Assembly (NCBI RefSeq): GCF_007971225.1
Contig: NZ_CP042435.1
Coordinates: forward strand, 5,459,501 to 5,523,500
Reading direction: 5' to 3'
Source of the DNA: Panacibacter ginsenosidivorans
Lineage (GTDB): Bacteria; Bacteroidota; Bacteroidia; Chitinophagales; Chitinophagaceae
DNA: 64,000 nucleotides
Below, piece by piece: positions 1 through 64,000 of this stretch; the first letter of the stretch is position 1; every line of letters starts with the position of its first letter. The position numbers were made by a program, and so were the translations under genes. The notes beneath the pieces are model-generated. The model saw nothing but the letters and a program-made list of their open reading frames with translations, was not told the origin of the DNA and did no database searches.

Positions 1-539
1 ACCATCAATGGTGCGCCTGCTTCTTCACCTGCAGGTGCGCCTTCTTCTGCAGGTTGAAATAAAAACACTACAGTGCCTTGTATATCTTTTTTCATCTTGC
101 TCAACACCGTTGCAGTCCCCATTAACATTGCCATGTGAGAGTCATGACCACATGCATGCATTACGCCCACTGTTTGATTATTGAACGTATCTGTAACAAC
201 GGATTTAAAAGGAAGATTATTTCTTTCTGTAACAGGCAATGCGTCCATGTCTGCCCGCAAAGCTATGACCGGTCCGGGTTTGCCACCTTTTAATATAGCT
301 ACAACACCTGTTTTTGCAACAGGATATTTTACTTCAAGCCCTAATGATTTTAAATAATCTGCAACAAATGCACCTGTCTTATATTCACGGTTAGAGAGTT
401 CTGGATTCTGGTGAAAATATCTGCGCCATTCCACCACTTTTGGCATAATAGCTTTTACATTTTCATTTAATGCTGCTTCATTTGTTTGCGCATGTGCAAA
501 AGAGGGGAGTATTAAGAACAGAATGATTGCTTGCTTCAT
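1..539 (-). CDS. M20D-family amidohydrolase (N-terminal part)
   Basis: The reading frame starts at 539 and runs off the left edge, so only about 179 N-terminal residues are present. A signal peptide (MKQAIILFLILPSFAHA) predicts export. The motifs RADMDALPV (near residue 93) and HACGHDSHMAMLMG (near 127), then FQPAEEG, are metal-binding and active-site motifs of the M20D group, which includes hippurate hydrolases and N-acyl amino acid amidohydrolases. The protein probably hydrolyses N-acylated amino acids or peptides in the periplasm; the substrate cannot be read from the sequence. No partner gene is visible, and the next gene to the right is separated by an inverted repeat pair. Confidence 0.88.
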   Translation of the reverse strand, partial: MKQAIILFLILPSFAHAQTNEAALNENVKAIMPKVVEWRRYFHQNPELSNREYKTGAFVADYLKSLGLEVKYPVAKTGVVAILKGGKPGPVIALRADMDALPVTERNNLPFKSVVTDTFNNQTVGVMHACGHDSHMAMLMGTATVLSKMKKDIQGTVVFLFQPAEEGAPAGEEAGAPLM

Positions 540-615
540 GAAATAAAAATAACCATTCTTATTTATTGAATGAAGATATTTATGTACTCAACTTATGTAC
601 TGCTATTAAACATCC

Positions 616-685
616 TTGCGTCGCACACTTCAACGCTTTGTTCTTTGATGAAAATGAACAAAAAGTACAAGTGTGCGACGCAACA
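616..685. repeat. Intergenic repeat, inverted B/B pair
   Basis: Left arm TTGCGTCGCACACTT (616-630) and right arm GTACAAGTGTGCGACGCAAC (665-684) are inverted copies of the B-type arm around a short AT-rich loop. The right arm begins 40 nt beyond the stop of the minus-strand gene ending at 725. Confidence 0.85.
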
Positions 686-724
686 AAAGTTTAATTGAAA
701 TATCATTGTCTGGTTCAAAATGGA

Positions 725-1054
725 CTACATCTTTACATGCATATGTTTCAATTCCTTTTCTAAAAAATAATTTAATGCTGTTCTCAAAACCGCTATAGCA
801 GCTAGTTTGCCAATGTCATCCCAGCTTGGCGCAACCGCAGTTGCAAGCACGTCTGCACCAAGCAACAATTCTAGAGATACAGCCACTGAGCTTCCAAACT
901 GCACGCGAATTTCTTCTTTGGAGATCTTTGAAGATTTTAATAACGAAAAATAATTGAGTAATGTTTTTATAACAGCTATACCAATAATTACCGCTGCAAG
1001 AATTTCTACAGCGTGACTTACATTGATCGTTATTTCTTTTGCAATTTCTTCCAT
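725..1054 (-). CDS. DUF1622 family membrane protein
   Basis: This 109-residue protein has a hydrophobic N-terminal helix (about residues 15-37) and a second hydrophobic stretch. Between them is LELLLGADVLATAVAPSWDDIGKLAAIAVLRTALNYFLEKEL, abbreviated here as the LLGADVL, WDDIGKLA and RTALNYFLE blocks, which are characteristic of DUF1622. Members are small inner-membrane proteins without an assigned function. Full length agrees with the family. It lies downstream of the GMC oxidoreductase gene on the same strand with a hairpin between them, so co-transcription is uncertain. Confidence 0.82.
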   Translation of the reverse strand: MEEIAKEITINVSHAVEILAAVIIGIAVIKTLLNYFSLLKSSKISKEEIRVQFGSSVAVSLELLLGADVLATAVAPSWDDIGKLAAIAVLRTALNYFLEKELKHMHVKM

Positions 1055-1074
1055 GAACTTTATTTTATAAGAAA

Positions 1075-1095
1075 GTCCCGTTAACCTTACGGGAC
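1075..1095 (-). terminator. Hairpin, possible terminator
   Basis: GTCCCGT (1075-1081) and ACGGGAC (1089-1095) form a perfect 7-bp stem with a 7-nt loop. On the minus strand it follows the GMC oxidoreductase stop and is followed by TTTCTTAT, a weak U-tract. It could also be a leader structure of the DUF1622 gene. Confidence 0.45.
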
Positions 1096-1138
1096 AATCT
1101 CCAAATCACCGTTCCAACTATGCCTATGAGAATTTTTT

Positions 1139-2722
1139 TTACCTATTTATTGTTTCCATTTCCATAGCTATATTTATTTTCAATACATCATTCAGAATAT
1201 GATCTCCAACACGCAATGCATTTGCCGCAATAGTAAGCGAAGGATTGAATGCGCCGCAGCTAACAAAAAAGCTTGCATCAACAACATATAGATTTTCTAC
1301 ATCATGCGCACGACAATTCAAATCAAGCACTGAAGTTTGCGGATCAGTCCCAAAACGCATTGTTCCATTCTGATGACTCATGCCACTTACATCCAAATCA
1401 TATCCTGCCCACCGAATGTCTGCAAAACGATCATCAAGCTTTCCAACTTTTGCAAGTACTTCTTTCAATTTATCTTTCAACCTTTCGTATGCTGTGTAGT
1501 TGTTCCTTTTGTAATAGACTTTTATTTGCCCTTCTTTTGTAAGCTGCACGCGGTTTTCAGGGCTTGGAAGATCTTCTGATGTTAACCAGAAATCCAATGT
1601 CATTTGTTTTAATTCGTCATAAGATTTAGCCGGATAAATTTTTTCTGCTAGCCACAGTATCGTGTCTTCATCATTTCTTCCCATCAATTGAATTTCTCCC
1701 AACGGAAAATCACTATCTTCTGCACCATGATAAAAATCTGCAATGCCTAAACTTTTCTGGAACACACAATCATTTATTTTGTCTTTAAGAAATGCAACCA
1801 AACAACCATTGTGATGCAGCATTAAATTTCTTCCAACCTGTCCACTTGAATTTGCCAAACCATCCGGATGTTTTTCGTTTGCACTGCGCAACATTAATGC
1901 TGCAGAATTAACAGCGCCACATGCAACAATAACAATGTCTGCATCAAAAATTATTTTCTCTCCATGAATATTTGCATGTACTTTATTTACACGTTTACCG
2001 CTTGCATCTGTATCTAATTTTTCAACGTATGCATGTGTAATAAGTGTAACATTTTTATGTTGAAGTGCAGGTCTTAATGCCATCGTGTGACCATCAGCTT
2101 TACTATCCGTCGGATCAGGAAAGCCATCAAAATTTTCTAACATTACCGGAGATTCTGTTTGTGTAAAATCCTGCGGCAATTTTATTCCCATTGGCAACGG
2201 GAATGGCTGCAACCCAAGCAGCTCAAGCTTTTCATTCAACTCCTTTATTAATGGTTCATAAGAAAGAGGCGGCAACGGGTACTCACTTGTTGCCCAAGGC
2301 TCAGTTGGGTCAACACCGCGTTTGCCATGCGCGCTGTACAACTGTTCCGCAATACTGTAGTATGGTTCATACGCATCATACTTTATTGGCCACTCCGGCG
2401 ATGTGCCACCATAATGCTGCACCTGTTCAAAATCACTTTCACGAAAACGGAACAGTGCAGCGCCATACATTTTGCTGTTGCCGCCTACATTGTAATGAAT
2501 AAAAGGTTTAAATGGTTTATCATTTTCATCCAGCCATTCTTCATGCGGACGATAGCGACCCACGGTAACCACTTCGTGTGCATCCCAATTCTGTTTTTCT
2601 TTCGGAATAAATCCGCCACGCTCCAGTATCAATATTCTTTTTCCACTTGGTGCAAGTTTATAAGCCATGGTGCTGCCACCGCTGCCTGTGCCAATGAAGA
2701 TTATGTCGTAATGATTGTTCAT
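1139..2722 (-). CDS. GMC family FAD-dependent oxidoreductase
   Basis: The protein opens with an ADP-binding fold, DIIFIGTGSGGSTMAYKLAP, then ILERGG, typical of glucose-methanol-choline oxidoreductases. GGNSKMYG follows the FAD site. The C-terminal GMC domain carries SHQNGTMRFGTDP and ends with NLYVVDASFFVSCGAFNPSLTIAANALR, which contains the active-site region. Members oxidise alcohols or sugars using FAD; the substrate here is unknown. I chose the start at 2722 because the FAD motif lies 5 residues after it; an in-frame ATG at 2755 would add 11 residues of low-complexity sequence. No signal peptide is visible. It stands alone, divergent from the hydrolase at 2952. Confidence 0.88.
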   Translation of the reverse strand: MNNHYDIIFIGTGSGGSTMAYKLAPSGKRILILERGGFIPKEKQNWDAHEVVTVGRYRPHEEWLDENDKPFKPFIHYNVGGNSKMYGAALFRFRESDFEQVQHYGGTSPEWPIKYDAYEPYYSIAEQLYSAHGKRGVDPTEPWATSEYPLPPLSYEPLIKELNEKLELLGLQPFPLPMGIKLPQDFTQTESPVMLENFDGFPDPTDSKADGHTMALRPALQHKNVTLITHAYVEKLDTDASGKRVNKVHANIHGEKIIFDADIVIVACGAVNSAALMLRSANEKHPDGLANSSGQVGRNLMLHHNGCLVAFLKDKINDCVFQKSLGIADFYHGAEDSDFPLGEIQLMGRNDEDTILWLAEKIYPAKSYDELKQMTLDFWLTSEDLPSPENRVQLTKEGQIKVYYKRNNYTAYERLKDKLKEVLAKVGKLDDRFADIRWAGYDLDVSGMSHQNGTMRFGTDPQTSVLDLNCRAHDVENLYVVDASFFVSCGAFNPSLTIAANALRVGDHILNDVLKINIAMEMETINR

Positions 2723-2847
2723 ATAATAGTTGTAAGTATTAAGTGATAAGTGCAAATAGACGATAAAGGCAAAAAATCATTTGTCAGATGTATGACGAAG
2801 AGTAGAATTATTATGAGCCGGGCTGAAAGTATTTTATGGCATCAGTT

Positions 2848-2867
2848 GTTGCGTCGCACACTTGTAC
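2848..2867 (+). repeat. Intergenic repeat, single B arm
   Basis: GTTGCGTCGCACACTTGTAC, preceded by the commonly shared flank ATGGCATC (2837-2844). It lies in a divergent intergenic region, not at a gene 3' end. Confidence 0.85.
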
Positions 2868-2951
2868 GTTTTAAAATTTGTTGAACATATGATCTGTTTA
2901 AAATCCAGCAATATGAATAAAGACAGTATTTTTAAAATCTAATACGGCCGT

Positions 2952-3611
2952 ATGAATACACAATCATTAGTACTGCAGGTTTCACCTGAAATTGGAAATG
3001 TCTCTGCTGAATATATTCTTCCGGAAAATGCTGTTTGCATCATAACACTGGCACATGGTGCCGGCGCAGGCATGAATCATTCTTTTATGTTGGAACTGGC
3101 AAACGCACTGGCGGAAACAGGCATTGCAACATTGCGCTTTAATTTTCCTTTTATGGAAAAGAAAAAAGGTCCGGCAGATAGACCTCCTGTTGCGCATAAA
3201 ACAATTGATGCTGCAATTACCAAAGCGAAAGAATTGTTTCCAACATTGCCGCTTTTTGCAGCAGGTAAATCTTTTGGTGGAAGAATGAGTTCTCAATATT
3301 TGGCTGAGCATAGTGACGTTGATGTGAAGGGAATTATTTTTTATGGCTTTCCATTGCATCCGGCCGGCAAGCCTTCTATAGATCGTGCAGAGCATTTGAA
3401 ATATGTAAAACAACCGATGCTTTTTTTGCAAGGCACAAAAGATGAACTGGCAACCTGGAATTTGATTGAACCCCTTTGTAATTCGCTTAAACGTGCAACG
3501 TTGGTGAAGATCGAGGGAGCAGATCATTCTTTTAAAGCAGGTAAGAAAGATGTTATGTCAATATTGGTAAAAGAAACACATAACTGGGTAAAGAAAAAAA
3601 TGAAGAAATAA
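2952..3611 (+). CDS. Alpha/beta hydrolase (TEX30/KANL3-like)
   Basis: A 219-residue cytoplasmic alpha/beta hydrolase. After a short N-terminal strand comes LAHGAGAGMNHSFM, the oxyanion-loop region, and then AAGKSFGGRM (near residue 105), whose GKSFGG matches the GxSxG nucleophile elbow. GTKDEL supplies the acid-strand region and EGADHSFK near the C terminus holds the probable catalytic His. The pattern matches the dienelactone-hydrolase-related group that includes TEX30. The natural substrate is unknown. It is monocistronic: a divergent gene lies upstream and a convergent one downstream. Confidence 0.82.
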   Translation: MNTQSLVLQVSPEIGNVSAEYILPENAVCIITLAHGAGAGMNHSFMLELANALAETGIATLRFNFPFMEKKKGPADRPPVAHKTIDAAITKAKELFPTLPLFAAGKSFGGRMSSQYLAEHSDVDVKGIIFYGFPLHPAGKPSIDRAEHLKYVKQPMLFLQGTKDELATWNLIEPLCNSLKRATLVKIEGADHSFKAGKKDVMSILVKETHNWVKKKMKK

Positions 3612-3646
3612 ATTTGTTGTTTTATTGATATAAGTACAAACAGTTG

Positions 3647-3662
3647 AAGAGTGCGACGCAAC
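3647..3662 (-). repeat. Intergenic repeat, single B arm
   Basis: AAGAGTGCGACGCAAC, followed by GATGCCAT (3667-3674), the usual outer flank. It lies between convergent genes and reads in the coding sense of the minus-strand gene ending at 3754. Confidence 0.8.
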
Positions 3663-3694
3663 AACTGATGCCATGGAAAACTTATGCTTGTAAC

Positions 3695-3722
3695 AAAAAA
3701 AGCACCCTTGAATAAGGGCGCC
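3695..3722 (-). terminator. Rho-independent terminator of the 449-residue protein gene
   Basis: On the minus strand GGCGCCCTT and AAGGGTGC form a stem with a 4-nt loop and one G-U pair, followed by seven T residues. It starts about 30 nt after the stop at 3754. Confidence 0.7.
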
Positions 3723-3753
3723 GGTTTAAACAAACTGCTTGTATTTTTTTAAA

Positions 3754-5103
3754 TTAATTTTCGTCAACAGAAGCGGCCGGGCAGCAACGGTACTCCTGGG
3801 ATTTTTCCAGCAATGCTATTTGTTTCTTCAGTAATTCATTTTGAAGATGTTTGTATTGCAAATCAAGCTCTCTTGCTTTTCTTACTTCAGGTTCGCAAAT
3901 ATCACAATCATCCATACAGCCTTTAACCATAACACCAGGTGTTGGCAAAGCCATATGGGTATGGAATCCGTACTCTTTTTTTGCAGTATCAGAAACGGTA
4001 CCATCCGGGTTTAACAGACCCTCTTCAGCTAATTCCTTCTGTACAAGATCAGTTATTGCGGTGATGACTGATTTTGGTAAAGTGGTTTCAGCAGAAGTGA
4101 ATGAAGGATTAAAACCAAGGCGATTTGTAAAAAGCCCGGTACTTATGTTACTGTTTGCAACCGCAGCATCTGTTTTTGTTGCAAGCACCTGTGTTGATAG
4201 AACACCAACGCCATTGCTGCGTGTATAAGGGTTTGCAGAGATACGTGTGTTATCGGATTGCCTGTTGTACACACGAATACTAATACTATCCAATTCAAAA
4301 TCTATATTGTAAGTCTTATCTATCTGGTAAAACAGGAAGGTTAATGCGTGGCACTGGTTAGGATTTTTAAATTCACGTGAGGATGATTCATACTGGTCTT
4401 CAGAAGATCCTTCTGCATGTGACCTTGAAATTGATTCACCAATAGAAATACTATTTGCCTTACGGGTGCTCATTGCACTTTCATTGTGCTTTGATTCTGC
4501 GTGCTGCGTAAGCTCTCTTGCAAATTGTGAACTGCCTGATGAATTAAAGTTGCCGCTCATGTTTGCCTCGCCACCAAAACCAAGGATATCAACACCTGCA
4601 TCACCATGACCGTCTACATGGGCGCTATTTTGATAGCTTGAGTTACCACTGTCTTTGCTTCCAAAATCAAACATGGTATCGCTCATTTGTTGTGCCTGCA
4701 TACTTTCTTCACTCGATTGCACATTGCGGTTTGCAGAAGCACTTGAAGAATCATAGGTAAATTTCGAGCGCCTGTCTGATGTAAATAGTTTTACACTTTC
4801 CCCGGGTAATAGAGTGTTTGTGTAAACAAGGTCTCCCTGCACCAAATCTCCGGGGCAACGTTTATAGGTAAAACTGAATTTCAATTCAATGCCTACGGGG
4901 AAGTTTGCAAATCTTTCCAGGAAATCAACTGATTCGGGCCTGTAGTTAAGGCGATAGTTGAAGTGCATGATTTCACACAATTGTTTTTTGTCGAGACTTG
5001 GGCAGCAATCATTAGTTTGTGTTTCCATTTGGTCAGCCATTTTATTTAAATTTTGTTGCCTACTCTTTAATTGCGGATTTTCGGCGTACTCCGTTGTAAT
5101 CAA
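3754..5103 (-). CDS. Unrecognised Ser-rich protein with Cys clusters
   Basis: I do not recognise a family. The 449-residue protein has no signal peptide or membrane segment. Residues about 75-120 form a beta-rich block (ELKFSFTYKRCPGDLVQGDLVY). A long Ser/Asn/Gln-rich, charged region follows (about 120-245), then another ordered block around CHALTFLFYQIDKTYNIDFELDSISIRVY. The C terminus has GCMDDCDICEPE, a probable coiled coil, and a final RCCP. The paired cysteines (CCPS near the N terminus, CMDDCDIC, RCC) could bind metal or form disulfides. A second in-frame ATG at 5040 (MADQMETQ) is an alternative start. It is monocistronic with its own terminator. Confidence 0.6.
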   Translation of the reverse strand: MITTEYAENPQLKSRQQNLNKMADQMETQTNDCCPSLDKKQLCEIMHFNYRLNYRPESVDFLERFANFPVGIELKFSFTYKRCPGDLVQGDLVYTNTLLPGESVKLFTSDRRSKFTYDSSSASANRNVQSSEESMQAQQMSDTMFDFGSKDSGNSSYQNSAHVDGHGDAGVDILGFGGEANMSGNFNSSGSSQFARELTQHAESKHNESAMSTRKANSISIGESISRSHAEGSSEDQYESSSREFKNPNQCHALTFLFYQIDKTYNIDFELDSISIRVYNRQSDNTRISANPYTRSNGVGVLSTQVLATKTDAAVANSNISTGLFTNRLGFNPSFTSAETTLPKSVITAITDLVQKELAEEGLLNPDGTVSDTAKKEYGFHTHMALPTPGVMVKGCMDDCDICEPEVRKARELDLQYKHLQNELLKKQIALLEKSQEYRCCPAASVDEN

Positions 5104-5321
5104 TAAAGCTTATAAATATGTTCCTGGTGAGTATAATTCTAAATCTTAGCGGAAATTGTTAGCGTTTTAAAATAAATCAGCAATAGGATAAAGATTTTTT
5201 TGTAAGACAAAATTACTTTTTAAAGGATGGTACTGTCAAGCGTATAAGTACGCATTTTTTATGTGGTGTTTAACAGCGGGAGATTTTATGTAACCAGCTT
5301 CGGTATATCTATTAAGCTTTT

Positions 5322-5341
5322 GTTGCGTCGCACACTTGTAC
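5322..5341 (+). repeat. Intergenic repeat, single B arm
   Basis: Exact GTTGCGTCGCACACTTGTAC preceded by ATTAAGCTTTT, a flank also seen before the arms at 8758 and 52084. It lies in a divergent region. Confidence 0.85.
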
Positions 5342-5535
5342 TGTATATCGCTATGCGGTAAAATCTGTTGAAAAGAACCTTCTCCCTATTTTCCTTAGAT
5401 TACTATCTTTAAAAAATCAACTTCTTGCCATGAACCACCGCCTTCTTCTTAAAGAAATCGGTGCAATGATGAAAAGTGATAATTGCGAACATCGACTTAT
5501 TTTGTTACCAGCAGCAACTTATTATGGCGTCGGTT

Positions 5536-5555
5536 GTTGTGTCACTCACTTGTAC
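5536..5555 (+). repeat. Intergenic repeat, single A arm
   Basis: Exact GTTGTGTCACTCACTTGTAC preceded by ATGGCGTCG, one base from the common ATGGCATC flank. It is one of two unpaired A arms in the window. Confidence 0.85.
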
Positions 5556-5650
5556 GTTCTGAAATTTATTAAACAGCTATTTTTTCGGCTATATTGTTAA
5601 GACCTCTAAAAAGATGGATGAAGTAAATACTGTAATTTCAGCACAGGGAA

Positions 5651-5658
5651 TAATTTTG
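5651..5658 (+). promoter_or_regulatory. Bacteroidota -7 box of the exporter operon
   Basis: TAATTTTG matches TAnnTTTG and lies 28 bp before the first ATG of the exporter operon. No TTTG is present at the usual -33 distance. Confidence 0.45.
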
Positions 5659-5685
5659 TAACTAATTAAACAGTGCACGATCAGC

Positions 5686-6777
5686 ATGAACATCAATAGG
5701 CTAATACTTCAATTATTTTTTGTTATTTTTTTTATAACGTCCTGTAACAGCAAAAAAGAAAAAATACAACCGACAGTAGAAAATATTTCAGAGTCTGTAT
5801 ATGCTTCCGGTATTGTAAAGAGTAAAAACCAGTACCAGGTTTTTGCATCAGTAAACGGCATCATAAAAAAAATATTGGTTACCGAAGGTGATGTTGTAAA
5901 GAAGGGAAACCCATTGGTTATTATACTTAATGAATCCACCAGGCTTAATGCAGATAACGCAAGGCTTGCAGCAGATTATTCAGCACTAAACGCCAATATG
6001 GATAAACTCAATGAATTAAGAGTAAACCTGGATCTTGCAAAATCAAAAGTGGCAAACGATTCACTATTGATGGTAAGACAGCAAAGCCTTTGGTCTCAGC
6101 AGATCGGCACAAGGATAGACCTTGAGCAAAAAGAACTGGCTTATAAAAATTCAAAGACTGCATATGAAGCAGCCACCTACCGGTACAATGATTTGAAAAA
6201 GCAACTACAATTCGCCGCTTCACAATCTCAGAAAAACGTGGAGATCAGTAAAAGCCTTGAAGATGATTATATCATAAAAAGTGATATCGATGGTAAAGTG
6301 TACAGTGTTTTAAAAGAGAATGGCGAAATGGTTACTGCACAAAACCCGGTTGCGGTAATAGGTTCTGCTGATGAATTTATTACAGAACTCCAGGTGGATG
6401 AATACGATATTGCCAAAATAAGAATGGGCCAAAAAGTATTGCTAAGTTTCGACAGTTATAAAGGCCATATTTTTGAGGCAGCTATTTCAAAAATAAACCC
6501 GATCATGAATGAGCGCTCAAGGTCTTTTACTGTTGAAGCAACTTTTGTTACAAAGCCTGCTGTATTATATCCCTTTCTTACAACAGAAGCAAATATTGTT
6601 ATACAAACAAAACAAAAAGCATTAACTATTCCGCGTAATTACCTCATTGATGATTCGCTGGTACTAACAGGTAACAATGAAAAAAGAAAAGTTGTTACCG
6701 GTCTTAAAGATTATCAAAAAGTGGAAATACTGAGTGGCCTTTCTGCAACCGATTATATTCTTAAGCCAGCCCAATGA
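5686..6777 (+). CDS. Efflux periplasmic adaptor lipoprotein (HlyD family)
   Basis: The N terminus is a lipoprotein signal with a lipobox ending in ITSCNSKK (Cys20). Next is a biotinyl-lipoyl-like half (YASGIVKSKNQYQVFASVNGIIKKILVTEGDVVKKG), a coiled-coil hairpin of about 100 residues, the second lipoyl half (DGKVYSVLKENGEMV) and a beta-barrel domain. This order is that of membrane fusion proteins serving MacB-type transporters. At 363 residues it is complete. Its stop overlaps the permease start by 4 bp (ATGA), so the two are translationally coupled. With the following genes it should form a three-component exporter; the cargo is unknown. Confidence 0.88.
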   Translation: MNINRLILQLFFVIFFITSCNSKKEKIQPTVENISESVYASGIVKSKNQYQVFASVNGIIKKILVTEGDVVKKGNPLVIILNESTRLNADNARLAADYSALNANMDKLNELRVNLDLAKSKVANDSLLMVRQQSLWSQQIGTRIDLEQKELAYKNSKTAYEAATYRYNDLKKQLQFAASQSQKNVEISKSLEDDYIIKSDIDGKVYSVLKENGEMVTAQNPVAVIGSADEFITELQVDEYDIAKIRMGQKVLLSFDSYKGHIFEAAISKINPIMNERSRSFTVEATFVTKPAVLYPFLTTEANIVIQTKQKALTIPRNYLIDDSLVLTGNNEKRKVVTGLKDYQKVEILSGLSATDYILKPAQ

Positions 6778-8033
6778 ATTACAAACTGATCATCAGCATT
6801 GCTAAATCTCTTCTGCTGGCAAGGTGGAGACAGACTCTTGTTGCTGCTATCGGTGTTACTTTCAGCATTACCATGTTTGTAACATTGTTAGGTTTCATGA
6901 ACGGTCTTAATGATCTGCTGGATGGCCTTATTTTAAACCGTACACCGCATGTAAGGTTATACAATGAAATTAAGCCCAATAAAAACCAGCCCGTAAACAT
7001 GGCTGCAGAATTTAAAAACAGTTACAACTTTATTCAGTCAATAAAATCAAGCAGCAGCAGGCAGGAGATCTATAACAGTGGTTCCATAATGCAAACATTA
7101 CAGAAAGATAGCAGGGTAGTGGGATTTGCACCTAAAATAACTGCACAGGTATTTTTCAACGATGGAACTATTGATATCACCGGTGTTATTAATGGTATTG
7201 ATGTGCAGGCTGAAACTAAATTATTTTCTTTCAATGATTATATAATTGAAGGTGCTTCCATTGATTTGAAAAATGTTTCCAACAGTATTATCCTCGGCAA
7301 AGGGCTTGCTGATAAATTGCTGGCAAATATTGGTGATGTAATCCGGATTACTACTTCTAACGGCGAAAGTTTCTCTTTAAAAGTGGTGGGTCTTTATCAG
7401 TCAGGTATTGGTGACTTTGATAAAGTACAGAGTTATGCCTCTATAAGTACAACACAGAAACTGCTTGGCAGGCCAGGCACCTACGTTACCGATATTCAGA
7501 TCAGGTTAAATGATATTACAAAAGCGCCTTCCATTTCAAAAGAATATGAGCAATTGTTTCAATGCGATGCAGAAGATATACAAACAGCCAATGCACAATT
7601 TGAAACAGGCAGCTCCGTCAGAACAATGATTTCTTATGCAGTTGGTATTACATTACTCATTGTGGCAGGCTTCGGAATCTACAATATTCTAAACATGATG
7701 ATCTATGAAAAAATGGATTCCATTGCTATATTAAAAGCAACTGGTTTTTCAGGCAGGTCTGTTAACCGCATATTCATTTTTATTGCATTAAGTATTGGTT
7801 TTTTTGGCGGGCTTGCTGGCCTTGTTTTCGGCTTTCTTTTGTCATCCGTTATTGACCAGGTTCCGTTCGAAACACCTGCGCTACCTATCATCACAACATT
7901 CCCCGTTAATTACAGCCCTGTATATTACCTTATTGCCACTTCATTTTCTTTGATCACTACTTATCTCGCAGGTTATTTCCCTGCAAGAAAAGCGAGTAAA
8001 GTAGATCCTGTAATCATCATAAGAGGAAAATAA
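6774..8033 (+). CDS. FtsX-like ABC transporter permease
   Basis: A 419-residue permease of the MacB/LolCE type. One membrane helix lies near the N terminus (about residues 20-45), followed by a large periplasmic domain of about 230 residues, and three helices in the C-terminal FtsX domain (near 285-310, 335-360 and 385-405). The ending YLAGYFPARKASKVDPVIIIRGK is the usual cytoplasmic tail of such permeases. It is in an operon with the adaptor (4-bp overlap) and the ATPase, which starts 1 bp after its stop. Mechanotransmission transporters of this type export lipoproteins, peptides or drugs; which applies here is unknown. Confidence 0.9.
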   Translation: MNYKLIISIAKSLLLARWRQTLVAAIGVTFSITMFVTLLGFMNGLNDLLDGLILNRTPHVRLYNEIKPNKNQPVNMAAEFKNSYNFIQSIKSSSSRQEIYNSGSIMQTLQKDSRVVGFAPKITAQVFFNDGTIDITGVINGIDVQAETKLFSFNDYIIEGASIDLKNVSNSIILGKGLADKLLANIGDVIRITTSNGESFSLKVVGLYQSGIGDFDKVQSYASISTTQKLLGRPGTYVTDIQIRLNDITKAPSISKEYEQLFQCDAEDIQTANAQFETGSSVRTMISYAVGITLLIVAGFGIYNILNMMIYEKMDSIAILKATGFSGRSVNRIFIFIALSIGFFGGLAGLVFGFLLSSVIDQVPFETPALPIITTFPVNYSPVYYLIATSFSLITTYLAGYFPARKASKVDPVIIIRGK

Positions 8034-8034
8034 T

Positions 8035-8715
8035 ATGAGCGAAATAATACTTGAAGCAAGGCATATCAATAAATACTTTCATGACCCAGTAACCATAAAG
8101 GTGCTAAGCGACATAACTTTCTCTATTAATAAAGGTGAATTTGTTTCAGTCACAGGAAAATCTGGTTGTGGTAAGTCTACGCTGCTTTATATTCTCTCTA
8201 CCATGGACACAGATTACGAAGGAGAGCTGCTTATTGATAATGAAATTATGACCAATAAAAAAGAAGCGCAGCTTGCCCGTATCAGAAATGAAAAAATCGG
8301 ATTTGTTTTCCAGTTTCATTATTTGCTGAAAGAATTTACAGTGCTCAAAAACGTAATGTTACCAGCATTAAACTTAAATAGGTTTTCTGAGCAGCAGGTA
8401 GAGGAAAAAGCAATGCAGCACCTGAAAATATTAGGTATTGAGCATCTTGCCTTAAAACATGCAAACAAATTATCCGGCGGCGAAAAACAGCGTGTTGCCA
8501 TAGCACGTGCCCTTATCAACGATCCACTTATTATTATGGGAGACGAACCTACCGGCAACCTCGATAAAAAAAATGGTGAGATCGTTTTTAATATTTTTAA
8601 GCAACTGGCAGAAGAGTTCAATCAAACATTATTTATTGTAACACATGATCAGGATTTTGCTGCACATACCCACCGTATCATTGAAATGGAAGATGGGAAA
8701 ATCATCAGCAAATGA
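8035..8715 (+). CDS. ABC transporter ATP-binding protein (MacB/LolD type)
   Basis: This 226-residue ATPase has a Walker A motif GKSGCGKST (near residue 41), a Q-loop in FVFQFHYLL, the signature [15 protein letters not shown] (near 147), Walker [14 protein letters not shown] and a switch His in [12 protein letters not shown]. The spacing and the GNLDKKNGE sequence match the LolD/MacB subfamily, which powers FtsX-type permeases. It is the last gene of the three-gene exporter operon, and a single B repeat arm begins 42 nt after its stop. Confidence 0.93.
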
Positions 8716-8757
8716 AAGCGGAAATGGACCCGGCGAATGTGCTGCCATTAAGCTTTC

Positions 8758-8777
8758 GTTGCGTCGCACTCTTGCAC
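8758..8777 (+). repeat. Intergenic repeat, single B arm
   Basis: GTTGCGTCGCACTCTTGCAC, one base from the consensus, beginning 42 nt after the ABC ATPase stop and preceded by CATTAAGCTTTC. Confidence 0.83.
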
Positions 8778-8839
8778 ATTTTGAATACTATGCTGCTGCC
8801 ATATAATTTATTTATTGGAAGATATTAATTATATAAGGC

Positions 8840-9934
8840 TTATAGCTTTAAATAGATAGTAAACGTTGTGCCCTTTGTTTCTTTGCTTTCTACTTCAATT
8901 CGTCCACCCATAGATTCTACCTGGAATTTTGTAATAAATAACCCAACACCTTTTGCATCAGGATTTCCGTGAAATGTTTTATAAATACAAAAGAGGTCAT
9001 TACTGTATTTTTCTAAATTAATACCCAGCCCGTTATCTTTTATCTTTAATAATAATTCATCTCCTTTGATTGCACTGGAAAATTCAATGACCGGGTCTCT
9101 GTAAGGAGACCTGTATTTTATTGCGTTACTTAAAAAATTTAAAAGAATACTTTCGATGTAAGCAGGATTTGCTGATAGCATTATATCGGCACTTACATTA
9201 TTTAAGATAGTTGCATTAGTAGATTTGATTTGAATGGCGAGTATTACAATGGCCTTTTCTATATACTCATGTAAATTGATGCGTTCTAACTTCAGATCAC
9301 TCAAATGCCGTAGATCTACAAGTTCATTTAAATGATCGATAGTAGAGCTAAATCTTTTTGAAATATTCTTCAAATAATCAAATGCTTCATTTTTCTCCTC
9401 AATTGATTGGGCATTTGTAAACAGGTATAATATTGATTCCAGATTATATGCGTAAGACCTAAGGTTATGAGAAACGATATTGGCAAAATTCAAAAGCCGT
9501 TTATTTTGTTCACTTATTATTTTGTTTGATTGTAGTAACTCTTTTTCCAGCAATTTCAGTGAAGTAATATCTACAACATGCACAACAAAGCCCTTCACTT
9601 CACCATTCAGTATATCAGGAAAATAATTTGCAATAGCATGCCTTGTTCCCCCTGCTGGAACCGGTATTTCACGTTCGAATGTTTGAATATTACCTTCCAG
9701 TGCCCCTAAAATGTATGGTAGATTCTTTTCGTAAAGTGGACCAAGCAATTCGCTAAGGGTCATTTTATCAACCATTTCATCCCTGGTTTTTCCAAACCAA
9801 TCCATATAAGCTGCGTTGGCAAACCGGCAAACCAGGTTTTTATCCCAGTATGCCAACATTGCGGAAACATGGTCTGCCACCAAAATTCCGTATCTGTTAA
9901 AATTGATCTGTGAATTTTCCGGGTTCTTTGCCAT
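8840..9934 (-). CDS. PAS domain sensor histidine kinase
   Basis: A soluble 364-residue kinase. A PAS domain (about residues 12-130) contains YWDKNLVCRFANAAYMDWFGKTRDEMV and ends with VVHVVDITSLK. A dimerisation helix with the phospho-acceptor site FANIVSHNLRSYAYNL follows, then the ATPase domain: N box ILLNFLSNAIKYRSP, G1 KIKDNGLGIN, and G2 GVGLFITK. The SHNLR acceptor motif is common in Bacteroidota PAS kinases. No membrane segment is present, so it senses an intracellular signal. No response regulator is adjacent, so its partner is elsewhere. Confidence 0.88.
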   Translation of the reverse strand: MAKNPENSQINFNRYGILVADHVSAMLAYWDKNLVCRFANAAYMDWFGKTRDEMVDKMTLSELLGPLYEKNLPYILGALEGNIQTFEREIPVPAGGTRHAIANYFPDILNGEVKGFVVHVVDITSLKLLEKELLQSNKIISEQNKRLLNFANIVSHNLRSYAYNLESILYLFTNAQSIEEKNEAFDYLKNISKRFSSTIDHLNELVDLRHLSDLKLERINLHEYIEKAIVILAIQIKSTNATILNNVSADIMLSANPAYIESILLNFLSNAIKYRSPYRDPVIEFSSAIKGDELLLKIKDNGLGINLEKYSNDLFCIYKTFHGNPDAKGVGLFITKFQVESMGGRIEVESKETKGTTFTIYLKL

Positions 9935-10062
9935 TAGAAAAAATTATCCATTAACCTATTTTCAAATGGTTCCAATTTATTATTTAAATTCAAGAATATA
10001 ACTGATTCCGGTCAGTTCCTCCTTGCCTTACAGTCTTTAATTTGATGATACACCAACAAACT

Positions 10063-10082
10063 GTACAAGAGTGCGACGCAAG
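10063..10082 (-). repeat. Intergenic repeat, single B arm
   Basis: GTACAAGAGTGCGACGCAAG, inverted relative to the plus strand and followed by GTAGCTGGTAACAAAA, an outer flank shared with other copies. It lies 92 nt beyond the stop of the hydrolase ending at 10174. Confidence 0.82.
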
Positions 10083-10173
10083 AAAGATGCTGCGGATTGG
10101 TGTAGCTGGTAACAAAAGTTATTATTATAGAAAATTACAAGGATAATTTCCGCGATGAGAGTGCTGATGAAAA

Positions 10174-11196
10174 TTAGTTAAGTGCTGTATGTTTTGTAAC
10201 AGCCATAAAAACTTCCTGGATAGCAGCAATAACTGCGGCGGGATCTTCAACATGTATGTTATGTCCGCTGTTCATATCAATTATATGTTTACTGTTTGCA
10301 GACAAATGCGTTAAAGCTTCCTGCGATTCTAATCTTTCTTTTTCAAGTTGTAAAGAATCTGCTCTTCCATCAAATCCACCTTTGCCGCGTGTAAGCACGA
10401 TCAATGGCATATTACCAAGCATATAATCAGGCTGGCCTGTGTGCGTGTACATATCTGCAACATCTTCCGGCGACCAATCCATTTCAGCCTGTACAGTTGG
10501 TATAAAATGCGGCTGCGATTGAGCCCATACCTGCATCTTCTGAATACTGTCAGGAAATTTATTAAACAGCGGATCGATTTCGGTATTCAGCGTTACTGTT
10601 GCAGTTGATGTATCAGGAGGAGCGGTAAAAAAAGTTTGCGTTGCAGGAGCAACTCTGCCTTTTGCAAAATCACGAATACGCATGGGCTTATCGCTACCCA
10701 TAAAAATTTTTTGATCTTCCTGGATGGCTTCTACTAAAACCATTCCCGCTACTTCTTTGGGATAATATCTTGCAAAATTGCGAACAAGGAAACCTCCGAA
10801 TGATTGTCCTACCAAAATATATGGTGGATGTATGCCTGCGTTTATTAATGCTGTATGCAGTTCGAAACAAATTTGTTTGCTTGTTCTTGGTGTTGGTCCG
10901 GGCTCACTCCATGCATAGCCTGCCCTGTCATAAGAAACTGTTTTTGTGATCTCCGCAATAGCCGGTTGCACAAGGCTCCAGATAAAAGAAAAATCGCCGC
11001 TGCCGTTTTCAAATATTACACATGGAGAACCGTTGCCCTGTATGTTTAAATGAAGTTTATGACCGCCTGCATCAGCTAATGTTCCTGTTGGAGCAATATG
11101 ATTACTGCCAGGCATTTGTGCAAAGCTGTAATCAACCAAGCAACATTGTAAAAGCATTGTACAAAAAATAAATAAGCTCTTTTTTAATGACGGCAT
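10174..11196 (-). CDS. Secreted alpha/beta hydrolase
   Basis: A signal peptide (MPSLKKSLFIFCTMLLQCCLVDYSFA) predicts export. The mature part is a classical alpha/beta hydrolase: VIFENGSGDFSFIW with the oxyanion region, SYDRAGYAWSEPGPTPRT, the nucleophile elbow LVGQSFGGFLVRNFA, and a C-terminal SGHNIHVEDP holding the catalytic His. The DRAGYAWSEPGP block is typical of fold members related to haloalkane dehalogenase and proline iminopeptidase. The substrate is not predictable. It is monocistronic. Confidence 0.83.
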   Translation of the reverse strand: MPSLKKSLFIFCTMLLQCCLVDYSFAQMPGSNHIAPTGTLADAGGHKLHLNIQGNGSPCVIFENGSGDFSFIWSLVQPAIAEITKTVSYDRAGYAWSEPGPTPRTSKQICFELHTALINAGIHPPYILVGQSFGGFLVRNFARYYPKEVAGMVLVEAIQEDQKIFMGSDKPMRIRDFAKGRVAPATQTFFTAPPDTSTATVTLNTEIDPLFNKFPDSIQKMQVWAQSQPHFIPTVQAEMDWSPEDVADMYTHTGQPDYMLGNMPLIVLTRGKGGFDGRADSLQLEKERLESQEALTHLSANSKHIIDMNSGHNIHVEDPAAVIAAIQEVFMAVTKHTALN

Positions 11197-11512
11197 AATT
11201 TGATTTTTTATTACTGCATGTTATGTTTTTTAAAATAACGATACAAGGATAAGTATTCCTGTAATAGTTCATTTGGCGAAAAATGCCTTTTTTGCTACAC
11301 AATTAGGTGTAGGAAAAAATATTCTTGCTGCAACCACAAGAGAACTGCACAAGCAAAAACCTTCTTCTATTGGAAAAGCGAGGCAACGAAAATGCTGTTA
11401 AATATTTTTGCCTGTAAAAATGAATCGTCAATGATGGGTAAATACTGTATTCCTGAAAAATATAAACTGCATGAGCACTTTGTATTTGTTATGGCCATAA
11501 CTTTATTTATTC
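11197..11512. other. Divergent intergenic region
   Basis: This 316-bp region lies between the secreted hydrolase and the T9SS cargo gene. A frame of about 45 codons from 11391 exists but resembles no family. I see no repeat arm, strong promoter or RNA element. Confidence 0.4.
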
Positions 11513-12943
11513 ATGCATTTGCCATATAGCTTTGTAAAGCACCTTTCGATAATCCTTTTAAACCTGTTTGTGTATTGCAATGCATACACTCAATGTTCAG
11601 TGCAAACTGGTCTGCCACCTTCTAATCAGATTTTTAATACTGCTTCTAATGGTTTAGGGGGAAGGCTTGCTGCAAACACTGAAGATCACAACTGGCATGT
11701 AACAACTGATTCAATAAACGGCGTGTACGCCCCAGCAATCGTAATGGGTAACTTACCGCCTGATTATTATATTAGCATATGGCATGATTGTACATGGATC
11801 TCTATTAATCAATCAGGAGCACATAGCCATGATCATCTCTATTTTTATAAGATGAATTTTGATCTTCCCTGTTTTACACCTTGTGGTAAAAGTTATAATG
11901 AAGAAGGTACTTTTTGTTTAAGCCTTGATCTGTTAGCTGATAATTCTATTTACGAAATTTATGTAAATGGTATTGCACAAAGCGGCAACCTTGGAGGAAT
12001 CATTCCTGTTAATGATCCTTACCATGCAGTGAGTGAAGATATAAAGGGCAAAGTTTCTGTTTCATTATGCCATAACTGGAAAGCGGGTAACAATTCTATT
12101 GTAGTTGCAGTAGCATCAAGTGCACCGGAAACAGGCATTCTTATACAAGCCTCATCTGTGCTCCCCGATAATGTTTCTAATTATATAACAGATAGTATTT
12201 GCGAAGGACATTCATTTAGGTTGGGTAATGAAAACATCACGCAAAAAGGCTATACTTTCAGAACAATAAAAACATCCGGCGGCTGCGATTCAACTATTGT
12301 TTTGAATCTCTCTTTAAAACCAAAAGCAATTTCTTCTGTTGATCAATCAATATGCGAGGGGCAGAGTTATCTTGGTCATTCTGTTGCAGGAACCTACACA
12401 GATACATTTGCTGCCGCAAATGGTTGTGATAGTATACGCACTTTGCATTTGTCAGTTGTTTCAAAGCCGGATCCTCAAATTGAAATGACTGCAACTTACT
12501 GTGAAGGAGATTCGCTTATTCTTTTGCCAGGTAATTTTCTTTCTTACCTGTGGCAGGATGGCTCAACTGAGAATTATTATACAGTTAAAACGCCTGGCTT
12601 ATATAGTGTTACGGTTGCCAATGCATGCGGTACCACCACAAAGTCAACAACCGTTTCTTCAAAAGCCTGCCAGATCGTTTTCCCAAGTGCGTTCACGCCT
12701 AATAAAGATGGTAAGAATGATTATTTTAAAGTGTTAACCCACTATACTTTTGACGAATATGATCTTGTAGTATATAACCGCTGGGGCCAGAAAGTTTTTG
12801 AAACAAAGGATGCGTCGAAAGGTTGGGATGGTACTTTTAATGGAAAGCTTCAATCTTCAGGATCTGATTTTATATGGTATTGTAAATTTAAAAGATCAGG
12901 CGTGGCTACTGAAATGAAAGGATATGTAGTGCTTATTCTTTAA
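11513..12943 (+). CDS. T9SS type B cargo protein (gliding motility C-terminal domain)
   Basis: An exported 476-residue protein with a signal peptide ending near CNAYTQ. Residues about 30-220 form an unrecognised beta-rich domain with several Cys (HDCTWIS, CFTPCGKSYNEEGTFCLSL). Two repeats follow, each with the pattern DSICEG...GCDS(T/I)...L.L, as in SprB-like adhesins. The last 85 residues (VFPSAFTPNKDGKNDYFKV, VYNRWGQKVFE, WDGTFNG, GYVVLIL) are the gliding-motility-associated C-terminal domain, a type B sorting signal for type IX secretion. It should be delivered to the cell surface or released. The ligand is unknown. Confidence 0.88.
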   Translation: MHLPYSFVKHLSIILLNLFVYCNAYTQCSVQTGLPPSNQIFNTASNGLGGRLAANTEDHNWHVTTDSINGVYAPAIVMGNLPPDYYISIWHDCTWISINQSGAHSHDHLYFYKMNFDLPCFTPCGKSYNEEGTFCLSLDLLADNSIYEIYVNGIAQSGNLGGIIPVNDPYHAVSEDIKGKVSVSLCHNWKAGNNSIVVAVASSAPETGILIQASSVLPDNVSNYITDSICEGHSFRLGNENITQKGYTFRTIKTSGGCDSTIVLNLSLKPKAISSVDQSICEGQSYLGHSVAGTYTDTFAAANGCDSIRTLHLSVVSKPDPQIEMTATYCEGDSLILLPGNFLSYLWQDGSTENYYTVKTPGLYSVTVANACGTTTKSTTVSSKACQIVFPSAFTPNKDGKNDYFKVLTHYTFDEYDLVVYNRWGQKVFETKDASKGWDGTFNGKLQSSGSDFIWYCKFKRSGVATEMKGYVVLIL

Positions 12944-12987
12944 CGATATGTTTTTTGATACCAGCAACACGAATGATGGCATCACCT

Positions 12988-13007
12988 GTTGCGTCGCACT
13001 CTTGTAC
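12988..13007 (+). repeat. Intergenic repeat, single B arm
   Basis: Exact GTTGCGTCGCACTCTTGTAC with the full outer flanks ATACCAGCAAC (12959-12968 region) and ATGGCATCACCT directly before it. It begins 45 nt after the T9SS cargo stop. Confidence 0.86.
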
Positions 13008-13237
13008 CGAAAGAAGAAAGGCAACAAGGCAAAAACGAAAAAGGCAAAGAGCTTTTGCATATTTCTATTGTTACCTGCAAACAATATAGTGACATTGAGC
13101 TCAACTTAAAGACACGTAAAATCAAACATTATATTTGTTTACCCATTTTATCATTGTTAATAATGATCACAACTGCTTAAAGGAATTTTGTATTTATAAG
13201 ATTCTTTTAGTGAGATGTTATTCTATTTTAAACTTAC

Positions 13238-13245
13238 TACCTTTG
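13238..13245 (+). promoter_or_regulatory. Bacteroidota -7 box of the AraC gene
   Basis: TACCTTTG matches TAnnTTTG, 45 bp before the AraC start codon. No clear TTTG at -33, which could mean activator dependence. Confidence 0.45.
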
Positions 13246-13290
13246 ATCCCTTTTTGACAATAACTTGTAAACCAGACGGGATAATAGGGA

Positions 13291-14175
13291 ATGATAAATC
13301 TTTATTCCACAGTAAAAAACAGCAACTTATTTTCCAAAATAGAAGTAAGTGAACTTTTATTTGTTGAATACACCTGCATGCAGGAAGAAACCAAATTGGG
13401 CCTCTGGTCAAACAATAATTATTTTGCATTTATATCTTCTGGTAAGAAGATGTGGAGAACCATTTATCATTCCTATGAAGTAAGCGATGGTGATATCATC
13501 TTTGTAAAAAAGGGTGCCAATTTAACCCACCAATTTTTTGAAGATAAATTTTGTGCTGTCTTCGTTTTCATCCCTGATGATTTCATTAAGTCATTTCTGA
13601 AAAAAAATAGTGCGTTGCTTGAAACTTCGCAAAAAGATCTTTCCGGCCAGGATGCTGTTTTACGTATAGAAAAAGATGAATTATTGGAAACTTATTATCA
13701 TTCCATTCAATCCTACTTATCCTTGTCTCAAAAGCCGAATGAACAGCTCTTGCTACTAAAATTCGAAGAACTGCTTTTAAGCATTTTCTCAAATAAGAAT
13801 CACAAGGCCTTATCTGATTATTTCATTTCGCTGTGCCAGGATCAGGAATATCATATGAGCAGGATAATGGAAGAAAATTTTGCCTATAATCTTAAACTTG
13901 AAGATTACGCCCAGCTATGTCATATGAGCCTGTCTGCTTTCAAAAAATCATTCAAGCGATATTACCTTACCACACCGGCAGCCTGGCTTCAGCAAAAGAA
14001 ACTGGAGCTTGCATATCACAAAGTACTCCACACAAATTTAAATATCAACCGGATCTCACTCGAATGTGGGTTTGAAGATACCTCACATTTTATCAGGGTG
14101 TTTAAGCAAAAACATCATCTCACTCCGCTTCAATTCAGGCTAAAGCAGTCGAAAATGAGTAACATTGGAATTTAA
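13291..14175 (+). CDS. AraC family transcriptional regulator
   Basis: A 294-residue regulator. The N-terminal part (about residues 1-150) is a divergent cupin-like sensing domain with SYEVSDGDIIFVKKGAN. The C-terminal part holds two helix-turn-helix motifs of the AraC type: the first around LKLEDYAQLCHMSLSAFKKSFKRYYLTTPAAWLQ, the second around LNINRISLECGFEDTSHFIRVFKQKHHLTPLQFR. The ligand is unknown. The two small genes that follow on the same strand (YdhR-like and SnoaL-like) may be its targets or operon partners; the first starts 94 bp after its stop. Confidence 0.9.
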   Translation: MINLYSTVKNSNLFSKIEVSELLFVEYTCMQEETKLGLWSNNNYFAFISSGKKMWRTIYHSYEVSDGDIIFVKKGANLTHQFFEDKFCAVFVFIPDDFIKSFLKKNSALLETSQKDLSGQDAVLRIEKDELLETYYHSIQSYLSLSQKPNEQLLLLKFEELLLSIFSNKNHKALSDYFISLCQDQEYHMSRIMEENFAYNLKLEDYAQLCHMSLSAFKKSFKRYYLTTPAAWLQQKKLELAYHKVLHTNLNINRISLECGFEDTSHFIRVFKQKHHLTPLQFRLKQSKMSNIGI

Positions 14176-14269
14176 CCCGCAAAGTCGATTTATCTGGCTC
14201 TTTAGGCGACTCCTTCGCTCTTATCCCATCTACTTTTGCTGCATATTCATTAACATAAATAATTTAAAA

Positions 14270-14584
14270 ATGAAAAATGCAGAAGCGATTTTATCAGTAA
14301 AATTCAATTCATCTCTTAGCCCGGATAACCTATTAGAGACCTGTATGGAAGATCTGGAAGATTTCAAAAACGTGCCGGGACTTCTTCAGAAATACTATAT
14401 CTCTGAAGAATCTACAGGAGCTATCAGCGGCTTTTATATTTTTGAGAACAAAAACGCAAGAGCCACATTCTGGAATTCGGAATTAGCTAAAAATATCCCG
14501 GCCAGGTATGGGGTAATAGCGGATACGCTCCGTGTCGAACAATACGAAATGTCGATCGTATTAAATGATGTATTGTTAGCCTGA
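14270..14584 (+). CDS. YdhR-like dimeric alpha/beta-barrel protein
   Basis: The open frame extends upstream to 14165, overlapping the AraC gene, but the ATG at 14270 follows an A-rich leader and gives a normal family N terminus (MKNAEAILSVKFNSS), so I chose it. The 104 residues resemble the putative mono-oxygenase YdhR: a first strand, a helix with LEDFKNVPGLLQKYYISEESTGAISGFYIF, and FENKNARATFWNSELAKN. Small proteins of this fold bind hydrophobic substrates, but their reactions are mostly unproven. It lies between the AraC and SnoaL-like genes. Confidence 0.72.
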   Translation: MKNAEAILSVKFNSSLSPDNLLETCMEDLEDFKNVPGLLQKYYISEESTGAISGFYIFENKNARATFWNSELAKNIPARYGVIADTLRVEQYEMSIVLNDVLLA

Positions 14585-14597
14585 CAAAAAAGGATTT

Positions 14598-14640
14598 ATC
14601 ATTATGGCCGAAAAGTGGCAACAGTGCCGGCCATAATGAT
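14598..14640 (+). terminator. Strong hairpin between YdhR-like and SnoaL-like genes
   Basis: ATCATTATGGCCG (14598-14610) and CGGCCATAATGAT (14628-14640) form a perfect 13-bp stem with a 17-nt loop, 13 nt after a stop codon. There is no T-run after it, so it may stabilise an mRNA 3' end or attenuate transcription. Confidence 0.5.
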
Positions 14641-14694
14641 ATTCCTATAACTATCATTAAGTGAAAAATATACAAACATTACAAAAACAAAATC

Positions 14695-15090
14695 ATGAAA
14701 AATATGCAAAGCCTGGGTAAGATTACAGAAACTACCCGCAACGATAAGTCCAAAGAACTCTTACAACGTCACTTAGGCTATTTTCTGGATAATAATCTCA
14801 AAGCATTGATAACTGACTACACGAACGAATCAGTTTTAATTGCCCATGATACCATCTATACTGGCCCTGAAGAAATAAAAGGTTTTTTTGCCAAACTCAT
14901 GCCTCATTTTCCAAAGCAAAAGTCAAGCTTTGAAATAGATGAAACAGTAATAAATGGTGATTTGGTATATATTATCTGGCATGGGAAGACACCAAGCCTT
15001 GACGTTCCCTTTGCAACAGATACGTTTATCATAAAAAATGATAAAATCCAACAGCAGACTTTTGCAGGTCAACTCAAATCTGTTGGGTAA
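14695..15090 (+). CDS. SnoaL-like (NTF2 fold) protein
   Basis: A 131-residue protein of the nuclear transport factor 2 fold. An N-terminal helix (LLQRHLGYFLDNNLKALITDYTNESVLI) is followed by HDTIYTGPEEIKGFFAKLMPHF and strands with GDLVYIIWHGKTPSLDVPFATDTFIIKNDKI. This is the SnoaL-like polyketide-cyclase-type pattern. Such proteins are often annotated without a known reaction. An internal ATG at 14704 is an alternative start. It may be co-expressed with the AraC and YdhR-like genes, and a terminator follows. Confidence 0.78.
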   Translation: MKNMQSLGKITETTRNDKSKELLQRHLGYFLDNNLKALITDYTNESVLIAHDTIYTGPEEIKGFFAKLMPHFPKQKSSFEIDETVINGDLVYIIWHGKTPSLDVPFATDTFIIKNDKIQQQTFAGQLKSVG

Positions 15091-15106
15091 TTGTAAGCTT
15101 TTTTTT

Positions 15107-15146
15107 CACCGCCGTGTCTTCGCCTCGAGGAAACGGCGCTTTTTTG
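15107..15146 (+). terminator. Rho-independent terminator after the SnoaL-like gene
   Basis: CGCCGT (15110-15115) and ACGGCG (15133-15138) enclose an inner palindrome CCTCGAGG and are followed by six T residues. Placed 20 nt after the stop at 15090. Confidence 0.6.
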
Positions 15147-15327
15147 AACAGAAAGAAATGGTTTAAATACAGCGTCCTTGTAATCCATTAGTTGACAGAT
15201 TGGATAAATTGCAGATGCCGTGTATTTGTGTGTTTTATGCAATCCTGATCCCCCATGTATTAAACGATAGCCCTGGATAGGTGTAACAATAATTATGCTA
15301 CCAGCTTTTGTACCCTGAATGATCTTC

Positions 15328-15416
15328 GTTGCGTCGCAATCCTTTCATCGTTCTGATTATGAATTGGGCTTTTTAGCTGGTAAAAAGATATGCTGATGAA
15401 GTGCTTGCGACGCAAG
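15328..15416. repeat. Intergenic repeat, inverted pair of variant arms
   Basis: The left arm reads GTTGCGTCGCAATCC then TTTCATCGTTC (15328-15353). It shares the B core but has a different tail. The right arm is GTGCTTGCGACGCAAG (15401-15416), followed by GATGCCAT. The same tail recurs at 45459-45484. Confidence 0.75.
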
Positions 15417-15520
15417 GATCGATGCCATAAAAATCCACGGTTGGTATCATCCAAAAAATAAAGGCGATGCCACATGGCAAATAAGCTGGTAACAAAAGTT
15501 TCTAAATATTAAATGACTTG

Positions 15521-17677
15521 CTATTGATTTCCACTTATACCTGGCGCATAAGGGAATTGAAGACTTTCATAATATTCTAAATTTTTAGCAGGCTGTTCAA
15601 ACCCTTTTGGCAATGGCATCCGGGAAAATGTTTGAAAATATAGCACGCATGCATTGCGCCACCACACAGCTTCTTTTTGTTGAATGGTTAACAACATTTG
15701 CACCTGTTCAAAACGTTCATCATCTATAAAACCTTTCAGGCTGTTCCACTGCTGCTGCATCCATTTTACGGAATCTGCACCAGCGTAGTATTTATAACAT
15801 AACTCATCCCATAAACTTCTTCCTGAATGCATTTTATAATTCCATTCAACATGATGAAACCAAAGCAGGTATTTTTCATCGCATGTATGTAAGTCTTGAA
15901 ATTGTTTGCGCGCCTCAGGTGCATATTGTGCCAGCGCATTGCTGCCTGTTGCGGTTCTGTCGAAGCCTATGCCAAGCGAATCTGCCTTGTGATAATAAAC
16001 AGGATTCCAATCTGCACGTTGCGCAGCATTATACCAGGGAGCAGGGCCGTAGTGATGACTGTAACCCATGATATGATGCAGGCCCAGTGGTGTCATATAA
16101 TCAACAGTAATTTCCCTTGATGCAAGCATTATATTTTTTATGGTATCAACAGCGTGTTGAATGTTTGTAAAAGTTTGGCGTATCCATTCATCAGCAATTT
16201 GCGCGGCGCTAAGCTCATGATCCCAGGCCAGCCTGCCGAACGCGTACCAGTTGGCTTGTGCAAACGGGTGACCGGTCCAGTCAATATCGCTGCCAATGTT
16301 TGCAACAGCAGCCATGCCGGTAAGTTTATGATCTTCTGACGAACCATCGATTACTTTTGATACTGTTGAATTTTTGCCTTGCTCGTAAGTATCAGCATCA
16401 AGGCATTCTTTGAAGAGTGGTGCTAAATAAACAAGATGTGTTGAAAAGCCAAGATATTCCTGTGTTAGCTGAAACTCCATCACCAGCGGTGTATGCGGCA
16501 TGGCGCCAAACAAAGGATGAAAAGGTTCGCGTGGCTGAAAATCTATCGGGCCGTTCTTCACCTGTATCAAAACATTGTTCCTGAATTTTCCATCAAACGG
16601 TTTAAACTCATTATAAGCTTGTTTAAAACGGTCATCAGTGTTTTCATTACTATACACAAATGCACGCCATATTACAATGCCGCCGTGTGGTGCTAATGCA
16701 TCGGCCAGCATATTGGCGCCATCAGCGTGTGTTCTGTTATAAGTTTGAGGCCCGGGTTGCTCTTCTGAATTTGCTTTTACTAAAAAACCGCCGAAGTTTG
16801 GTATGTATGTATAGATCTCATCTGCTTTTTGCTTCCACCAGTTTTGCACTTGTGCATCAAGGGGGTCAGCAGTTTTTAAACCACCGATCTCTACAGGTGC
16901 ACTGAATTTTGCAGATAAATAAACTTTTATTCCATAAGGTCTGAACACTTCTGCAAGTGCTGCAACTTTTATTAAATAATCTTTTGTAAGCATTATTGCA
17001 TTTGCATTTACGTTGTTTAGTGCAACTGCGTTGATGCCAATAGATGCGTTTGCTCTTGCATAATCTTTATAACGTTTGTCAATATAGTCGGGTAATTTGT
17101 GCCAGTTCCAGATGGACATACCTGCATAACCGCGTTCAATAGTTCTGTTTACATTATCCCAGTGATCGAGCATCCGCAATTGAATGCGCGGTGCACTTAC
17201 TATTGAGAGGTTCTGAATATTTTGATGTGTTTGTAATAAACGAAGAAAGGCGAAACACCCGTAGAGTGCTCCAACCTCTGTATTGCCTGCAATAACAATA
17301 ACTTTTTTTTGATTGGTTGTTACTGTTTGTATTACATATCCTTCTTTGCCTGCCTTGCTAAAAAAATTACTTGAGATAATTGAATGAATAACGGGATCAG
17401 ACGAAGTGCCAACTAGTATGCAGCCGTTTGTGATTAAATTTTGTTCTGTAATTTTTTTGTCAAGCAAACCCTGCAAACCATTCAACAATTCTTCTTTGGC
17501 TGCAAGTAGGGTAGGTGTTGAGCTTGTAAATTGTATAGATGAAATATTATTCCTGTATTGCTGCAATATTGCGGCATCATCTATCTTGTAATAACGCAGC
17601 CATAATTCATAACCATTTTCTGCTTTTATATTGCCCGTAAGTATTACAGTTATAAAGAATAAGAAAAACCTTTTCAT
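15521..17677 (-). CDS. aguA: Alpha-glucuronidase, GH67
   Basis: A secreted enzyme of about 718 residues that removes 4-O-methyl-glucuronic acid from the ends of xylan oligosaccharides. The start at 17677 is chosen because MKRFFLFFITVILTGNIKAENG is a clean signal peptide; the frame is open to 17737. An N-terminal beta domain is followed by the barrel with RMLDHWDNVNRTIERGYAGMSIW, INAVALNNVNANAI, NFGGFLVKANSEEQPGP and GHPFAQANWYAFGRLAW, all characteristic of GH67. Length agrees with the family. No xylanase or transporter is adjacent, so it acts outside a classical utilisation locus here. Confidence 0.93.
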   Translation of the reverse strand: MKRFFLFFITVILTGNIKAENGYELWLRYYKIDDAAILQQYRNNISSIQFTSSTPTLLAAKEELLNGLQGLLDKKITEQNLITNGCILVGTSSDPVIHSIISSNFFSKAGKEGYVIQTVTTNQKKVIVIAGNTEVGALYGCFAFLRLLQTHQNIQNLSIVSAPRIQLRMLDHWDNVNRTIERGYAGMSIWNWHKLPDYIDKRYKDYARANASIGINAVALNNVNANAIMLTKDYLIKVAALAEVFRPYGIKVYLSAKFSAPVEIGGLKTADPLDAQVQNWWKQKADEIYTYIPNFGGFLVKANSEEQPGPQTYNRTHADGANMLADALAPHGGIVIWRAFVYSNENTDDRFKQAYNEFKPFDGKFRNNVLIQVKNGPIDFQPREPFHPLFGAMPHTPLVMEFQLTQEYLGFSTHLVYLAPLFKECLDADTYEQGKNSTVSKVIDGSSEDHKLTGMAAVANIGSDIDWTGHPFAQANWYAFGRLAWDHELSAAQIADEWIRQTFTNIQHAVDTIKNIMLASREITVDYMTPLGLHHIMGYSHHYGPAPWYNAAQRADWNPVYYHKADSLGIGFDRTATGSNALAQYAPEARKQFQDLHTCDEKYLLWFHHVEWNYKMHSGRSLWDELCYKYYAGADSVKWMQQQWNSLKGFIDDERFEQVQMLLTIQQKEAVWWRNACVLYFQTFSRMPLPKGFEQPAKNLEYYESLQFPYAPGISGNQ

Positions 17678-17829
17678 ATGTTTAAAGCTAATTGTATTTA
17701 AAGATAATCTGAAGTATAATAAGAAAGAATGTCGCAATCAGCCATAGTTAATGTCATTATCACACCCCACCAGTTATGCAAAATGCAAATACTTTTATGT
17801 TATATTCAACAACGATAAAAAATAATAAC

Positions 17830-18240
17830 ATGGCAAGTCTCAATCCGTATTTGACATTTAGCGGCAACTGCAGGGAGGCAATGAATTTTTATAAAGAATG
17901 TTTGGGTGGTGAGCTGGAATTAATGCCTGTAGGTGAAACACCTGTTGCCAGTCAAATGCCACCGCATATGAAAGATGCTATTTTACACTCTGTACTTAAG
18001 GTCGGCGACTTTGAAATAATGGCAACGGATATGACACCTGAAGCTTTGGTGCAAGGCAACGATATGCACCTCTGCCTTATTTGTAAAAGTGATGTAGAAA
18101 TTAATTCATTGTTTGCAAAGCTTTCGGCAGGTGGCAAAGTGAAACAACCACTTAGCCCAATGTTTTTTGGGTTGATAGGTACACTGGTAGATAAATTTGG
18201 TAAAAGCTGGATATTGGAATTAAATAAACCAGCAGCATAA
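17830..18240 (+). CDS. VOC family protein (PhnB-like)
   Basis: A small protein of 136 residues with the vicinal oxygen chelate fold in the PhnB/YjdN arrangement: LNPYLTFSGNCREAMNFYKECLGGELELMPVGETP, then HSVLKVGDFEIMATDM, and WGLIGTLVDKFG-like LIGTLVDKFGKSWILE at the end. The start at 17830 is preferred over 17776 because MASLNPYLTF is the typical N terminus. Such proteins are usually of unknown activity; some are methyltransferase-like or resistance-related. No clear operon partner: a repeat arm separates it from the next gene. Confidence 0.83.
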   Translation: MASLNPYLTFSGNCREAMNFYKECLGGELELMPVGETPVASQMPPHMKDAILHSVLKVGDFEIMATDMTPEALVQGNDMHLCLICKSDVEINSLFAKLSAGGKVKQPLSPMFFGLIGTLVDKFGKSWILELNKPAA

Positions 18241-18265
18241 AATGTACAAATCAGCACTGCAGCAG

Positions 18266-18282
18266 AAGAGTGCGACGCAACG
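18266..18282 (-). repeat. Intergenic repeat, single B arm
   Basis: AAGAGTGCGACGCAACG, 26 nt after the VOC gene stop. Here the arm is antisense to both flanking plus-strand genes, an exception to the usual orientation. Confidence 0.78.
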
Positions 18283-18378
18283 ATGTGAAATTGAAATTAT
18301 GAAGCTGGGTAAAAAAACCAGGGTAATTTTTTACAACATTGATATAACTTAGTAGTTGCTTATTTTAAAATTGTTTGC

Positions 18379-18651
18379 ATGCCAGTTGTAAAATTTACGA
18401 AAGCATTAAAAAGATTTTTTCCAAACCTGCAGGATACACCTGCAAATGGAAAATCATTGCTTGACGTACTTGGTGAGATGGATACGCATTACCCCGGTGT
18501 AAAAAGTTACCTGTTGGATGAGCATGGACAACTGCGCAAACATGTAAATATTTTTATTGATGGTAACATGATCAACGACCGCAATAAACTAAACGATACG
18601 TTTACTACAGGCAGTGAGATCTATATTATACAGGCGTTATCGGGCGGATAA
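18379..18651 (+). CDS. MoaD/ThiS-like ubiquitin-fold protein
   Basis: A 90-residue beta-grasp protein ending in LSGG, the C-terminal diglycine used by MoaD and ThiS sulfur carriers for adenylation and thiocarboxylation. VLGEMDTHYPGVKSYLLDEHGQLRKHVNIFIDG is the MoaD-like core. It is paired with the BNR-repeat protein 29 bp downstream, a combination I recall from other bacterial genomes, whose purpose is unknown. No molybdopterin or thiamine synthesis gene is nearby, so a role in cofactor synthesis is not supported by context. Confidence 0.8.
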   Translation: MPVVKFTKALKRFFPNLQDTPANGKSLLDVLGEMDTHYPGVKSYLLDEHGQLRKHVNIFIDGNMINDRNKLNDTFTTGSEIYIIQALSGG

Positions 18652-18680
18652 AATACACAACAACCAACTAATATATTTTT

Positions 18681-19763
18681 ATGAAACCTACACTTTTGCT
18701 GGGCACAAGAAAAGGGCTCATTGCTTACCGTTATACTAATGGCAACTGGAAAGTCGAAAATCTTTCATTTGAAGGTGTGCCTGTTTCCATTGCGTATGCG
18801 GATCCACGCAATGGTAAATGGTGGGCTGCCCTTGATCATGGTCATTGGGGCGTAAAACTGCATCGATCAAATGATCGTGGCGCAACCTGGGAAGAAGTTG
18901 CTGCGCCTGCTTATCCGGAAGGCGAAGAAGTGAAAGATGGTGTTCCTGCCGCAACACGTTATATATGGGCCATGAGTCATGGCGGCAATAATCATACTTC
19001 AAGATTGTGGCTGGGTACAGATCCCGGCGGGTTGTTCATGAGTGAAGATGAAGGGAATAGTTTTCAATTGGTGCAATCGTTGTGGCAGCACCCCAGTCGT
19101 AAGACTGGTTGGTTTGGTGGCGGCCGCGATTTGCCGGGCATTCATTCCATCGTTGTTGATCCGCGCAATGAAGATCATATACATATTGGTATCAGTTGTG
19201 CAGGCGTTTTCGAAACACATGATGCAGGTAAAACATGGGAAGTACGCAATAAAGGTTTGCGTGCAGATTTTTTACCAGACCCCGCTGCAGATATGGGGCA
19301 TGATCCGCATATATTAGTTGCAGCACCAACAAACCCTGATGCAATCTGGCAACAAAATCATTGCGGTATTTTTCGTACGGTTGATGGTGCAAAGAACTGG
19401 GAAGAAGTGAGCGAAAAGGAAGGCCCTGCACGTTTTGGTTTTGCCATGGCAGTTGCCGAAGATAATCCTGACCAGGCATGGGTTGCCCCTGCAGATAGTG
19501 ATGCAATAAGGGTTTCCATTAAAGGCTCGTTATGTATTTGCCGTACAGATGATGGTGGTAAAACATGGAAACAGCAACGTAATGGTTTACCGCAGGAAAA
19601 TTGTTTTGATATTGTGTATCGCCATGCACTTGCTACATCCGGCGATGCTGTTGTATTTGGCACCACAACCGGAAATTTATTTATTTCAAATGACAGGGGC
19701 GAGAACTGGCAGGTTATTAATAATTATTTACCGATGGTATATTCTGTACAGTTTGCAGAATAA
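18681..19763 (+). CDS. BNR/WD40-like repeat protein (sialidase-like propeller)
   Basis: A 360-residue predicted beta-propeller without a signal peptide. It carries several Asp-box type repeats: SNDRGATWEE, SEDEGNSFQL, THDAGKTWEV, TVDGAKNWEE, TDDGGKTWKQ and SNDRGENWQV, spaced through the chain. The Asp-box (SxDxGxTW) marks sialidase-like and photosynthesis-stability-factor-like propellers, but the Arg triad of true sialidases is not evident, so I do not call it an enzyme. It is in a likely operon with the MoaD-like gene (29 bp gap). Confidence 0.78.
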   Translation: MKPTLLLGTRKGLIAYRYTNGNWKVENLSFEGVPVSIAYADPRNGKWWAALDHGHWGVKLHRSNDRGATWEEVAAPAYPEGEEVKDGVPAATRYIWAMSHGGNNHTSRLWLGTDPGGLFMSEDEGNSFQLVQSLWQHPSRKTGWFGGGRDLPGIHSIVVDPRNEDHIHIGISCAGVFETHDAGKTWEVRNKGLRADFLPDPAADMGHDPHILVAAPTNPDAIWQQNHCGIFRTVDGAKNWEEVSEKEGPARFGFAMAVAEDNPDQAWVAPADSDAIRVSIKGSLCICRTDDGGKTWKQQRNGLPQENCFDIVYRHALATSGDAVVFGTTTGNLFISNDRGENWQVINNYLPMVYSVQFAE

Positions 19764-19799
19764 TTTTTTTGAGTGAGCTACAGTTTTTATGGCATCTTC

Positions 19800-19935
19800 G
19801 TTGTGTCACTCACTTGTACATTCAAAACTTTATTCAGCTACGAGCCACGAGCTATGAGCTACGAGCAAAACATACAGCTCGGGGCTCGCAGCTAAAAGCT
19901 CACGCCTATTCTTTAGCACAAGAGTGCGACGCAAC
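19800..19935 (+). repeat. Intergenic repeat, A/B inverted pair with loop
   Basis: A arm GTTGTGTCACTCACTTGTAC (19800-19819) and B arm GCACAAGAGTGCGACGCAAC (19916-19935). Flanks ATGGCATC (before) and GATGCCAT (after) extend the symmetry. The loop is rich in GAGCTAYGAGC and AAAAGCTCAC motifs and resembles the loops at 49095 and 59424. It starts 36 nt after the BNR gene stop. Confidence 0.88.
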
Positions 19936-19952
19936 AGGTGATGCCATAACAA

Positions 19953-19990
19953 TAAAAAGCCGGGCTCATTATTTTTTATAAGCCCGGCAA
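19953..19990 (-). terminator. Rho-independent terminator of the amidase-sulfotransferase genes
   Basis: GCCGGGCT (19959-19966) and AGCCCGGC (19981-19988) form a perfect 8-bp stem. On the minus strand the stem is followed by TTTTTATT, 22 nt after the sulfotransferase stop. Confidence 0.72.
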
Positions 19991-20012
19991 ATATTTAAAT
20001 AAAAAAATAAGA

Positions 20013-20963
20013 TTAAAGCTCACCGGTGTTTAGCCAGTTTGCGCATGCTTCACCAAGATTTTCGATGCACATTTTTTCATAGCGTTCACTGTCTTCTTTT
20101 GTAAGTATATCTTTCCATCTTCCATTAACGCCCTTGTTTATAAAAGTATCCGAACCACCATCCCAAAAAGCGCCACCAAGTGGAACACTTTTTACAGAAT
20201 GTTTTTTCATGTAATCAAAACTACAGTGTTCCAGAATGGCATCCCATTTAGCCGGATCAATTTCTATATTAAGAAAATCTGCAACCTTTTTTATTTCGCC
20301 GGGCATGTCTTCTTTCAGTTTTGCAAAATGTATCAGGTGCACATTTGGCAGATCTTTTATGGCCCACCATGAACGAACATTTTCCCAGAACGGCCAGAAA
20401 GGATGACCATCTTTGTCGAGCCAATCTCGGTAATATTCAACAATATCGGCTGGTGGTTTTTCTATTGGCGGACCAACACGGCCAGGTGTATCATTTAGTG
20501 CATGATACCAATGTTCATTGGCATTTGCGTGATGGTTGTACATGCTCCAGACAACATCACGGCCATCTCTTCCAATATATATGTATTTGGCTTTTGGCGA
20601 AAATACAAGCGCATCCACAGGAAGATGTGTTTTTAAAAATCGCCTGTGCTGCTGTTGCTCTACAGCAGGAAGTTTGATTTCTTTTGGTGGAACCCTTAGA
20701 TCAATCCATGGAGACATTTCTGCTACTTCCATGTCTTCTATACCATTAAAAATAAGCTGTGAAGCGATTTGCTGCAACCACGTTGTACCTGATTTTGCGT
20801 AAGTGGCAATCACGATATCATCGTCGCGGAAAATAAAATCGTTCCATACAGTTGAATCAAAATGATGATTATGTAATTCACGTGTTTTCTGTGGCCAGGT
20901 AATTGTCTCCATATCTGGGTATGTTTTAAGTTTGAGATAGAAAAATACTAAATATTTCTTCAA
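20013..20963 (-). CDS. PAPS-dependent sulfotransferase
   Basis: A 316-residue cytosolic-type sulfotransferase. The 5'-phosphosulfate loop is YAKSGTTWLQQIASQL (near residue 55) and the 3'-phosphate motif is YIGRDGRDVVWSMYNHH. The C-terminal INKGVNGRWKDILT corresponds to the conserved RKGxxGDWKN region. It transfers sulfate from PAPS to an unknown acceptor. An in-frame ATG at 20912 (METITWPQ) is an alternative start matching the family N terminus. It follows the amidase gene on the same strand with a 22-bp gap, so the two are probably one operon, but a shared pathway is not obvious. Confidence 0.88.
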   Translation of the reverse strand: MKKYLVFFYLKLKTYPDMETITWPQKTRELHNHHFDSTVWNDFIFRDDDIVIATYAKSGTTWLQQIASQLIFNGIEDMEVAEMSPWIDLRVPPKEIKLPAVEQQQHRRFLKTHLPVDALVFSPKAKYIYIGRDGRDVVWSMYNHHANANEHWYHALNDTPGRVGPPIEKPPADIVEYYRDWLDKDGHPFWPFWENVRSWWAIKDLPNVHLIHFAKLKEDMPGEIKKVADFLNIEIDPAKWDAILEHCSFDYMKKHSVKSVPLGGAFWDGGSDTFINKGVNGRWKDILTKEDSERYEKMCIENLGEACANWLNTGEL

Positions 20964-20985
20964 ATAAAAGGCAGATATTAAAGAA

Positions 20986-22599
20986 TTACTTCAACAAATC
21001 TTTTTTAAACATCGGCGCCTTGCGTACTTTAGATAGCTGCTCATAAGCATAAGCAATGGATAGCAATTTCGGCTCTGTATAAGCAGTAGCAAAAAATGAA
21101 ATACCGATTGGTAAATCATGTACAAATCCCATTGGCACTGTAATATGCGGAAACCCTGAAATAGCTGCTGGTGTTGATAAAGAGAATCCGGTATCATAAT
21201 CCCCGTTAATAAGATCAATGCAACAAGCCAAACCATTTGTTACACCACATAATGCATCAAGATTATTTTGCTGCATCAGGTCACCAAGCATTTTCCTGGA
21301 TGCTAATGTTTTAGCAAGTGCTTCAATATATTCTGTGCTGTTAAGATCACCTTTACTGTTGGCAAATATTAATGTTTCCTGTTTAAAAAAAGGCATCGCA
21401 GCTGCCTCATTGGCCTTGTTGAAACTGATAACATCGTCCAGGTTTTTCATGGGTGCATTCGCTGCAGCAAGATATTTATTTACGCCATCTTTAAATTCAT
21501 AAAGCAATACAAGAAATTCAGCATTACCCGTTGCATCATTAAGTGGTTTAATTATTTCTACTTCTGTAATTTCCGCCCCTGCTTTTTTCATCAGCTCAAT
21601 TGCCTGCTTATATAACGCAACAATATTTTCATTGCCTTCCAGGTGAGATTTTTCTATACCGATCTTTTTCCCTTTCAATCCATCTTTTTGTAAGAACTGC
21701 GTATAATCCTTATAAGATTTCCCATTGCTGTTTTGTGTTACTGCATCATTATTGTCAATACCCGTTAATGCGCCCAATAATATCGCAGCATCTTTTACTG
21801 TTCTGCACATTGGCCCTGCGGTATCCTGTGTTGCAGAAATTGGAATAATACCTGAACGGCTCCATAAACCTACTGTTGGTTTTATGCCAACCAATCCGTT
21901 TACAGAAGATGGCGAAACAACAGATCCGTCTGTTTCTGTACCAATGCTTATGCAGCAAAGGTTTGCGGCTGCTGCACTTCCTGAACCTGCACTCGAGCCA
22001 GATGGATTGCGGTCGAGTATATAAGGGCATTTTGTTTGTCCGCCTCTGCTGCTCCAGCCACTCGTTGATCTTGTTGACCTGAAATTAGCCCATTCACTCA
22101 AATTTGTTTTGCCCAGTAATACCGCGCCTGCCTCTCTTAAACGTGCCACGATAAACGCATCTTCTTTTGCAATGTTTCCTTTTAACGCAAGCACACCTGC
22201 AGTTGTCATCATCTTATCACCGGTGTTGATGTTATCTTTTATCAATACAGGAATACCATGTAGCTGACCACGCAGCTTGCCTGCTTTTCTTTCATTGTCC
22301 ATTTGCTGTGCTATTGCAATTGCGTCAGGGTTTATTTCAATTACTGCATTTAACTTTGGTCCATTCTTATCAATCGCTTCAATGCGTTGAAGGTACATGC
22401 GTGTAATTGCAACGGCCGTGAGTTTTCCGCTTTGCATTTGCTGCTGCAATGCATCAACGGTTGTTTCGCTCAGTTGAAAATTATCTTCAAAAAAATCTTC
22501 AGGCGCTGTTTTTTCTTTTCCATCAAAAGCAAGTGCAGGCAATGTTGAAATAGTAAAACCGGCAAGCGAGCTATTGCGCAAAAAATTCCTTCTGTTCAT
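20986..22599 (-). CDS. Secreted amidase (amidase signature family)
   Basis: A 537-residue amidase with an N-terminal export signal (MNRRNFLRNSSLAGFTISTLPALA); the RR pair before the hydrophobic stretch resembles a Tat signal. The amidase signature follows: the catalytic Lys in VLIKDNINTGDKM, the Gly/Ser-rich stretch NPSGSSAGSGSAAAANL, and TETDGSVVSPSSVNGLVGIKP with the nucleophilic Ser. The C-terminal part has GFPHITVPMGF and LPIGISFFA. Such enzymes hydrolyse amides, including amidated peptides or aromatic amides. It is first of a probable two-gene operon with the sulfotransferase. Confidence 0.9.
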   Translation of the reverse strand: MNRRNFLRNSSLAGFTISTLPALAFDGKEKTAPEDFFEDNFQLSETTVDALQQQMQSGKLTAVAITRMYLQRIEAIDKNGPKLNAVIEINPDAIAIAQQMDNERKAGKLRGQLHGIPVLIKDNINTGDKMMTTAGVLALKGNIAKEDAFIVARLREAGAVLLGKTNLSEWANFRSTRSTSGWSSRGGQTKCPYILDRNPSGSSAGSGSAAAANLCCISIGTETDGSVVSPSSVNGLVGIKPTVGLWSRSGIIPISATQDTAGPMCRTVKDAAILLGALTGIDNNDAVTQNSNGKSYKDYTQFLQKDGLKGKKIGIEKSHLEGNENIVALYKQAIELMKKAGAEITEVEIIKPLNDATGNAEFLVLLYEFKDGVNKYLAAANAPMKNLDDVISFNKANEAAAMPFFKQETLIFANSKGDLNSTEYIEALAKTLASRKMLGDLMQQNNLDALCGVTNGLACCIDLINGDYDTGFSLSTPAAISGFPHITVPMGFVHDLPIGISFFATAYTEPKLLSIAYAYEQLSKVRKAPMFKKDLLK

Positions 22600-22691
22600 A
22601 AAGCAGTATTTGTTTAAAATTAAAGCATCCGTTTTATAAATAATTCAGAATGTTTTTTTGAACCGTGCAGAAGGACCGTTATTAGGCTTCC

Positions 22692-22711
22692 GTTGCGTCG
22701 CACACTTGTAC
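22692..22711 (+). repeat. Intergenic repeat, single B arm
   Basis: Exact GTTGCGTCGCACACTTGTAC preceded by ATTAGGCTTCC. It lies upstream of the amidase start, between two minus-strand genes, and is antisense to them. Confidence 0.85.
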
Positions 22712-22808
22712 TACAACAATCACATCAGCAAAAAATAAAAGAAAGAATTATCAGGGTACTTATTTACATTGTAGTTGGCTTTGCAATTGAATAAAAAATG
22801 TTCGAAAT

Positions 22809-22846
22809 AAAAAAGCCGGGTACAAGATTACCGGCTTTGTTTTTTA
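22809..22846. terminator. Bidirectional terminator after the zincin-like gene
   Basis: AAAGCCGG (22812-22819) and CCGGCTTT (22831-22838) form a perfect stem with A-rich sequence before and GTTTTTT after. It is 14 nt beyond the stop of the minus-strand gene ending at 22860. Confidence 0.7.
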
Positions 22847-22859
22847 AATTATACGATAC

Positions 22860-23711
22860 CTATTTAGCAGAGATTACCTTTCTCGGTTTTATTAACCGGT
22901 TTATTTCCTGCTCCCAGTGATTGGTTGTACTCGTGCCGGATTTTTCCTGGTTATCTGCATGCGACTTATTCATCTTGACAAATTGTTTACTTACGCCTTC
23001 TGTGAGCCTTGGAGTTGGCGTAATTCTGTCAATACGTGCACGTAAGCTGCCCTGCAACATTTCCATCTTGTCTGAAATATCGTTGATTACCTGCTTTGTA
23101 CCAAAATAAGTTGCCTGCCACCACTTACCCGTAGCAGGGTCAAGCCAGCTTAGGTAGCCATTTCTCAGAATCTGTTTGGGTGCTGTTACAGCTCCGGTAT
23201 AACTGTAACGAACAGCAGGGGAACTTACAGGATCAAAATAGTTAGGCGTATAAAAATCACTAAGCATAATGCCATTAACAGAGTAGGCAAACTTATCATC
23301 TTCGCATGGGTCCGCAACCTCCACAAGATAATTTACACGCCCTTGTCCCTGTTTTATGGAGCCCGATGAAACCATCCTGCTGCCAAACGGATCAACCAGC
23401 ATTTCACACATCTCATGACTGCTGGTCAACGCCCAGCCTTCATCAAACTGCACAAGCGCAAATGGTTGCTTGTATTTATCTGTGTGATAACCCGCGGCCC
23501 CCGATTCATGAATATTGTCTTTAATGATGATTGGCCAGTAACCACCAGGAACATCTTTCAACAATTCAAATGCATCTACGGTGGCTTGTATATCCCATAT
23601 TGGCCCAAGATCTCTTGTGGCCTGTTTTTGTAATGCAGCAGCAACTTTCGAAAGATCACTGGTTTTAATATGGCGCGTTTTACTAACCAGTGCAATGTGG
23701 TGTGTTAACAT
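22860..23711 (-). CDS. Unrecognised protein with a zincin-like HExxE motif
   Basis: I do not recognise a named family. The 283-residue protein has no signal peptide. Near residue 100 it has SSHEMCEMLVDPFGSR: an HExxE helix followed by an Asp, as in some zinc peptidase relatives. ADPCEDD and WLDPATGKWWQATYFG are other striking blocks. The C-terminal 60 residues are basic and polar. A metal site is therefore plausible, but the second His of a normal HExxH is replaced by Glu, so activity is uncertain. It is monocistronic with a terminator. Confidence 0.6.
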   Translation of the reverse strand: MLTHHIALVSKTRHIKTSDLSKVAAALQKQATRDLGPIWDIQATVDAFELLKDVPGGYWPIIIKDNIHESGAAGYHTDKYKQPFALVQFDEGWALTSSHEMCEMLVDPFGSRMVSSGSIKQGQGRVNYLVEVADPCEDDKFAYSVNGIMLSDFYTPNYFDPVSSPAVRYSYTGAVTAPKQILRNGYLSWLDPATGKWWQATYFGTKQVINDISDKMEMLQGSLRARIDRITPTPRLTEGVSKQFVKMNKSHADNQEKSGTSTTNHWEQEINRLIKPRKVISAK

Positions 23712-23849
23712 AAAAAAAGTTTTAAATGAACAAGTAAAAATCCCCTCTTAAGTTAGTAACAATAATTAAGAAATTCAAGAAACGGACATGTTATAAATGG
23801 CTTCGAATTTTTTTTTGTGATACCGGCAACATCTTTTATGGCATCGTCT

Positions 23850-23869
23850 GTTGCGTCGCACTCTTGTAC
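23850..23869 (+). repeat. Intergenic repeat, single B arm
   Basis: Exact GTTGCGTCGCACTCTTGTAC with the extended flank GATACCGGCAAC then TTTATGGCATCGTCT before it, nearly identical to the copy at 12988. Confidence 0.86.
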
Positions 23870-23963
23870 AATCGGAATTAAACGCAACAACGTAAATAAA
23901 TCTTTTTTAGACATTTAGTTTATAACGATCAAATTGTAATTTGTGCAAACACACCAATCGTTT

Positions 23964-26378
23964 ATGAAAAAATTTTTTTTTGTACTGCTGCTGTTACCTG
24001 CAGTCACAATTGCACAGGATATATCCACCATTGCAGAGAAAACAAAAGGAATGAAAAAGTATGAAGGCTTGTTTAATTTTTACTGGGATGAAAATAATGG
24101 AAAGATATTCCTTGAGGTTAATAAGCTTGATAGTGAAATTTTATACCAGGTATCATTGCCTGCAGGTTTAGGTTCCAATGATATCGGGCTTGACAGGGGA
24201 TTGCTTGGGGATACGAAGATTGTAAAATTTACAAAGGTTGGAAGAAAGATATTGTTATTGCAACCGAATTACGGTTACCGCGCAGTAACGGATAATGCAA
24301 ATGAGAAAAAAGCAGTTGAACAATCATTTGCACAATCGATCATTTGGGGATTTACAGAAATTGCAGCATCGCATGATACGATACTTGTAGATGCTACAGA
24401 TTTTCTTATGCGGGATGCAATGAATGTTTCAAACACGATCAGCAGAATGAACCAGGGAGCTTATTCACTTGATCCATCACGTTCTGCAATGTATATGGAG
24501 CGCACAAAGGATTTTCCTTTGAACACAGAGTTTGAAACAACTATAACGTTTGTAAATAATTCAGGCAATGCAGGAAATTATGTTGCCGCTGTTGCGCCAT
24601 CAACAGAAGCAATAACTCTTCGCATGCATCATTCATTTGTTCAGTTGCCTGATAATAATTACAAGCCACGTGTGTTTGATCCGCGTTCAAGTTTTTTTGA
24701 TATCAGTTATTACGATTATAGCACACCTGTTTCCGAGCCGGTCATAAAATATTTTGTTTGTCGCCACAGGCTTGAAAAGAAATATCCAACTGCAGCAATA
24801 AGTGAAGCGGTAAAACCAATCGTTTACTACGTTGATAATGGAACACCCGAACCAATACGCAGCGCATTGCTTGAAGGCGCTGGTTGGTGGAACCAGGCTT
24901 TTGAAGCAGCGGGATTTAAAAATGCATTCCAGGTAAGAATATTACCTGATGGTGCAGATCCAATGGATATAAGATATAACATGATCAACTGGGTACATCG
25001 CTCTACTCGTGGCTGGAGTTATGGTGCTGCGGTTATTGATCCACGCACAGGAGAGATCATAAAAGGGAATGTAACACTTGGTTCATTGCGGGTGCGACAG
25101 GACTATTTAATTGCCCAGGGTTTATTAGCACCATTCGAAAATGGCTTACCAAAAGATGATAAAATGTTGAAGATGGCACTTGCAAGAATAAGACAACTGG
25201 CTGCACATGAAGTTGGTCACACACTTGGGTTGATGCATAATTATTCTGCAAGTACTGTTGAGCGCTCAAGTGTGATGGATTATCCGCATCCACTTGCAGC
25301 TTTAGATGCTAACGGAGAAATTAATTTAGCCAATGCTTATGAGAATAAAATAGGGGACTGGGATAAAACTTCTATTACATGGGGCTATTCAGAATTTAGT
25401 AATGGCACCGATGAACAGGAAGTGTTAAACAATATTCTTACTACTGCATATAAAAAAGGTTTGCGTTTTTTAACAGACCAGGACGCAAGACCTGCAAGCG
25501 CTTTGAGCCCTTATGCGCATTTATGGGATAATGGAAGCAATGTAATTGATGGATTAAAAGATGTAATGAAAGTTCGCCAGCAGGCGTTGAATAAATTTGG
25601 TGAGAACGATATTCGCCCTGGAACACCAATGGCAATGCTGGAAGATGTATTGGTGCCTGTATATTTTGGTCACAGGTATCAATTAGAAGCAGTAACAAAA
25701 TTGGTTGGCGGCCTTAATTATAATTATGCATTGAGAGGAGATGGGCAAATTACTACGAAAGCAATTTCAAAAACAGAACAACAAAAGGCATTGAATGCAA
25801 TTATTGATTGTATTGATCCAAAAATTTTGATGTTGCCTGATAAAATTTTTTCGCTCATTCCTCCAAGGCCCGCTGGTTATAATGATTCCAGGGAATTATT
25901 TAATAAGCGCACAGGACTTGCATTTGATGCTTTGTCACCTGCAGAAACTGCTGCAGATTTTCCGCTGTCTTTTTTGTTTAATGCAGAACGTGTTAGCCGC
26001 ATGGAGCAATACGCTGCCAATGGCGGTCTGGGCGTAAATGAAATGATCGATACGCTTATTAAACGTACATGGAAAGCGCCACGCAGAACAGGTATGGAAA
26101 AACTAATTCAGCAACAAACGGAGCAGGTGTTGCTTACTTACATGCTTGCACTGAGTGTAAACAACGATGCATCTTACCAGGCAAGAGCTGATGCAAAGAA
26201 AGCGCTTGCAGATCTCAAAACTTTTATTGATGCGCAAATGAAAATTTCAAAAGATGAATCTTATACTGCACATCTTATGCTGGCATTGGACAGAATGAAA
26301 ACGCCTGCAGAGGCAAAGCCAACTTTGCATGAAGAAATGCCACCGGGCGCACCAATCGGTTGTGATATTGATGAATAA
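23964..26378 (+). CDS. Secreted zinc metalloprotease (DUF5117/DUF4953 type)
   Basis: A secreted protein of about 804 residues. I start it at 23964 because MKKFFFVLLLLPAVTIAQ is a clean signal peptide; the frame is open from 23943. A long N-terminal beta domain is followed by a metzincin-type zinc site AAHEVGHTLGLMHNYSAS near residue 415 (HExxHxxGxxH) and a Met-turn in SSVMDYPHP. The C-terminal portion is helical. The length and motifs agree with the Bacteroidota zinc-dependent metalloproteases annotated with DUF5117 and DUF4953. It may degrade extracellular or periplasmic proteins. It is monocistronic, ending in a strong hairpin. Confidence 0.88.
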   Translation: MKKFFFVLLLLPAVTIAQDISTIAEKTKGMKKYEGLFNFYWDENNGKIFLEVNKLDSEILYQVSLPAGLGSNDIGLDRGLLGDTKIVKFTKVGRKILLLQPNYGYRAVTDNANEKKAVEQSFAQSIIWGFTEIAASHDTILVDATDFLMRDAMNVSNTISRMNQGAYSLDPSRSAMYMERTKDFPLNTEFETTITFVNNSGNAGNYVAAVAPSTEAITLRMHHSFVQLPDNNYKPRVFDPRSSFFDISYYDYSTPVSEPVIKYFVCRHRLEKKYPTAAISEAVKPIVYYVDNGTPEPIRSALLEGAGWWNQAFEAAGFKNAFQVRILPDGADPMDIRYNMINWVHRSTRGWSYGAAVIDPRTGEIIKGNVTLGSLRVRQDYLIAQGLLAPFENGLPKDDKMLKMALARIRQLAAHEVGHTLGLMHNYSASTVERSSVMDYPHPLAALDANGEINLANAYENKIGDWDKTSITWGYSEFSNGTDEQEVLNNILTTAYKKGLRFLTDQDARPASALSPYAHLWDNGSNVIDGLKDVMKVRQQALNKFGENDIRPGTPMAMLEDVLVPVYFGHRYQLEAVTKLVGGLNYNYALRGDGQITTKAISKTEQQKALNAIIDCIDPKILMLPDKIFSLIPPRPAGYNDSRELFNKRTGLAFDALSPAETAADFPLSFLFNAERVSRMEQYAANGGLGVNEMIDTLIKRTWKAPRRTGMEKLIQQQTEQVLLTYMLALSVNNDASYQARADAKKALADLKTFIDAQMKISKDESYTAHLMLALDRMKTPAEAKPTLHEEMPPGAPIGCDIDE

Positions 26379-26395
26379 TTTAAACGATATTTTAA

Positions 26396-26431
26396 ATAAT
26401 AGAGCCGGTAATTTATTGCCGGCTCTATTAT
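26396..26431 (+). terminator. Terminator after the metalloprotease gene
   Basis: ATAATAGAGCCGG (26396-26408) and CCGGCTCTATTAT (26419-26431) form a perfect 13-bp stem with a 10-nt loop, 17 nt after the stop. The A/T-rich ends of the stem partly replace a T-run. Confidence 0.65.
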
Positions 26432-26463
26432 GAGACAAACCATAGTATTTTATGGCATCACCT

Positions 26464-26483
26464 CTTGCGTTGCACACTTGTAC
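26464..26483 (+). repeat. Intergenic repeat, diverged B arm
   Basis: CTTGCGTTGCACACTTGTAC has two differences from the B consensus and the flank ATGGCATCACCT before it. It follows the metalloprotease terminator. Confidence 0.78.
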
Positions 26484-26520
26484 TTTCTAAACAATTATGG
26501 CCTATGAGAACATAATAGGA

Positions 26521-26551
26521 TTTGTTATTATAAGTCATACGTATAGGTTTG
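26521..26551 (+). promoter_or_regulatory. Bacteroidota promoter TTTG-N19-TAnnTTTG
   Basis: TTTG (26521-26524) and TAGGTTTG (26544-26551) are separated by 19 bp, matching both halves of the Bacteroidota sigma consensus. The likely target is the gene at 26718, giving a leader of about 160 nt. Confidence 0.55.
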
Positions 26552-26717
26552 TGTATGGCTGTGTGGTGTAATAACCTGTTGGTACTAATCTATCTTCATA
26601 GTGTAGGCAAAGTAAGTCTGCAAAAATATTTATTTTTCTTGTAATATTAACTAATGGTTATCTTCCGGCAAGGAAGAATATTGAAGACAATTTTTCAAAC
26701 ACAACCTTAAATAAAAC

Positions 26718-27647
26718 ATGAAACAAAAAACACTAAGCCTTTTGATATTGTTGATTTTTTTGGCAGCTTACCTTTCCGGACGATCACAAACAAGCGACAA
26801 CTCAGTTGATGTAAAACCGCACTGGAAAGTAGACGAAGCTCATTCGGTAAAAATAATAACTACCACATCAGATTTTAGTAATGGCAAAACACAGAATTAT
26901 ATTTCGAACTTTGAAGCAAATTTTAAAGTGCTTGCAATTACTGATAGCGGGTATCAGGTTGAGTGGACATATACAGATTCAAAATTAGCCAATAACGAAC
27001 CAGTACTTGAAAGTCAGATTATCGCTAAGTTGATTAATGTTAAGATGATCATCAGGCTTTCAAACACTGGCAGGTTCAAGGAACTTATAAATGTAAATGA
27101 TGTGAAAGCTTTTGCCGATAAATCAGTAGATGAATTAATTGCAGGCAGTTCCTCAAATCCAACAATGAACATTCAGTATAAAGCTGCAAAACAACTTATT
27201 ACTACAAAAAAAGGATTAGAGATTGCTTTACTAAAACAAATTAAGTTTTATAATTTTTCTTTCGGATTTACTTATAAGCTCGACTACGTGCAAACAAATG
27301 ATATTAAGTTCCCTAACCCGCTGGGAGGACAACCTTTTGATGCAGTTGAAAAAGTGCAACTAACCAAACTTGACAATAAGAGCTCAACTTGTGTCATAGA
27401 AACCAATAAAACGATTGATGGTAACGCCGTAAAGGCGGCGGTAATCGAGTATGTAAAAAAAATATCGAAAGCAGACGCAAAAACAATTGACGATGAAATT
27501 GGAAAAGCCAATTTGGAAATTTCAGAAAGCACAATGCAACAAATTGAATTTTCAAAAGGCCTTGTTCAAAAATCATTTTTTAAAAGAACAATGAATTTAG
27601 GGTTTCAAAATAGGACATCAGTTTTAGAAATAGAAACACTTGACTAA
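26718..27647 (+). CDS. Secreted protein of unknown function
   Basis: I do not recognise a family. The 309 residues start with a signal peptide (MKQKTLSLLILLIFLAAYLSGRSQ). The mature protein has alternating strand patterns (HSVKIITTTSDFSNGKTQNYISNFEANFKVLAITDSGYQVEWTY is the first block) and a helical region from about 110 to 190. It is plausibly periplasmic or surface-exposed. Cysteines are almost absent. It is monocistronic, with a clear promoter upstream and a repeat arm downstream. Confidence 0.65.
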   Translation: MKQKTLSLLILLIFLAAYLSGRSQTSDNSVDVKPHWKVDEAHSVKIITTTSDFSNGKTQNYISNFEANFKVLAITDSGYQVEWTYTDSKLANNEPVLESQIIAKLINVKMIIRLSNTGRFKELINVNDVKAFADKSVDELIAGSSSNPTMNIQYKAAKQLITTKKGLEIALLKQIKFYNFSFGFTYKLDYVQTNDIKFPNPLGGQPFDAVEKVQLTKLDNKSSTCVIETNKTIDGNAVKAAVIEYVKKISKADAKTIDDEIGKANLEISESTMQQIEFSKGLVQKSFFKRTMNLGFQNRTSVLEIETLD

Positions 27648-28131
27648 CACTGCTTGCAATAAAAATACATTTCTATATTCTTTTTTTAACGTAAGGGTAT
27701 TTTCCTTTGAGGATATCATATGCACTATAGCTTCTCCGCAATCAGCTCATTTATCTTCAAACCGCACAAGTGAGTGACACAACAGGCGATGCCCTGAGAG
27801 ACACAAGCCTGTAAACAAATTTTCTTTTGTCTTTTTCTGCGCACTTTTTTTTAAACAGATGATTTCATGTTTTGGTAAATAAAAATCATGCTTCGGGAAT
27901 TTACAACCTGTTAATGAACAGCAAACTTTCAATTTAGCATGTCAGGAATTTATTCACACTTTCTTAGTGAATAAACAATGTAGTCAACACACTAATCTGT
28001 TGCATCATGCTAAATGCGAAATCAATTATTGAATATGCGTTGAATGAAATGCAACTGTTGATCATTAAGACTGGATGTAACCTCATGTGTACATATAATT
28101 TAAAAAACGCACAACCAAAACATCAATTATT
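27648..28131. other. Intergenic region before susC
   Basis: This 484-bp region contains an inverted A arm at 27764-27783. I found no open frame of note, no anti-sigma/sigma gene and no clear TAnnTTTG box near the SusC start. Confidence 0.45.
27764..27783 (-). repeat. Intergenic repeat, single A arm
   Basis: GCACAAGTGAGTGACACAAC followed by AGGCGATGCC. One of two unpaired A arms; it is antisense to the flanking genes. Confidence 0.83.
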
Positions 28132-31100
28132 ATGAAAAAAATTGTCTTTCTTTTTTTAATGGCAATGCTAACTACGGTTATGGCGAGATCGCAGGTACGT
28201 AGTGTTAGCGGTAAGGTTGTTGACCAAACAAATAATCCTGTATCGGGTGCCACCGTTACAGTTAAAGGAACCAGCAATGCAACTGCAGCTTCAACAGATG
28301 GTGTTTTTACCATTCAGGCAAAGGCGGGTGATGTGCTTGTAGTTACTGCCATTAATTTTGATCCGGCAGAAATAAAAGTAGGATCATCAACTGCTCTTCT
28401 TACCATTGTTATCAACAGAACATCCAATGAATTACAGAATGTGGTTGTAACAACTGCACTGGGTATTCAAAGACAGGCGAAAGATCTTGGTTATTCTTCT
28501 ACAACCATTACTAATAAAACGCTTACACAAGGAAAGAGCGTTAATATAGAACAGGCTTTAAATGGTAAGGTTTCCGGCTTGAATATCTCTACAGTTAACA
28601 GTGGTGTATTTGAAAATGCCAAGATCAATATTCGTGGCATTCGTTCATTAACGGGTAACAATCAACCCATGCTTGTTGTGGATGGTGCACCAACACCATT
28701 GGGTTATCTTTCTTCTATTCCGCCGGATGATGTGCAGAGCTTAACAGTGTTGAAGAGCGCTGCATCTGCAGCCATTTACGGCCCTGATGCAGTTAATGGT
28801 GTGATAGTAATTACAACCAAGCGTGGTGGTAAAGTTCCTACTGTTACATTAACTTCTACATTGCAGGCAACGCAGGTTTCGTTCTTTCCAAAGATCCAGA
28901 AAGAATTTGGAAATGGTGCCGGTGAAGTAATAGACCCGTATGGCAATTATGGTTATGTGCCTTACGAAAACCAGCAATACGGGCCTGCATTTGATGGAAG
29001 TATTCAACCTGTTGGCAGACCATTGGAAGATGGCTCTATACAAATGCTGCCATACACCAATGCGCATTACAAAGACAAAATAAAATTTTGGAATACCGGT
29101 TTTACCTGGCAGAATTCTGCAACCATTTCAGGTGAAGATTTTTATGTAAGCATTGAAGATGCAAAAATAAAAGGCTTAATTCCAGATGATCAAAACAGGC
29201 GTACCAGTTTCCGTTTTAATGGCAATAAAAAGTATGGGAATTTTTCTGTTAACTATGGCCTAAACTATATACTTCAGAACTACGACGTAGTAAATGAAGC
29301 AGGTTTGCAAAATTCTATTCCCGGTGCATATAATGGTGGTTTGTTTTTTCTTGTAATGCAGGTGGCAAGCAATGTTCCGCTGCTTGATTATAAAGATTGG
29401 CAGAATGGCAAGTTCTCTACTTACTCAAATTATTACAATGATTTTGCTGTTAGCCCATATTGGTTCATTGGAAATATAAGAACAAAAGGCCGCAGCGATA
29501 ATCTTATTGGAAATGTTGATGTGAATTATCAATTATTTCCATGGCTGAAAGCCACTGCACGCCTGAGCTCTAACCTTTCTTTTGCAAACTTTAAAAACAC
29601 CAATGCGCCAATTGTTGTTTCAGATTTTGCGCATGCAACAAGGAGCCCGACAAATTTCTCCAACCAGCCAGGTTCTGTGTTTGATGATGAAAGTTATGTA
29701 TCACGCATTAATCTTGATTATTATTTAAGCGGTGATCATAAAATAACAAAAGACCTGAATGTAAAATATGTTGCCGGTGGAACAGTAAGACAAAACCGCA
29801 CCAAAGACATAGGTATTGGCGGTAACAATCTTGTAGTGCCACAATTGTTTAATGTCGCTGTACGTAGCGGAGATGCTTATGTGCCAACATTTAACGGTAC
29901 AACCAATAACAGCACCAACACTTTACTGGGCAGTTATAATTATGATATTCTGTCAAGGCTTATTTCTGTTTACGGAAGCATTGGCTTTAGTTATAAAAGT
30001 TGGGCCAATGTAGAATTTACCGGAAGAAATGATTGGGATAGCAGACTAAATAAAGCCAACCGATCATTCTTTTATCCTGCAGCAAACCTGTCAATAGTTC
30101 TTTCAGATGCAATACCCTCTTTACAAAACAGTGCTGTAATTTCTTATTTGAAAGTACGCGGTGCTATCTCTAAATCAGGTAATGTAAATCTTAATCCATA
30201 TTCGCTGTCTTCAACTTATTCGCAGCCGATAAACTTTCCTTATGGAAATGTTGCCGGGTTTACTTCAGACCCAACTATTCCTGATGCAAGCATAAAACCA
30301 GAGTTTGTAAACACAAAAGAAGTTGGTATTGAATTAGGATTTTTAAAGAACAGGATAAATGTTGAAGCAACTTACTTCAATCAAAATAACACCAACCAGA
30401 TCTTATTTGTTTCTCAGTCTACTACCACAGGTTATGCTTTTGGTTTAGCAAATGCTGCAGATTTTAAAAACTATGGTGTTGAAATGGATCTTGGTTTAAG
30501 CCCTATTGTTAAGATTGGTAAAGGCCGTATTGATCTAAAGCTGAATGCAACTTATAACGATAATAAAGTTACACGTACACTTGGCAACACATCAGTGATC
30601 GTTGGTGGTACCAATAATTTTATACAAACGTCTACCAGCTCACCAACAGCAAATAATATAGCCGTTGTTGGAATGCCTGCATTTGCCTTCCAGCTTACAG
30701 ACTATGCAAGAGATCCTGCAACAGGAAAAGTAATTGTTGATGCTGTTACCGGTATGCCTTCCCAGGCTGGTTCGCAGGTTATTAAAGGAAGATCAATACC
30801 TCTGTGGGTTATAGGCGCTACTCCATCTTATTCAATTGGTAATTTTTCTTTTAGCATGACGTGGGACTACAAAGGTGGTCATGATTTCTTCTCTGGTCTT
30901 GGAACAGATATGGACTTCGCGGGTATTTCTGCAAGAAGTGCAGAATACGGCCGTCAGCGTTTTGTTTTTCCAAACTCTGTGTATTGGGATGGATCAAAAT
31001 ATGTTGACAACACAAGCATACAGGTACAGGATGGTAACTATGGTTTCTGGTCTGCAGGAAATGTAAACACGGCCATCGCTACCAACTATTTTTCAAGTGC

Positions 31101-31353
31101 TGCATCTATTCGTTTGCGCGAAGTAAATATTTCTTATACCCTGCCAAACAAATGGATCGCAGGAACAAAGTTCATTAAGAAGGTTACTGTTGCTGCAGTT
31201 GGTAAAAATCTCCTGTTGTTTGTTCCAAAATCAAATCAATGGGGAGATCCTGAATTCAACTATTCATCGCTGGGCAATACGTTTGGTCTTGCAAGCTCGT
31301 TCCAGTCACCGGCTTCAAGATTATTCGGTGGTTCATTGCTTGTACAATTCTAA
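28132..31353 (+). CDS. susC: SusC/RagA-type TonB-dependent outer-membrane transporter
   Basis: A 1073-residue outer-membrane protein with a signal peptide ending near MARSQ. Next is a carboxypeptidase-regulatory-like domain (SGKVVDQTNNPVSGATVTVKG, about residues 24-90), then the plug with VVVTTALGIQRQAKDLGYS, INIRGIRSLTGNNQPMLVVDG and SAASAAIYG...GVIVITTKRG, and a long beta-barrel ending in LFGGSLLVQF with a terminal aromatic residue. Together with the SusD-like lipoprotein it should import an oligomer through the outer membrane with TonB energy. No glycoside hydrolase, protease or regulator is adjacent, so the substrate is unknown. Confidence 0.94.
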   Translation: MKKIVFLFLMAMLTTVMARSQVRSVSGKVVDQTNNPVSGATVTVKGTSNATAASTDGVFTIQAKAGDVLVVTAINFDPAEIKVGSSTALLTIVINRTSNELQNVVVTTALGIQRQAKDLGYSSTTITNKTLTQGKSVNIEQALNGKVSGLNISTVNSGVFENAKINIRGIRSLTGNNQPMLVVDGAPTPLGYLSSIPPDDVQSLTVLKSAASAAIYGPDAVNGVIVITTKRGGKVPTVTLTSTLQATQVSFFPKIQKEFGNGAGEVIDPYGNYGYVPYENQQYGPAFDGSIQPVGRPLEDGSIQMLPYTNAHYKDKIKFWNTGFTWQNSATISGEDFYVSIEDAKIKGLIPDDQNRRTSFRFNGNKKYGNFSVNYGLNYILQNYDVVNEAGLQNSIPGAYNGGLFFLVMQVASNVPLLDYKDWQNGKFSTYSNYYNDFAVSPYWFIGNIRTKGRSDNLIGNVDVNYQLFPWLKATARLSSNLSFANFKNTNAPIVVSDFAHATRSPTNFSNQPGSVFDDESYVSRINLDYYLSGDHKITKDLNVKYVAGGTVRQNRTKDIGIGGNNLVVPQLFNVAVRSGDAYVPTFNGTTNNSTNTLLGSYNYDILSRLISVYGSIGFSYKSWANVEFTGRNDWDSRLNKANRSFFYPAANLSIVLSDAIPSLQNSAVISYLKVRGAISKSGNVNLNPYSLSSTYSQPINFPYGNVAGFTSDPTIPDASIKPEFVNTKEVGIELGFLKNRINVEATYFNQNNTNQILFVSQSTTTGYAFGLANAADFKNYGVEMDLGLSPIVKIGKGRIDLKLNATYNDNKVTRTLGNTSVIVGGTNNFIQTSTSSPTANNIAVVGMPAFAFQLTDYARDPATGKVIVDAVTGMPSQAGSQVIKGRSIPLWVIGATPSYSIGNFSFSMTWDYKGGHDFFSGLGTDMDFAGISARSAEYGRQRFVFPNSVYWDGSKYVDNTSIQVQDGNYGFWSAGNVNTAIATNYFSSAASIRLREVNISYTLPNKWIAGTKFIKKVTVAAVGKNLLLFVPKSNQWGDPEFNYSSLGNTFGLASSFQSPASRLFGGSLLVQF

Positions 31354-31414
31354 CTGCTTAAAATGTTTAGAGAGATTTTTTTGAACCAAACAATTGTAAT
31401 GAAATGAGGCTTCT

Positions 31415-31551
31415 GTTGCGTCGCACTCTTGTACTGTTGAATAGCTATGAGCAATTAGCTGCGGGCTACGAGCTCTCTTGAAAAGAAAATTTTATGCCCG
31501 AAGCTCACAGCTCGCCGCCCGAAGATATGCAGCACAAGTGAGTGACACAAC
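31415..31551 (-). repeat. Intergenic repeat, A/B inverted pair between susC and susD
   Basis: B arm GTTGCGTCGCACTCTTGTAC (31415-31434) on the left and A arm GCACAAGTGAGTGACACAAC (31532-31551) on the right, so the element is reversed. The loop, read on the minus strand, contains CTTCGGGCGGCGAGC and TGAGCTTCGGG, shared with the loop at 59424. Confidence 0.88.
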
Positions 31552-31635
31552 AGCAGCCAAATAGCAGCAACGCAGTTAAGTACAAAAAATTATAAATAGT
31601 TGAAACACTGATAAAAATAATTAAACTGATTATAC

Positions 31636-33147
31636 ATGAAAAAAATACAAAACAGCATATTGATTGCAACACTTGCACTGGCATCTTGCCTGGCAGGTTG
31701 CAATAAAGATTATCTGAATGTAAACAGCGATCCCAACCGCACTACAGACGATAACATAACGCCTGATCTCATATTTACACAGGCCGCAACCAATGTTGCA
31801 ATGAGACACATAGGCGCTTCTCCGGGAAGTGAAGGCTCAACCATCGACCTGCAATTTGCGCAGGACTGGGTTGGCTACATGTCAAATACCGGAGACTTTG
31901 CACTACCGCAAATTGAATCATCTTACAACATAGACTTTGCTTTTGGCGATAATGCATGGCAAAGAGATTACGGAACATTGTTTGACCTCTACCAGGCAAA
32001 AACAAAAGCACTTGCAAATGGCAATAAGGTATTGGCCGGTGCTGCAATGATCTTATCTGCAAAATTATTCCAGGATGTTGTGGATACGTATGGCGATGTT
32101 CCTTACAGCCAGGCTTTTCAAACAAATGTTTACAAGCATCCTGTTTATGATAAAGCACAGGATATCTATAATGATCTGCAGTTAAGTCTAGATTCTGCCA
32201 TCATCTACATGGATGAGGATGCCCCTGCATCTTTTGCAACTGTAGATGTGGTAAATCATGGCGATCAAACAAAGTGGCAAAAATTTGCAAACACACTTAA
32301 GCTTCGTTTGCTGATAAGACAATCTGAGGTTCCAGGATTTAATCCGGCAACAGAGATCGCTAAAATAGAAGCAAAAGGTGGTGTGCTGGGTGCAGGTGAA
32401 TCAGTATCTGTTAATCCGGGTTTTTCAAATGCACAATACAAACAATCTCCTTTCTATGGCAATTATGGTTTTACTACCACAGGAAATAAAGCCGCCACAG
32501 GCTATGCGCCTAACAATTATATTCTGAACATTTTAGGCTCTACCAATGATCCAAGAATCGAAAGGTTCTTTACAACAGTTGGCGGCTTTTATGTTGGTTG
32601 TGATTATGGGTTGATTACTGGTAATCCGTTTGGCGCACAAGCCTCTTATTTTGGTGAGGGTATAGCAAAAAGTGGAGATCAGGATCAATGGCTGATCCCA
32701 TCATTTGAAAGCATGTTCTTTGAAGCAGAGGCTATTGCCAGAGGATGGATGCCCGGTGATGCAAGAACAGCTTTTGAAGCTGCCATAACAGAATCATTTG
32801 TTTGGCTTGGTGTGGAAGATGCAGAAACTGCGGCCGCAGATTATATTGCCAATACAGATATTGCCAACTGGGATAATGCCGGAGAAACCGCAGAAGACCA
32901 GGCTAAATTTATTGCATTGCAGAAATACATAGCCATTACCTGTATAGACGCAAGAGAAGCATGGGCAGACCAAAGGAGATTACATTTTTTACCCGAAGGT
33001 TTTATAACGTTTAACCCAAGCAGGCTTGCAGATGAGTTACCGTTGCGCTTACTATATCCGCAAAGTGAATACACTACCAATGCAGAAAGCGTGCAGGCTG
33101 TTGGAACCATTAACCAGTTTACCACAAAAATTTTCTGGGAACCTTAA
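31636..33147 (+). CDS. susD: SusD/RagB-like outer-membrane lipoprotein (SusD-like_2)
   Basis: A 503-residue lipoprotein with lipobox CLAGCNKD (Cys22). The helical core carries GTLFDLYQAKTKALANGNKVLAGAAMILSAKLFQDVVDTYGDVPYSQAF, which is typical of the SusD-like_2 group (PF12771) rather than classical SusD. It would cap the SusC barrel and bind the substrate on the cell surface. SusC ends 282 bp upstream with a repeat element in between, a larger gap than usual for this gene pair. The DUF1735 lipoprotein follows after 31 bp. Confidence 0.93.
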   Translation: MKKIQNSILIATLALASCLAGCNKDYLNVNSDPNRTTDDNITPDLIFTQAATNVAMRHIGASPGSEGSTIDLQFAQDWVGYMSNTGDFALPQIESSYNIDFAFGDNAWQRDYGTLFDLYQAKTKALANGNKVLAGAAMILSAKLFQDVVDTYGDVPYSQAFQTNVYKHPVYDKAQDIYNDLQLSLDSAIIYMDEDAPASFATVDVVNHGDQTKWQKFANTLKLRLLIRQSEVPGFNPATEIAKIEAKGGVLGAGESVSVNPGFSNAQYKQSPFYGNYGFTTTGNKAATGYAPNNYILNILGSTNDPRIERFFTTVGGFYVGCDYGLITGNPFGAQASYFGEGIAKSGDQDQWLIPSFESMFFEAEAIARGWMPGDARTAFEAAITESFVWLGVEDAETAAADYIANTDIANWDNAGETAEDQAKFIALQKYIAITCIDAREAWADQRRLHFLPEGFITFNPSRLADELPLRLLYPQSEYTTNAESVQAVGTINQFTTKIFWEP

Positions 33148-33178
33148 TCGAACTTACTGACTAAAAAAGAAAACTAAT

Positions 33179-34120
33179 ATGAAACTACATAAAATAAATT
33201 CTTCTGCATTAGCCGTTGCGTTAATGGCTGTAAGTCTTACAGGTTGCCTTAAAGACAAGGATTATGACAATGGCCTTATTCAATCTGTGCATGCAACAGG
33301 TGCGACACCAAGCGTGGTAGAAATAAAATTAACAGCAGGAGATGTAAGCAATTTCCTGATTGCATCTTACGATAATTCTGATGCAGATACAACTGTTGAT
33401 CTGATACCTGTAAATCTTGCAACACATGATGCCGCACCGGAAGACCTGCATATAACATTATCGCCAAAGCAGAGTTTGGTGGATAATTATAATGCAGCAA
33501 ATGGAAGTGAATACGGAGATCCATCTGCCTTCTTTTCTGTTGAAGATGGCGGCGTGGTAACCATTCCAAAAGGCTCCCATACAGGATTTTTGAAAATAAA
33601 ATTTAAACCTTCTGATTTTCTGGGAGGCGCATGGGCCGTTGGTTTTGAAATAACCAGTATCCAGGAATCCGGTTATACTATCAGCGGGAATTTGAAGACG
33701 GGTATCGTAGCTTTAGTTATCAAAAATGCATACGATGGTATTTATACATCTACAGGATATTTGTATCATCCAAGTGCACCACGTAGTCTGGCTGATAACA
33801 AAACAGTTTCAACCATCGACGCCAATACTGTATCGGTAACATTAGGTGATCTGGGTGGTGCCGGTTATGAAGCCTGGCTTACCGTAGATCCTGTTACCAA
33901 TAAGGTAACTGTAACAGCAGCCCCCGGCGCAGCAGGTGCACCCTATACGCAATTTGACGATGGATTACCAACAACAAATCCCGGCTATACAGCACAATGG
34001 GATGGCTCTGCTCAGTGTAACAATACTTATGATCCCGCAACGCATACTTTTTATGTTCGCTATGGCTACCAGGGATCAACTGGCTGGCGGGTTACAGAAG
34101 AAATACTGGTAAAGCAATAA
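33179..34120 (+). CDS. DUF1735 surface lipoprotein
   Basis: A 313-residue lipoprotein (lipobox SLTGCLKD, Cys23). The N-terminal half is a DUF1735-type domain: VVEIKLTAGDVSNFLIASYDN, DLIPVNLATHDAAPEDLHITL and VTIPKGSHTGFLKIKFKPSDF. The second half is a small beta domain starting at NAYDGIYTSTGYLYHPSAPR and resembling the domains that follow DUF1735 in SusE/F-like surface proteins. It is the third gene of the SusC/D set (31 bp after SusD) and probably assists substrate binding at the surface. A terminator follows. Confidence 0.85.
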   Translation: MKLHKINSSALAVALMAVSLTGCLKDKDYDNGLIQSVHATGATPSVVEIKLTAGDVSNFLIASYDNSDADTTVDLIPVNLATHDAAPEDLHITLSPKQSLVDNYNAANGSEYGDPSAFFSVEDGGVVTIPKGSHTGFLKIKFKPSDFLGGAWAVGFEITSIQESGYTISGNLKTGIVALVIKNAYDGIYTSTGYLYHPSAPRSLADNKTVSTIDANTVSVTLGDLGGAGYEAWLTVDPVTNKVTVTAAPGAAGAPYTQFDDGLPTTNPGYTAQWDGSAQCNNTYDPATHTFYVRYGYQGSTGWRVTEEILVKQ

Positions 34121-34142
34121 ATAAAACAGGAACCAAAATTGT

Positions 34143-34178
34143 AAAACCGTTTCAACTATTTTGAAGCGGTTTTTTTTA
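34143..34178 (+). terminator. Rho-independent terminator of the susCD operon
   Basis: AAACCGTTTCAA (34144-34155 region) pairs with TTGAAGCGGTTT with one G-U position and is followed by a run of T residues. It starts about 22 nt after the DUF1735 gene stop. Confidence 0.82.
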
Positions 34179-34224
34179 TGATAGTATACTTTTTCCCTAT
34201 CTGATGTAACACGTATTAAACCAG

Positions 34225-34295
34225 GTTGCGTCGCACTCTTGTACTTCCTGTTCTTTGCTCACCAAAGCGTAAACCGCTGAAGAGTGCGACGCAAC
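34225..34295. repeat. Intergenic repeat, B/B inverted pair
   Basis: GTTGCGTCGCACTCTTGTAC (34225-34244) and AGAGTGCGACGCAAC (34281-34295) are perfectly complementary over 15 bp with a short loop. It is a homotypic pair. Confidence 0.86.
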
Positions 34296-34395
34296 GAAAG
34301 TATAATAGTAGTAATGTAGCCCCGGCTCATAAAAGTTATTACACAACCATTGTAAACTCTATGACTAATTGTGCAGCTGTTTTTAAACAGTTTGC

Positions 34396-35034
34396 ATGAT
34401 TAATTATTTAGTCATGAGCGAAACAAAAGCTACTTCATTAGAACATCAAAAGGAAACGGTAAGAGTTGAAACATTTAGCGATGGCGTTTTTTGTATAGCT
34501 ATTACGTTATTATCGATAGAGATAGGAGTGGAGGTTACAGGGCATACGACAGATAAAGATTTAACTGAAGCACTGATCAGTAAATGGCCGATATGTCTTG
34601 CCTATGTAATTAGTTTTGTAAATGTGCTGCTGGCATGGATCGGGCATCATGGATTGTTTAAAAACTTGAGAGATACTGACAATGCTGTAATGATAAGTAA
34701 CGGTTTGCTCTTAATGCTTGTGGCGTTGGTGCCATTTCCTACAAAAACATTGGGTATGTTCCTGATAACTGATGCGCTGAAAACAGCAGTTATATTTTAT
34801 ACCGGCTATTTTGTACTGATCAGTATTGCTTTTAAACTGCTTTGGTACACTGCATCTCGTAACAAAAATTTATTGGTGCACGGTATTACTGATGCACAAA
34901 TAAACCAAACCACAAAAAGTGAAAATATTGGGTTAGTGTGCAACATTATTATAATGCTGGTTGCATTCATTAATCCATGGATTTCGTTGTTGTTAAGTTT
35001 TGTAATGTGGATCTATTGGATATGGATAGCATAA
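34396..35034 (+). CDS. TMEM175-type potassium channel family protein
   Basis: A 212-residue membrane protein with about six hydrophobic segments. The first contains ETFSDGVFCIAITLLSIEI, matching the FSDGVFAIAxTLL selectivity signature of TMEM175/DUF1211 proteins. Bacterial members form tetrameric K+ channels with weak selectivity. AYVISFVNVLLAWIGHHGLF and NGLLLMLVALVPFPTKTLG are further family blocks. An internal ATG at 34414 (MSETK) is an alternative start. It is monocistronic and shares its terminator with the convergent debranching-enzyme gene. Confidence 0.88.
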   Translation: MINYLVMSETKATSLEHQKETVRVETFSDGVFCIAITLLSIEIGVEVTGHTTDKDLTEALISKWPICLAYVISFVNVLLAWIGHHGLFKNLRDTDNAVMISNGLLLMLVALVPFPTKTLGMFLITDALKTAVIFYTGYFVLISIAFKLLWYTASRNKNLLVHGITDAQINQTTKSENIGLVCNIIIMLVAFINPWISLLLSFVMWIYWIWIA

Positions 35035-35064
35035 AAAAGCAGAAGTATCAGACTTCTGCTTTTT
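35035..35064. terminator. Bidirectional terminator inside gene ends
   Basis: AAAAGCAGAAGT (35035-35046 region) and ACTTCTGCTTTT (35052-35063) form a stem with a 5-nt loop and T-runs in both directions. It begins right after the TMEM175 stop and contains the last codons (KAEV) and stop of the convergent gene. Confidence 0.8.
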
Positions 35065-36118
35065 CCCTCGCTTTCTTTATCGAAGAAACATCTTCAGTAA
35101 GATTATAATCTTTTATCACTCTTAATACCTCAGCCACTCCCCAGGCCTGCGCCACGCAGCCTCTCGGATGATGGGGGGCATCTGCATCAAATATTTCTGA
35201 TACACTTCCGATACAACCTTCATTTAAGTGATAAGCAAAATCATCAATGATCTTTTTCACTTTTGACTTTTGACTTTTCACTTTCATTAATGCATCAACA
35301 TACGGGCCAAGCAGCCAGCTCCAAACGGTACCTTCATGATAAGCAGAGTCACGATGCCAGGCATCTCCACCATAGACAGGTATATAATGTGAATCTGTTT
35401 TAGGAAGGCTTTTAAGTCCCACCGGCGTGTAAAGGTTGTCTTCTACAACCTGCAATACTGCAGCAGCTTTTGCTTCTTCTATTAAGGGATACGGCAAACT
35501 GATTGCAAACAATTGGTTTGGTCTTAGTGTTGGATCAGGATAATTGTTTTCACCGATCACATCATAGAGATAATTACCTTCTGCATACCAAAACTTTTCT
35601 TCGAAACTTTGTTTTGTTTTTGCTGCACTTAACTCAACAATGTCTGCATCATTTTCCTGTTCATTCATGCGTAGTAAGTCAGCAAATATTTTTAAAGCAT
35701 TATACCACAAAGCCTGTATCTCTACCGGCTTACCCATACGTGGCGTAACTACCCATGTTCCTATACGTGCATCCATCCATGTTAACTGCTGACCAAATTC
35801 TCCTGCATACAATAATCCATCTTCCTCAACATGGATATTGTAACGGGTGCCTTTATAATGCCAGTCGATGATTTCTTTTATTACAGGTAAAATTTCATGT
35901 ATGACAAAATCTCTGTCACCTGTTGCTTCCAAATATTTTTTTATGGCGATGAAATACCATAACGTTCCATCCACATTGTTATATTCCGGAGCTTCACCAT
36001 TATCCTGGAAGCGATTGGGTAACATACCCATACTCACACTTTTGGCAAAAGATGCAAGAATTTTCTTTGCATCTTCATACCTGCCGGTGCTCAAACATAA
36101 GCCAGATAAGGATATCAT
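35048..36118 (-). CDS. Amylo-alpha-1,6-glucosidase, C-terminal part (frameshifted gene)
   Basis: This 356-residue frame is the (alpha/alpha)6 catalytic half of a bacterial glycogen-debranching enzyme of the GDE_C type. Reading upstream of its ATG in the same frame gives TVIAGYHWFTDWGRDTMISL, the conserved start of that domain, so translation must come from the upstream fragment. Other motifs are MGMLPNRFQDNGEAPEYNNVDGTLW, GRIGTWVVTP-like DARIGTWVVTPRMGKPVEIQALWYNAL and VYGGDAWHRDSAYHEGTVWSWLLG. The frame is broken near 36181-36217. The protein would remove alpha-1,6 branches from glycogen-like glucan. It is last in a glycan cluster on the minus strand. Confidence 0.85.
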   Translation of the reverse strand: MISLSGLCLSTGRYEDAKKILASFAKSVSMGMLPNRFQDNGEAPEYNNVDGTLWYFIAIKKYLEATGDRDFVIHEILPVIKEIIDWHYKGTRYNIHVEEDGLLYAGEFGQQLTWMDARIGTWVVTPRMGKPVEIQALWYNALKIFADLLRMNEQENDADIVELSAAKTKQSFEEKFWYAEGNYLYDVIGENNYPDPTLRPNQLFAISLPYPLIEEAKAAAVLQVVEDNLYTPVGLKSLPKTDSHYIPVYGGDAWHRDSAYHEGTVWSWLLGPYVDALMKVKSQKSKVKKIIDDFAYHLNEGCIGSVSEIFDADAPHHPRGCVAQAWGVAEVLRVIKDYNLTEDVSSIKKAREKAEV

Positions 36119-36167
36119 GGTATCACGCCCCCAATCGGTGAACCAGTGATAGCCTGCAATAACTGTA

Positions 36168-36205
36168 GCCCCCTCTAAATCCCCCCGGTGAGGGAGACTT
36201 TCGGA
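36168..36205 (-). repeat. Protein-coding insertion of a GC-rich interspersed repeat
   Basis: The minus-strand reading AGTCTCCCTCACCGGGGGG then ATTTAGAGGGGGCT lies in the middle of the debranching-enzyme gene. In the downstream frame it encodes SESLPHRGDLEGA, a peptide I recall as a recurrent repeat-derived insert in Chitinophagaceae proteins. The related, hairpin-forming copy at 63751 shares GAGGGACTTT. Confidence 0.7.
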
Positions 36206-37074
36206 ATTGTTCTTTTTACAATGAACTGGTCTGCTGCTAATGTTAATATTTGTTCAACTGTACTGCTGAAAGGTTGTTCTAGTAAGCCTTCTCTTCTTTG
36301 TTTTTCTTTCAATAATAATTCAATTGCATTTTTACCGGAGGGATCCTCTGTTGTAAGAATGATGCCAAGGGTATCACCTTGTTTTAGTTCAACTAAAAAT
36401 TTTCCATGATTGAATAAGTCTTCCACAAAATCCAATCCCCGGTATTGTTCTATGCTGTAATTGAAATTATAAAACCAGTTTGGATGGTGTTCATATTTTG
36501 CATCGGGAACTTTTATAAATATTTCAGGCGTGCTTTCGTAAACTTTTGTTTTAAAGACATTGTTGTTGAATAATACATCCCAATGCGCATCATTGTTTGC
36601 ATGCATCATGCTGTGATAACCACGAACAGCTAGTAATGGAAGCAGTTCCAGTGTAAATGTCTTTGCCGCTTTTACAACTTCATAAATTATAACTGTTGTA
36701 TTTTCTCCATGAACCATTGCAATCGTTTTCTTTACTTCGACACCATTCACTTCATGGATCCACTCCGGAAATATTTCTTTCTTAAATGATGAAAGGTATT
36801 GATAGCCTTGTGGTGCAATAGTATCGCCGTAATTGTTTGTTCCTAATTCAAACCGTTCGTTGTTAATAATGATCGTTTCATCAAGTTTGCTTATAAGGTT
36901 CATTCGTTCTGCAGGTGGCACAGTTGCGGCCATTAATAAACTGTGATAGCGTCTTGTATTGCAGCCAATAACAGATGAACCGCTCCAACCGCCAAGGCCA
37001 TTGGTTTCAAGCCATTCATGTTGAATTGCTTCATTATAGTCTGACAGCACAGTTTTATTTTTTTGTAACAGCAT
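36175..37074 (-). CDS. Amylo-alpha-1,6-glucosidase, N-terminal part (frameshifted gene)
   Basis: This 299-residue frame is the N-terminal GDE_N-type domain of the debranching enzyme: EWLETNGLGGWSGSSVIGCNTRRYHSLLMAAT, PPAERMNLISKLDETI and EIFPEWIHEVNGVEVKKTIAMVHGENT are all conserved. It ends with a short wrong-frame tail (IPKVSLTGGI) just after AADQFIVKR, where the catalytic domain should begin. One extra base in the A5 run (T5 at 36213-36217 on the plus strand) or the G6 run (C6 at 36181-36186) restores a single frame of about 675 residues. It may be a sequencing error, a phase-variable tract or a real mutation. Confidence 0.85.
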   Translation of the reverse strand: MLLQKNKTVLSDYNEAIQHEWLETNGLGGWSGSSVIGCNTRRYHSLLMAATVPPAERMNLISKLDETIIINNERFELGTNNYGDTIAPQGYQYLSSFKKEIFPEWIHEVNGVEVKKTIAMVHGENTTVIIYEVVKAAKTFTLELLPLLAVRGYHSMMHANNDAHWDVLFNNNVFKTKVYESTPEIFIKVPDAKYEHHPNWFYNFNYSIEQYRGLDFVEDLFNHGKFLVELKQGDTLGIILTTEDPSGKNAIELLLKEKQRREGLLEQPFSSTVEQILTLAADQFIVKRTIPKVSLTGGI

Positions 37075-37115
37075 AAATTTTTTTTGTAGTAAGCAGTATA
37101 ACTTTCTTCAACATA

Positions 37116-37251
37116 GTTGTGTCACTCACTTGTACTTTCAAAACAGTTGTCAGCTATCACGTATCAGCATTCTGTAATGCCAAACATATTTAACCGAAAC
37201 CTGATTGCTGATTGCTGAAACCCATTATTCAGCACAAGTGTGCGACGCAAC
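37116..37251 (+). repeat. Intergenic repeat, A/B inverted pair
   Basis: A arm GTTGTGTCACTCACTTGTAC (37116-37135) and B arm GCACAAGTGTGCGACGCAAC (37232-37251). The B arm ends 7 nt from the stop of the glucosidase gene at 37259. The loop contains GTCAGCTATCACGTATCAGC, CTGATTGCTGATTGCTG repeats. Confidence 0.87.
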
Positions 37252-37258
37252 AAAAGCA

Positions 37259-39934
37259 TCATACCTGTTCTGCTGCAGGGCTCATAATTTTTTCTTCTGT
37301 ATTTTCTATTAGAGGTGTTGATATTCTTTGTATCAGTTCTGCCACAACACCCGTCCAGCCTGTTTGATGTGAAGCGCCAACACCGCGTGCCGTATCTCCA
37401 TGAAAATATTCATAGAATAAAACAAGGTCTTTGAAATGTGGATCATCGCGGTACAGTGCATAGTTATCATTCACAGGCCTGTTACCATTTTCATCCTTTC
37501 TAAAAATTGAAACCAGCCGGTTTGCAATGTCATTCGCCACATCTCTTATCTTAACTATATTTCCCGAGCCTGTTGGCAATTCAACTTTTGATTCTCCTTT
37601 GTAGTAATCGCAATATTGCTGCAAAGCCAGCACCAGTAAATAATTCATCGGCATCCACACAGGGCCGCGCCAATTACTATTGCCGCCAAACAATGAACTG
37701 GTTCCTTCACCTGGCTGATAATCCAAGCCGAATTCCTGCCCATCTATTGTTACGTGATAACCATGTTTATGAATCTCTGAAATAGAACGTATGCCGCCCT
37801 TGCTTAAAAATTCATTTTCATCCAGCAATGCTTTCAATAATTTTTCTAATCTTTTTCTTGGCACGAGTGATAATAAAATATCGTCATGATCTTTTAATTC
37901 TTCGATCACTAAATATTGCTGGTTATGCTCACGATATTTCTGGAACCATTTTAACCTTCGGTGAAACTCCGGTACTTTATCGAGCAGATCTTTTTTCAAA
38001 ACAAACACAGCAAACAAAGTACTCAGGCCAACAAGGCTTCTTACTTTCACAGGAATATATTTGCCACCGGGCATTGAGAGTACATCATAAAAAAATCCTT
38101 CTTCATCATCCCAGCTTCCCGTCCAATCTTCACCGAGGCGATTAAGTGATTCTGCTATATAAATAAAATGCTCAAAGAATTTGGTGGTTACATCTTCATA
38201 ATTGGGATTGTGCTGCGAAATTTCAAGCGCCATTTCCAACATATTCAAACAATACATCGCCATCCAGCTGGTTCCATCAGCTTGTTCTAACATGCCTCCA
38301 CCTGGAATTGCACTGCTGCGGTCGAATACGCCAATGTTATCAAGACCTAAGAAGCCTCCTTCAAAAACATTTTTGCCATGATGGTCTTTTCGGTTAACCC
38401 ACCAGGTAAAATTGATGAGTAGTTTTTGAAAAACCTTTTCAAGAAAATCAATATCTCCTTTGCCTGTTTTTGCTTTATCCATTTTATATACCTGCAAACA
38501 ACTCCATGCATGCACAGGAGGGTTTACATCACTAAAGGCCCATTCGTATGCAGGCAATTGTCCATTGGGATGCATGTACCACTCACGCAAAAAAAGTATA
38601 AGCTGGTCTTTGGCAAACTGCGGATCGATCATAGAAAGTGGCACACAATGAAAAGCCAGGTCCCATGCGGCATACCACGGGTATTCCCATTTATCGGGCA
38701 TAGAAATAATATCTTCATTGTTGAGTGTATGCCATTTATGATTGCGTCCATGCTTGCGCTGTTCAGGTGGTGGTGGCTGCCCTTCGTCTCCGTTCAGCCA
38801 CCGCGGAATATCTATGTTGAAATATTGTTTACTCCATAACATACCTGCAAATGCCTGGCGCTGTATGTTACGCAGATCCTCGTCTTTTGTAGTATGAATA
38901 TTATTGTAAAATTCATCTGCATCCTGTACACGCTCTTCAAAAATAAAATCGTATGCATCCCCCAATGGATTTTCATGCATTAATACATGCTTGCTCAAAC
39001 GAAGCTTTATCGTTTCGGATGAACCTCCGGCAATATTCAGATGATACAACGGCGAAAATTTGGTGCCAGACTCTTTGCCTTGCAGCAATTTGTAATCATT
39101 ATTTATAACTGCATGATGAAATGCATCTTTTACAAAAGGGCTTTCATTGGGTGTGCCGTATAAACGTTCTTTGTTGGTTTCATTTTCGGTGAATAAAGTT
39201 CTATCCGGTTTTTCAAAATATAAATGATATTCATCCACCCAATAATGATTTACTTCTGCCATGCCATACCTGTCATTCATTTCTCTAAGAGCGATAAAAG
39301 GTTTCTGATGCATTAATCCAAAACTCCAGTGGTTGCGCATCCAGATCGTTGGCAGTAAAGCTATGTAAGCCGCAGACTTACTGCGGTTATGTACGGTGAT
39401 ACGAATGCAGATATCTTCTTCTGTATTTTTTGCATACTCTGTAAATACATCAAAATAATTTCCATTGTCAAACAAGCCCGTATCAAGCAATTCATATTCT
39501 TTTTCAAATTTGTTACGGTTGCGATTTGTATTTACAAGATCAGCATAAGGAAATACTGCCTGTGGATACTTATACAAATGTTTCATGTAAGAATGCGTAG
39601 GCGTATTATCCAGATAGTAATATAACTCTTTTACATCTTCACCATGATTACCTTCATTGCCTGTAAGCCCAAACAAACGCTCTTTTAAAATGGGATCTTT
39701 TCCATTCCACATGGCAATAGAAAAACAAATGCGTTGCATATCATCGCTGATACCTGCAATACCATCTTCGCCCCAGCGGTACACACGGCTGCGTGCATGA
39801 TCGTGCGGAAAATAATCCCAGGCATTACCATACTCGCTGTAGTCCTCACGTACAGTGCCCCATTGACGTTCACTTAAATATGGGCCCCATTTTTTCCAAA
39901 GTGGATTTTGCAAACGATGCTGTTCGCTGTTCAT
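37259..39934 (-). CDS. GH63-type glucosidase (MGH1-like)
   Basis: A cytoplasmic protein of 891 residues. The N-terminal block ERQWGTVREDYSEYGNAWDYFPHDHARSRVYRWGEDGIAGI is the hallmark of large bacterial glucosidases related to GH63, such as mannosylglycerate/glucosylglycerate hydrolase-like MGH1 proteins. Later blocks are KWEYPWYAAWDLAFHCVPLS, GQLPAYEWAFSDVNPPVHAW and GNSNWRGPVWMPMNYLLV, typical of the (alpha/alpha)6 catalytic barrel. It hydrolyses alpha-glucosides; the exact substrate is uncertain. It belongs to a minus-strand glycan cluster with the debranching enzyme, a dehydrogenase and a GH57 protein, although repeat elements separate it from both sides. Confidence 0.88.
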   Translation of the reverse strand: MNSEQHRLQNPLWKKWGPYLSERQWGTVREDYSEYGNAWDYFPHDHARSRVYRWGEDGIAGISDDMQRICFSIAMWNGKDPILKERLFGLTGNEGNHGEDVKELYYYLDNTPTHSYMKHLYKYPQAVFPYADLVNTNRNRNKFEKEYELLDTGLFDNGNYFDVFTEYAKNTEEDICIRITVHNRSKSAAYIALLPTIWMRNHWSFGLMHQKPFIALREMNDRYGMAEVNHYWVDEYHLYFEKPDRTLFTENETNKERLYGTPNESPFVKDAFHHAVINNDYKLLQGKESGTKFSPLYHLNIAGGSSETIKLRLSKHVLMHENPLGDAYDFIFEERVQDADEFYNNIHTTKDEDLRNIQRQAFAGMLWSKQYFNIDIPRWLNGDEGQPPPPEQRKHGRNHKWHTLNNEDIISMPDKWEYPWYAAWDLAFHCVPLSMIDPQFAKDQLILFLREWYMHPNGQLPAYEWAFSDVNPPVHAWSCLQVYKMDKAKTGKGDIDFLEKVFQKLLINFTWWVNRKDHHGKNVFEGGFLGLDNIGVFDRSSAIPGGGMLEQADGTSWMAMYCLNMLEMALEISQHNPNYEDVTTKFFEHFIYIAESLNRLGEDWTGSWDDEEGFFYDVLSMPGGKYIPVKVRSLVGLSTLFAVFVLKKDLLDKVPEFHRRLKWFQKYREHNQQYLVIEELKDHDDILLSLVPRKRLEKLLKALLDENEFLSKGGIRSISEIHKHGYHVTIDGQEFGLDYQPGEGTSSLFGGNSNWRGPVWMPMNYLLVLALQQYCDYYKGESKVELPTGSGNIVKIRDVANDIANRLVSIFRKDENGNRPVNDNYALYRDDPHFKDLVLFYEYFHGDTARGVGASHQTGWTGVVAELIQRISTPLIENTEEKIMSPAAEQV

Positions 39935-39981
39935 GTTTTTATTTTTATGTAGTGAGCTTTTGTTATGCTATGATGCTTTGC

Positions 39982-40052
39982 TTGTGTCACTCACTTGTAC
40001 GTTCTGAACAATGATGAGCAATGAACAAAACGTACAAGAGTGCGACGCAACA
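39982..40052 (+). repeat. Intergenic repeat, short A/B inverted pair
   Basis: A arm CTTGTGTCACTCACTTGTAC (39982-40001) and B arm GTACAAGAGTGCGACGCAAC (40033-40052), with a loop of only 31 nt and GTGCCAT after the B arm. The shortest heterotypic pair in the window. Confidence 0.87.
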
Positions 40053-40122
40053 GGTGGTGCCATAGTATACAACGGCCGGGTAAATAAATTTCCTGCTAAA
40101 GAATATAAGTGCTTATATATTT

Positions 40123-40932
40123 CTATCCATTATCCTCAAAGCCCGGGTATAAAGTCATTCCGCCATCCACAAACAAGGTAGTGCCGTTAATATAGTCCGC
40201 GTCATCGCTTGCTAAAAACACCGCAGCTTTACCAATATCTTCTACCTGGCCGATGCGTTTTTCAGGAATGAGTTTGAGTAATTCCTGCAGGTGCGCCTGC
40301 GTGTCCCATGCATCATGATTGATAGGCGTTGCAATTGCGCCCGGCGCAATACTGTTGATGCGGATTTTCTTTGGCGCATATTCCTGGGCAATGGTTTTCA
40401 TCATTAACATCACGCCACCTTTACTGGCTGCATAATTTGCATGGCCGGCCCATGGAATAACTTCATGCACACTGCTCATGCAAATAATTTTTCCTGCTGC
40501 TTTGCTTTTAGTTTCATCAATACCTCTTCTCAAAAATTCTTTGATGGCTTCCCTTGCACAAAGGAACTGCCCGGTAAGATTTACGCCTAATACAAAGTTC
40601 CATTGTTCCAATGTCATTTCTACAAATTTTGCATCACGCTGGAGGCCTGCATTGTTTACCAGTATATCAACTGTGCCAAATTGAGCAATAGTATCTGTAA
40701 ACATTTTTATCACTTCATCTTCTTTACTTACATCGCATTGATAAGAGATTGCTTTACCACCTGCTGCTGTAATATTTGCCACAACTGCATCTGCCATAGG
40801 TTTTGCGCCGGCTACCGGGTAATTAACTATTACAGTTGCACCGGCTTTAGCCATTTCCTTTGCACATCCTGCACCTATGCCACTGCTGGCACCGGTAATG
40901 ATAGCTATTTGTCCGTTTAATTTTTTATCCAT
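40123..40932 (-). CDS. Short-chain dehydrogenase (glucose 1-dehydrogenase-like)
   Basis: A 269-residue classical SDR. The cofactor motif TGASSGIGAGCAKEMA is at residues 14-29, NNAG in VDILVNNAGLQRD, and the catalytic Ser and YAASK in ICMSSVHEVIPWAGHANYAASKGG. IRINSIAPGAIATPIN and ASDDADYINGTTLFVDGGMTLYPGF complete the fold. The NYPVAGAKPMADAV sequence after the second strand, with its lack of an acidic residue, favours NADP. Close relatives are annotated as glucose 1-dehydrogenase, but substrate use is unproven. It starts 20 bp after the GH57 gene stop, so the two are probably co-transcribed. Confidence 0.88.
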   Translation of the reverse strand: MDKKLNGQIAIITGASSGIGAGCAKEMAKAGATVIVNYPVAGAKPMADAVVANITAAGGKAISYQCDVSKEDEVIKMFTDTIAQFGTVDILVNNAGLQRDAKFVEMTLEQWNFVLGVNLTGQFLCAREAIKEFLRRGIDETKSKAAGKIICMSSVHEVIPWAGHANYAASKGGVMLMMKTIAQEYAPKKIRINSIAPGAIATPINHDAWDTQAHLQELLKLIPEKRIGQVEDIGKAAVFLASDDADYINGTTLFVDGGMTLYPGFEDNG

Positions 40933-40952
40933 GTTTGTATTTTGTTTTATTG

Positions 40953-42182
40953 TTAATAGAGTGTTCCTATGGAAGAATATGTTGCAAATTCTTTTCCTTC
41001 CAATGCTTTTTTGATCAATGAAATTTCAAAGTCTGTTATAATGTTAGTGTAATATTTATAAACATCCTCAGCAGTCTCAAAAGGATTAGGGTAATGATGG
41101 CTATTGTTGCAATTCTTATTGGCCATATAATAAAAATAATCAGCAGCCTGTAATCTGCTCCATACTTCCAGCAAATACGGATCATTTGTATACATTACCA
41201 TTTTCTCCAGGCTATAAATTTTTTTAAGTGTGTTATTCTGCATCATATTATCGCACCATACACAACATTCTTTTGTTTTATCTTCCCATGAAATGGTGTG
41301 CGGTACATCATACACATCTAAAGCTTCATAATTATCTATGGCACCTGAAGCGGTTGCAAAATCAAAACTCGTTTCTTTCAAAACCTCTGCCGGTAAAGCT
41401 TCCAGAAAATCAAATATGCCTGAGCTTTCTTTTTTGTGCACACCAAATGTTTCGTAATCCATAAAGAGATTAATAATATCTGTCTCACCGGGATGGGCAT
41501 GAATCCATTCCGCAAACTTATCAGCAGATAAAGGGTGCTCATTCCACGATGCATCATTAAAACGAAAAGAAATATCATCTGATAAAACAGAATTCCGCAG
41601 CAGTAAACCAAAGCTATCAATCCCCGGTGCTTTATATATCTTATTATTTGTTTTGCCTTTTAGTAACCTTTCAATTCCTTCACATAAGATGCCTTTATAA
41701 CCAAGCGCAGAAATATGTGCTGCCAGATTGTTATTATAAATCAGTTCTGTATTACGGAATACACCGGGCTTCATTCCAAAAATTTCTTCAATTAAATGAC
41801 TATGTTTTTCAACCTGCCTGTCAAATTCTTTTTTAGAATGTAAAAAGCTTAAGGAGTGATAATACGTTTCTGCCAGTATCTCTACGTAGCCTGTATCAAC
41901 CAGTTCTTTAAAAGAATCAATCACATCGGGCCTGTGTTTTTGTAGCAGATCAATCAATACACCACTTAAGGAAAAATTGACTTTGAATTTACCCGCATGT
42001 TTAATGATGGCAGATAAAATGATCTTGTTGGCTGGTAAATAACAGGCATCTGCTAAAGTATCGATCGCAGCTACATCAGCCGTTGCGTCTTCATAACAGT
42101 GACTTACACCCACTTCTTTTGAGCTGTATTGTTTTAATTGAAAAGGATGGTGCACTTTAAAGAATAAGCAAACGGAAGACAT
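40953..42182 (-). CDS. GH57 family glycoside hydrolase
   Basis: A 409-residue GH57-type protein beginning with VCLFFKVHHPFQLKQYS, the typical first-strand HHP-like region. KVNFSLSGVLIDLLQKHRPDVIDSFKELVDTGYVEILAETYYHSLSFL matches the family's second block, and IFGMKPGVFRNTELIYNN is the region of the usual nucleophile Glu. INLFMDYETFGVHKKESSG contains the DYETFGxH motif carrying the acid Asp/Glu. It probably cleaves or transfers alpha-1,4-glucan. It is first of a short operon with the dehydrogenase and is grouped with the glucosidase and debranching enzyme. Confidence 0.88.
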   Translation of the reverse strand: MSSVCLFFKVHHPFQLKQYSSKEVGVSHCYEDATADVAAIDTLADACYLPANKIILSAIIKHAGKFKVNFSLSGVLIDLLQKHRPDVIDSFKELVDTGYVEILAETYYHSLSFLHSKKEFDRQVEKHSHLIEEIFGMKPGVFRNTELIYNNNLAAHISALGYKGILCEGIERLLKGKTNNKIYKAPGIDSFGLLLRNSVLSDDISFRFNDASWNEHPLSADKFAEWIHAHPGETDIINLFMDYETFGVHKKESSGIFDFLEALPAEVLKETSFDFATASGAIDNYEALDVYDVPHTISWEDKTKECCVWCDNMMQNNTLKKIYSLEKMVMYTNDPYLLEVWSRLQAADYFYYMANKNCNNSHHYPNPFETAEDVYKYYTNIITDFEISLIKKALEGKEFATYSSIGTLY

Positions 42183-42259
42183 AGATTGTATTAAGCATTG
42201 TAAAAGTAGTAATAGCAGAGGCCCTGAATTGTCAGCGAAATGATAATTAACAACAGATA

Positions 42260-42940
42260 TTAGTTCCGGATGAATTGATCATTTAACTCGATTTTTTTAC
42301 GGTTGTAAAATAACATGCCTGAATCTCTCAATTCATTGAATAATACGTTTACACTTTGCCTTGATGTAGCTATTACTGCAGCAATATCACTATGCGTTAA
42401 ATAGTTATTCAGCACTATTTTATTGCCCATACGATTGCCATCCGTTGTTGCCCAATTCTTAATAAAGCGGATCAGTCTTGCTTTTGCATCGCAGAATACA
42501 AGATCAGAATGACGGCTTTCCAGTTTCTTCAGTTTATTGTTTACCATATTGGCATAACTCAATGCCATCATTGGATTCTCCTGTAGTAATTTTTTAAAAT
42601 CTGCTGCATTAAAACAACAGATAACCGTATTTGCAGTAAGTGCTTCTGCAAACTCATCTACAGTTTTGTTGTTGCTTAAACTAAGATCTCCGAAGATATC
42701 CGGTGCGGTAAGGATGTCCTTGATCAGTTCATCATCTGAATCACTGAAATCAGAAAGTTTTATTTTGCCTTGTATTAGCAGGTATATCTTGCTGTAAGCA
42801 CCTTCACCATAATTAATGTTTTCACCTTTGCTGATGGTTCTTACTTTCATCAGTGCAGTTGCATCTTTAGTAAGTTGCTCACCTGCATTTGCAAACAAGG
42901 GGTGACTCTTTAGATAAATGTATTTTACTTCTTCGTACAT
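42260..42940 (-). CDS. Crp/Fnr family transcriptional regulator
   Basis: A 226-residue regulator with a cyclic-nucleotide-binding-like domain (about residues 14-125; KGENINYGEGAYSKIYLLIQGKIKLSD and APDIFGDLSL) and a C-terminal winged helix (YLTHSDIAAVIATSRQSVNVLFNELRDSGML). The recognition helix has TSRQSVNVL where Crp has SRETVGRIL, so the usual Glu and the second Arg are Gln and Val. It should therefore recognise a site different from TGTGA or TTGA. No Fe-S Cys cluster is present. The small genes upstream on the same strand may be co-transcribed. Confidence 0.88.
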   Translation of the reverse strand: MYEEVKYIYLKSHPLFANAGEQLTKDATALMKVRTISKGENINYGEGAYSKIYLLIQGKIKLSDFSDSDDELIKDILTAPDIFGDLSLSNNKTVDEFAEALTANTVICCFNAADFKKLLQENPMMALSYANMVNNKLKKLESRHSDLVFCDAKARLIRFIKNWATTDGNRMGNKIVLNNYLTHSDIAAVIATSRQSVNVLFNELRDSGMLFYNRKKIELNDQFIRN

Positions 42941-42981
42941 GATAGATGGTTTTTAGTGTAAATGATCCGTGTTTGGTATGA

Positions 42982-43200
42982 TTAGTTTTGAGAAAGCATT
43001 AATGTTTCTTTCATGCTGTTGTAAAGTTGTTGCCTTGGAATTAGCTTTTTACAGCTGCTAAAATGTTTGCTTATAAACAGGAAACCCGTAACGTCCGTGA
43101 ATATTATTTCACCAAGACATAACTGTTTCATTTGTGTTTGTGAAAGATTTTCAAAAATGTTCCATTCGTCTTTGATAAACCTGCGGTTACTATTTTTCAT
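42982..43200 (-). CDS. Small protein of unknown function
   Basis: A 72-residue frame between the thioredoxin-like and Crp/Fnr genes on the same strand, with 38-41 bp gaps either side. The sequence (MKNSNRRFIKDEWNIFENLSQ...) is basic and amphipathic with several Cys and no recognised domain. It fits the operon spacing, but with no homologue known to me it may not be expressed. Confidence 0.45.
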   Translation of the reverse strand: MKNSNRRFIKDEWNIFENLSQTQMKQLCLGEIIFTDVTGFLFISKHFSSCKKLIPRQQLYNSMKETLMLSQN

Positions 43201-43238
43201 GTTTACAGTTTTAGTTGTTGGTAAATTTTAATTACACT

Positions 43239-43571
43239 TTATTGTTCATTACCTGCAATTGCATTTTCAATTTTTGTTATCAGAATATTTTTTGGTTTCA
43301 ATCCAATTAAGTGATCTATCAATTCTCCATTCTTAAAAATTAAGATCGCAGGTAGTTCAATAATGCCATACTCTTTTGCAATCAAATTATTCTCCTGCGT
43401 ATCAATGGTAAAAAAATTTGCTTTTGATGCGTAAGACTTACTCAGCTCTTCATAAATCGGGGCAATGATCTGGCACCCGCCGTTCCATTCTGTTTTAAAT
43501 TGTACTATAGCTATTCCTTTTCCTTTTATGATCCTGTTTGTAAAATCTATACCTGAAAGCGTCCGGTTCAT
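43239..43571 (-). CDS. Thioredoxin-fold protein lacking the first active-site Cys
   Basis: A 110-residue thioredoxin fold. The usual WCGPC is replaced by WNGGC (residues 29-33), so only the resolving-position Cys33 remains. IIAPIYEELSKSYASKANFFTIDTQENNLIAKEYGIIELPAILIFKNGEL keeps the cis-Pro region and a complete fold. Without the first Cys it cannot act as a normal disulfide reductase; a monothiol or redox-sensing role is possible. It has a long upstream region holding a 35-bp dyad, and is first in a possible operon with the Crp/Fnr gene. Confidence 0.85.
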   Translation of the reverse strand: MNRTLSGIDFTNRIIKGKGIAIVQFKTEWNGGCQIIAPIYEELSKSYASKANFFTIDTQENNLIAKEYGIIELPAILIFKNGELIDHLIGLKPKNILITKIENAIAGNEQ

Positions 43572-43714
43572 TTTGGTTGTGTTTGTGCCGGTATATAGCC
43601 AACTGCTGTGCCAAAAAATTTAACGCTAATACGAAGTAGGCTGAAATGCCTTACAGTAAAGGGTTTCAGCAATTTTATGGTTTAACAAATTTCAAACAAA
43701 TAAGCACATCGTCT

Positions 43715-43749
43715 TCACAAAATATTGGGAATTTCCCAAAATATTGTGA
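43715..43749. promoter_or_regulatory. 35-bp dyad with central TTGGGAA-T-TTCCCAA
   Basis: TCACAA (43715-43720) mirrors TTGTGA (43744-43749), and TTGGGAA (43725-43731) mirrors TTCCCAA (43733-43739) about T43732. CAAAATATTG also occurs as a direct repeat 19 bp apart. Likely an operator for the divergent genes. Confidence 0.55.
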
Positions 43750-43822
43750 GTGAAAAGATGGGATAATATAAAGTTTGTGATGGTGTTTATGAGCCGGAGT
43801 GATGAATATATATCAGGCTTTT

Positions 43823-43842
43823 GTTGCGTCGCACTCTTATAC
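43823..43842 (+). repeat. Intergenic repeat, single B arm
   Basis: GTTGCGTCGCACTCTTATAC, one base from the consensus, in a divergent region with a GAGCCGGAG flank upstream. Confidence 0.82.
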
Positions 43843-43996
43843 GTCCTACACTTTATTCAAGTGGTAAAAAGTCTTATATATGACTTTTTGAATTGAATAA
43901 TATTCATAGCATTACAGTTGAAAGGATTTTTCCTCCTGCACGTATTCAGTTCATCGCAGCAGGTTATTCTTTCTTTAACAGAATAAAGCCAATTTC

Positions 43997-44653
43997 ATGA
44001 GTCGTATTTTTAAAATATTTTTCTGGGGAATGTTTATCAGCTTTCTTGGTTCTTTGCCTTTGGGAACTGTAAATGTTACAGCAACAAACATCACTGTTAA
44101 TGAAAATGTGTATGCAGGTGTTTTATTTTCATTAGGTTGTTTATGTATAGAAACCGGGTGCCTTTGTTTTGTATTAGTTGCAATGGACTGGATATGTAAG
44201 CGGCAAAAAATATTCCGGCTGTTTGAATGGTTAACAATGATCCTTATTCTTGTAATGGCGGCAGGAAGTTTTTTAGCTGCCTATAAAATGAAAGCTTTTG
44301 GTGCAAGTGTGTTTACTGCTTATCATCTTCCGCCCTTTTTATTTGGCTTGCTGTTGAGTAGCCTTAACCCATTACATATTCCATTCTGGATTGGATGGAC
44401 GACAATATTGATCAATAAAAAGATATTGATACCTGGTAAAAAAAATTATGTTATTTATGCAACGGGAATAAGTATTGGAACAATGATGGGATTTCTTGTT
44501 TTTGTATACGGTGGAGAATATATTATTCAGCAGGCAGGACAAAGACAAAATATTGTTAACTGGATTGTTGGTACCATATTGCTTATAACTGCTTTAGTAC
44601 AATTGTACAAAATAATGGGTAAGAAGCTTCCTTTAAAAACACAGATCATATGA
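43997..44653 (+). CDS. LysE family translocator
   Basis: A 218-residue membrane protein with six predicted helices. The N-terminal FISFLGSLPLGTVNVTATNITVNENVYAGVLFSLG matches LysE-type exporters, with the substrate-path sequence LPLGTVN in place of the more usual PGPN. Members export amino acids or related metabolites; the substrate is not predictable. The stop overlaps the start of the DUF1223 gene by 4 bp (ATGA), so they are translationally coupled. Confidence 0.8.
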   Translation: MSRIFKIFFWGMFISFLGSLPLGTVNVTATNITVNENVYAGVLFSLGCLCIETGCLCFVLVAMDWICKRQKIFRLFEWLTMILILVMAAGSFLAAYKMKAFGASVFTAYHLPPFLFGLLLSSLNPLHIPFWIGWTTILINKKILIPGKKNYVIYATGISIGTMMGFLVFVYGGEYIIQQAGQRQNIVNWIVGTILLITALVQLYKIMGKKLPLKTQII

Positions 44654-45420
44654 AGAAGAATAATAAATTTACCGGCATAGTGTTTTTATTATTTGCAGCA
44701 GTTGCCTGTAATATGTCTGTAGCCAAGAATAAGGCAACTAACGTGCTGGAGCCTGCCGGTGATAGATTCGCGGTGCTGGAATTATTTACATCAGAAGGAT
44801 GTTCCAGTTGTCCGGCTGCAGACGCAGTGCTGGCGAAACTTTCAAAGGAGTACAAAGAAAAGGTACTTGCGCTGGAGTTTCATGTAGATTACTGGAACAG
44901 GCTTGGCTGGACAGATAGTTTTAGCAATGCAACTTTTAGCAGGCGTCAGGAAAAGTATGCTGTATTGTTTCATTTGAATTCTATTTATACACCACAAGTC
45001 ATTATCAATGGAAGACATGAAATGGTTGGTTCTGATGAAACAAATATTCGCAGTAATATTCTTCATGAACTGAAAGATACTGCTACACAAATTATAACAC
45101 TGCAATCTAAAATGTTAAATGAAAAAAGTATTGGTGTTTCTTATAATGTTGATACAACATCAAATGCTTTGCTGAATATTGCACTTATTCAGTTGCATGG
45201 AGAAACAGCCGTTAAAGGGGGAGAGAACAGCGGACATATTTTACAACACACAAATATTGTGAGAGATTTTAAAACAGTACATGTTAATGAACAATCGCAG
45301 GGCGGCATTAGTCTTGATGTTCCAAAAGGCTTGTCGGCAAAGGACTGTAAGGTGATTGCTTATTTGCAGGATGCAAATGATCTGCATGTAAAAGCGGTTA
45401 CAGAAAGCTTACTTCAGTAA
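44650..45420 (+). CDS. DUF1223 thioredoxin-like secreted protein
   Basis: A 256-residue protein with an N-terminal hydrophobic signal and a possible lipobox (FAAVACNM). RFAVLELFTSEGCSSCPAADAVLAKLSKEY contains the SEGCSSCPxAD motif, a CxxC signature of the DUF1223 thioredoxin-like family. HVDYWNRLGWTDSFSNATFSRRQEKYA and YTPQVIINGRHEMVGSDE are also conserved. A periplasmic thiol or redox function is plausible but unproven. It is coupled to the LysE-type gene by a 4-bp overlap. Confidence 0.87.
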   Translation: MKKNNKFTGIVFLLFAAVACNMSVAKNKATNVLEPAGDRFAVLELFTSEGCSSCPAADAVLAKLSKEYKEKVLALEFHVDYWNRLGWTDSFSNATFSRRQEKYAVLFHLNSIYTPQVIINGRHEMVGSDETNIRSNILHELKDTATQIITLQSKMLNEKSIGVSYNVDTTSNALLNIALIQLHGETAVKGGENSGHILQHTNIVRDFKTVHVNEQSQGGISLDVPKGLSAKDCKVIAYLQDANDLHVKAVTESLLQ

Positions 45421-45458
45421 TAATTTTCATATGATAAACGTTGCAGATGCCTTATAAC

Positions 45459-45484
45459 CGAACGATGAAAGGATTGCGACGCAA
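45459..45484 (-). repeat. Intergenic repeat, single variant arm
   Basis: On the minus strand GTTGCGTCGCAATCC then TTTCATCGTTCG, the same alternative tail as at 15328. It lies between convergent genes, 40 nt beyond the sigma-54 activator stop. Confidence 0.75.
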
Positions 45485-45523
45485 CAGGTGATGCTATGAA
45501 AAGCAAATGCTGGTATCAAAAAA

Positions 45524-47773
45524 TTATTCTCTTTTGATACCCAGCTTTTTCATTCTTGCTTCAAGCGTTGTAGGATTTAAACCCAATATTTTTGCTGCTC
45601 CTTTTTCGCCACTTACTTTCCAATTGGTTTTATTGAGCACAGCGATGATGTGATCTTTCTCTACATCTTCCATTTTGTGTTTTACATTGCTTTTAGCGGA
45701 AGAAGTTTTTATAGCAGGTAACCAATCGCCATGTTCTAAAATGCCATCACGACTTAATATCAATGCACGCTCTATAATATTTTCAAGTTCTCGAATATTG
45801 CCGGGCCAATCGTATTCCATCAACGCATCCATTGTTTTGGAAGGGATATGTGTGATCTTCTTCCCGATCTTTGCTTCATACTTCTGGCAGAAATGTTTTA
45901 CCAGTAAAGGGATATCTTCTTTTCTTTCACGTAACGGCGGACTAATAATAGGAAACACATTAAGCCTGTAAAAAAGATCTTCGCGAAATTCTTTTTTCTC
46001 AATGGCCTGTTCAAGATTGCGGTTGGTGGCAGCAATAATGCGTGCATTTACTTTCATTGTTTTTGGATTGCCTAATCTTTCAAACTCACCTTCCTGTAAA
46101 ATGCGCAATAGTTTTGACTGCAGATCGAAGGGGAGTTCTGCAATTTCATCCAAAAAAATGGTGCCACCATCTGCCAATTCAAAGCGGCCGATCTTTCTAT
46201 CCATAGCGCCTGTGAACGCACCTTTTTCATGACCAAACAATTCGCTTTCTATAAGATTGGCAGGCAGGGTGGCACAGTTTACTTTTACCAATGGCCTTTT
46301 ACTTCTGTTACTGATGTTGTGCACTGCACGTGCCAGTAATTCCTTACCTGTACCGGATTCGCCGAGAATCAAAACAGTTGCATCAGTGGCTGCTACCTGT
46401 TCTAGTTGTTGCAATATGCGATGAAATTTTTTGCTTTTACTTACGATCTCTTCAAAATTATAATTCACTTTTATTTCATCCTGCAGGTATTGGTTCTGCG
46501 CCTGCAAACGGACCTGTTCCTGTTCCATTAAAACCTTGTCGGTAATATCTATGAACATGGTGCGGGTAAATTGTCCGCCAATATCAGGATTTGACCACCA
46601 TTGAATCCAGATTGGGTTGCCATTGTCCCGGCGGCGCAGTTCAAGTACCACGCCACTTGTGTCAGTGCCGCGGCCCACAGATGCAAAAGCTTCTTCCATG
46701 CGTCGTTGCGCATCTGGTGTATCAGGCGCCATTTTTTTTCCATAAGTGTAAGGAACTTCTTCAGGTTTTACGCCAAGAATGCGTAATGCGGCCCTGTTGG
46801 CTTTAATGAATTTTGAGTCAAGGCCTTCATGTACGTAAGCAATAGGTGCTTCTTCAAAGAGATCGCGGAAACGTTCTTCACTTTCTTTAAGTAAGATCTT
46901 AAGCTGAGCATTTGCTTCTTCCAGTTTCTTTTGCGCAGCAAGCCGGTCAAGTTCTGCACCAGCCCTGTTGGCAAATATTTTAAGAACAGCCGTTTGATTT
47001 TTCTCAAGCGTTATTGGGTTTGGGTCTACTGCAATGATATGCCCCATTACTTCACCTGTAGATGGGCTAAAGATGGGCACGCCTATGTAAGATTCGAGAC
47101 CTTTTTCTTTAGGGAAATATTCCTGTAACTTACTGGATGTAAAATAATTTTCACCACGCATGATGATCTCGCATGGCGTGCCTGCTGTATCATATTCTAC
47201 ATTATCGAGGATTTGATCTTTATCAAGATAGCAGATGGAACGTAACCTTGTTTTCTCGTGGTTGGCACATTCTGTTATCAAGGCGTAACGCATGGAAAGT
47301 GTAAGTGTAATATATTTGGCAAGCTGTACAAAAAAATCTTTTCCAATTAATCCGGATGTGGCTTCGGAAATAGTCCTCAGTAATTCTTCTTCTAATTTTC
47401 TTTTGTGTATATCCCTTACAATACTGCAGGAATATTCTTTACCCTCAAACTCAATATAATTTCCGGTTATTTCCACATCATATACGTAACCCGTTTTGTG
47501 ACGGTGCTGAGATTCCCAGGTTATTTTTTTTTCTTTCTTCAGTCTATTCCAAAATGCGGGGAAATCCATCATTAATGCAGTAGGATTAATATCTGTTACT
47601 TTTTTCTTTGTAAGTTCTTCTTTGGCATAACCTGTCATTTGGCAAGCCGTATCATTAACAAGGAAAATATTTTGTTTAGAGTCTACCCAAAATACAGCTT
47701 CATGGATATTTTCCATAGTAAAATGGGAGAGTAGCTGTTCCTTTTCAAACTCCTTAGAAGAATTTTTTTGCAT
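45524..47773 (-). CDS. PAS-GAF-PAS sigma-54-dependent activator
   Basis: A 749-residue enhancer-binding protein. An N-terminal PAS (about 20-130, [26 protein letters not shown]), a GAF domain (about 150-290), a second PAS (about 310-420), then an AAA+ domain with Walker [23 protein letters not shown] in [13 protein letters not shown], Walker [14 protein letters not shown], and an arginine-finger region. The C-terminal helix-turn-helix contains [21 protein letters not shown], as in Fis-type domains. GAFTGA means it can act with sigma-54. PAS and GAF domains sense a small ligand. It is next to the cbb3 genes but no sigma-54 site was found near them. Confidence 0.92.
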
Positions 47774-47882
47774 AAAACGGATTAATAAAAATGGTTAGTT
47801 CGGCAGCTAAAGTTAAACAAAGGAATTTATAACTGTAATTTCAAATGAGTGTGTTATGCGCCTTGTGGTGCATTGGTATGAA

Positions 47883-48593
47883 TTATTTATGGCAGGAAAT
47901 TGTGTGCTGCGCAGTATTGGTTAATTCGGGACTGAGATATGCAATGCCCAAACCCATTCCTCTTACGATCAGCAGCGCACCCATTGCAGCAATAAACCAG
48001 GGCACTGCTTTTTTGATGGTGTTACGTACCGAGATGTTTATAAAAAATCCAAAATAAGAAAGTGCAAACATGGCAGGAAAAGTACCAAGCCCGAAAGACA
48101 TCATAAAAAATGCAGCACCATCAACACTGCCTGTGCCCAGGGCGCCTGCTATAGCCAGGTATACAAGGCCGCAAGGCAAAAGCCCGTTTGCCATACCCAG
48201 CAGAAAAACACTTTTGAGAGAACTGTTGTTTATAAATTTTGAAACAAGCTGCTGCACAAATAAGTTTAGCTTATTAAAACTACGCAAATGAAAAAAGGAA
48301 TATCTGAGCAATGATTGAATTGCTATCACCAGTATTACGCACCCGGCAATAATAGAGAACCACTGCTGAAAACCACCGAGATAAATTTGTCTGCCTGCCA
48401 ATCCAAATATCGTTCCCAGCGTTGCGTAAGTAACAATGCGGCCGGTATTATATAAAACTATGGCAGTTATTTTTTTTAGTTGTGGCAGGTTTTGTGTTGG
48501 CAGCGAAAATGCAATGGCACCGCACATTCCCACGCAATGGAAACTGCTTAGCAGACCAATACTAAAAGCTGATATGAATATTTGCCAGCTCAT
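47883..48593 (-). CDS. TauE/SafE-like membrane protein of the cbb3 cluster
   Basis: A 236-residue protein with about six helices. SAFSIGLLSSFHCVGMCGAIAFSLP contains the HCVGMCG motif (a possible metal-binding His/Cys pair), and LPCGLVYLAIAGALGTGS is the second repeat of the UreH/TauE-type fold. Proteins of this sort at cbb3 loci are thought to assist copper delivery or maturation. It is last of the cco operon and its start overlaps the FixH stop by 1 bp. Confidence 0.82.
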   Translation of the reverse strand: MSWQIFISAFSIGLLSSFHCVGMCGAIAFSLPTQNLPQLKKITAIVLYNTGRIVTYATLGTIFGLAGRQIYLGGFQQWFSIIAGCVILVIAIQSLLRYSFFHLRSFNKLNLFVQQLVSKFINNSSLKSVFLLGMANGLLPCGLVYLAIAGALGTGSVDGAAFFMMSFGLGTFPAMFALSYFGFFINISVRNTIKKAVPWFIAAMGALLIVRGMGLGIAYLSPELTNTAQHTISCHK

Positions 48594-49027
48594 TATTTCA
48601 CTTCAACATTTTGTTCGGTGTAAAATTTTTCTTTACCAGATTCCCACGTAAGCTTTAGCAGGTATTTTGTTTTAGCCAGTTTATTTTTTGCAATAAGCAT
48701 TGTTCCGCTGTCACTGATATTTAATGGGATCTTTCTATCGTTTGAGGCATTGTTTGCACAATAAAACCATGCCTCACCTGTAAGTGCAGCGCCGTTTAAT
48801 TCCTTTGGCAATTGAATAGAAACATCTGCAATATCTTCTGTAACCTTTACCCCGCTTAGTTTGTTTGCATTAGTAACACCATCAATTTTATCCTGGTAAC
48901 GGAGCTCTTCACCATAATAATCTTTTGAAACAAGTTCAAAATTTTGTTGCATGCATTTATATACAAGCGTTCCTATTAAAGTGCCGAACAGAATAAATAC
49001 GATCAGCAATTTATTTCCCCAGGTCAT
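48593..49027 (-). CDS. ccoH: FixH/CcoH cbb3 assembly protein
   Basis: A 144-residue membrane-anchored protein: one N-terminal helix (GNKLLIVFILFGTLIGTLVYKCM) followed by KDYYGEELRYQDKIDG, a signature of FixH, and a periplasmic beta domain. FixH/CcoH stabilises the assembling cbb3 oxidase and interacts with CcoP. It overlaps the TauE-like gene by 1 bp. An A/B repeat lies between it and ccoG upstream. Confidence 0.85.
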   Translation of the reverse strand: MTWGNKLLIVFILFGTLIGTLVYKCMQQNFELVSKDYYGEELRYQDKIDGVTNANKLSGVKVTEDIADVSIQLPKELNGAALTGEAWFYCANNASNDRKIPLNISDSGTMLIAKNKLAKTKYLLKLTWESGKEKFYTEQNVEVK

Positions 49028-49094
49028 ACATTTCTATTTTAATATTTTATAAAAACTTTTTTGATAGCTATCTTTTGTACTGGTGGCATCGCCT

Positions 49095-49214
49095 GTTGTG
49101 TCACTCACTTGTACTTTTCAGCTTCGAGCGGCGAGGTATGAGCTTCGGGTCTTTTGCTCGTGACCCCCCGCTAAAAGCTCACAGCGTTTCTTCAGTACAA
49201 GAGTGCGACGCAAG
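49095..49214 (+). repeat. Intergenic repeat, A/B inverted pair inside the cco operon
   Basis: A arm GTTGTGTCACTCACTTGTAC (49095-49114) and B arm GTACAAGAGTGCGACGCAAG (49195-49214). The 80-bp loop is about 80% identical to the loop at 59424. It lies between ccoG and ccoH. Confidence 0.89.
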
Positions 49215-49266
49215 GAACGATGCTCAAAGAACAAATGCCAGGCTCATTATTATCTTGTTCAGGAAA

Positions 49267-50679
49267 TTAATCATCTTCAACAGGCCCCAAAAAACTTGTA
49301 GTGACAGTTGTGATTTTTTTGCCGGACTGATATAAACCAAGTTTCAATTCTGTCTTCCTGTTTTTTATTGATGACTCTGGCAATATTATAAAAAACGAAC
49401 CGCTGCCCTGGCCTTCCTTTGCTACCGTAATAAAAGGCTTTCCTACAAGTTCCACTTTACCATCTGCATCTTCCAGCTGTACAGACATGTGCAGTTCATC
49501 AACTGTTTTATTGGCCAGTTTTATATTGTATAAATTAGAAATGCTATCATGGCCGCGTTCCTGGTAAAGTATACCAGGTGTGCGCATTACTGTTACATCA
49601 ATATCTTTTCTCGTAAATAATATAGCTGATAAAATAATTACCACCACGCCGCATAATGCTGTGTACATTTTCATTCTTGGTGTGTAGCGCAAAGGCTCTC
49701 CGTTTGCAATACTGTTCTCACTTGCATAACGAATAAGGCCGCGTGGTTTGCCGATCTTATCCATGATATTATCACAGGCATCAATACAGGCAGTACAGCC
49801 AACACATTCAAGTTGCACGCCATTGCGAATATCGATACCCGTAGGGCAAACTTTCACACACTGAAAGCAATCAATGCAATCGCCATGAATTGTTTCTTCA
49901 TTCTTTTTAGCAACACCTCTGGGTTCTCCACGCTTATAATCATATGCAACTATCATGGAATTTTTATCAAGCAACACACCCTGTAAACGGCCATAAGGAC
50001 AAACTACTGTACATGCCTGCTCCCTGAAAAATGCATACACACCATAAAATACGGCACTGAAAATAAGTAATGCGCTAAAACCACCGACATGCTCAGAGAT
50101 TGGTTCTGTAATAATTTTTTCTAATTCTTTTATGCCAATGATGTAAGAAAGAAAAAAGTTTGCAATGATGAATGACAGTAAATAAAACACCACATGTTTA
50201 AAAGTCTTTCTGGCTATTTTTTTCCCATTCCATGGTGCTTTTGCAAGCATTTTCTGTTGAGTTGCATCGCCTTCTATCCAATACTCGATCTTACGGAACA
50301 TCATTTCCATAAAGTTTGTTTGTGGGCAGGCCCAACCACAAAACAATCTTCCAAATGATGCTGTAAAAAGAATAATGAAAAAAATGAATGTTATCATGCC
50401 AAGGCCGAGGATAAAGAAATCCTGTGGCCAGAAAACTTTTCCAAACAAAATAAATTTTGCCTGCGGAATATTAAACATGAATAATGGTCTGTCATTAACC
50501 TGCACAAAAGGCAACCCAAAGAAAACAATAAAATATACTAAGCTTAGCCATGTGCGCAGTCTGTAAAATTTTCCCTTTGGTTTCTGCGCATAGATCCAGT
50601 TACGTTTACCACCTGCATCTACTGTTGCAAGATGATCGCGAAAACTTTCTTTATTTTTTTTCTGTAAGTGATTTTCCAT
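49267..50679 (-). CDS. ccoG: cbb3 oxidase accessory protein CcoG
   Basis: A 470-residue polyferredoxin (RdxA/FixG/CcoG). Several N-terminal membrane helices are followed by CGWACPQTNFMEMMFRKIEYWIEG near residue 118, then two 4Fe-4S motifs around CIDCFQCVKVCPTGIDIRNG and CVGCTACIDACD (near 268-300), and a C-terminal Ig-like domain. CcoG reduces copper for insertion into the oxidase. It starts 3 bp downstream of the ccoP stop, consistent with one operon. Confidence 0.94.
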   Translation of the reverse strand: MENHLQKKNKESFRDHLATVDAGGKRNWIYAQKPKGKFYRLRTWLSLVYFIVFFGLPFVQVNDRPLFMFNIPQAKFILFGKVFWPQDFFILGLGMITFIFFIILFTASFGRLFCGWACPQTNFMEMMFRKIEYWIEGDATQQKMLAKAPWNGKKIARKTFKHVVFYLLSFIIANFFLSYIIGIKELEKIITEPISEHVGGFSALLIFSAVFYGVYAFFREQACTVVCPYGRLQGVLLDKNSMIVAYDYKRGEPRGVAKKNEETIHGDCIDCFQCVKVCPTGIDIRNGVQLECVGCTACIDACDNIMDKIGKPRGLIRYASENSIANGEPLRYTPRMKMYTALCGVVVIILSAILFTRKDIDVTVMRTPGILYQERGHDSISNLYNIKLANKTVDELHMSVQLEDADGKVELVGKPFITVAKEGQGSGSFFIILPESSIKNRKTELKLGLYQSGKKITTVTTSFLGPVEDD

Positions 50680-50682
50680 TGT

Positions 50683-51852
50683 TTAGTTTGCTGCTTGTGC
50701 CTGGCCCACAACTTTTACAGAGTCTTTTACCGGAGCCTCTTCATTATACAAATCGCCCTGCGGTTCTTTTGGATTGGCAGGTTTGGTGCCATGCAGAGAT
50801 TTTATATAGCTTGCTATCTCTGCAAGTTGTACCGGGCTGAAATCAGCCTCCCATGATTTCATTCCTTTTTCAGGTACACCATATTTAATAGTTTTAAAAA
50901 TATCTTTTATACCGCCTTTATGTAACCAGTAATCGTCAGTTAAATTAGGCCCAACCACACCCTGACCTTCGGGTCCATGGCAAGGTGCGCAGGTGCTGCT
51001 GAATATTTTTTTGCCTTCTCCCAAAGCAGCCCCATCTGTTAAAAGGGTTACTGAATTTTCATCAACTTTATTAGCGGCTTTCTTTAAATATTCTGCCTTT
51101 TCTTCATCAGCTTTTGCAACAGCAGCAAAGTATTCTTCCTGGCTGGATGGTGCAGTATGCGATACATTGGCGCGATAGAGATATACAGCTGCAAATACAA
51201 TACAGATATAGAATCCATACAGCCACCATGGCGGCAAACGGTTATCCAGTTCGCGTATGCCATCATAGTCGTGGCCAAGATCAACTTCTTCATGTGCAGG
51301 TCTGAAATTGTTTATTTTTGCCCACCATTTTTTCCATATTGATTCTTTAGGGGCCCGTGCTTCTTCTGCTACAACTGAAATAATTTTTTCTTTTGCCAGC
51401 AGACCTTTCAGCGAAAATAACATAGCAGTTATCACTAGTATTTCCAATGCGATTACACCGATGATCGTATAAAATGAAAATGCTGACAGGCCACCGTAAG
51501 ATGCTGCCGCCTCTTGTGCGGGTGCTGCAACATTCTGCGAAAAAGATATATAAGAGATTGTGCAGAATAATAATACCATTAAAGTTTTTGCGGGAATTAT
51601 CGAATTCTTTTTTTCTTCTTTTTCTCTTTCTGCCTTGATCTGTGCAACATTAATTAATAAACGCCCCAGCATTACAATAGCAAGCAATAGCGCCCCAGCA
51701 ACAACAATTAGTGAAACCGCTAAAGGATTATCTAACTGGGATGGTGGCGGCGGGCCTGCTGCAAATACATTTACCATTGCACATAATGCAAGTACACCTG
51801 TTAATGCGGTAGCTTTAAACAATTGTTTCCGGCCTGTTGGTTTCATTTTCAA
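50683..51852 (-). CDS. ccoP: cbb3 oxidase subunit III (CcoP)
   Basis: A 389-residue subunit with several N-terminal hydrophobic segments and one haem c site, CAPCHGPEGQGVVGPNL, near residue 290 with a Met ligand region (PEKGMKSW). YDGIRELDNRLPPWWLYGFYICIVFAAVYL is the CcoP-typical membrane anchor. Proteobacterial CcoP has two haem c sites; this one has a single CxxCH, as is common in Bacteroidota. It passes electrons to the catalytic subunit. ccoQ precedes it by 11 bp and ccoG follows. Confidence 0.92.
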   Translation of the reverse strand: MKMKPTGRKQLFKATALTGVLALCAMVNVFAAGPPPPSQLDNPLAVSLIVVAGALLLAIVMLGRLLINVAQIKAEREKEEKKNSIIPAKTLMVLLFCTISYISFSQNVAAPAQEAAASYGGLSAFSFYTIIGVIALEILVITAMLFSLKGLLAKEKIISVVAEEARAPKESIWKKWWAKINNFRPAHEEVDLGHDYDGIRELDNRLPPWWLYGFYICIVFAAVYLYRANVSHTAPSSQEEYFAAVAKADEEKAEYLKKAANKVDENSVTLLTDGAALGEGKKIFSSTCAPCHGPEGQGVVGPNLTDDYWLHKGGIKDIFKTIKYGVPEKGMKSWEADFSPVQLAEIASYIKSLHGTKPANPKEPQGDLYNEEAPVKDSVKVVGQAQAAN

Positions 51853-51863
51853 AAAGTTTTCAG

Positions 51864-52040
51864 TTAATTATTTATTTCTGCTCCGTCTAATGGAATATGT
51901 TTCATTACATCGATCAGTTTTTTATCTGCACGCCATGCCCACAAACCCATCACCACAAAAAACACAAAGAAGATCATGAATGAGGACAAGCCAAAAATGT
52001 CTACACCCGTTATTTTTTCTAAATAGTTTATGAATTGCAT
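51864..52040 (-). CDS. ccoQ: Small cbb3 subunit CcoQ
   Basis: A 58-residue protein: MQFINYLEKITGVDIFGLSS..., one membrane helix (FMIFFVFFVVMGLWAWRADK), a basic region and a polar tail. The size, topology and position between ccoNO and ccoP fit CcoQ, a small subunit that stabilises the oxidase. I found it by translating the gap between genes. Its stop is 11 bp before ccoP. An A/B repeat separates it from ccoNO upstream. Confidence 0.85.
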   Translation of the reverse strand: MQFINYLEKITGVDIFGLSSFMIFFVFFVVMGLWAWRADKKLIDVMKHIPLDGAEINN

Positions 52041-52083
52041 TTGAATTTTTTTTAATGAACTTTTGAATAACTATTAAGCTTTC

Positions 52084-52172
52084 GTTGTGTCACTCACTTT
52101 TGCGTTCGGAACTATATGCAGCTGTTAGCCTTTAGCTGATAGCTAATCTTCAGTACAAGTGTGCGACGCAAG
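52084..52172 (+). repeat. Intergenic repeat, A/B inverted pair inside the cco operon
   Basis: A arm GTTGTGTCACTCACTTTTGC (52084-52103, tail altered) and B arm GTACAAGTGTGCGACGCAAG (52153-52172). The loop contains CAGCTGTTAGCCTTTAGCTG. It lies between ccoNO and ccoQ, 43 nt beyond the ccoNO stop. Confidence 0.86.
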
Positions 52173-52215
52173 GAACGATGAACAAAGAGCTATAGCTGGC
52201 TATAAAAAATACTTG

Positions 52216-54390
52216 CTATTTATTTTCTGCAACCTGTTTTGATTCTGCTTTAATATCTGTTCCAACTCTTTGCAGGTATGCTATCAGCGCAATTATTTCG
52301 CTGTTGGCAGGTGCATTAAGTTTATCTTTTTTAAGATCAGCTTTTATTTTATTTGCCTGCGCTATAAGATCAGTGTTTGCCTGCAGATCATAACCGGGTG
52401 CATAAGGCACTCCTAATGTTTGCATGGCCCTTATTTTGGCAGGAGTAGAGCCTGTATCAAGTTTATTATCCATCAACCACGGATAAGAAGGCATAATAGA
52501 ACCCGGCGACATACTTCTTGGATCGAACATGTGGTTGTAATGCCAGCTATCAGGATATTTGCCTCCGATACGTGCAAGATCAGGCCCTGTTCTTTTACTG
52601 CCCCACTGGAAAGGGTGATCATAAATAAATTCACCGGCTTTACTATACTCTCCATAACGCGCCACTTCATCTCTGAAAGGGCGGATCATTTGTGAGTGAC
52701 AGGTATAACAACCTTCACGAACATAAATATCGCGGCCCTGTAATTCAAGTGGCGTATAGGGTTTAACTGATGCAATGGTTGGTACATTGCTCTTGATAAG
52801 AAATGTAGGAACAATTTCAAGAATACCACCAATAGCAACTGCTATTAAGCTAAACACTAACATTTGTACAGGTTTTCTTTCTATCCAGCGATGCCAATGC
52901 TCTTTGCCATGTGCCTTAATTACTTTTGGTAATGGTGCGGCTTCAGCAGCTTCATCTGCAACAAGACTTCCTGCTTTAATTGTTTTGTACACATTATAGA
53001 TCATGATGAATACACCAATAAGGTATAAGGTGCCACCAGTGCTTCTTGCCATGTATTCGGGAAGAATGTTGGTAACTGTTTCGAGGAATTGAAATTTCAA
53101 TTGTCCTTCTTCTGTAAAGGTCTTCCACATCATGCTTTGTGTAAAGCCTGCCCAATACAATGGCACTACATAAAGAACTATCCCTATAGTACCGATCCAG
53201 AAATGTGTATTAGCTAATTTCTTTGAGTAAAGCGGTGTTTTGAAAATTTTTGGAATGATCCAATAGATAACACCAAAGGTTAAGAAGCCATTCCAGCCAA
53301 GTGCACCAACGTGTACGTGCGCAATAATCCAGTCTGTAAAGTGTGCAATAGCGTTTACATTCTTAAGGCTTAACATCGGGCCTTCAAAAGTTGCCATACC
53401 ATAACAGGTTACAGCAACCACCATGAACTTCAAAATAGGGTCTTCTCTTACTTTATCCCACGCACCTCTTAGTGTAAACAATCCATTTAACATGCCGCCC
53501 CAGCTTGGTGCAATAAGCATTACGCTGAATACCACACCAAGACTTTGTGCCCAATCAGGTAACGCTGTGTATAATAAGTGGTGCGGGCCAGCCCAGATAT
53601 AAATAAATATCAGTGCCCAGAAGTGAACGATTGATAAACGATAGCTGTAAACCGGTCTGTTAGCGGCTTTGGGAAGAAAGTAATACATCAATCCCAGGTA
53701 AGGCGTAGTTAAGAAAAATGCTACTGCATTATGCCCATACCACCATTGCACTAATGCATCCTGCACGCCTGCATACCAGCTATAGCTTTTAAAAAAGGAA
53801 ACAGGTAATTCAAATGAGTTTACAATATGCAGCATTGCAACAGTAACCCAGGTTGCGATATAAAACCAGATGGCAACATACAAATGACTTTCCCTGCGTT
53901 TAAGAATTGTACCAAACATATTTACCCCAAACACAACCCATACAATGGTAATAGCAATATCAATGGGCCATTCCAGTTCTGCATATTCCTTACCTGTTGT
54001 ATAACCCATTAATAAAGTAATGGCCGCAGAAACAATAATCAATTGCCAACCCCAGAAATGAATTTTGCTTAGCTTATCGCTAAACATCCTTGCTTTACAT
54101 AAACGCTGTAATGAATAATATACACCCATAAAAATACCATTGCCTACAAAAGCAAATATTACCGCATTGGTATGTACCGGTCTAACTCTTCCGAATGAAG
54201 TTGCTGCAGTATCAAGATTAGCAGCAGGAAAGAAAAGCTGAATAGATGCAAAAAGACCTGCAAGCATGCCTACTACGCCCCAGAAAAGCGTGGCATACAC
54301 AAACATCTTTACTATCTTATTATCATAGTAAAATCTTTCAGTTGCAACAGGCTGGTCATTTAGTGCTGATGGTGTGAAATAAGCTGACAT
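52216..54390 (-). CDS. ccoNO: Fused cbb3 oxidase subunits I and II (CcoN-CcoO)
   Basis: A 724-residue fusion. The N-terminal 480 residues are CcoN: twelve helices with the binuclear-site region VQWWYGHNAVAFFLTTPYLG, WAGPHHLLYTALPDWAQSLG, and DWIIAHVHVGALGWNGF with haem ligands. The C-terminal part is CcoO: a membrane anchor, then LQGRDIYVREGCYTCHSQMIRPF, the haem c site near residue 560, and GGKYPDSWHYNHMFDPRSMSPGSIMPSYPWL. Fusion of these subunits is common in Bacteroidota. This is the oxygen-reducing, proton-pumping core used at low oxygen. It overlaps ccoS by 1 bp (TAATG). Confidence 0.95.
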   Translation of the reverse strand: MSAYFTPSALNDQPVATERFYYDNKIVKMFVYATLFWGVVGMLAGLFASIQLFFPAANLDTAATSFGRVRPVHTNAVIFAFVGNGIFMGVYYSLQRLCKARMFSDKLSKIHFWGWQLIIVSAAITLLMGYTTGKEYAELEWPIDIAITIVWVVFGVNMFGTILKRRESHLYVAIWFYIATWVTVAMLHIVNSFELPVSFFKSYSWYAGVQDALVQWWYGHNAVAFFLTTPYLGLMYYFLPKAANRPVYSYRLSIVHFWALIFIYIWAGPHHLLYTALPDWAQSLGVVFSVMLIAPSWGGMLNGLFTLRGAWDKVREDPILKFMVVAVTCYGMATFEGPMLSLKNVNAIAHFTDWIIAHVHVGALGWNGFLTFGVIYWIIPKIFKTPLYSKKLANTHFWIGTIGIVLYVVPLYWAGFTQSMMWKTFTEEGQLKFQFLETVTNILPEYMARSTGGTLYLIGVFIMIYNVYKTIKAGSLVADEAAEAAPLPKVIKAHGKEHWHRWIERKPVQMLVFSLIAVAIGGILEIVPTFLIKSNVPTIASVKPYTPLELQGRDIYVREGCYTCHSQMIRPFRDEVARYGEYSKAGEFIYDHPFQWGSKRTGPDLARIGGKYPDSWHYNHMFDPRSMSPGSIMPSYPWLMDNKLDTGSTPAKIRAMQTLGVPYAPGYDLQANTDLIAQANKIKADLKKDKLNAPANSEIIALIAYLQRVGTDIKAESKQVAENK

Positions 54391-54563
54391 TAATCGATTT
54401 TTTTATTTTGGTTTTTAGAAACTGGTGCATCATCAAATAATATTCTTAAAGGGGGACTTTCTTCATCATCAAACTGGCCTTTTTTTATGCTCCATAGAAA
54501 TGCGATCAGAAAAATGGCTGCTACTGTAATACTTGCAATCAGTAAAATGATAATAACACTCAT
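54390..54563 (-). CDS. ccoS: cbb3 maturation protein CcoS
   Basis: A 57-residue protein found by translating upstream of ccoNO: MSVIIILLIASITVAAIFL..., one helix, then FLWSIKKGQFDDEESPPLRILFDD, the typical CcoS tail (xxKxGQFDDxxxPAxRxLxDD). CcoS is needed for haem and copper insertion into the oxidase. Its stop overlaps the ccoNO start by 1 bp, so the two are coupled. A TAnnTTTG box and a TTGA-N6-TCAA site lie upstream. Confidence 0.92.
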   Translation of the reverse strand: MSVIIILLIASITVAAIFLIAFLWSIKKGQFDDEESPPLRILFDDAPVSKNQNKKID

Positions 54564-54580
54564 GCTTATTTTATATGCAT

Positions 54581-54588
54581 CAAATGTA
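54581..54588 (-). promoter_or_regulatory. ccoS: -7 box of the ccoS-ccoNO operon
   Basis: On the minus strand TACATTTG matches TAnnTTTG, 17 bp before the ccoS ATG. No TTTG is found at the -33 position, as expected for an activator-dependent promoter. Confidence 0.65.
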
Positions 54589-54610
54589 GAATGCGGTGGC
54601 TGTGCTGTTT

Positions 54611-54624
54611 TTGACGTTACTCAA
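54611..54624 (-). promoter_or_regulatory. FNR/FixK-type box of the cbb3 operon
   Basis: TTGACGTTACTCAA has the perfect half-sites TTGA-N6-TCAA of FNR/FixK boxes. Its centre is 33.0 bp upstream of the ccoS -7 box centre (22 bp between), close to the class II position of -41.5. Confidence 0.65.
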
Positions 54625-54708
54625 CCTGTCTTATGATTGTTGTCATGTTTTTGAATGTATTGTATAAGAAAGTTTATGTGCCCGGCTGTAAAACAATGCG
54701 AAACAACT

Positions 54709-54845
54709 GTTGCGTCGCACACTTGTGCGGAAGAATATATAGCAACAGTGAAAAGTCAAAAGTGAGAAGGGAAAGGGGTTTTCAATTTGGCTTTTACTTT
54801 TCACTTGCTTAATAAAGTTCCGAACGTAAAAGTGAGTGACACAAC
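54709..54845 (-). repeat. Intergenic repeat, A/B inverted pair between ccoI and ccoS
   Basis: B arm GTTGCGTCGCACACTTGTGC (54709-54728) on the left and A arm ACGTAAAAGTGAGTGACACAAC (54824-54845, tail altered) on the right, followed by GATGCCAC. The element is reversed and begins 41 nt beyond the ccoI stop. Confidence 0.86.
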
Positions 54846-54886
54846 ATGCGATGCCACAACAATTGAAAGCTGGTAGCAAAATATTA

Positions 54887-57298
54887 TTACTCCTTATTTT
54901 GTTTGGTGAGGTTCATTTTCCATGCTGCAACATTGCTTGCGCCAAATGTTACCAGTAAAATACTAAGGCTGCTTGCGGGCATAAGAATAGCAGCGATCAT
55001 AGGAGAGAGGTTGCCCTGTACGGCAAAATATATTCCTATAATATTATACAGTATCGAGATTGCGAAACTTGCCAGCACTATTTTTTTATTGATCTTGCAT
55101 AATTGAATAAACTTATACAGCTTTGGTAATTCGTCTGCTTCGAGAATCGCATCGCTGGCCGGTGTAAAATTGTTGCTGTGATCACTAATAGCAATTCCAA
55201 CATCTGCCTGTTTCAATGCGCCTGCATCATTTAATCCATCGCCAAGCATCATTACTTTCTTAACCGCTCTTTGTAATTTTTTTATTTTCTCCAGCTTATC
55301 ATCCGGGCCTTGCTGAAAGGAAAGTTCAGTCTCACTGCCAAATATTTTGTTGAGCGCAGCTCTTTCACTGTCATTATCGCCACTTAAAACAGAAAGGCCA
55401 TATTTATTTTTAAGTTTTGTGATAAGGGATGGAATGTTATTGCGGTAATGATTTCTGAAAATAAATTTCCCCATCACTTTTTCTTTTACGGAAACATATA
55501 CTGCGGAGCTTTCATTGTTAGTATTATCCCCCGTTACAAATTTTCGTGAGCCAACGGAAATCAAATCTCCATCCACAATGCCTTCAATGCCATAACCGGG
55601 TATTTCAGAAAAATCTTTTAAAGGCATTTTTGATGGGCTATTCAAATAAGAAAACACTGCTTTACTCATAGGGTGCGTGGATTGTGCGGCCAGCGTTGCG
55701 ATCTTATTTTTCAAACGGCCGGAAAGGTATTCGCCTTTGTAGTCGATATCTGCACCAGCGCCGGTTGTAAGCGTTCCTGTTTTGTCAAAAACAATATGCT
55801 CAACATTGGCTATTTCTTCTATTACCTGTGCATTGCGCAGATAAAATTTATTGCGGCCAAGAATGCGTAAAATATTTCCGTTGGTAAAAGTGTTGCTTAA
55901 TAAAAGTGCACATGGGCAGGCAATAATAAGCACAGCAGTAACTGCAGGCCATATTTTTGAGACGTCATTAAAATACCAGAATATTGCGGTAGCCAATGCT
56001 ATAGAGAAAACGATCCAGGTGAAATACCTGCTTAGCAAATGCACGAATGATAACTGCTTTGTATTCTTGTCTTCCTTTATCTCATCGCGGTTCCAGAGTT
56101 TTGTGAGGTAGCTTTGCGCCACTTCTTTTATTACCAGTATTTCAATATTTGCGCCGGTTTGTTTTCCCCCGGCATAAACAATTTCACCCATTTCTTTTTG
56201 TATGGGTAAACTTTCGCCTGTTACAAAACTGTAATCAATAAATGCACGGCCGCGGGTTAGTATGCCATCTGCCGGAATCAATTCTTCATTATGAATTAGC
56301 AGGGTGTCATTTAGTTTTATATCGGGCAATGCAACTGTCTCTTCCATAGCAAGTACAAGTTTGGTAACGGCTATGGGAAAATAAGATGTATAATCTCTTT
56401 CAAAACTTAATTGCTCATAAGTTTTATCCTGCAATATCCTGCCAATCAGCATAAAAAAAACAATGCCGGACATACTATCAAAGTAGCCACTTCCTGTGTT
56501 GGTAAATACTTCATACAGGCTTCTGCCAAAAGTTACCCAAACTGCCAGCACTATTGGGGCATCTATGTTTAAGAATTTATGGCGCAAGCTCTTCCAGGCG
56601 CTGATATAAAATTCTGACGCACTATAAAAGAAAACAGGTAAACTTAAGATCACATTAAGAATGCGGAATAAACTAAGCAGATCCTGTTCTTTAGCATCGA
56701 TACCCAGGTACTCAGGAAAACTTAATAACATAATATTGGCGAAGCAAAAACCCGCTACACCAAGTTTATAAATTTTTGACCTGTTCAAGCCAGGTTTGGC
56801 CTTCTTCATATCATTGAAGCTTATATACGGCTCGTATCCGATACTCGTAAGTAGTTCTGCTACCTGTTTTAAAGAAATGCCTGTATGGTTGAATATTATA
56901 CTTACTTCTTTTTTTACAAAATTTACTTTACTGCTTATAATATGTTCATTAAGCCGGTGTAGATTCTCTAATAACCACAGGCAACTGCTGCAATGTATTT
57001 GGGGCAGGTAAAAGGTAACGTGGGATTGGGTTTTATCGGTATAATCAAGAAGAGAGCGCTGTATCTTTTCATCATTAAGAAAATTGAATTTATCTTTTCG
57101 TACAACTACCTTTCTGTTACTACCGGGATTTTTTGAAATGGAATAATAATCACACAGGCCATTTGTGTTTAATATGCCGTATACCATTTTGCAACCTTCA
57201 CAGCAAAAATTTTTTCCGTAAGCAACCAGTGGATTTTTACCACAATCTTCCCCACAATGATAACAGGTTGTTTGTTGATGAATAGTCTGTTGGTCCAT
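54887..57298 (-). CDS. ccoI: Copper P1B-type ATPase for cbb3 oxidase (CcoI)
   Basis: A heavy-metal P-type ATPase of about 803 residues. The start at 57298 (MDQQTIHQQTTCYHCGEDC) is chosen over 57385 because the frame's extra 29 residues overlap the promoter and hemN upstream region. CxxC motifs occur near the N terminus and in IHCSSCLWLLENLH (near 105). The TM6 motif CPCALLLSN (near 463), DKTGTLT (near 506) and MLGDGLNDAGAL follow. An N-terminal Cys-rich domain (CYHCGEDC, CCEGCKMVY) is typical of CcoI. It exports copper for the oxidase. It is followed by a repeat element and then ccoS. Confidence 0.93.
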   Translation of the reverse strand: MDQQTIHQQTTCYHCGEDCGKNPLVAYGKNFCCEGCKMVYGILNTNGLCDYYSISKNPGSNRKVVVRKDKFNFLNDEKIQRSLLDYTDKTQSHVTFYLPQIHCSSCLWLLENLHRLNEHIISSKVNFVKKEVSIIFNHTGISLKQVAELLTSIGYEPYISFNDMKKAKPGLNRSKIYKLGVAGFCFANIMLLSFPEYLGIDAKEQDLLSLFRILNVILSLPVFFYSASEFYISAWKSLRHKFLNIDAPIVLAVWVTFGRSLYEVFTNTGSGYFDSMSGIVFFMLIGRILQDKTYEQLSFERDYTSYFPIAVTKLVLAMEETVALPDIKLNDTLLIHNEELIPADGILTRGRAFIDYSFVTGESLPIQKEMGEIVYAGGKQTGANIEILVIKEVAQSYLTKLWNRDEIKEDKNTKQLSFVHLLSRYFTWIVFSIALATAIFWYFNDVSKIWPAVTAVLIIACPCALLLSNTFTNGNILRILGRNKFYLRNAQVIEEIANVEHIVFDKTGTLTTGAGADIDYKGEYLSGRLKNKIATLAAQSTHPMSKAVFSYLNSPSKMPLKDFSEIPGYGIEGIVDGDLISVGSRKFVTGDNTNNESSAVYVSVKEKVMGKFIFRNHYRNNIPSLITKLKNKYGLSVLSGDNDSERAALNKIFGSETELSFQQGPDDKLEKIKKLQRAVKKVMMLGDGLNDAGALKQADVGIAISDHSNNFTPASDAILEADELPKLYKFIQLCKINKKIVLASFAISILYNIIGIYFAVQGNLSPMIAAILMPASSLSILLVTFGASNVAAWKMNLTKQNKE

Positions 57299-57319
57299 GT
57301 TGATTTTATGTAAACGCTG

Positions 57320-57327
57320 CAAAGCTA
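57320..57327 (-). promoter_or_regulatory. ccoI: -7 box of ccoI
   Basis: On the minus strand TAGCTTTG matches TAnnTTTG, 21 bp before the chosen ccoI ATG. Confidence 0.55.
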
Positions 57328-57349
57328 TCCTCAATGAACGCCTGCGTTG

Positions 57350-57363
57350 CTGATGCGTCTCAA
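57350..57363 (-). promoter_or_regulatory. FNR/FixK-type box of ccoI
   Basis: On the minus strand TTGAGACGCATCAG matches TTGA-N6-TCA with one outer mismatch. Its centre is 33.0 bp from the ccoI -7 box centre, the same spacing as at ccoS. Confidence 0.55.
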
Positions 57364-57402
57364 CTATAAACATGATCATGGTCATGTAACCCAGGAAAGA
57401 GG

Positions 57403-57416
57403 CTGACCAGAATCAT
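57403..57416 (+). promoter_or_regulatory. FNR/FixK-like box of hemN
   Basis: CTGACCAGAATCAT contains TGA-N6-TCA with both outer bases changed. It is 33.0 bp (centre to centre) from TATTTTCG at 57439-57446, a one-mismatch -7 box. Using that box would make hemN nearly leaderless, which weakens the case. Confidence 0.38.
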
Positions 57417-57450
57417 ATTGTTTGGCAGAAAGCATTTCTATTTTCGTACG

Positions 57451-58827
57451 ATGAAAAATGATTTTGATGTACCTGCTGCATTGATAAGGAAATATAACCA
57501 GCCTGTTCCCAGGTATACAAGCTATCCAACTGTTCCTTCGTGGAAGGAAACAATAGACACAGGAGAGTGGAAAAATATTATTCAAACAAAATTTGCAGCA
57601 GCGAACGGTCAGGGTATCAGCCTTTACCTGCATCTTCCTTTTTGTGAAAGTCTTTGCACCTATTGCGGTTGTAACAAAAAAATTACAACTAATCACAGCG
57701 TAGAAGAAAGATATATTGCTGCGTTAGAAAAGGAATGGGAACTTTACAGGGAGCTGATGCAACAGGCGCCGGTAATAAGAGAATTACATCTCGGAGGAGG
57801 CACACCCACATTTTTTTCTGCCACCAACCTGGAAAGAATACTTCAACTAGTTCTAAAAGATACCATCGTTCATCCCTTGCATGAGTTTAGCATAGAAGGC
57901 CACCCTAATAATACAACCATTGAACAATTAGAAACTTTATATAAACTAGGTTTCAGGCGCATTAGCTATGGCGTGCAGGATAATGACCCAACTGTGCAAA
58001 AGATCATAAACCGCATTCAGCCGTTTGAACATGTAAAATCGGCAACTGAAAATGCAAGAGCAACTGGGTTTACTTCTGTGAATTTTGATCTTATCTATGG
58101 CTTGCCTTTTCAAACAAAAGATAGTATAAAGAAAACAATAGAACAGGTAATAACATTAATGCCCGATCGTATTGCTTTTTACAGTTATGCACACGTGCCC
58201 TGGACAAGTAAAGCACAACGCCTCTTTGATGAAACAGACCTTCCATCTGCTGAAGATAAAATAGGATTATACCTGACCGGCAAGCAACTATTACTTGAAA
58301 ATGGTTATGCAGATATAGGTATGGATCATTTTGCTTTACCGCATGATGCATTGTATAAAGCACGTATAGACGGAAGTTTACACAGGAATTTTATGGGTTA
58401 TACCACGCAACATACCAGCGTGCTGCTGGGCCTTGGTGTATCAGCTATAAGTGATGCAGGCACTGCGTTTGCCCAGAATGATAAAACATTAAGCGGCTAC
58501 TACACTGCTCTTGAAGAGTATAAATTGCCTATAAAAAAAGGTTACATACTTAATCAGGAAGACCTGCTTTTCAGGAAAAATATAAAAGATATAAGCTGTA
58601 TCGGTAAAACAACTTTCGCAGAAGAGCAGTTGCCTTTGCTGAAAGAATACAGTTTTTCTCAGCTATCATTACTGGCGGAGGATGGACTTGTTCAGTTTGA
58701 TTCAGATGGTTGCGTGTTAACTGAGAAGGGACATTATTTTATAAGGAATATTTGCAGTGCGTTTGATTTGCATCTGCAGCGAAATAAAATTGAAAATGAA
58801 AAACTTTTATTTAGCAAAGCTATATGA
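57451..58827 (+). CDS. hemN: Oxygen-independent coproporphyrinogen III oxidase (HemN)
   Basis: A radical-SAM enzyme of about 458 residues acting in haem synthesis without oxygen. The start at 57451 is chosen because MKNDFDVPAALIRKYNQPVPRYTSYPT matches the family N terminus; the frame is open from 57418. The Fe-S motif is HLPFCESLCTYCGCNKKI (near residue 60-70), followed by LHLGGGTPTFFSATNLERIL and RRISYGVQDNDPTVQKIINR. VPWTSKAQRLF and IGMDHFALPHDALYKA are further HemN blocks. It is divergent from ccoI and supplies haem for low-oxygen respiration. Confidence 0.94.
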   Translation: MKNDFDVPAALIRKYNQPVPRYTSYPTVPSWKETIDTGEWKNIIQTKFAAANGQGISLYLHLPFCESLCTYCGCNKKITTNHSVEERYIAALEKEWELYRELMQQAPVIRELHLGGGTPTFFSATNLERILQLVLKDTIVHPLHEFSIEGHPNNTTIEQLETLYKLGFRRISYGVQDNDPTVQKIINRIQPFEHVKSATENARATGFTSVNFDLIYGLPFQTKDSIKKTIEQVITLMPDRIAFYSYAHVPWTSKAQRLFDETDLPSAEDKIGLYLTGKQLLLENGYADIGMDHFALPHDALYKARIDGSLHRNFMGYTTQHTSVLLGLGVSAISDAGTAFAQNDKTLSGYYTALEEYKLPIKKGYILNQEDLLFRKNIKDISCIGKTTFAEEQLPLLKEYSFSQLSLLAEDGLVQFDSDGCVLTEKGHYFIRNICSAFDLHLQRNKIENEKLLFSKAI

Positions 58828-58847
58828 TCTGCAGGCTTTTTTCTTTG

Positions 58848-58861
58848 CTGATCACAATCAT
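58848..58861 (+). promoter_or_regulatory. FNR-like box upstream of the 133-residue protein gene
   Basis: CTGATCACAATCAT contains the complete core TGAT-N4-ATCA of an FNR box. Its centre is 55 bp from the -7 box at 58906, two helical turns further than at ccoS, near the class I position. Confidence 0.4.
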
Positions 58862-58905
58862 AACGGCAGGTGATGCAGGCTAATTATTTAGCCTTTACAA
58901 CATTA

Positions 58906-58913
58906 TAGCTTTG
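58906..58913 (+). promoter_or_regulatory. -7 box of the 133-residue protein gene
   Basis: TAGCTTTG matches TAnnTTTG, 70 bp before the ATG at 58984. No -33 TTTG is seen. Confidence 0.45.
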
Positions 58914-58983
58914 TAAAATCAGTAACCATACAGAGCGACTTAAAGCATAAAAATTACAAAGACAAGCGTAACTATTTTCAAAA

Positions 58984-59385
58984 ATGACAAACCAGGCCAG
59001 GGAAATATTAATCACAGAAGACACACTGGTATCAGACATACAGGAAATTTTTAGCAGTTTTTATCCCTTTCTGAAAATAGAATTCTCAAAACTGCAAAGC
59101 AATAGTCAAAGCTTGCAAAAATCCAGGAAGGTTTTACCTCAGGACAGTATAAAAAATATAACCAATGCAATGATGCCAGTAAAACTTAGAATAGAAAACA
59201 AACGCACCATTGCACAGGTTGAAGATGATTGCATACAACAGTTGGGTTTACTTGTGCAGATATCACGAAAATCCGGAAATGTGTGGAATACGATTTCGCT
59301 CACAGAAAACTGGACACTGGAAGAGCAGAACAATGCAGGAAAATTTATCAGTTCTGAAATGAAACTTCCGCCGGTGAAAGAATAA
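58984..59385 (+). CDS. Conserved-looking protein of unknown function
   Basis: I do not recognise a family. The 133-residue soluble protein has an N-terminal helical region with DTLVSDIQEIFSSFYPFLKIEF and a C-terminal block LLVQISRKSGNVWNTISLTENWTLEEQNNAGKFISSEM. It looks like a small sensor or ligand-binding fold (the second half resembles a beta-meander, then a helix). Position between hemN and the oxygen-sensor kinase, and an FNR-like box upstream, suggest a role in low-oxygen metabolism, but this is inference. Confidence 0.65.
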   Translation: MTNQAREILITEDTLVSDIQEIFSSFYPFLKIEFSKLQSNSQSLQKSRKVLPQDSIKNITNAMMPVKLRIENKRTIAQVEDDCIQQLGLLVQISRKSGNVWNTISLTENWTLEEQNNAGKFISSEMKLPPVKE

Positions 59386-59423
59386 TTTTTTTTGTGTCCA
59401 GCAACAACGGTCACTTCAGCATC

Positions 59424-59543
59424 GCTGTGTCACTCACTTGTACATTTCAGCTTCGGGCGGCGAGCTTTGAGCTTCGGGTCTTTCACTCGTGGCTCGCAGC
59501 TAAAAGCTCACAGCTATTTTACAGTACAAGTGTGCGACGCAAC
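59424..59543 (+). repeat. Intergenic repeat, A/B inverted pair with conserved loop
   Basis: A arm GCTGTGTCACTCACTTGTAC (59424-59443) and B arm GTACAAGTGTGCGACGCAAC (59524-59543), followed by GATGCCAT. The loop contains CTTCGGGCGGCGAGCTTTGA and AGCTAAAAGCTCACAGC, shared with 49095, 19800 and (reversed) 31415. Confidence 0.89.
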
Positions 59544-59647
59544 GAAGATGCCATAAAATGCTGTAGCTGACTTACAATATATCTACAGTATTAACTGAAA
59601 CTAAAATAATAGATACTTCAGTTAAAACAAAGCCGGGTACCTAAAAA

Positions 59648-60703
59648 TTAATAAGGCAGGTTCCTCAATTTTTTTTCATCTGTAATGATTACTTTACCAT
59701 GTTGAATATCTATCAGCTTTTCATCTTTAAAATCTCCAAGCGTTCTTATCAGTGATTCTGTAGCTATGCCAACTGATTGTGCCATGTGTTCGCGGGAAAG
59801 ATTGAGTATTGGATTTTCTTCCTGCTCTGTGCGGTATTTTTCCAATAACTGTATAAGGCCGAACGCAACTTTTTTTCTTAATGAATTATAAGCAAGGTTT
59901 AGCAGGCTTTCTTCTTTCTCGGCTATATTCTGTGTAATGATCTTTATAAATGTTTGTGCTATCTGCATATCGCCTGATATGAGTTGAAGAAAATCTTCAC
60001 GTGGTATAAGCATTAACTGTGCATCTTCCAGTATTTGCGCTTCTTCTTTATAGCTTGTATTTTCCATTACAGGTGTGTAGCCAAAGAAATCTCCCGGCCC
60101 GTATATGCCCGTGATAAATTCTTTTCCATCATCATTGCACCTTGCTGTTTTTACCTTGCCTGATATAATATGGTACACAGCACGGGGGCGCTGCCCTTCT
60201 TTATAAAGTGAGTATTTTTTACTGTAAGCGTTTACTTCGCGTTCATCTGATACAAGTTTAACCTTACCGGTTTTCTGAACATCTGCAAGAAAATCATTTA
60301 CTGCTCCCGGGCCTTCATAACGGTTTTTTACCAATGAAGCCTTTTTTAGTCTTGCTTCTATTGCATTTAATAATTCAATGCCATCAAATGGCTTTGTTAT
60401 ATAATCATCGGCGCCCATTTCCATACCTTTTCGCAGATCTGTTTTTTCTGATTTTGCTGTTAAGAAAATAAAAGGAATGGCAGATGTCTCTTTGTGCTTA
60501 CTTAACAGGTGAAGCACGCCATAGCCATCCAGCACCGGCATCATAATATCGCATACGATGAGGTCTGGTAATTCTTTCAAAGCAATTTCTACGCCCTGTT
60601 TTCCATTCTCCGCAGTAAGGACTTTATAATTGGAAAGTGCCACGATCTCTGCGGTATTTTCCCTTACTTCCATGTTGTCTTCTATGATCAGAATTGTTTT
60701 CAT
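59648..60703 (-). CDS. Receiver-Crp/Fnr hybrid response regulator (FixJ+FixK-like)
   Basis: A 351-residue fusion. The receiver (residues 1-120) has the phospho-acceptor Asp52 in LIVCDIMMP, Thr82 and Lys104 in YITKPFDG. A cyclic-nucleotide-binding-like domain (about 160-250) contains AVYHIISGKVKTARCNDDGKEFITGIYGPGDFFGY. The winged helix has SREHMAQSVGIATESLIRTLGDFKDEKLI with Glu316 and Arg320 at the two positions that contact TGA in Fnr; the intervening Ser is Ile319. No Fe-S Cys cluster is present, so it depends on phosphorylation or a ligand. It follows the FixL-like kinase gene by 15 bp and probably controls ccoS, ccoI and hemN. Confidence 0.92.
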   Translation of the reverse strand: MKTILIIEDNMEVRENTAEIVALSNYKVLTAENGKQGVEIALKELPDLIVCDIMMPVLDGYGVLHLLSKHKETSAIPFIFLTAKSEKTDLRKGMEMGADDYITKPFDGIELLNAIEARLKKASLVKNRYEGPGAVNDFLADVQKTGKVKLVSDEREVNAYSKKYSLYKEGQRPRAVYHIISGKVKTARCNDDGKEFITGIYGPGDFFGYTPVMENTSYKEEAQILEDAQLMLIPREDFLQLISGDMQIAQTFIKIITQNIAEKEESLLNLAYNSLRKKVAFGLIQLLEKYRTEQEENPILNLSREHMAQSVGIATESLIRTLGDFKDEKLIDIQHGKVIITDEKKLRNLPY

Positions 60704-60718
60704 GCCTTCAGTTGAAAA

Positions 60719-61993
60719 TTAATTTTGTGGAATATAAATGGTGAATACTGAACCTTCTTCAAGTTTGCTTTTAATTTCAATTCTTCCATTCATCAGCTCA
60801 AGATATTTGGCTACTATATGCAATCCAAGCCCTGTGCCCTGTATGTTTGCTGCATTTTTTGCCCTGAAGAAACGTTCAAACAAATGCTCCTGGTCTTCCT
60901 GTGAAATACCAATGCCATTATCCCTGATGGCAATAATAAGATCCACATCTGATAGATCGCAGGAGATATTAATGCTTGAGTGTTCCTGTGTAAATTTAAT
61001 TGCATTTGATACCAGGTTGATGAGAATATTTTTTAAAAGCTGCTTGTCAACCAATACATCGTTATAAATAGAATCGTTAAGCTGAATGTGCTGGCCGGTT
61101 TTTAGCATACCATCCATTTCCTGTATTACGTTCCGGATTATTTCAATTACGGTTACAGCCTCTGTTTTTTCCATCTGCACTTTTACCCTGCCTTCTTCGA
61201 GTTTACCCAGCGAAAGAAAATCTTCCAGAATACTTTTCATACCGCCTACTGCAGCTTTGATGCGAAGTATATGTTTGTTTATTTTTTCATCGGGTAGTTG
61301 TTCGGTATATTTTTCAAGCAGGTAAGCCGAGGAAAGAATAGTACTTAAAGGAGTTCTGAACTCATGAGAAGCCATGGTTACAAATCTTGATTTCAATTCG
61401 CTCAACTCTTTTTCATTTTCATAAGCTTCGCTAAGTTCTTCTTTTGATTTTTCAAGCTCTACCAATGCTTCCCGCAGCATTTTTGTGCGATCGTCTATTT
61501 TTTGTTCCAGTTCGCTATTCATTTCCCTGATCTCTGTAGTTACTCTTTCCAGCTCTTTCTTTTGATCCAATACAAGACTTTCCTGCTTCTTGCGAACGGT
61601 TATATCAATTACAAAAGCAATTACAAAAGTTTCGTTCCCTATTTTGTAATGACTAAGACTTACTTCCACGGGGAAAGTACCGCCATTCTTATTGGTTGCA
61701 TAAAGATCCCTGCCATGGCCCATTACTCTTGGCTCAGGATGTTCATAATACTGGTGGCGATAATTTACATGCCGCGAATGTATTGCCTGTGGTAAGAGTA
61801 CTTCAACTCTTTTCCCTACTATCTCTTCTTTCGTGTAGCCAAACTGGTTCTCTGCAAACTTATTAAAGTTAAGAATCTCACCGTTATGGTTCGTTACAAC
61901 AATACCAATGGAAGCAAAATTAAAAAGTGCTTCCAGCTGCTGACTGCCGTCAACAGAAATTGAAACAATTTGCTTGTCGTTATTATCCTTCAT
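60719..61993 (-). CDS. FixL-like PAS sensor histidine kinase
   Basis: A soluble 424-residue kinase. The PAS domain (about 17-135) keeps His75 in SRHVNYRH and Arg95 in MGHGRD, 20 residues apart like haem ligand His200 and distal Arg220 of Bradyrhizobium FixL, with Tyr78 at the Tyr203 position. Then come a coiled coil (about 135-205) and HisKA with MASHEFRTPLSTILSSAYLL (near 210). The ATPase domain has N box LINLVSNAIKFT, G1 IRDNGIGIS and G2 GTGLGLHIV. It should sense oxygen (or NO/CO) through haem and phosphorylate the receiver-Crp protein 15 bp downstream. Confidence 0.9.
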   Translation of the reverse strand: MKDNNDKQIVSISVDGSQQLEALFNFASIGIVVTNHNGEILNFNKFAENQFGYTKEEIVGKRVEVLLPQAIHSRHVNYRHQYYEHPEPRVMGHGRDLYATNKNGGTFPVEVSLSHYKIGNETFVIAFVIDITVRKKQESLVLDQKKELERVTTEIREMNSELEQKIDDRTKMLREALVELEKSKEELSEAYENEKELSELKSRFVTMASHEFRTPLSTILSSAYLLEKYTEQLPDEKINKHILRIKAAVGGMKSILEDFLSLGKLEEGRVKVQMEKTEAVTVIEIIRNVIQEMDGMLKTGQHIQLNDSIYNDVLVDKQLLKNILINLVSNAIKFTQEHSSINISCDLSDVDLIIAIRDNGIGISQEDQEHLFERFFRAKNAANIQGTGLGLHIVAKYLELMNGRIEIKSKLEEGSVFTIYIPQN

Positions 61994-62017
61994 ACTGATT
62001 CATTCCCTTGTTATTTA

Positions 62018-62025
62018 CAAATATA
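62018..62025 (-). promoter_or_regulatory. -7 box of the FixL-like kinase operon
   Basis: On the minus strand TATATTTG matches TAnnTTTG, 24 bp before the kinase ATG. TTTA is present 21 bp upstream as a weak -33 element. No FNR box accompanies it. Confidence 0.55.
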
Positions 62026-62087
62026 ATTTACAGGGAAATTACAGCATAAACGGCAGAATAATTCATGTGAGTTTATGAAGCAGGGAA

Positions 62088-62492
62088 CTATGTTTTATTT
62101 ATCTGTTGTATCGGGCTGTTTTCGTGTAATATCTTCAATTGCATAACTGTGGCTATACTTATAGCTCTTTGCTTGGCAAGCTCAGCTTTGTCGCCTTCGA
62201 AAAGCCGGTCAACGGTAGATGTAAATAATTTTATCCACTGCTCAAAATGATCTGTAGTAAAATGCACTATGCTATGCATCTTAACATGCGCCGTCATTGG
62301 GTTGCCATTATAAGAGCCGGTAAAAAATATTACATTCTCCCAGAAATTATACATCACCGGTAAATGTTTTTCCCAATTTACTTTAGCAATATCATTAAAT
62401 ATATAGCCAATGGTTTTATCTGCTTTCACTTTATCATAAAAGCTGTTTATCAAAAGTTTTATATCCTCAATATTTTCAATGTCTTTTTTCAT
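62088..62492 (-). CDS. Group III truncated haemoglobin
   Basis: A 134-residue globin. EDIKLLINSFYDKVKADKTIGYIFNDIAKVNWEKHLPVMYNFWENVIFFTGSY is the typical group III truncated-globin N-terminal part, with FWENVIFFTG around the haem pocket. HFTTDHFEQWIKLFTSTVDRLFEG contains the proximal-side region with His, and the E-helix region carries NPMTAHVKMH. Such globins bind oxygen, NO or other ligands; no function is fixed for group III. It starts 5 bp after the cupin stop, so both are co-transcribed. It fits the low-oxygen block. Confidence 0.9.
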   Translation of the reverse strand: MKKDIENIEDIKLLINSFYDKVKADKTIGYIFNDIAKVNWEKHLPVMYNFWENVIFFTGSYNGNPMTAHVKMHSIVHFTTDHFEQWIKLFTSTVDRLFEGDKAELAKQRAISIATVMQLKILHENSPIQQINKT

Positions 62493-62497
62493 AGCAT

Positions 62498-62788
62498 TTA
62501 TTTTACAAGTAAGAAAGAAGTATCCGTTAATGCCTGCACTGCATGTTTCTCTCCCGCCCTAAAGGTAAAGCTGTCACCCTTTTTCAACAGGTATTCTTTT
62601 TCTACCAGCAAAAATAATATGTCTCCATCTAATACCAGTAAGAATGCATCTGTGGGAGAGGTGTGTGTTTTTAATAATTCGCCTTCTTTCATTTGCAGCA
62701 GTAAAACATGGAAACGTTCATTTTTATACAATTGCTTTTTACTAATGCTATCATGTATTGCCTGCTGGTAAATATTTTCTACTTTCAT
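62498..62788 (-). CDS. Cupin domain protein
   Basis: A 96-residue single-cupin protein. The start at 62788 (MKVENIYQQAIHDS) is preferred; the frame is open to 62848. HVLLLQMKEGELLKTHTSPTDAFLLVLDGDILFLL and LLKKGDSFTFRAGEKHAVQALTDTSFLLV give the two cupin motifs, with His in KTHTS and EKHAV for a metal site. Small cupins next to truncated globins occur elsewhere, but the reaction is unknown. It is the first gene before the haemoglobin on the minus strand. Confidence 0.85.
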   Translation of the reverse strand: MKVENIYQQAIHDSISKKQLYKNERFHVLLLQMKEGELLKTHTSPTDAFLLVLDGDILFLLVEKEYLLKKGDSFTFRAGEKHAVQALTDTSFLLVK

Positions 62789-62836
62789 AATAATAATTTT
62801 TTTTGAGCCATGCTTTAGTAATGCTATGATACTTTC

Positions 62837-62929
62837 GTTGCGTCGCACACTTGTACTGTTTATCCCTCTGTCGACAGTCGACTGTCAACTGTCGACGGCT
62901 TTTCCGAATGTACAAGTGAGTGACACAAC
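62837..62929 (-). repeat. Intergenic repeat, A/B inverted pair with palindromic loop
   Basis: B arm GTTGCGTCGCACACTTGTAC (62837-62856) and A arm GTACAAGTGAGTGACACAAC (62910-62929), followed by GATGCCA. The loop holds four overlapping GTCGAC/TCGAC units (62870-62896). It begins 40 nt beyond the permease stop at 62969. Confidence 0.88.
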
Positions 62930-62968
62930 CGGCGATGCCACCTGCACCGTAGCCCGTAAACAAAATAT

Positions 62969-63736
62969 CTAAAGATCTTTCCTGGAAAAATTTCTTACAG
63001 AAAACCACAATGGCAAAAATGCCCACAACAATAAAATGAATAAAGCAATTACAGAGCCTGTTGCGCTATCGAAAAAATTTCTGAATATAGCGCCTGTGTA
63101 ACCCATGAGTGCTGACATATCCATGTGTAATAAAATAAGTATCCGGGTAAGATCAATTGGGTTTAGGGCTGAAAAAAGGAGCATGGGTTTTTCCATAGGG
63201 TAATCCTGGAATTGAAATAATATAAATAAAACCAGCCCATCGAAAATGATGGAAAAATAAAACCACAATAAAATGGATAGACCAATGCCTCTGGCTTTAT
63301 CTCTTGTTTTTACAGATGCGAGTAATGCAATGGAAACAAAAATTACGGAAAGCAGCATGCCTGTTAAAAGCATTGTTATTCCTGTGGCATCGGGCTGATA
63401 CAATAAAATGGGAATGCCTGCGCCGATAAAAAATGCCAGTAGAAATGCAAAGGAAAGACCAATAAAAATACTTAGCCACAAGGTTCTTCTTTTAACAGGC
63501 TGACTTACCAGCAGCTCAATAAATTCAGTGCTGTTGTAGACATAAATGGTAGAAAATATTATGGCAACAAGCGGCACAATTATGAGGATGATATTCAACA
63601 GGCTGATTAAACCCTTGCTGCTGCTGTCTTCCAGGCTGAAGACACTTAATGATACCGCAAGCAGAAACAAAGTATAGCCAATGATGATCTTGCTGCGCAG
63701 TATGTCAAGCATTACATATTTTATGATTTTTTTCAT
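62969..63736 (-). CDS. nosY: ABC-2 type permease, NosY-like
   Basis: A 255-residue permease with about six helices. MKKIIKYVMLDILRSKIIIGYTLFLLAVSLSVFSLEDSSSKGLISLLNIILIIVPLVAIIFSTIYVYNSTEFIELLVSQPVKR is closely like the Bacteroidota NosY proteins I recall, including ELLVSQPxKR. NosY with NosF forms an ABC transporter for nitrous oxide reductase maturation. It lies downstream of an ATPase gene on the same strand whose stop is at 63831. The call as NosY is from family resemblance and from neighbouring low-oxygen genes; another ABC-2 exporter is possible. Confidence 0.75.
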   Translation of the reverse strand: MKKIIKYVMLDILRSKIIIGYTLFLLAVSLSVFSLEDSSSKGLISLLNIILIIVPLVAIIFSTIYVYNSTEFIELLVSQPVKRRTLWLSIFIGLSFAFLLAFFIGAGIPILLYQPDATGITMLLTGMLLSVIFVSIALLASVKTRDKARGIGLSILLWFYFSIIFDGLVLFILFQFQDYPMEKPMLLFSALNPIDLTRILILLHMDMSALMGYTGAIFRNFFDSATGSVIALFILLLWAFLPLWFSVRNFSRKDL

Positions 63737-63750
63737 TTACCTTGTTTTAA

Positions 63751-63790
63751 CCTCACCCTAAGTCCCTCTCCAAAGGAGAGGGACTTTGAA
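63751..63790. repeat. GC-rich hairpin repeat, second family
   Basis: AGTCCCTCTCC (63761-63771) and GGAGAGGGACT (63775-63785) form a perfect 11-bp stem with loop AAA, preceded by CCTCACCCTA. It is the standard form of the repeat inserted in the debranching-enzyme gene at 36168. Confidence 0.75.
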
Positions 63791-63830
63791 GAAGCTTACT
63801 GTTAACTGATATTTATTCTCGATTCACGTT

Positions 63831-64000
63831 TCACGATTGCATCACTCTTGCTATTGCTTTTGCCAGTTTTTCTTCACCTGTATCTTTACGTAATAATTCA
63901 ATGGACTTATGAAAACGTAACTGACCTTCCTGTAAATACATAACCTGCGTAATGAGATCATCGAGTTCGCTAAGTATGTGAGAAGTGATCAAAATAAGTT
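63831..64000 (-). CDS. nosF: ABC transporter ATPase, NosF-like (C-terminal part)
   Basis: Only the last 56 residues are present; the frame runs off the right edge. The sequence starts ITSHILSELDDLITQVMYLQEGQLRF, the switch-His and C-terminal region of an ABC ATPase, followed by KSIELLRKDTGEEKLAKAIARVM. HILSELDDL with this tail resembles the NosF proteins of Bacteroidota. The stop is 95 bp upstream of the NosY-like gene. The rest of a nos cluster should lie beyond the right edge. Confidence 0.7.
   Translation of the reverse strand, partial: LILITSHILSELDDLITQVMYLQEGQLRFHKSIELLRKDTGEEKLAKAIARVMQS

Follow-up and report, generated by a model that had tools for sequence, protein, structure and literature searches.

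A PAS kinase and a receiver–Crp/Fnr fusion appear to do FNR's usual job in many Bacteroidota

Across many Bacteroidota, a soluble PAS histidine kinase and the receiver–Crp/Fnr fusion encoded beside it appear to fill the role that normally falls to the Fe–S oxygen switch FNR, acting on low-oxygen respiration genes through the boxes that FNR reads. We describe this pair from a 64,000-nucleotide stretch of the Panacibacter ginsenosidivorans genome (NZ_CP042435.1, 5,459,501 to 5,523,500; hereafter the window, in whose coordinates positions are given) and read it as a kinase-driven FNR that would overlap with the Fe–S FNR and stand in for it in many genomes. Comparison among genomes established, at the level of sequence, the pairing of the two genes, their conserved residues, the DNA box and its doubling, and a correspondence between the box and the recognition helix; the whole reading, a two-component system with FNR output that covers the role of the four-cysteine FNR, we hold to be moderately probable.

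The gene pair and its neighbourhood

An earlier note on this DNA had placed a kinase gene beside a receiver–Crp gene across a 15-bp gap, and both open reading frames are there: on the − strand, the kinase gene (60719..61993; 424 amino acids, with Pfam PAS, HisKA and HATPase_c domains) lies 15 bp upstream of the fusion gene (59648..60703; 351 amino acids, likewise identified as an open reading frame and by Pfam, with Asp52, Glu316, Ile319 and Arg320). The Bacteroidota survey suggested there as a check found the pair at many loci: a kinase gene immediately precedes the fusion gene, in the same orientation, at 120 of the 138 Bacteroidota-type fusion loci (including two pairs of fusions ≥97% identical; L061, L115 and L177, where a simple gene caller missed the fusion, were dropped before counts). 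The pair is not peculiar to the window, and these counts support a conserved two-component pair.

Pfam domains of the fusion were Response_reg (residues 4–116), cNMP_binding (160–243) and HTH_Crp_2 (278–349). With an AlphaFold2 model (pLDDT 83.6) as the Foldseek query against the PDB, the 50 matches listed were Crp/Fnr proteins, with alignments of at most 239 columns, and in NCBIfam the receiver part matched OmpR/PhoB-type response regulators best. Asp52 in the receiver and Glu316 and Arg320 in the recognition helix, all three named in the earlier note, were invariant in 138 of 138 aligned fusions, the window's included, and Asp9, Asp52 and Lys104 of the receiver were present in 60 of 60 aligned rows. 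The protein therefore has the acidic residue, phospho-Asp, conserved Lys and adjacent kinase of a two-component response regulator, together with the Crp effector fold and Crp helix–turn–helix (HTH), bearing recognition-helix Glu and Arg, of the FixK/Crp–Fnr family (75.3 bits to FixK NF050806, below the cut-off of 300). Its output, cNMP_binding plus HTH_Crp_2, is not the LuxR/GerE-type HTH that accompanies the receiver in FixJ. The motif GELALM..RAA, which we take to be the cAMP-binding motif of the CRP effector domain, is missing from the fusion, which has FFGYTPVMENTSYKEEAQ there, and from 60 aligned rows. The comparisons support an FNR/FixK-like output domain.

On the − strand of the window lie ccoNO (52216..54390; fused cbb3 oxidase subunits I/II, NF011053 above cut-off), a small membrane protein gene (54390..54563) that we take to be ccoS, first behind a double box and followed by ccoNO, and a gene for a ccoI-like heavy-metal P-type ATPase (54887..57298, start inferred). 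The + strand carries hemN (57451..58827; oxygen-independent coproporphyrinogen III oxidase, TIGR00538 above cut-off) and orf133 (58984..59385), a conserved small protein near the fusion gene in 18 of the 138 loci and with no Pfam or NCBIfam family at E ≤ 0.001. Upstream of the kinase, again on the − strand, are a probable truncated haemoglobin (62088..62492; Bac_globin at 18.5 bits, below the cut-off of 21) and a nosY-like ABC-2 permease (62969..63736), part of a nos cluster that extends past the window with nosF-, nosD- and nosL-like genes (the last presumably nosL, with no family match), a Sec-type nosZ and a cytochrome c. Among the 138 loci, a cco gene was near the fusion in 44, cco or hemN in 53, Usp in 35 and Hsp20 in 21; five fusion-bearing genomes had no cco match at E ≤ 1e-100. 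A link between the fusion and both cbb3 oxidase and hemN is supported by these neighbourhoods.

DNA boxes and their probable reader

As had been proposed for the cbb3 and hemN genes, predicted boxes (listed without strand) lie ahead of ccoS and in the ccoI–hemN gap. The ccoS box reported earlier is real (TTGACGTTACTCAA, 54611–54624); its form, TTGA-N6-TCAA, is not the preferred one, and it makes up half of a 22-bp double box with 54633–54646 (TTGACGTTACTCAA-N8-ATGATTGTTGTCAT, 54611..54646, 47 nt upstream of the ccoS start). A further double box, CTGATGCGTCTCAA-N8-ATGATCATGGTCAT (57350..57385, also 22 bp apart), lies between the divergent ccoI and hemN, 51 nt from the inferred ccoI start (57298) and 65 nt from the hemN start (57451), and overlaps ccoI if that frame is taken at its longest (to 57385). 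Single boxes occur 34 nt upstream of the hemN start (CTGACCAGAATCAT, 57403..57416) and between hemN and orf133 (CTGATCACAATCAT, 58848..58861). The window has five occurrences of MTGAYNNNNRTCAK, where 1.0 would be expected (none of 100 shuffles had as many), four of them, given the inferred ccoI start at 57298, in the ccoS, ccoI, hemN and orf133 gaps. TGA-N8-TCA was below chance in the window, and promoter and terminator scans gave 16 and 2 hits versus 15.9 and 3.8 in shuffles.

Across genomes, a de novo palindrome scan recovered ATGAT-N4-ATCAT in 36 of 996 intergenic regions (mean of 0.8 in 10 shuffles), and pairs of TGA-N6-TCA sites stood at exactly 22 bp in 89 cases and in four or fewer at each of the other distances between 12 and 60. 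The likely DNA site is [A/C]TGAY-N4-RTCA[T/G], frequently present as two copies exactly 22 bp apart; TTGA-N6-TCAA was rejected as the site, with 3 sites in 40 fusion-bearing cco regions and 2 in 39 others. The box was also rejected as a fusion signature: MTGAY-N4-RTCAK occurred in 32 of 40 fusion-bearing and 28 of 39 other cco regions (40 of the 48 cco- and fusion-bearing genomes were taken in and 8 left out; G053, first in the negative set, was reassigned to the positive one before counts).

Splitting the non-fusion genomes by FNR presence made the contrast informative. The box was upstream of cco in 26 of 27 genomes with the fusion and no four-cysteine FNR (the exception being an 847-bp stub), 14 of 14 with both, 28 of 28 with FNR alone and 0 of 11 with neither, a contrast confounded by relatedness because the last group belongs to more distant families (f17, f31 and f35), and in which FNR absence from 6 of those 11 was judged from a search at E ≤ 1e-55 only. 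The fusion was present without four-cysteine FNR in 30 of the 84 cco-bearing genomes of the families tested, and strict mutual exclusion was rejected, both regulators coexisting in 21 of 92 genomes (for several genomes, FNR was scored as present by coverage of the N-terminal Cys region). Seven cco-bearing genomes, all of family f4, had neither; the three inspected each carry a relative without N-terminal Cys. Two frames of 357 and 366 amino acids with a similar receiver were considered as diverged fusions in FNR-only genomes and rejected (of the two, in G383 and G150, the G383 frame was read and is a receiver with a kinase-like ATPase).

The four cysteines are common to 52 of 53 stand-alone FNRs; the window's fusion has Val, Asn, His and Met at the corresponding FNR columns (C7, C10, C56 and C109), where Cys occurs in 0, 0, 1 and 16 of the 138 fusions (counted among the commonest six residues listed), C7 and C10 falling ahead of the fusion's Crp part. 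In a tree that sampled alternate FNR loci between L342 and L390, with L269 dropped, stand-alone and fused Crp parts fall on opposite sides of one branch.

Within the box, the outer base goes with fusion residue 319. At fusion loci its G:C counts were 45:8 for the Ser type and 37:198 for the Ile type (P = 7e-22; background base usage alike), and at cco in genomes without four-cysteine FNR they were 11:4 (7 Ser genomes) versus 9:45 (18 Ile genomes, including G037 and G064, which were left out of a first 16-genome run; P = 7e-5), P values that overstate the contrast because the 15 Ser-type proteins form a clade of their own (support 97/87) and thus represent a single evolutionary change. Because the outer base tracks residue 319, the fusion probably reads the box. 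Doubling at 22 bp occurred at cco in 13 of 27 fusion-only, 3 of 14 two-regulator and 6 of 28 FNR-only genomes (fusion-only versus 9 of 42 others, P = 0.03); its presence in FNR-only genomes led us to reject it as exclusive to the fusion. Family f5 counts were 5 of 6 and 1 of 16, the latter at Ile-type fusion loci, where doubling is nearly absent.

The PAS domain and alternative readings

The kinase's FixL/DosP-type PAS domain (residues 15–140; 61574..61951, − strand) contains His75, Tyr78, His93 and Arg95, and its best PDB matches are FixL (best E 1.7e-17) and E. coli DosP, the next protein falling to 5.8e-6. The residues named in the earlier note, His75, Tyr78 and Arg95, are present and align with FixL haem-PAS sequences without gaps, giving the F-helix His and distal Arg at +20 of FixL; we take them to be the equivalents of FixL His200, Tyr203 and Arg220. 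The kinase scores 110.7 bits against the FixL equivalog NF041777 (cut-off 850), and its HisKA His210 is invariant across 28 aligned kinases. The His75/Arg95 spacing was nevertheless rejected as proof of haem, with His75 in 24 of 28 aligned control PAS domains, a set that is biased away from the query's own residues because it was drawn from lower-scoring matches (19 of 20 loci gave rows); common to the PAS subfamily, this His is therefore not diagnostic of the kinase–fusion system. Judged by frequency, Arg95 is more informative: the distal Arg is found in 42 of 91 window-type paired kinases, versus 2 of 24 unlinked non-FixL-type PAS domains (P = 7e-4), and in 20 of 20 of FixL-proper type. The residue at position 95 is Arg in 62, Met in 18 and Leu in 9 of 111 paired PAS domains (9 of the 120 paired kinases, without an alignable PAS of the FixL/DosP kind, were left out). 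Haem sensing by the PAS domain is plausible, and the kinase probably senses low oxygen.

The PAS domain could instead act without haem-based oxygen sensing, through another ligand or with haem for NO or redox, in a general energy or stress regulator with cco among its targets. The commonness of His75 in unlinked PAS domains, the variation at position 95, the paired kinases without a FixL/DosP-type PAS and the frequency of Usp and Hsp20 beside the fusion gene all suit such a regulator, as does His93 at +18 from His75, where DosP presumably has its distal Met. We consider it unlikely, given that the best PDB matches are haem proteins, that Arg95 is more frequent in paired kinases than in unlinked PAS domains, that in 20 of the 111 pairs a regulator of this kind is partnered with a FixL-proper PAS and that low-oxygen genes are repeatedly linked to fusion loci.

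A comparably unlikely arrangement is that the cco and hemN boxes are read mainly by stand-alone Crp/Fnr proteins, the fusion controlling other genes or acting upstream, from kinase to fusion to a Crp gene. The window's genome has other Crp/Fnr proteins able to read the boxes, two with N-terminal Cys; a stand-alone Crp (G000, 2193446-2194048) has 42% identity to the cco FNR and GTGATCATTATCAA just upstream, the nos-linked Crp gene is divergent from two boxes, and cco boxes are equally frequent without the fusion. Against this, no four-cysteine FNR of the cco type was found in the window's genome at E ≤ 1e-55, the outer base follows residue 319 of the fusion itself, and a cco box is present in 19 of the 20 (among 27) fusion-only genomes with no stand-alone homologue among matches listed at E ≤ 1e-32, a threshold that leaves room for weaker Crp proteins. 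Finally, the sign could be opposite to that of FixL, the pair repressing or being active with oxygen; sign is not readable from sequence, and we regard this as quite improbable, since 8 of 14 further double boxes lie 45–71 nt ahead of a start codon, an arrangement in keeping with activation. Activation is also the main effect of FNR and FixK at boxes of this kind.

Proposed circuit and known systems

In the circuit that we favour, the kinase would sense falling oxygen, most likely via PAS-bound haem, autophosphorylate on His210 and phosphorylate Asp52 of the fusion; phosphorylated dimers would bind [A/C]TGAY-N4-RTCA[T/G] boxes, often as two adjacent dimers 22 bp apart, and activate ccoS–ccoNO, ccoI and hemN; stress genes and the nos operon would probably be targets too. 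In this way the pair would take over what the four-cysteine (presumably Fe–S) FNR does from that box in related genomes, with sensing shifted from the transcription factor into the kinase. A tentative extension, which we rate as possible and no higher, is that in much of the Bacteroidota a haem-PAS kinase and receiver–Crp protein replaced the Fe–S FNR or work beside it on FNR's boxes, a sensor swap on a fixed promoter code, with receiver–receiver contact between neighbouring dimers explaining the strict 22-bp doubling. If the circuit is right, it would provide a named response to low oxygen in Bacteroidota, along with its predicted DNA code and regulon (cbb3 oxidase, hemN, N2O reduction and universal stress proteins), as well as a natural experiment, the same promoters being driven by oxygen sensors of two different chemistries; the linkage to nos is relevant to how organisms with Sec-type NosZ remove N2O.

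In the literature searched, which excluded subscription papers, we recognised no description of a receiver–Crp/Fnr fusion. The fusion resembles OmpR/PhoB-type regulators in having a receiver with a phospho-acceptor Asp, but it carries as output a full Crp/Fnr fold, effector domain and dimer helix included. Its partner's PAS domain can be aligned with the FixL/DosP haem-PAS 'cluster 3' and has the F-helix His; that His occurs in about 60% of the cluster, according to PMC10468136, and so does not single out the window's kinase.

Haem in FixL senses O2 and FixJ activates fixK (PMC4999443), and FixK2 of Bradyrhizobium directly activates nosRZDYFLX (PMC5582078). Like that cascade, the window's system has a PAS kinase nearest to FixL among PDB sequences, a Crp/Fnr output and similar low-oxygen targets; unlike it, receiver and Crp/Fnr output are fused in a protein that lacks a FixJ-type output domain, the box is [A/C]TGAY-N4-RTCA[T/G], often doubled at 22 bp, and the host is a Bacteroidota. 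The earlier description of a shortened FixL–FixJ–FixK circuit is thus a fair analogy, whereas its claim that a transcription step is removed goes too far: that step may persist, because two stand-alone Crp genes with box-like upstream sites could form a second tier. The stand-alone four-cysteine FNR of Bacteroidota has no receiver and the window's fusion none of the four Cys, but the two share the cco box and a closely similar recognition helix (GTATESxIR). FNR may therefore be a better comparison for the system than FixJ plus FixK, because the fusion appears to read the four-cysteine FNR's box, often in genomes without that FNR.

Gene pair, neighbourhood and spread

Both genes described in the earlier note were confirmed in the window, on a single 5.5-Mb contig: a receiver-Crp/Fnr fusion (59648-60703, minus strand) and, 15 bp away, a soluble PAS histidine kinase (60719-61993, minus strand). 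The AlphaFold2 model of the kinase (pLDDT 85.1) matched histidine-kinase and LOV-kinase structures, and that of the fusion (pLDDT 83.6) matched Crp/Fnr-family structures, A. fischeri FNR included (aligned columns up to 239); no PDB structure among the 50 fusion matches listed spanned the receiver and Crp parts together, and such model-based matches can confirm the domains only. The pair is flanked by hemN and the cbb3 oxidase (cco) cluster on one side; on the other side are a cupin gene, a gene for a probable truncated haemoglobin and a nos cluster, which continues outside the window as far as a Sec-type nosZ.

The fusion was present in 55 of 395 Bacteroidota genomes, P. ginsenosidivorans counted (E ≤ 1e-70), and at least 583 relatives were detected across GTDB contigs; the best 80 of these comprised 78 titled Bacteroidota, one Azovibrio and one titled only 'uncultured bacterium', the nearest named relatives being Chitinophagaceae and other Bacteroidota. 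Annotated plasmid copies were labelled merely 'response regulator' or 'transcriptional regulator'. The survey proposed in the earlier note bears out the pairing: among 138 usable loci, 120 have the kinase immediately upstream in the same orientation (two of the remaining 18 were at a contig edge). The three fusion residues singled out in that note (Asp52, Glu316 and Arg320) were kept in all 138. The fetched flanks contained ccoNO, ccoP or ccoG in 44/138 loci and cco or hemN in 53/138; in a genome of 4-5 Mb, a single-copy cluster would be expected to fall within any given 17-19 kb in well below 1% of cases. Usp and Hsp20 genes were near the fusion in 35/138 and 21/138 loci, respectively.

Several side observations concern the same loci. 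Six loci (L046, L048, L050, L170, L129 and L132) have a fusion gene without an adjacent kinase and a divergent ccoI alongside. A small protein without a family match (orf133, window 58984-59385) is encoded near the fusion gene in 18/138 loci. The contig start (1 to ~11700) repeats genes of the contig end (inferred from window ~56838 onward) and has a frameshifted fusion-gene copy; judging by gene content, an untrimmed circular overlap is the likeliest cause, rather than a duplication. An intergenic element occurs five times (window ~49077-49243, ~52082-52201, ~54709-54857, ~59422-59572 and ~62825-62947). Its ends resemble GTTGTGTCACTCACTTGTAC and GTACAAGTGTGCGACGCAAC, inverted relative to each other, its middle varies, and it has the look of a REP-type or small mobile repeat.

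A candidate DNA box and the recognition helix

A gapped-palindrome scan of 996 intergenic regions, made without prior assumption and controlled by 10 dinucleotide shuffles, recovered ATGAT-N4-ATCAT in 36 regions (0.8 on average in shuffles), along with close variants. The consensus, [A/C]TGAY-N4-RTCA[T/G], shares the spacing of the FNR site (TGA-N6-TCA) but differs in its outer base. Among site pairs with spacings of 12 to 60, 89 lay exactly 22 bp apart, and no other spacing had more than 4 pairs; 27% of sites had a partner matching at least 5 of the 6 core letters at 22 bp (mean 0.8% at other offsets). Exact double boxes occurred in 61/138 loci. At the cbb3 and hemN genes, where the earlier note claimed matching sites, double boxes lie upstream of ccoS (54611-54646) and between ccoI and hemN (57350-57385), and there are single ones at 57403 and 58848. 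Genome-wide, we counted 127 single boxes against 46 for a reversed control (contig-end duplicates included) and 17 double boxes (16 without one duplicate) against 1. Thirteen of 14 further double boxes read were intergenic and 8 lay 45-71 nt from a start codon; some adjoined genes for a universal stress protein, fatty-acid desaturase, DUF892, baeRF, PolX-like or YceI-like protein (the last scoring below the family cut-off). Two single boxes precede the cytochrome c gene heading the nos cluster.

At position 319 of the recognition helix, the 138 fusions have Ile (118), Ser (15) or another residue (5), and the base before TGA tracked this residue: G:C was 45:8 with Ser but 37:198 with Ile (p 7e-22), whereas in these regions the bases preceding TGA in general were alike between types. 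In genomes that have the fusion and no four-Cys FNR, G:C at cco promoters was 11:4 (7 Ser-type genomes) versus 9:45 (18 Ile-type; p 7e-5). Within family f5, a double box lay between the fusion and the next gene in 5/6 Ser-type loci (L079, L080, L082, L084 and L087; not L081), and these boxes all had one or more G outer bases, counting either strand; G316, the only one of these five genomes with its cco region fetched, had single ATGA...TCAT boxes at cco. Because the 15 Ser-type proteins form exactly one clade, this contrast represents one evolutionary event.

Possible haem and oxygen sensing by the PAS domain

The proposal of a FixL-like haem PAS is plausible. In a published survey, an F-helix His is treated as the main determinant, and about 60% of this PAS cluster have it (PMC10468136). 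In our kinase model the His75 segment lies within helix 69-84, and His75 occurred in 103/111 PAS beside a fusion versus 24/28 aligned PAS away from one (p 0.26); being nearly as common in the latter, it carries little weight. Arg95 is more telling, at 62/111 paired versus 6/28 unlinked PAS, and 42/91 versus 2/24 with FixL-proper PAS (IIG..R) left out; the latter made up 20/111 pairs, with Arg in 20/20 by construction, as it belongs to the defining pattern. The window kinase also has His93 at +18, the position of the distal Met in DosP, and six-coordinate haem is possible. Sequence similarity of the PAS favours oxygen sensing by haem as the putative mechanism.

A second kinase-fusion pair in this genome (29.3-31.5 kb), next to Hsp20 and cation-ATPase genes, keeps the His and has Lys at the Arg position. 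A third kinase of this PAS type (774285, locus L104, and L273) has the His, but Leu at the Arg position; there are double boxes in its vicinity, and one of them precedes a fatty-acid desaturase gene.

Proposed readings: a shortened Fix circuit or a two-component FNR

The earlier note read the pair as a shortened FixL-FixJ-FixK circuit. The domain fusion does make separate FixJ and FixK unneeded, but stand-alone Crp genes are still present in P. ginsenosidivorans: one encodes a protein 42% identical to the cco FNR, with no Cys seen in its N-terminal part and GTGATCATTATCAA just upstream; a small one linked to nos (L269:1687-2280) encodes a Glu-x-x-Ile-Arg helix, is divergent to the nos cluster and has two boxes beside it; and two others have N-terminal Cys and different helices. 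A cascade step may therefore remain, judging by these genes and their boxes.

The box also occurred at cco in 28/39 genomes without a fusion. Several of these genomes encode, next to cco or at another locus, a stand-alone Crp whose N-terminus carries Cys-x2-Cys and whose recognition helix is that of the fusion; four Cys columns were common to 52/53 such FNR-like proteins, the exception having an unaligned N-terminus. When 80 cco-upstream regions were sorted, the box was present in 26/27 with the fusion only (the lone miss being an 847-bp stub), 14/14 with both, 28/28 with FNR only and 0/11 with neither. Families f1-f5 and f7-f10 supplied 92 genomes, of which the 84 bearing cco divided into 21 with fusion and FNR, 30 with fusion only, 26 with FNR only and 7 (all f4) with neither (Fisher p 0.0008, uncorrected for relatedness). 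In the Crp-part tree, a single well-supported branch (100/99) divides the 36 stand-alone rows from the 60 fusions without exception, so that one fusion or one loss suffices.

The box at cco, this co-occurrence and the tree suggest to us a kinase-driven FNR. The original observation stands, and its interpretation, partly supported, is better recast: on sequence evidence, we read the pair as a widespread FNR of the two-component kind, built of known parts in a new arrangement, with a clear DNA code and a putative sensor. The four-Cys FNR and the fusion are alike in their box at cco and recognition helix, but differ in that FNR has four conserved Cys and the window's fusion none of the four.
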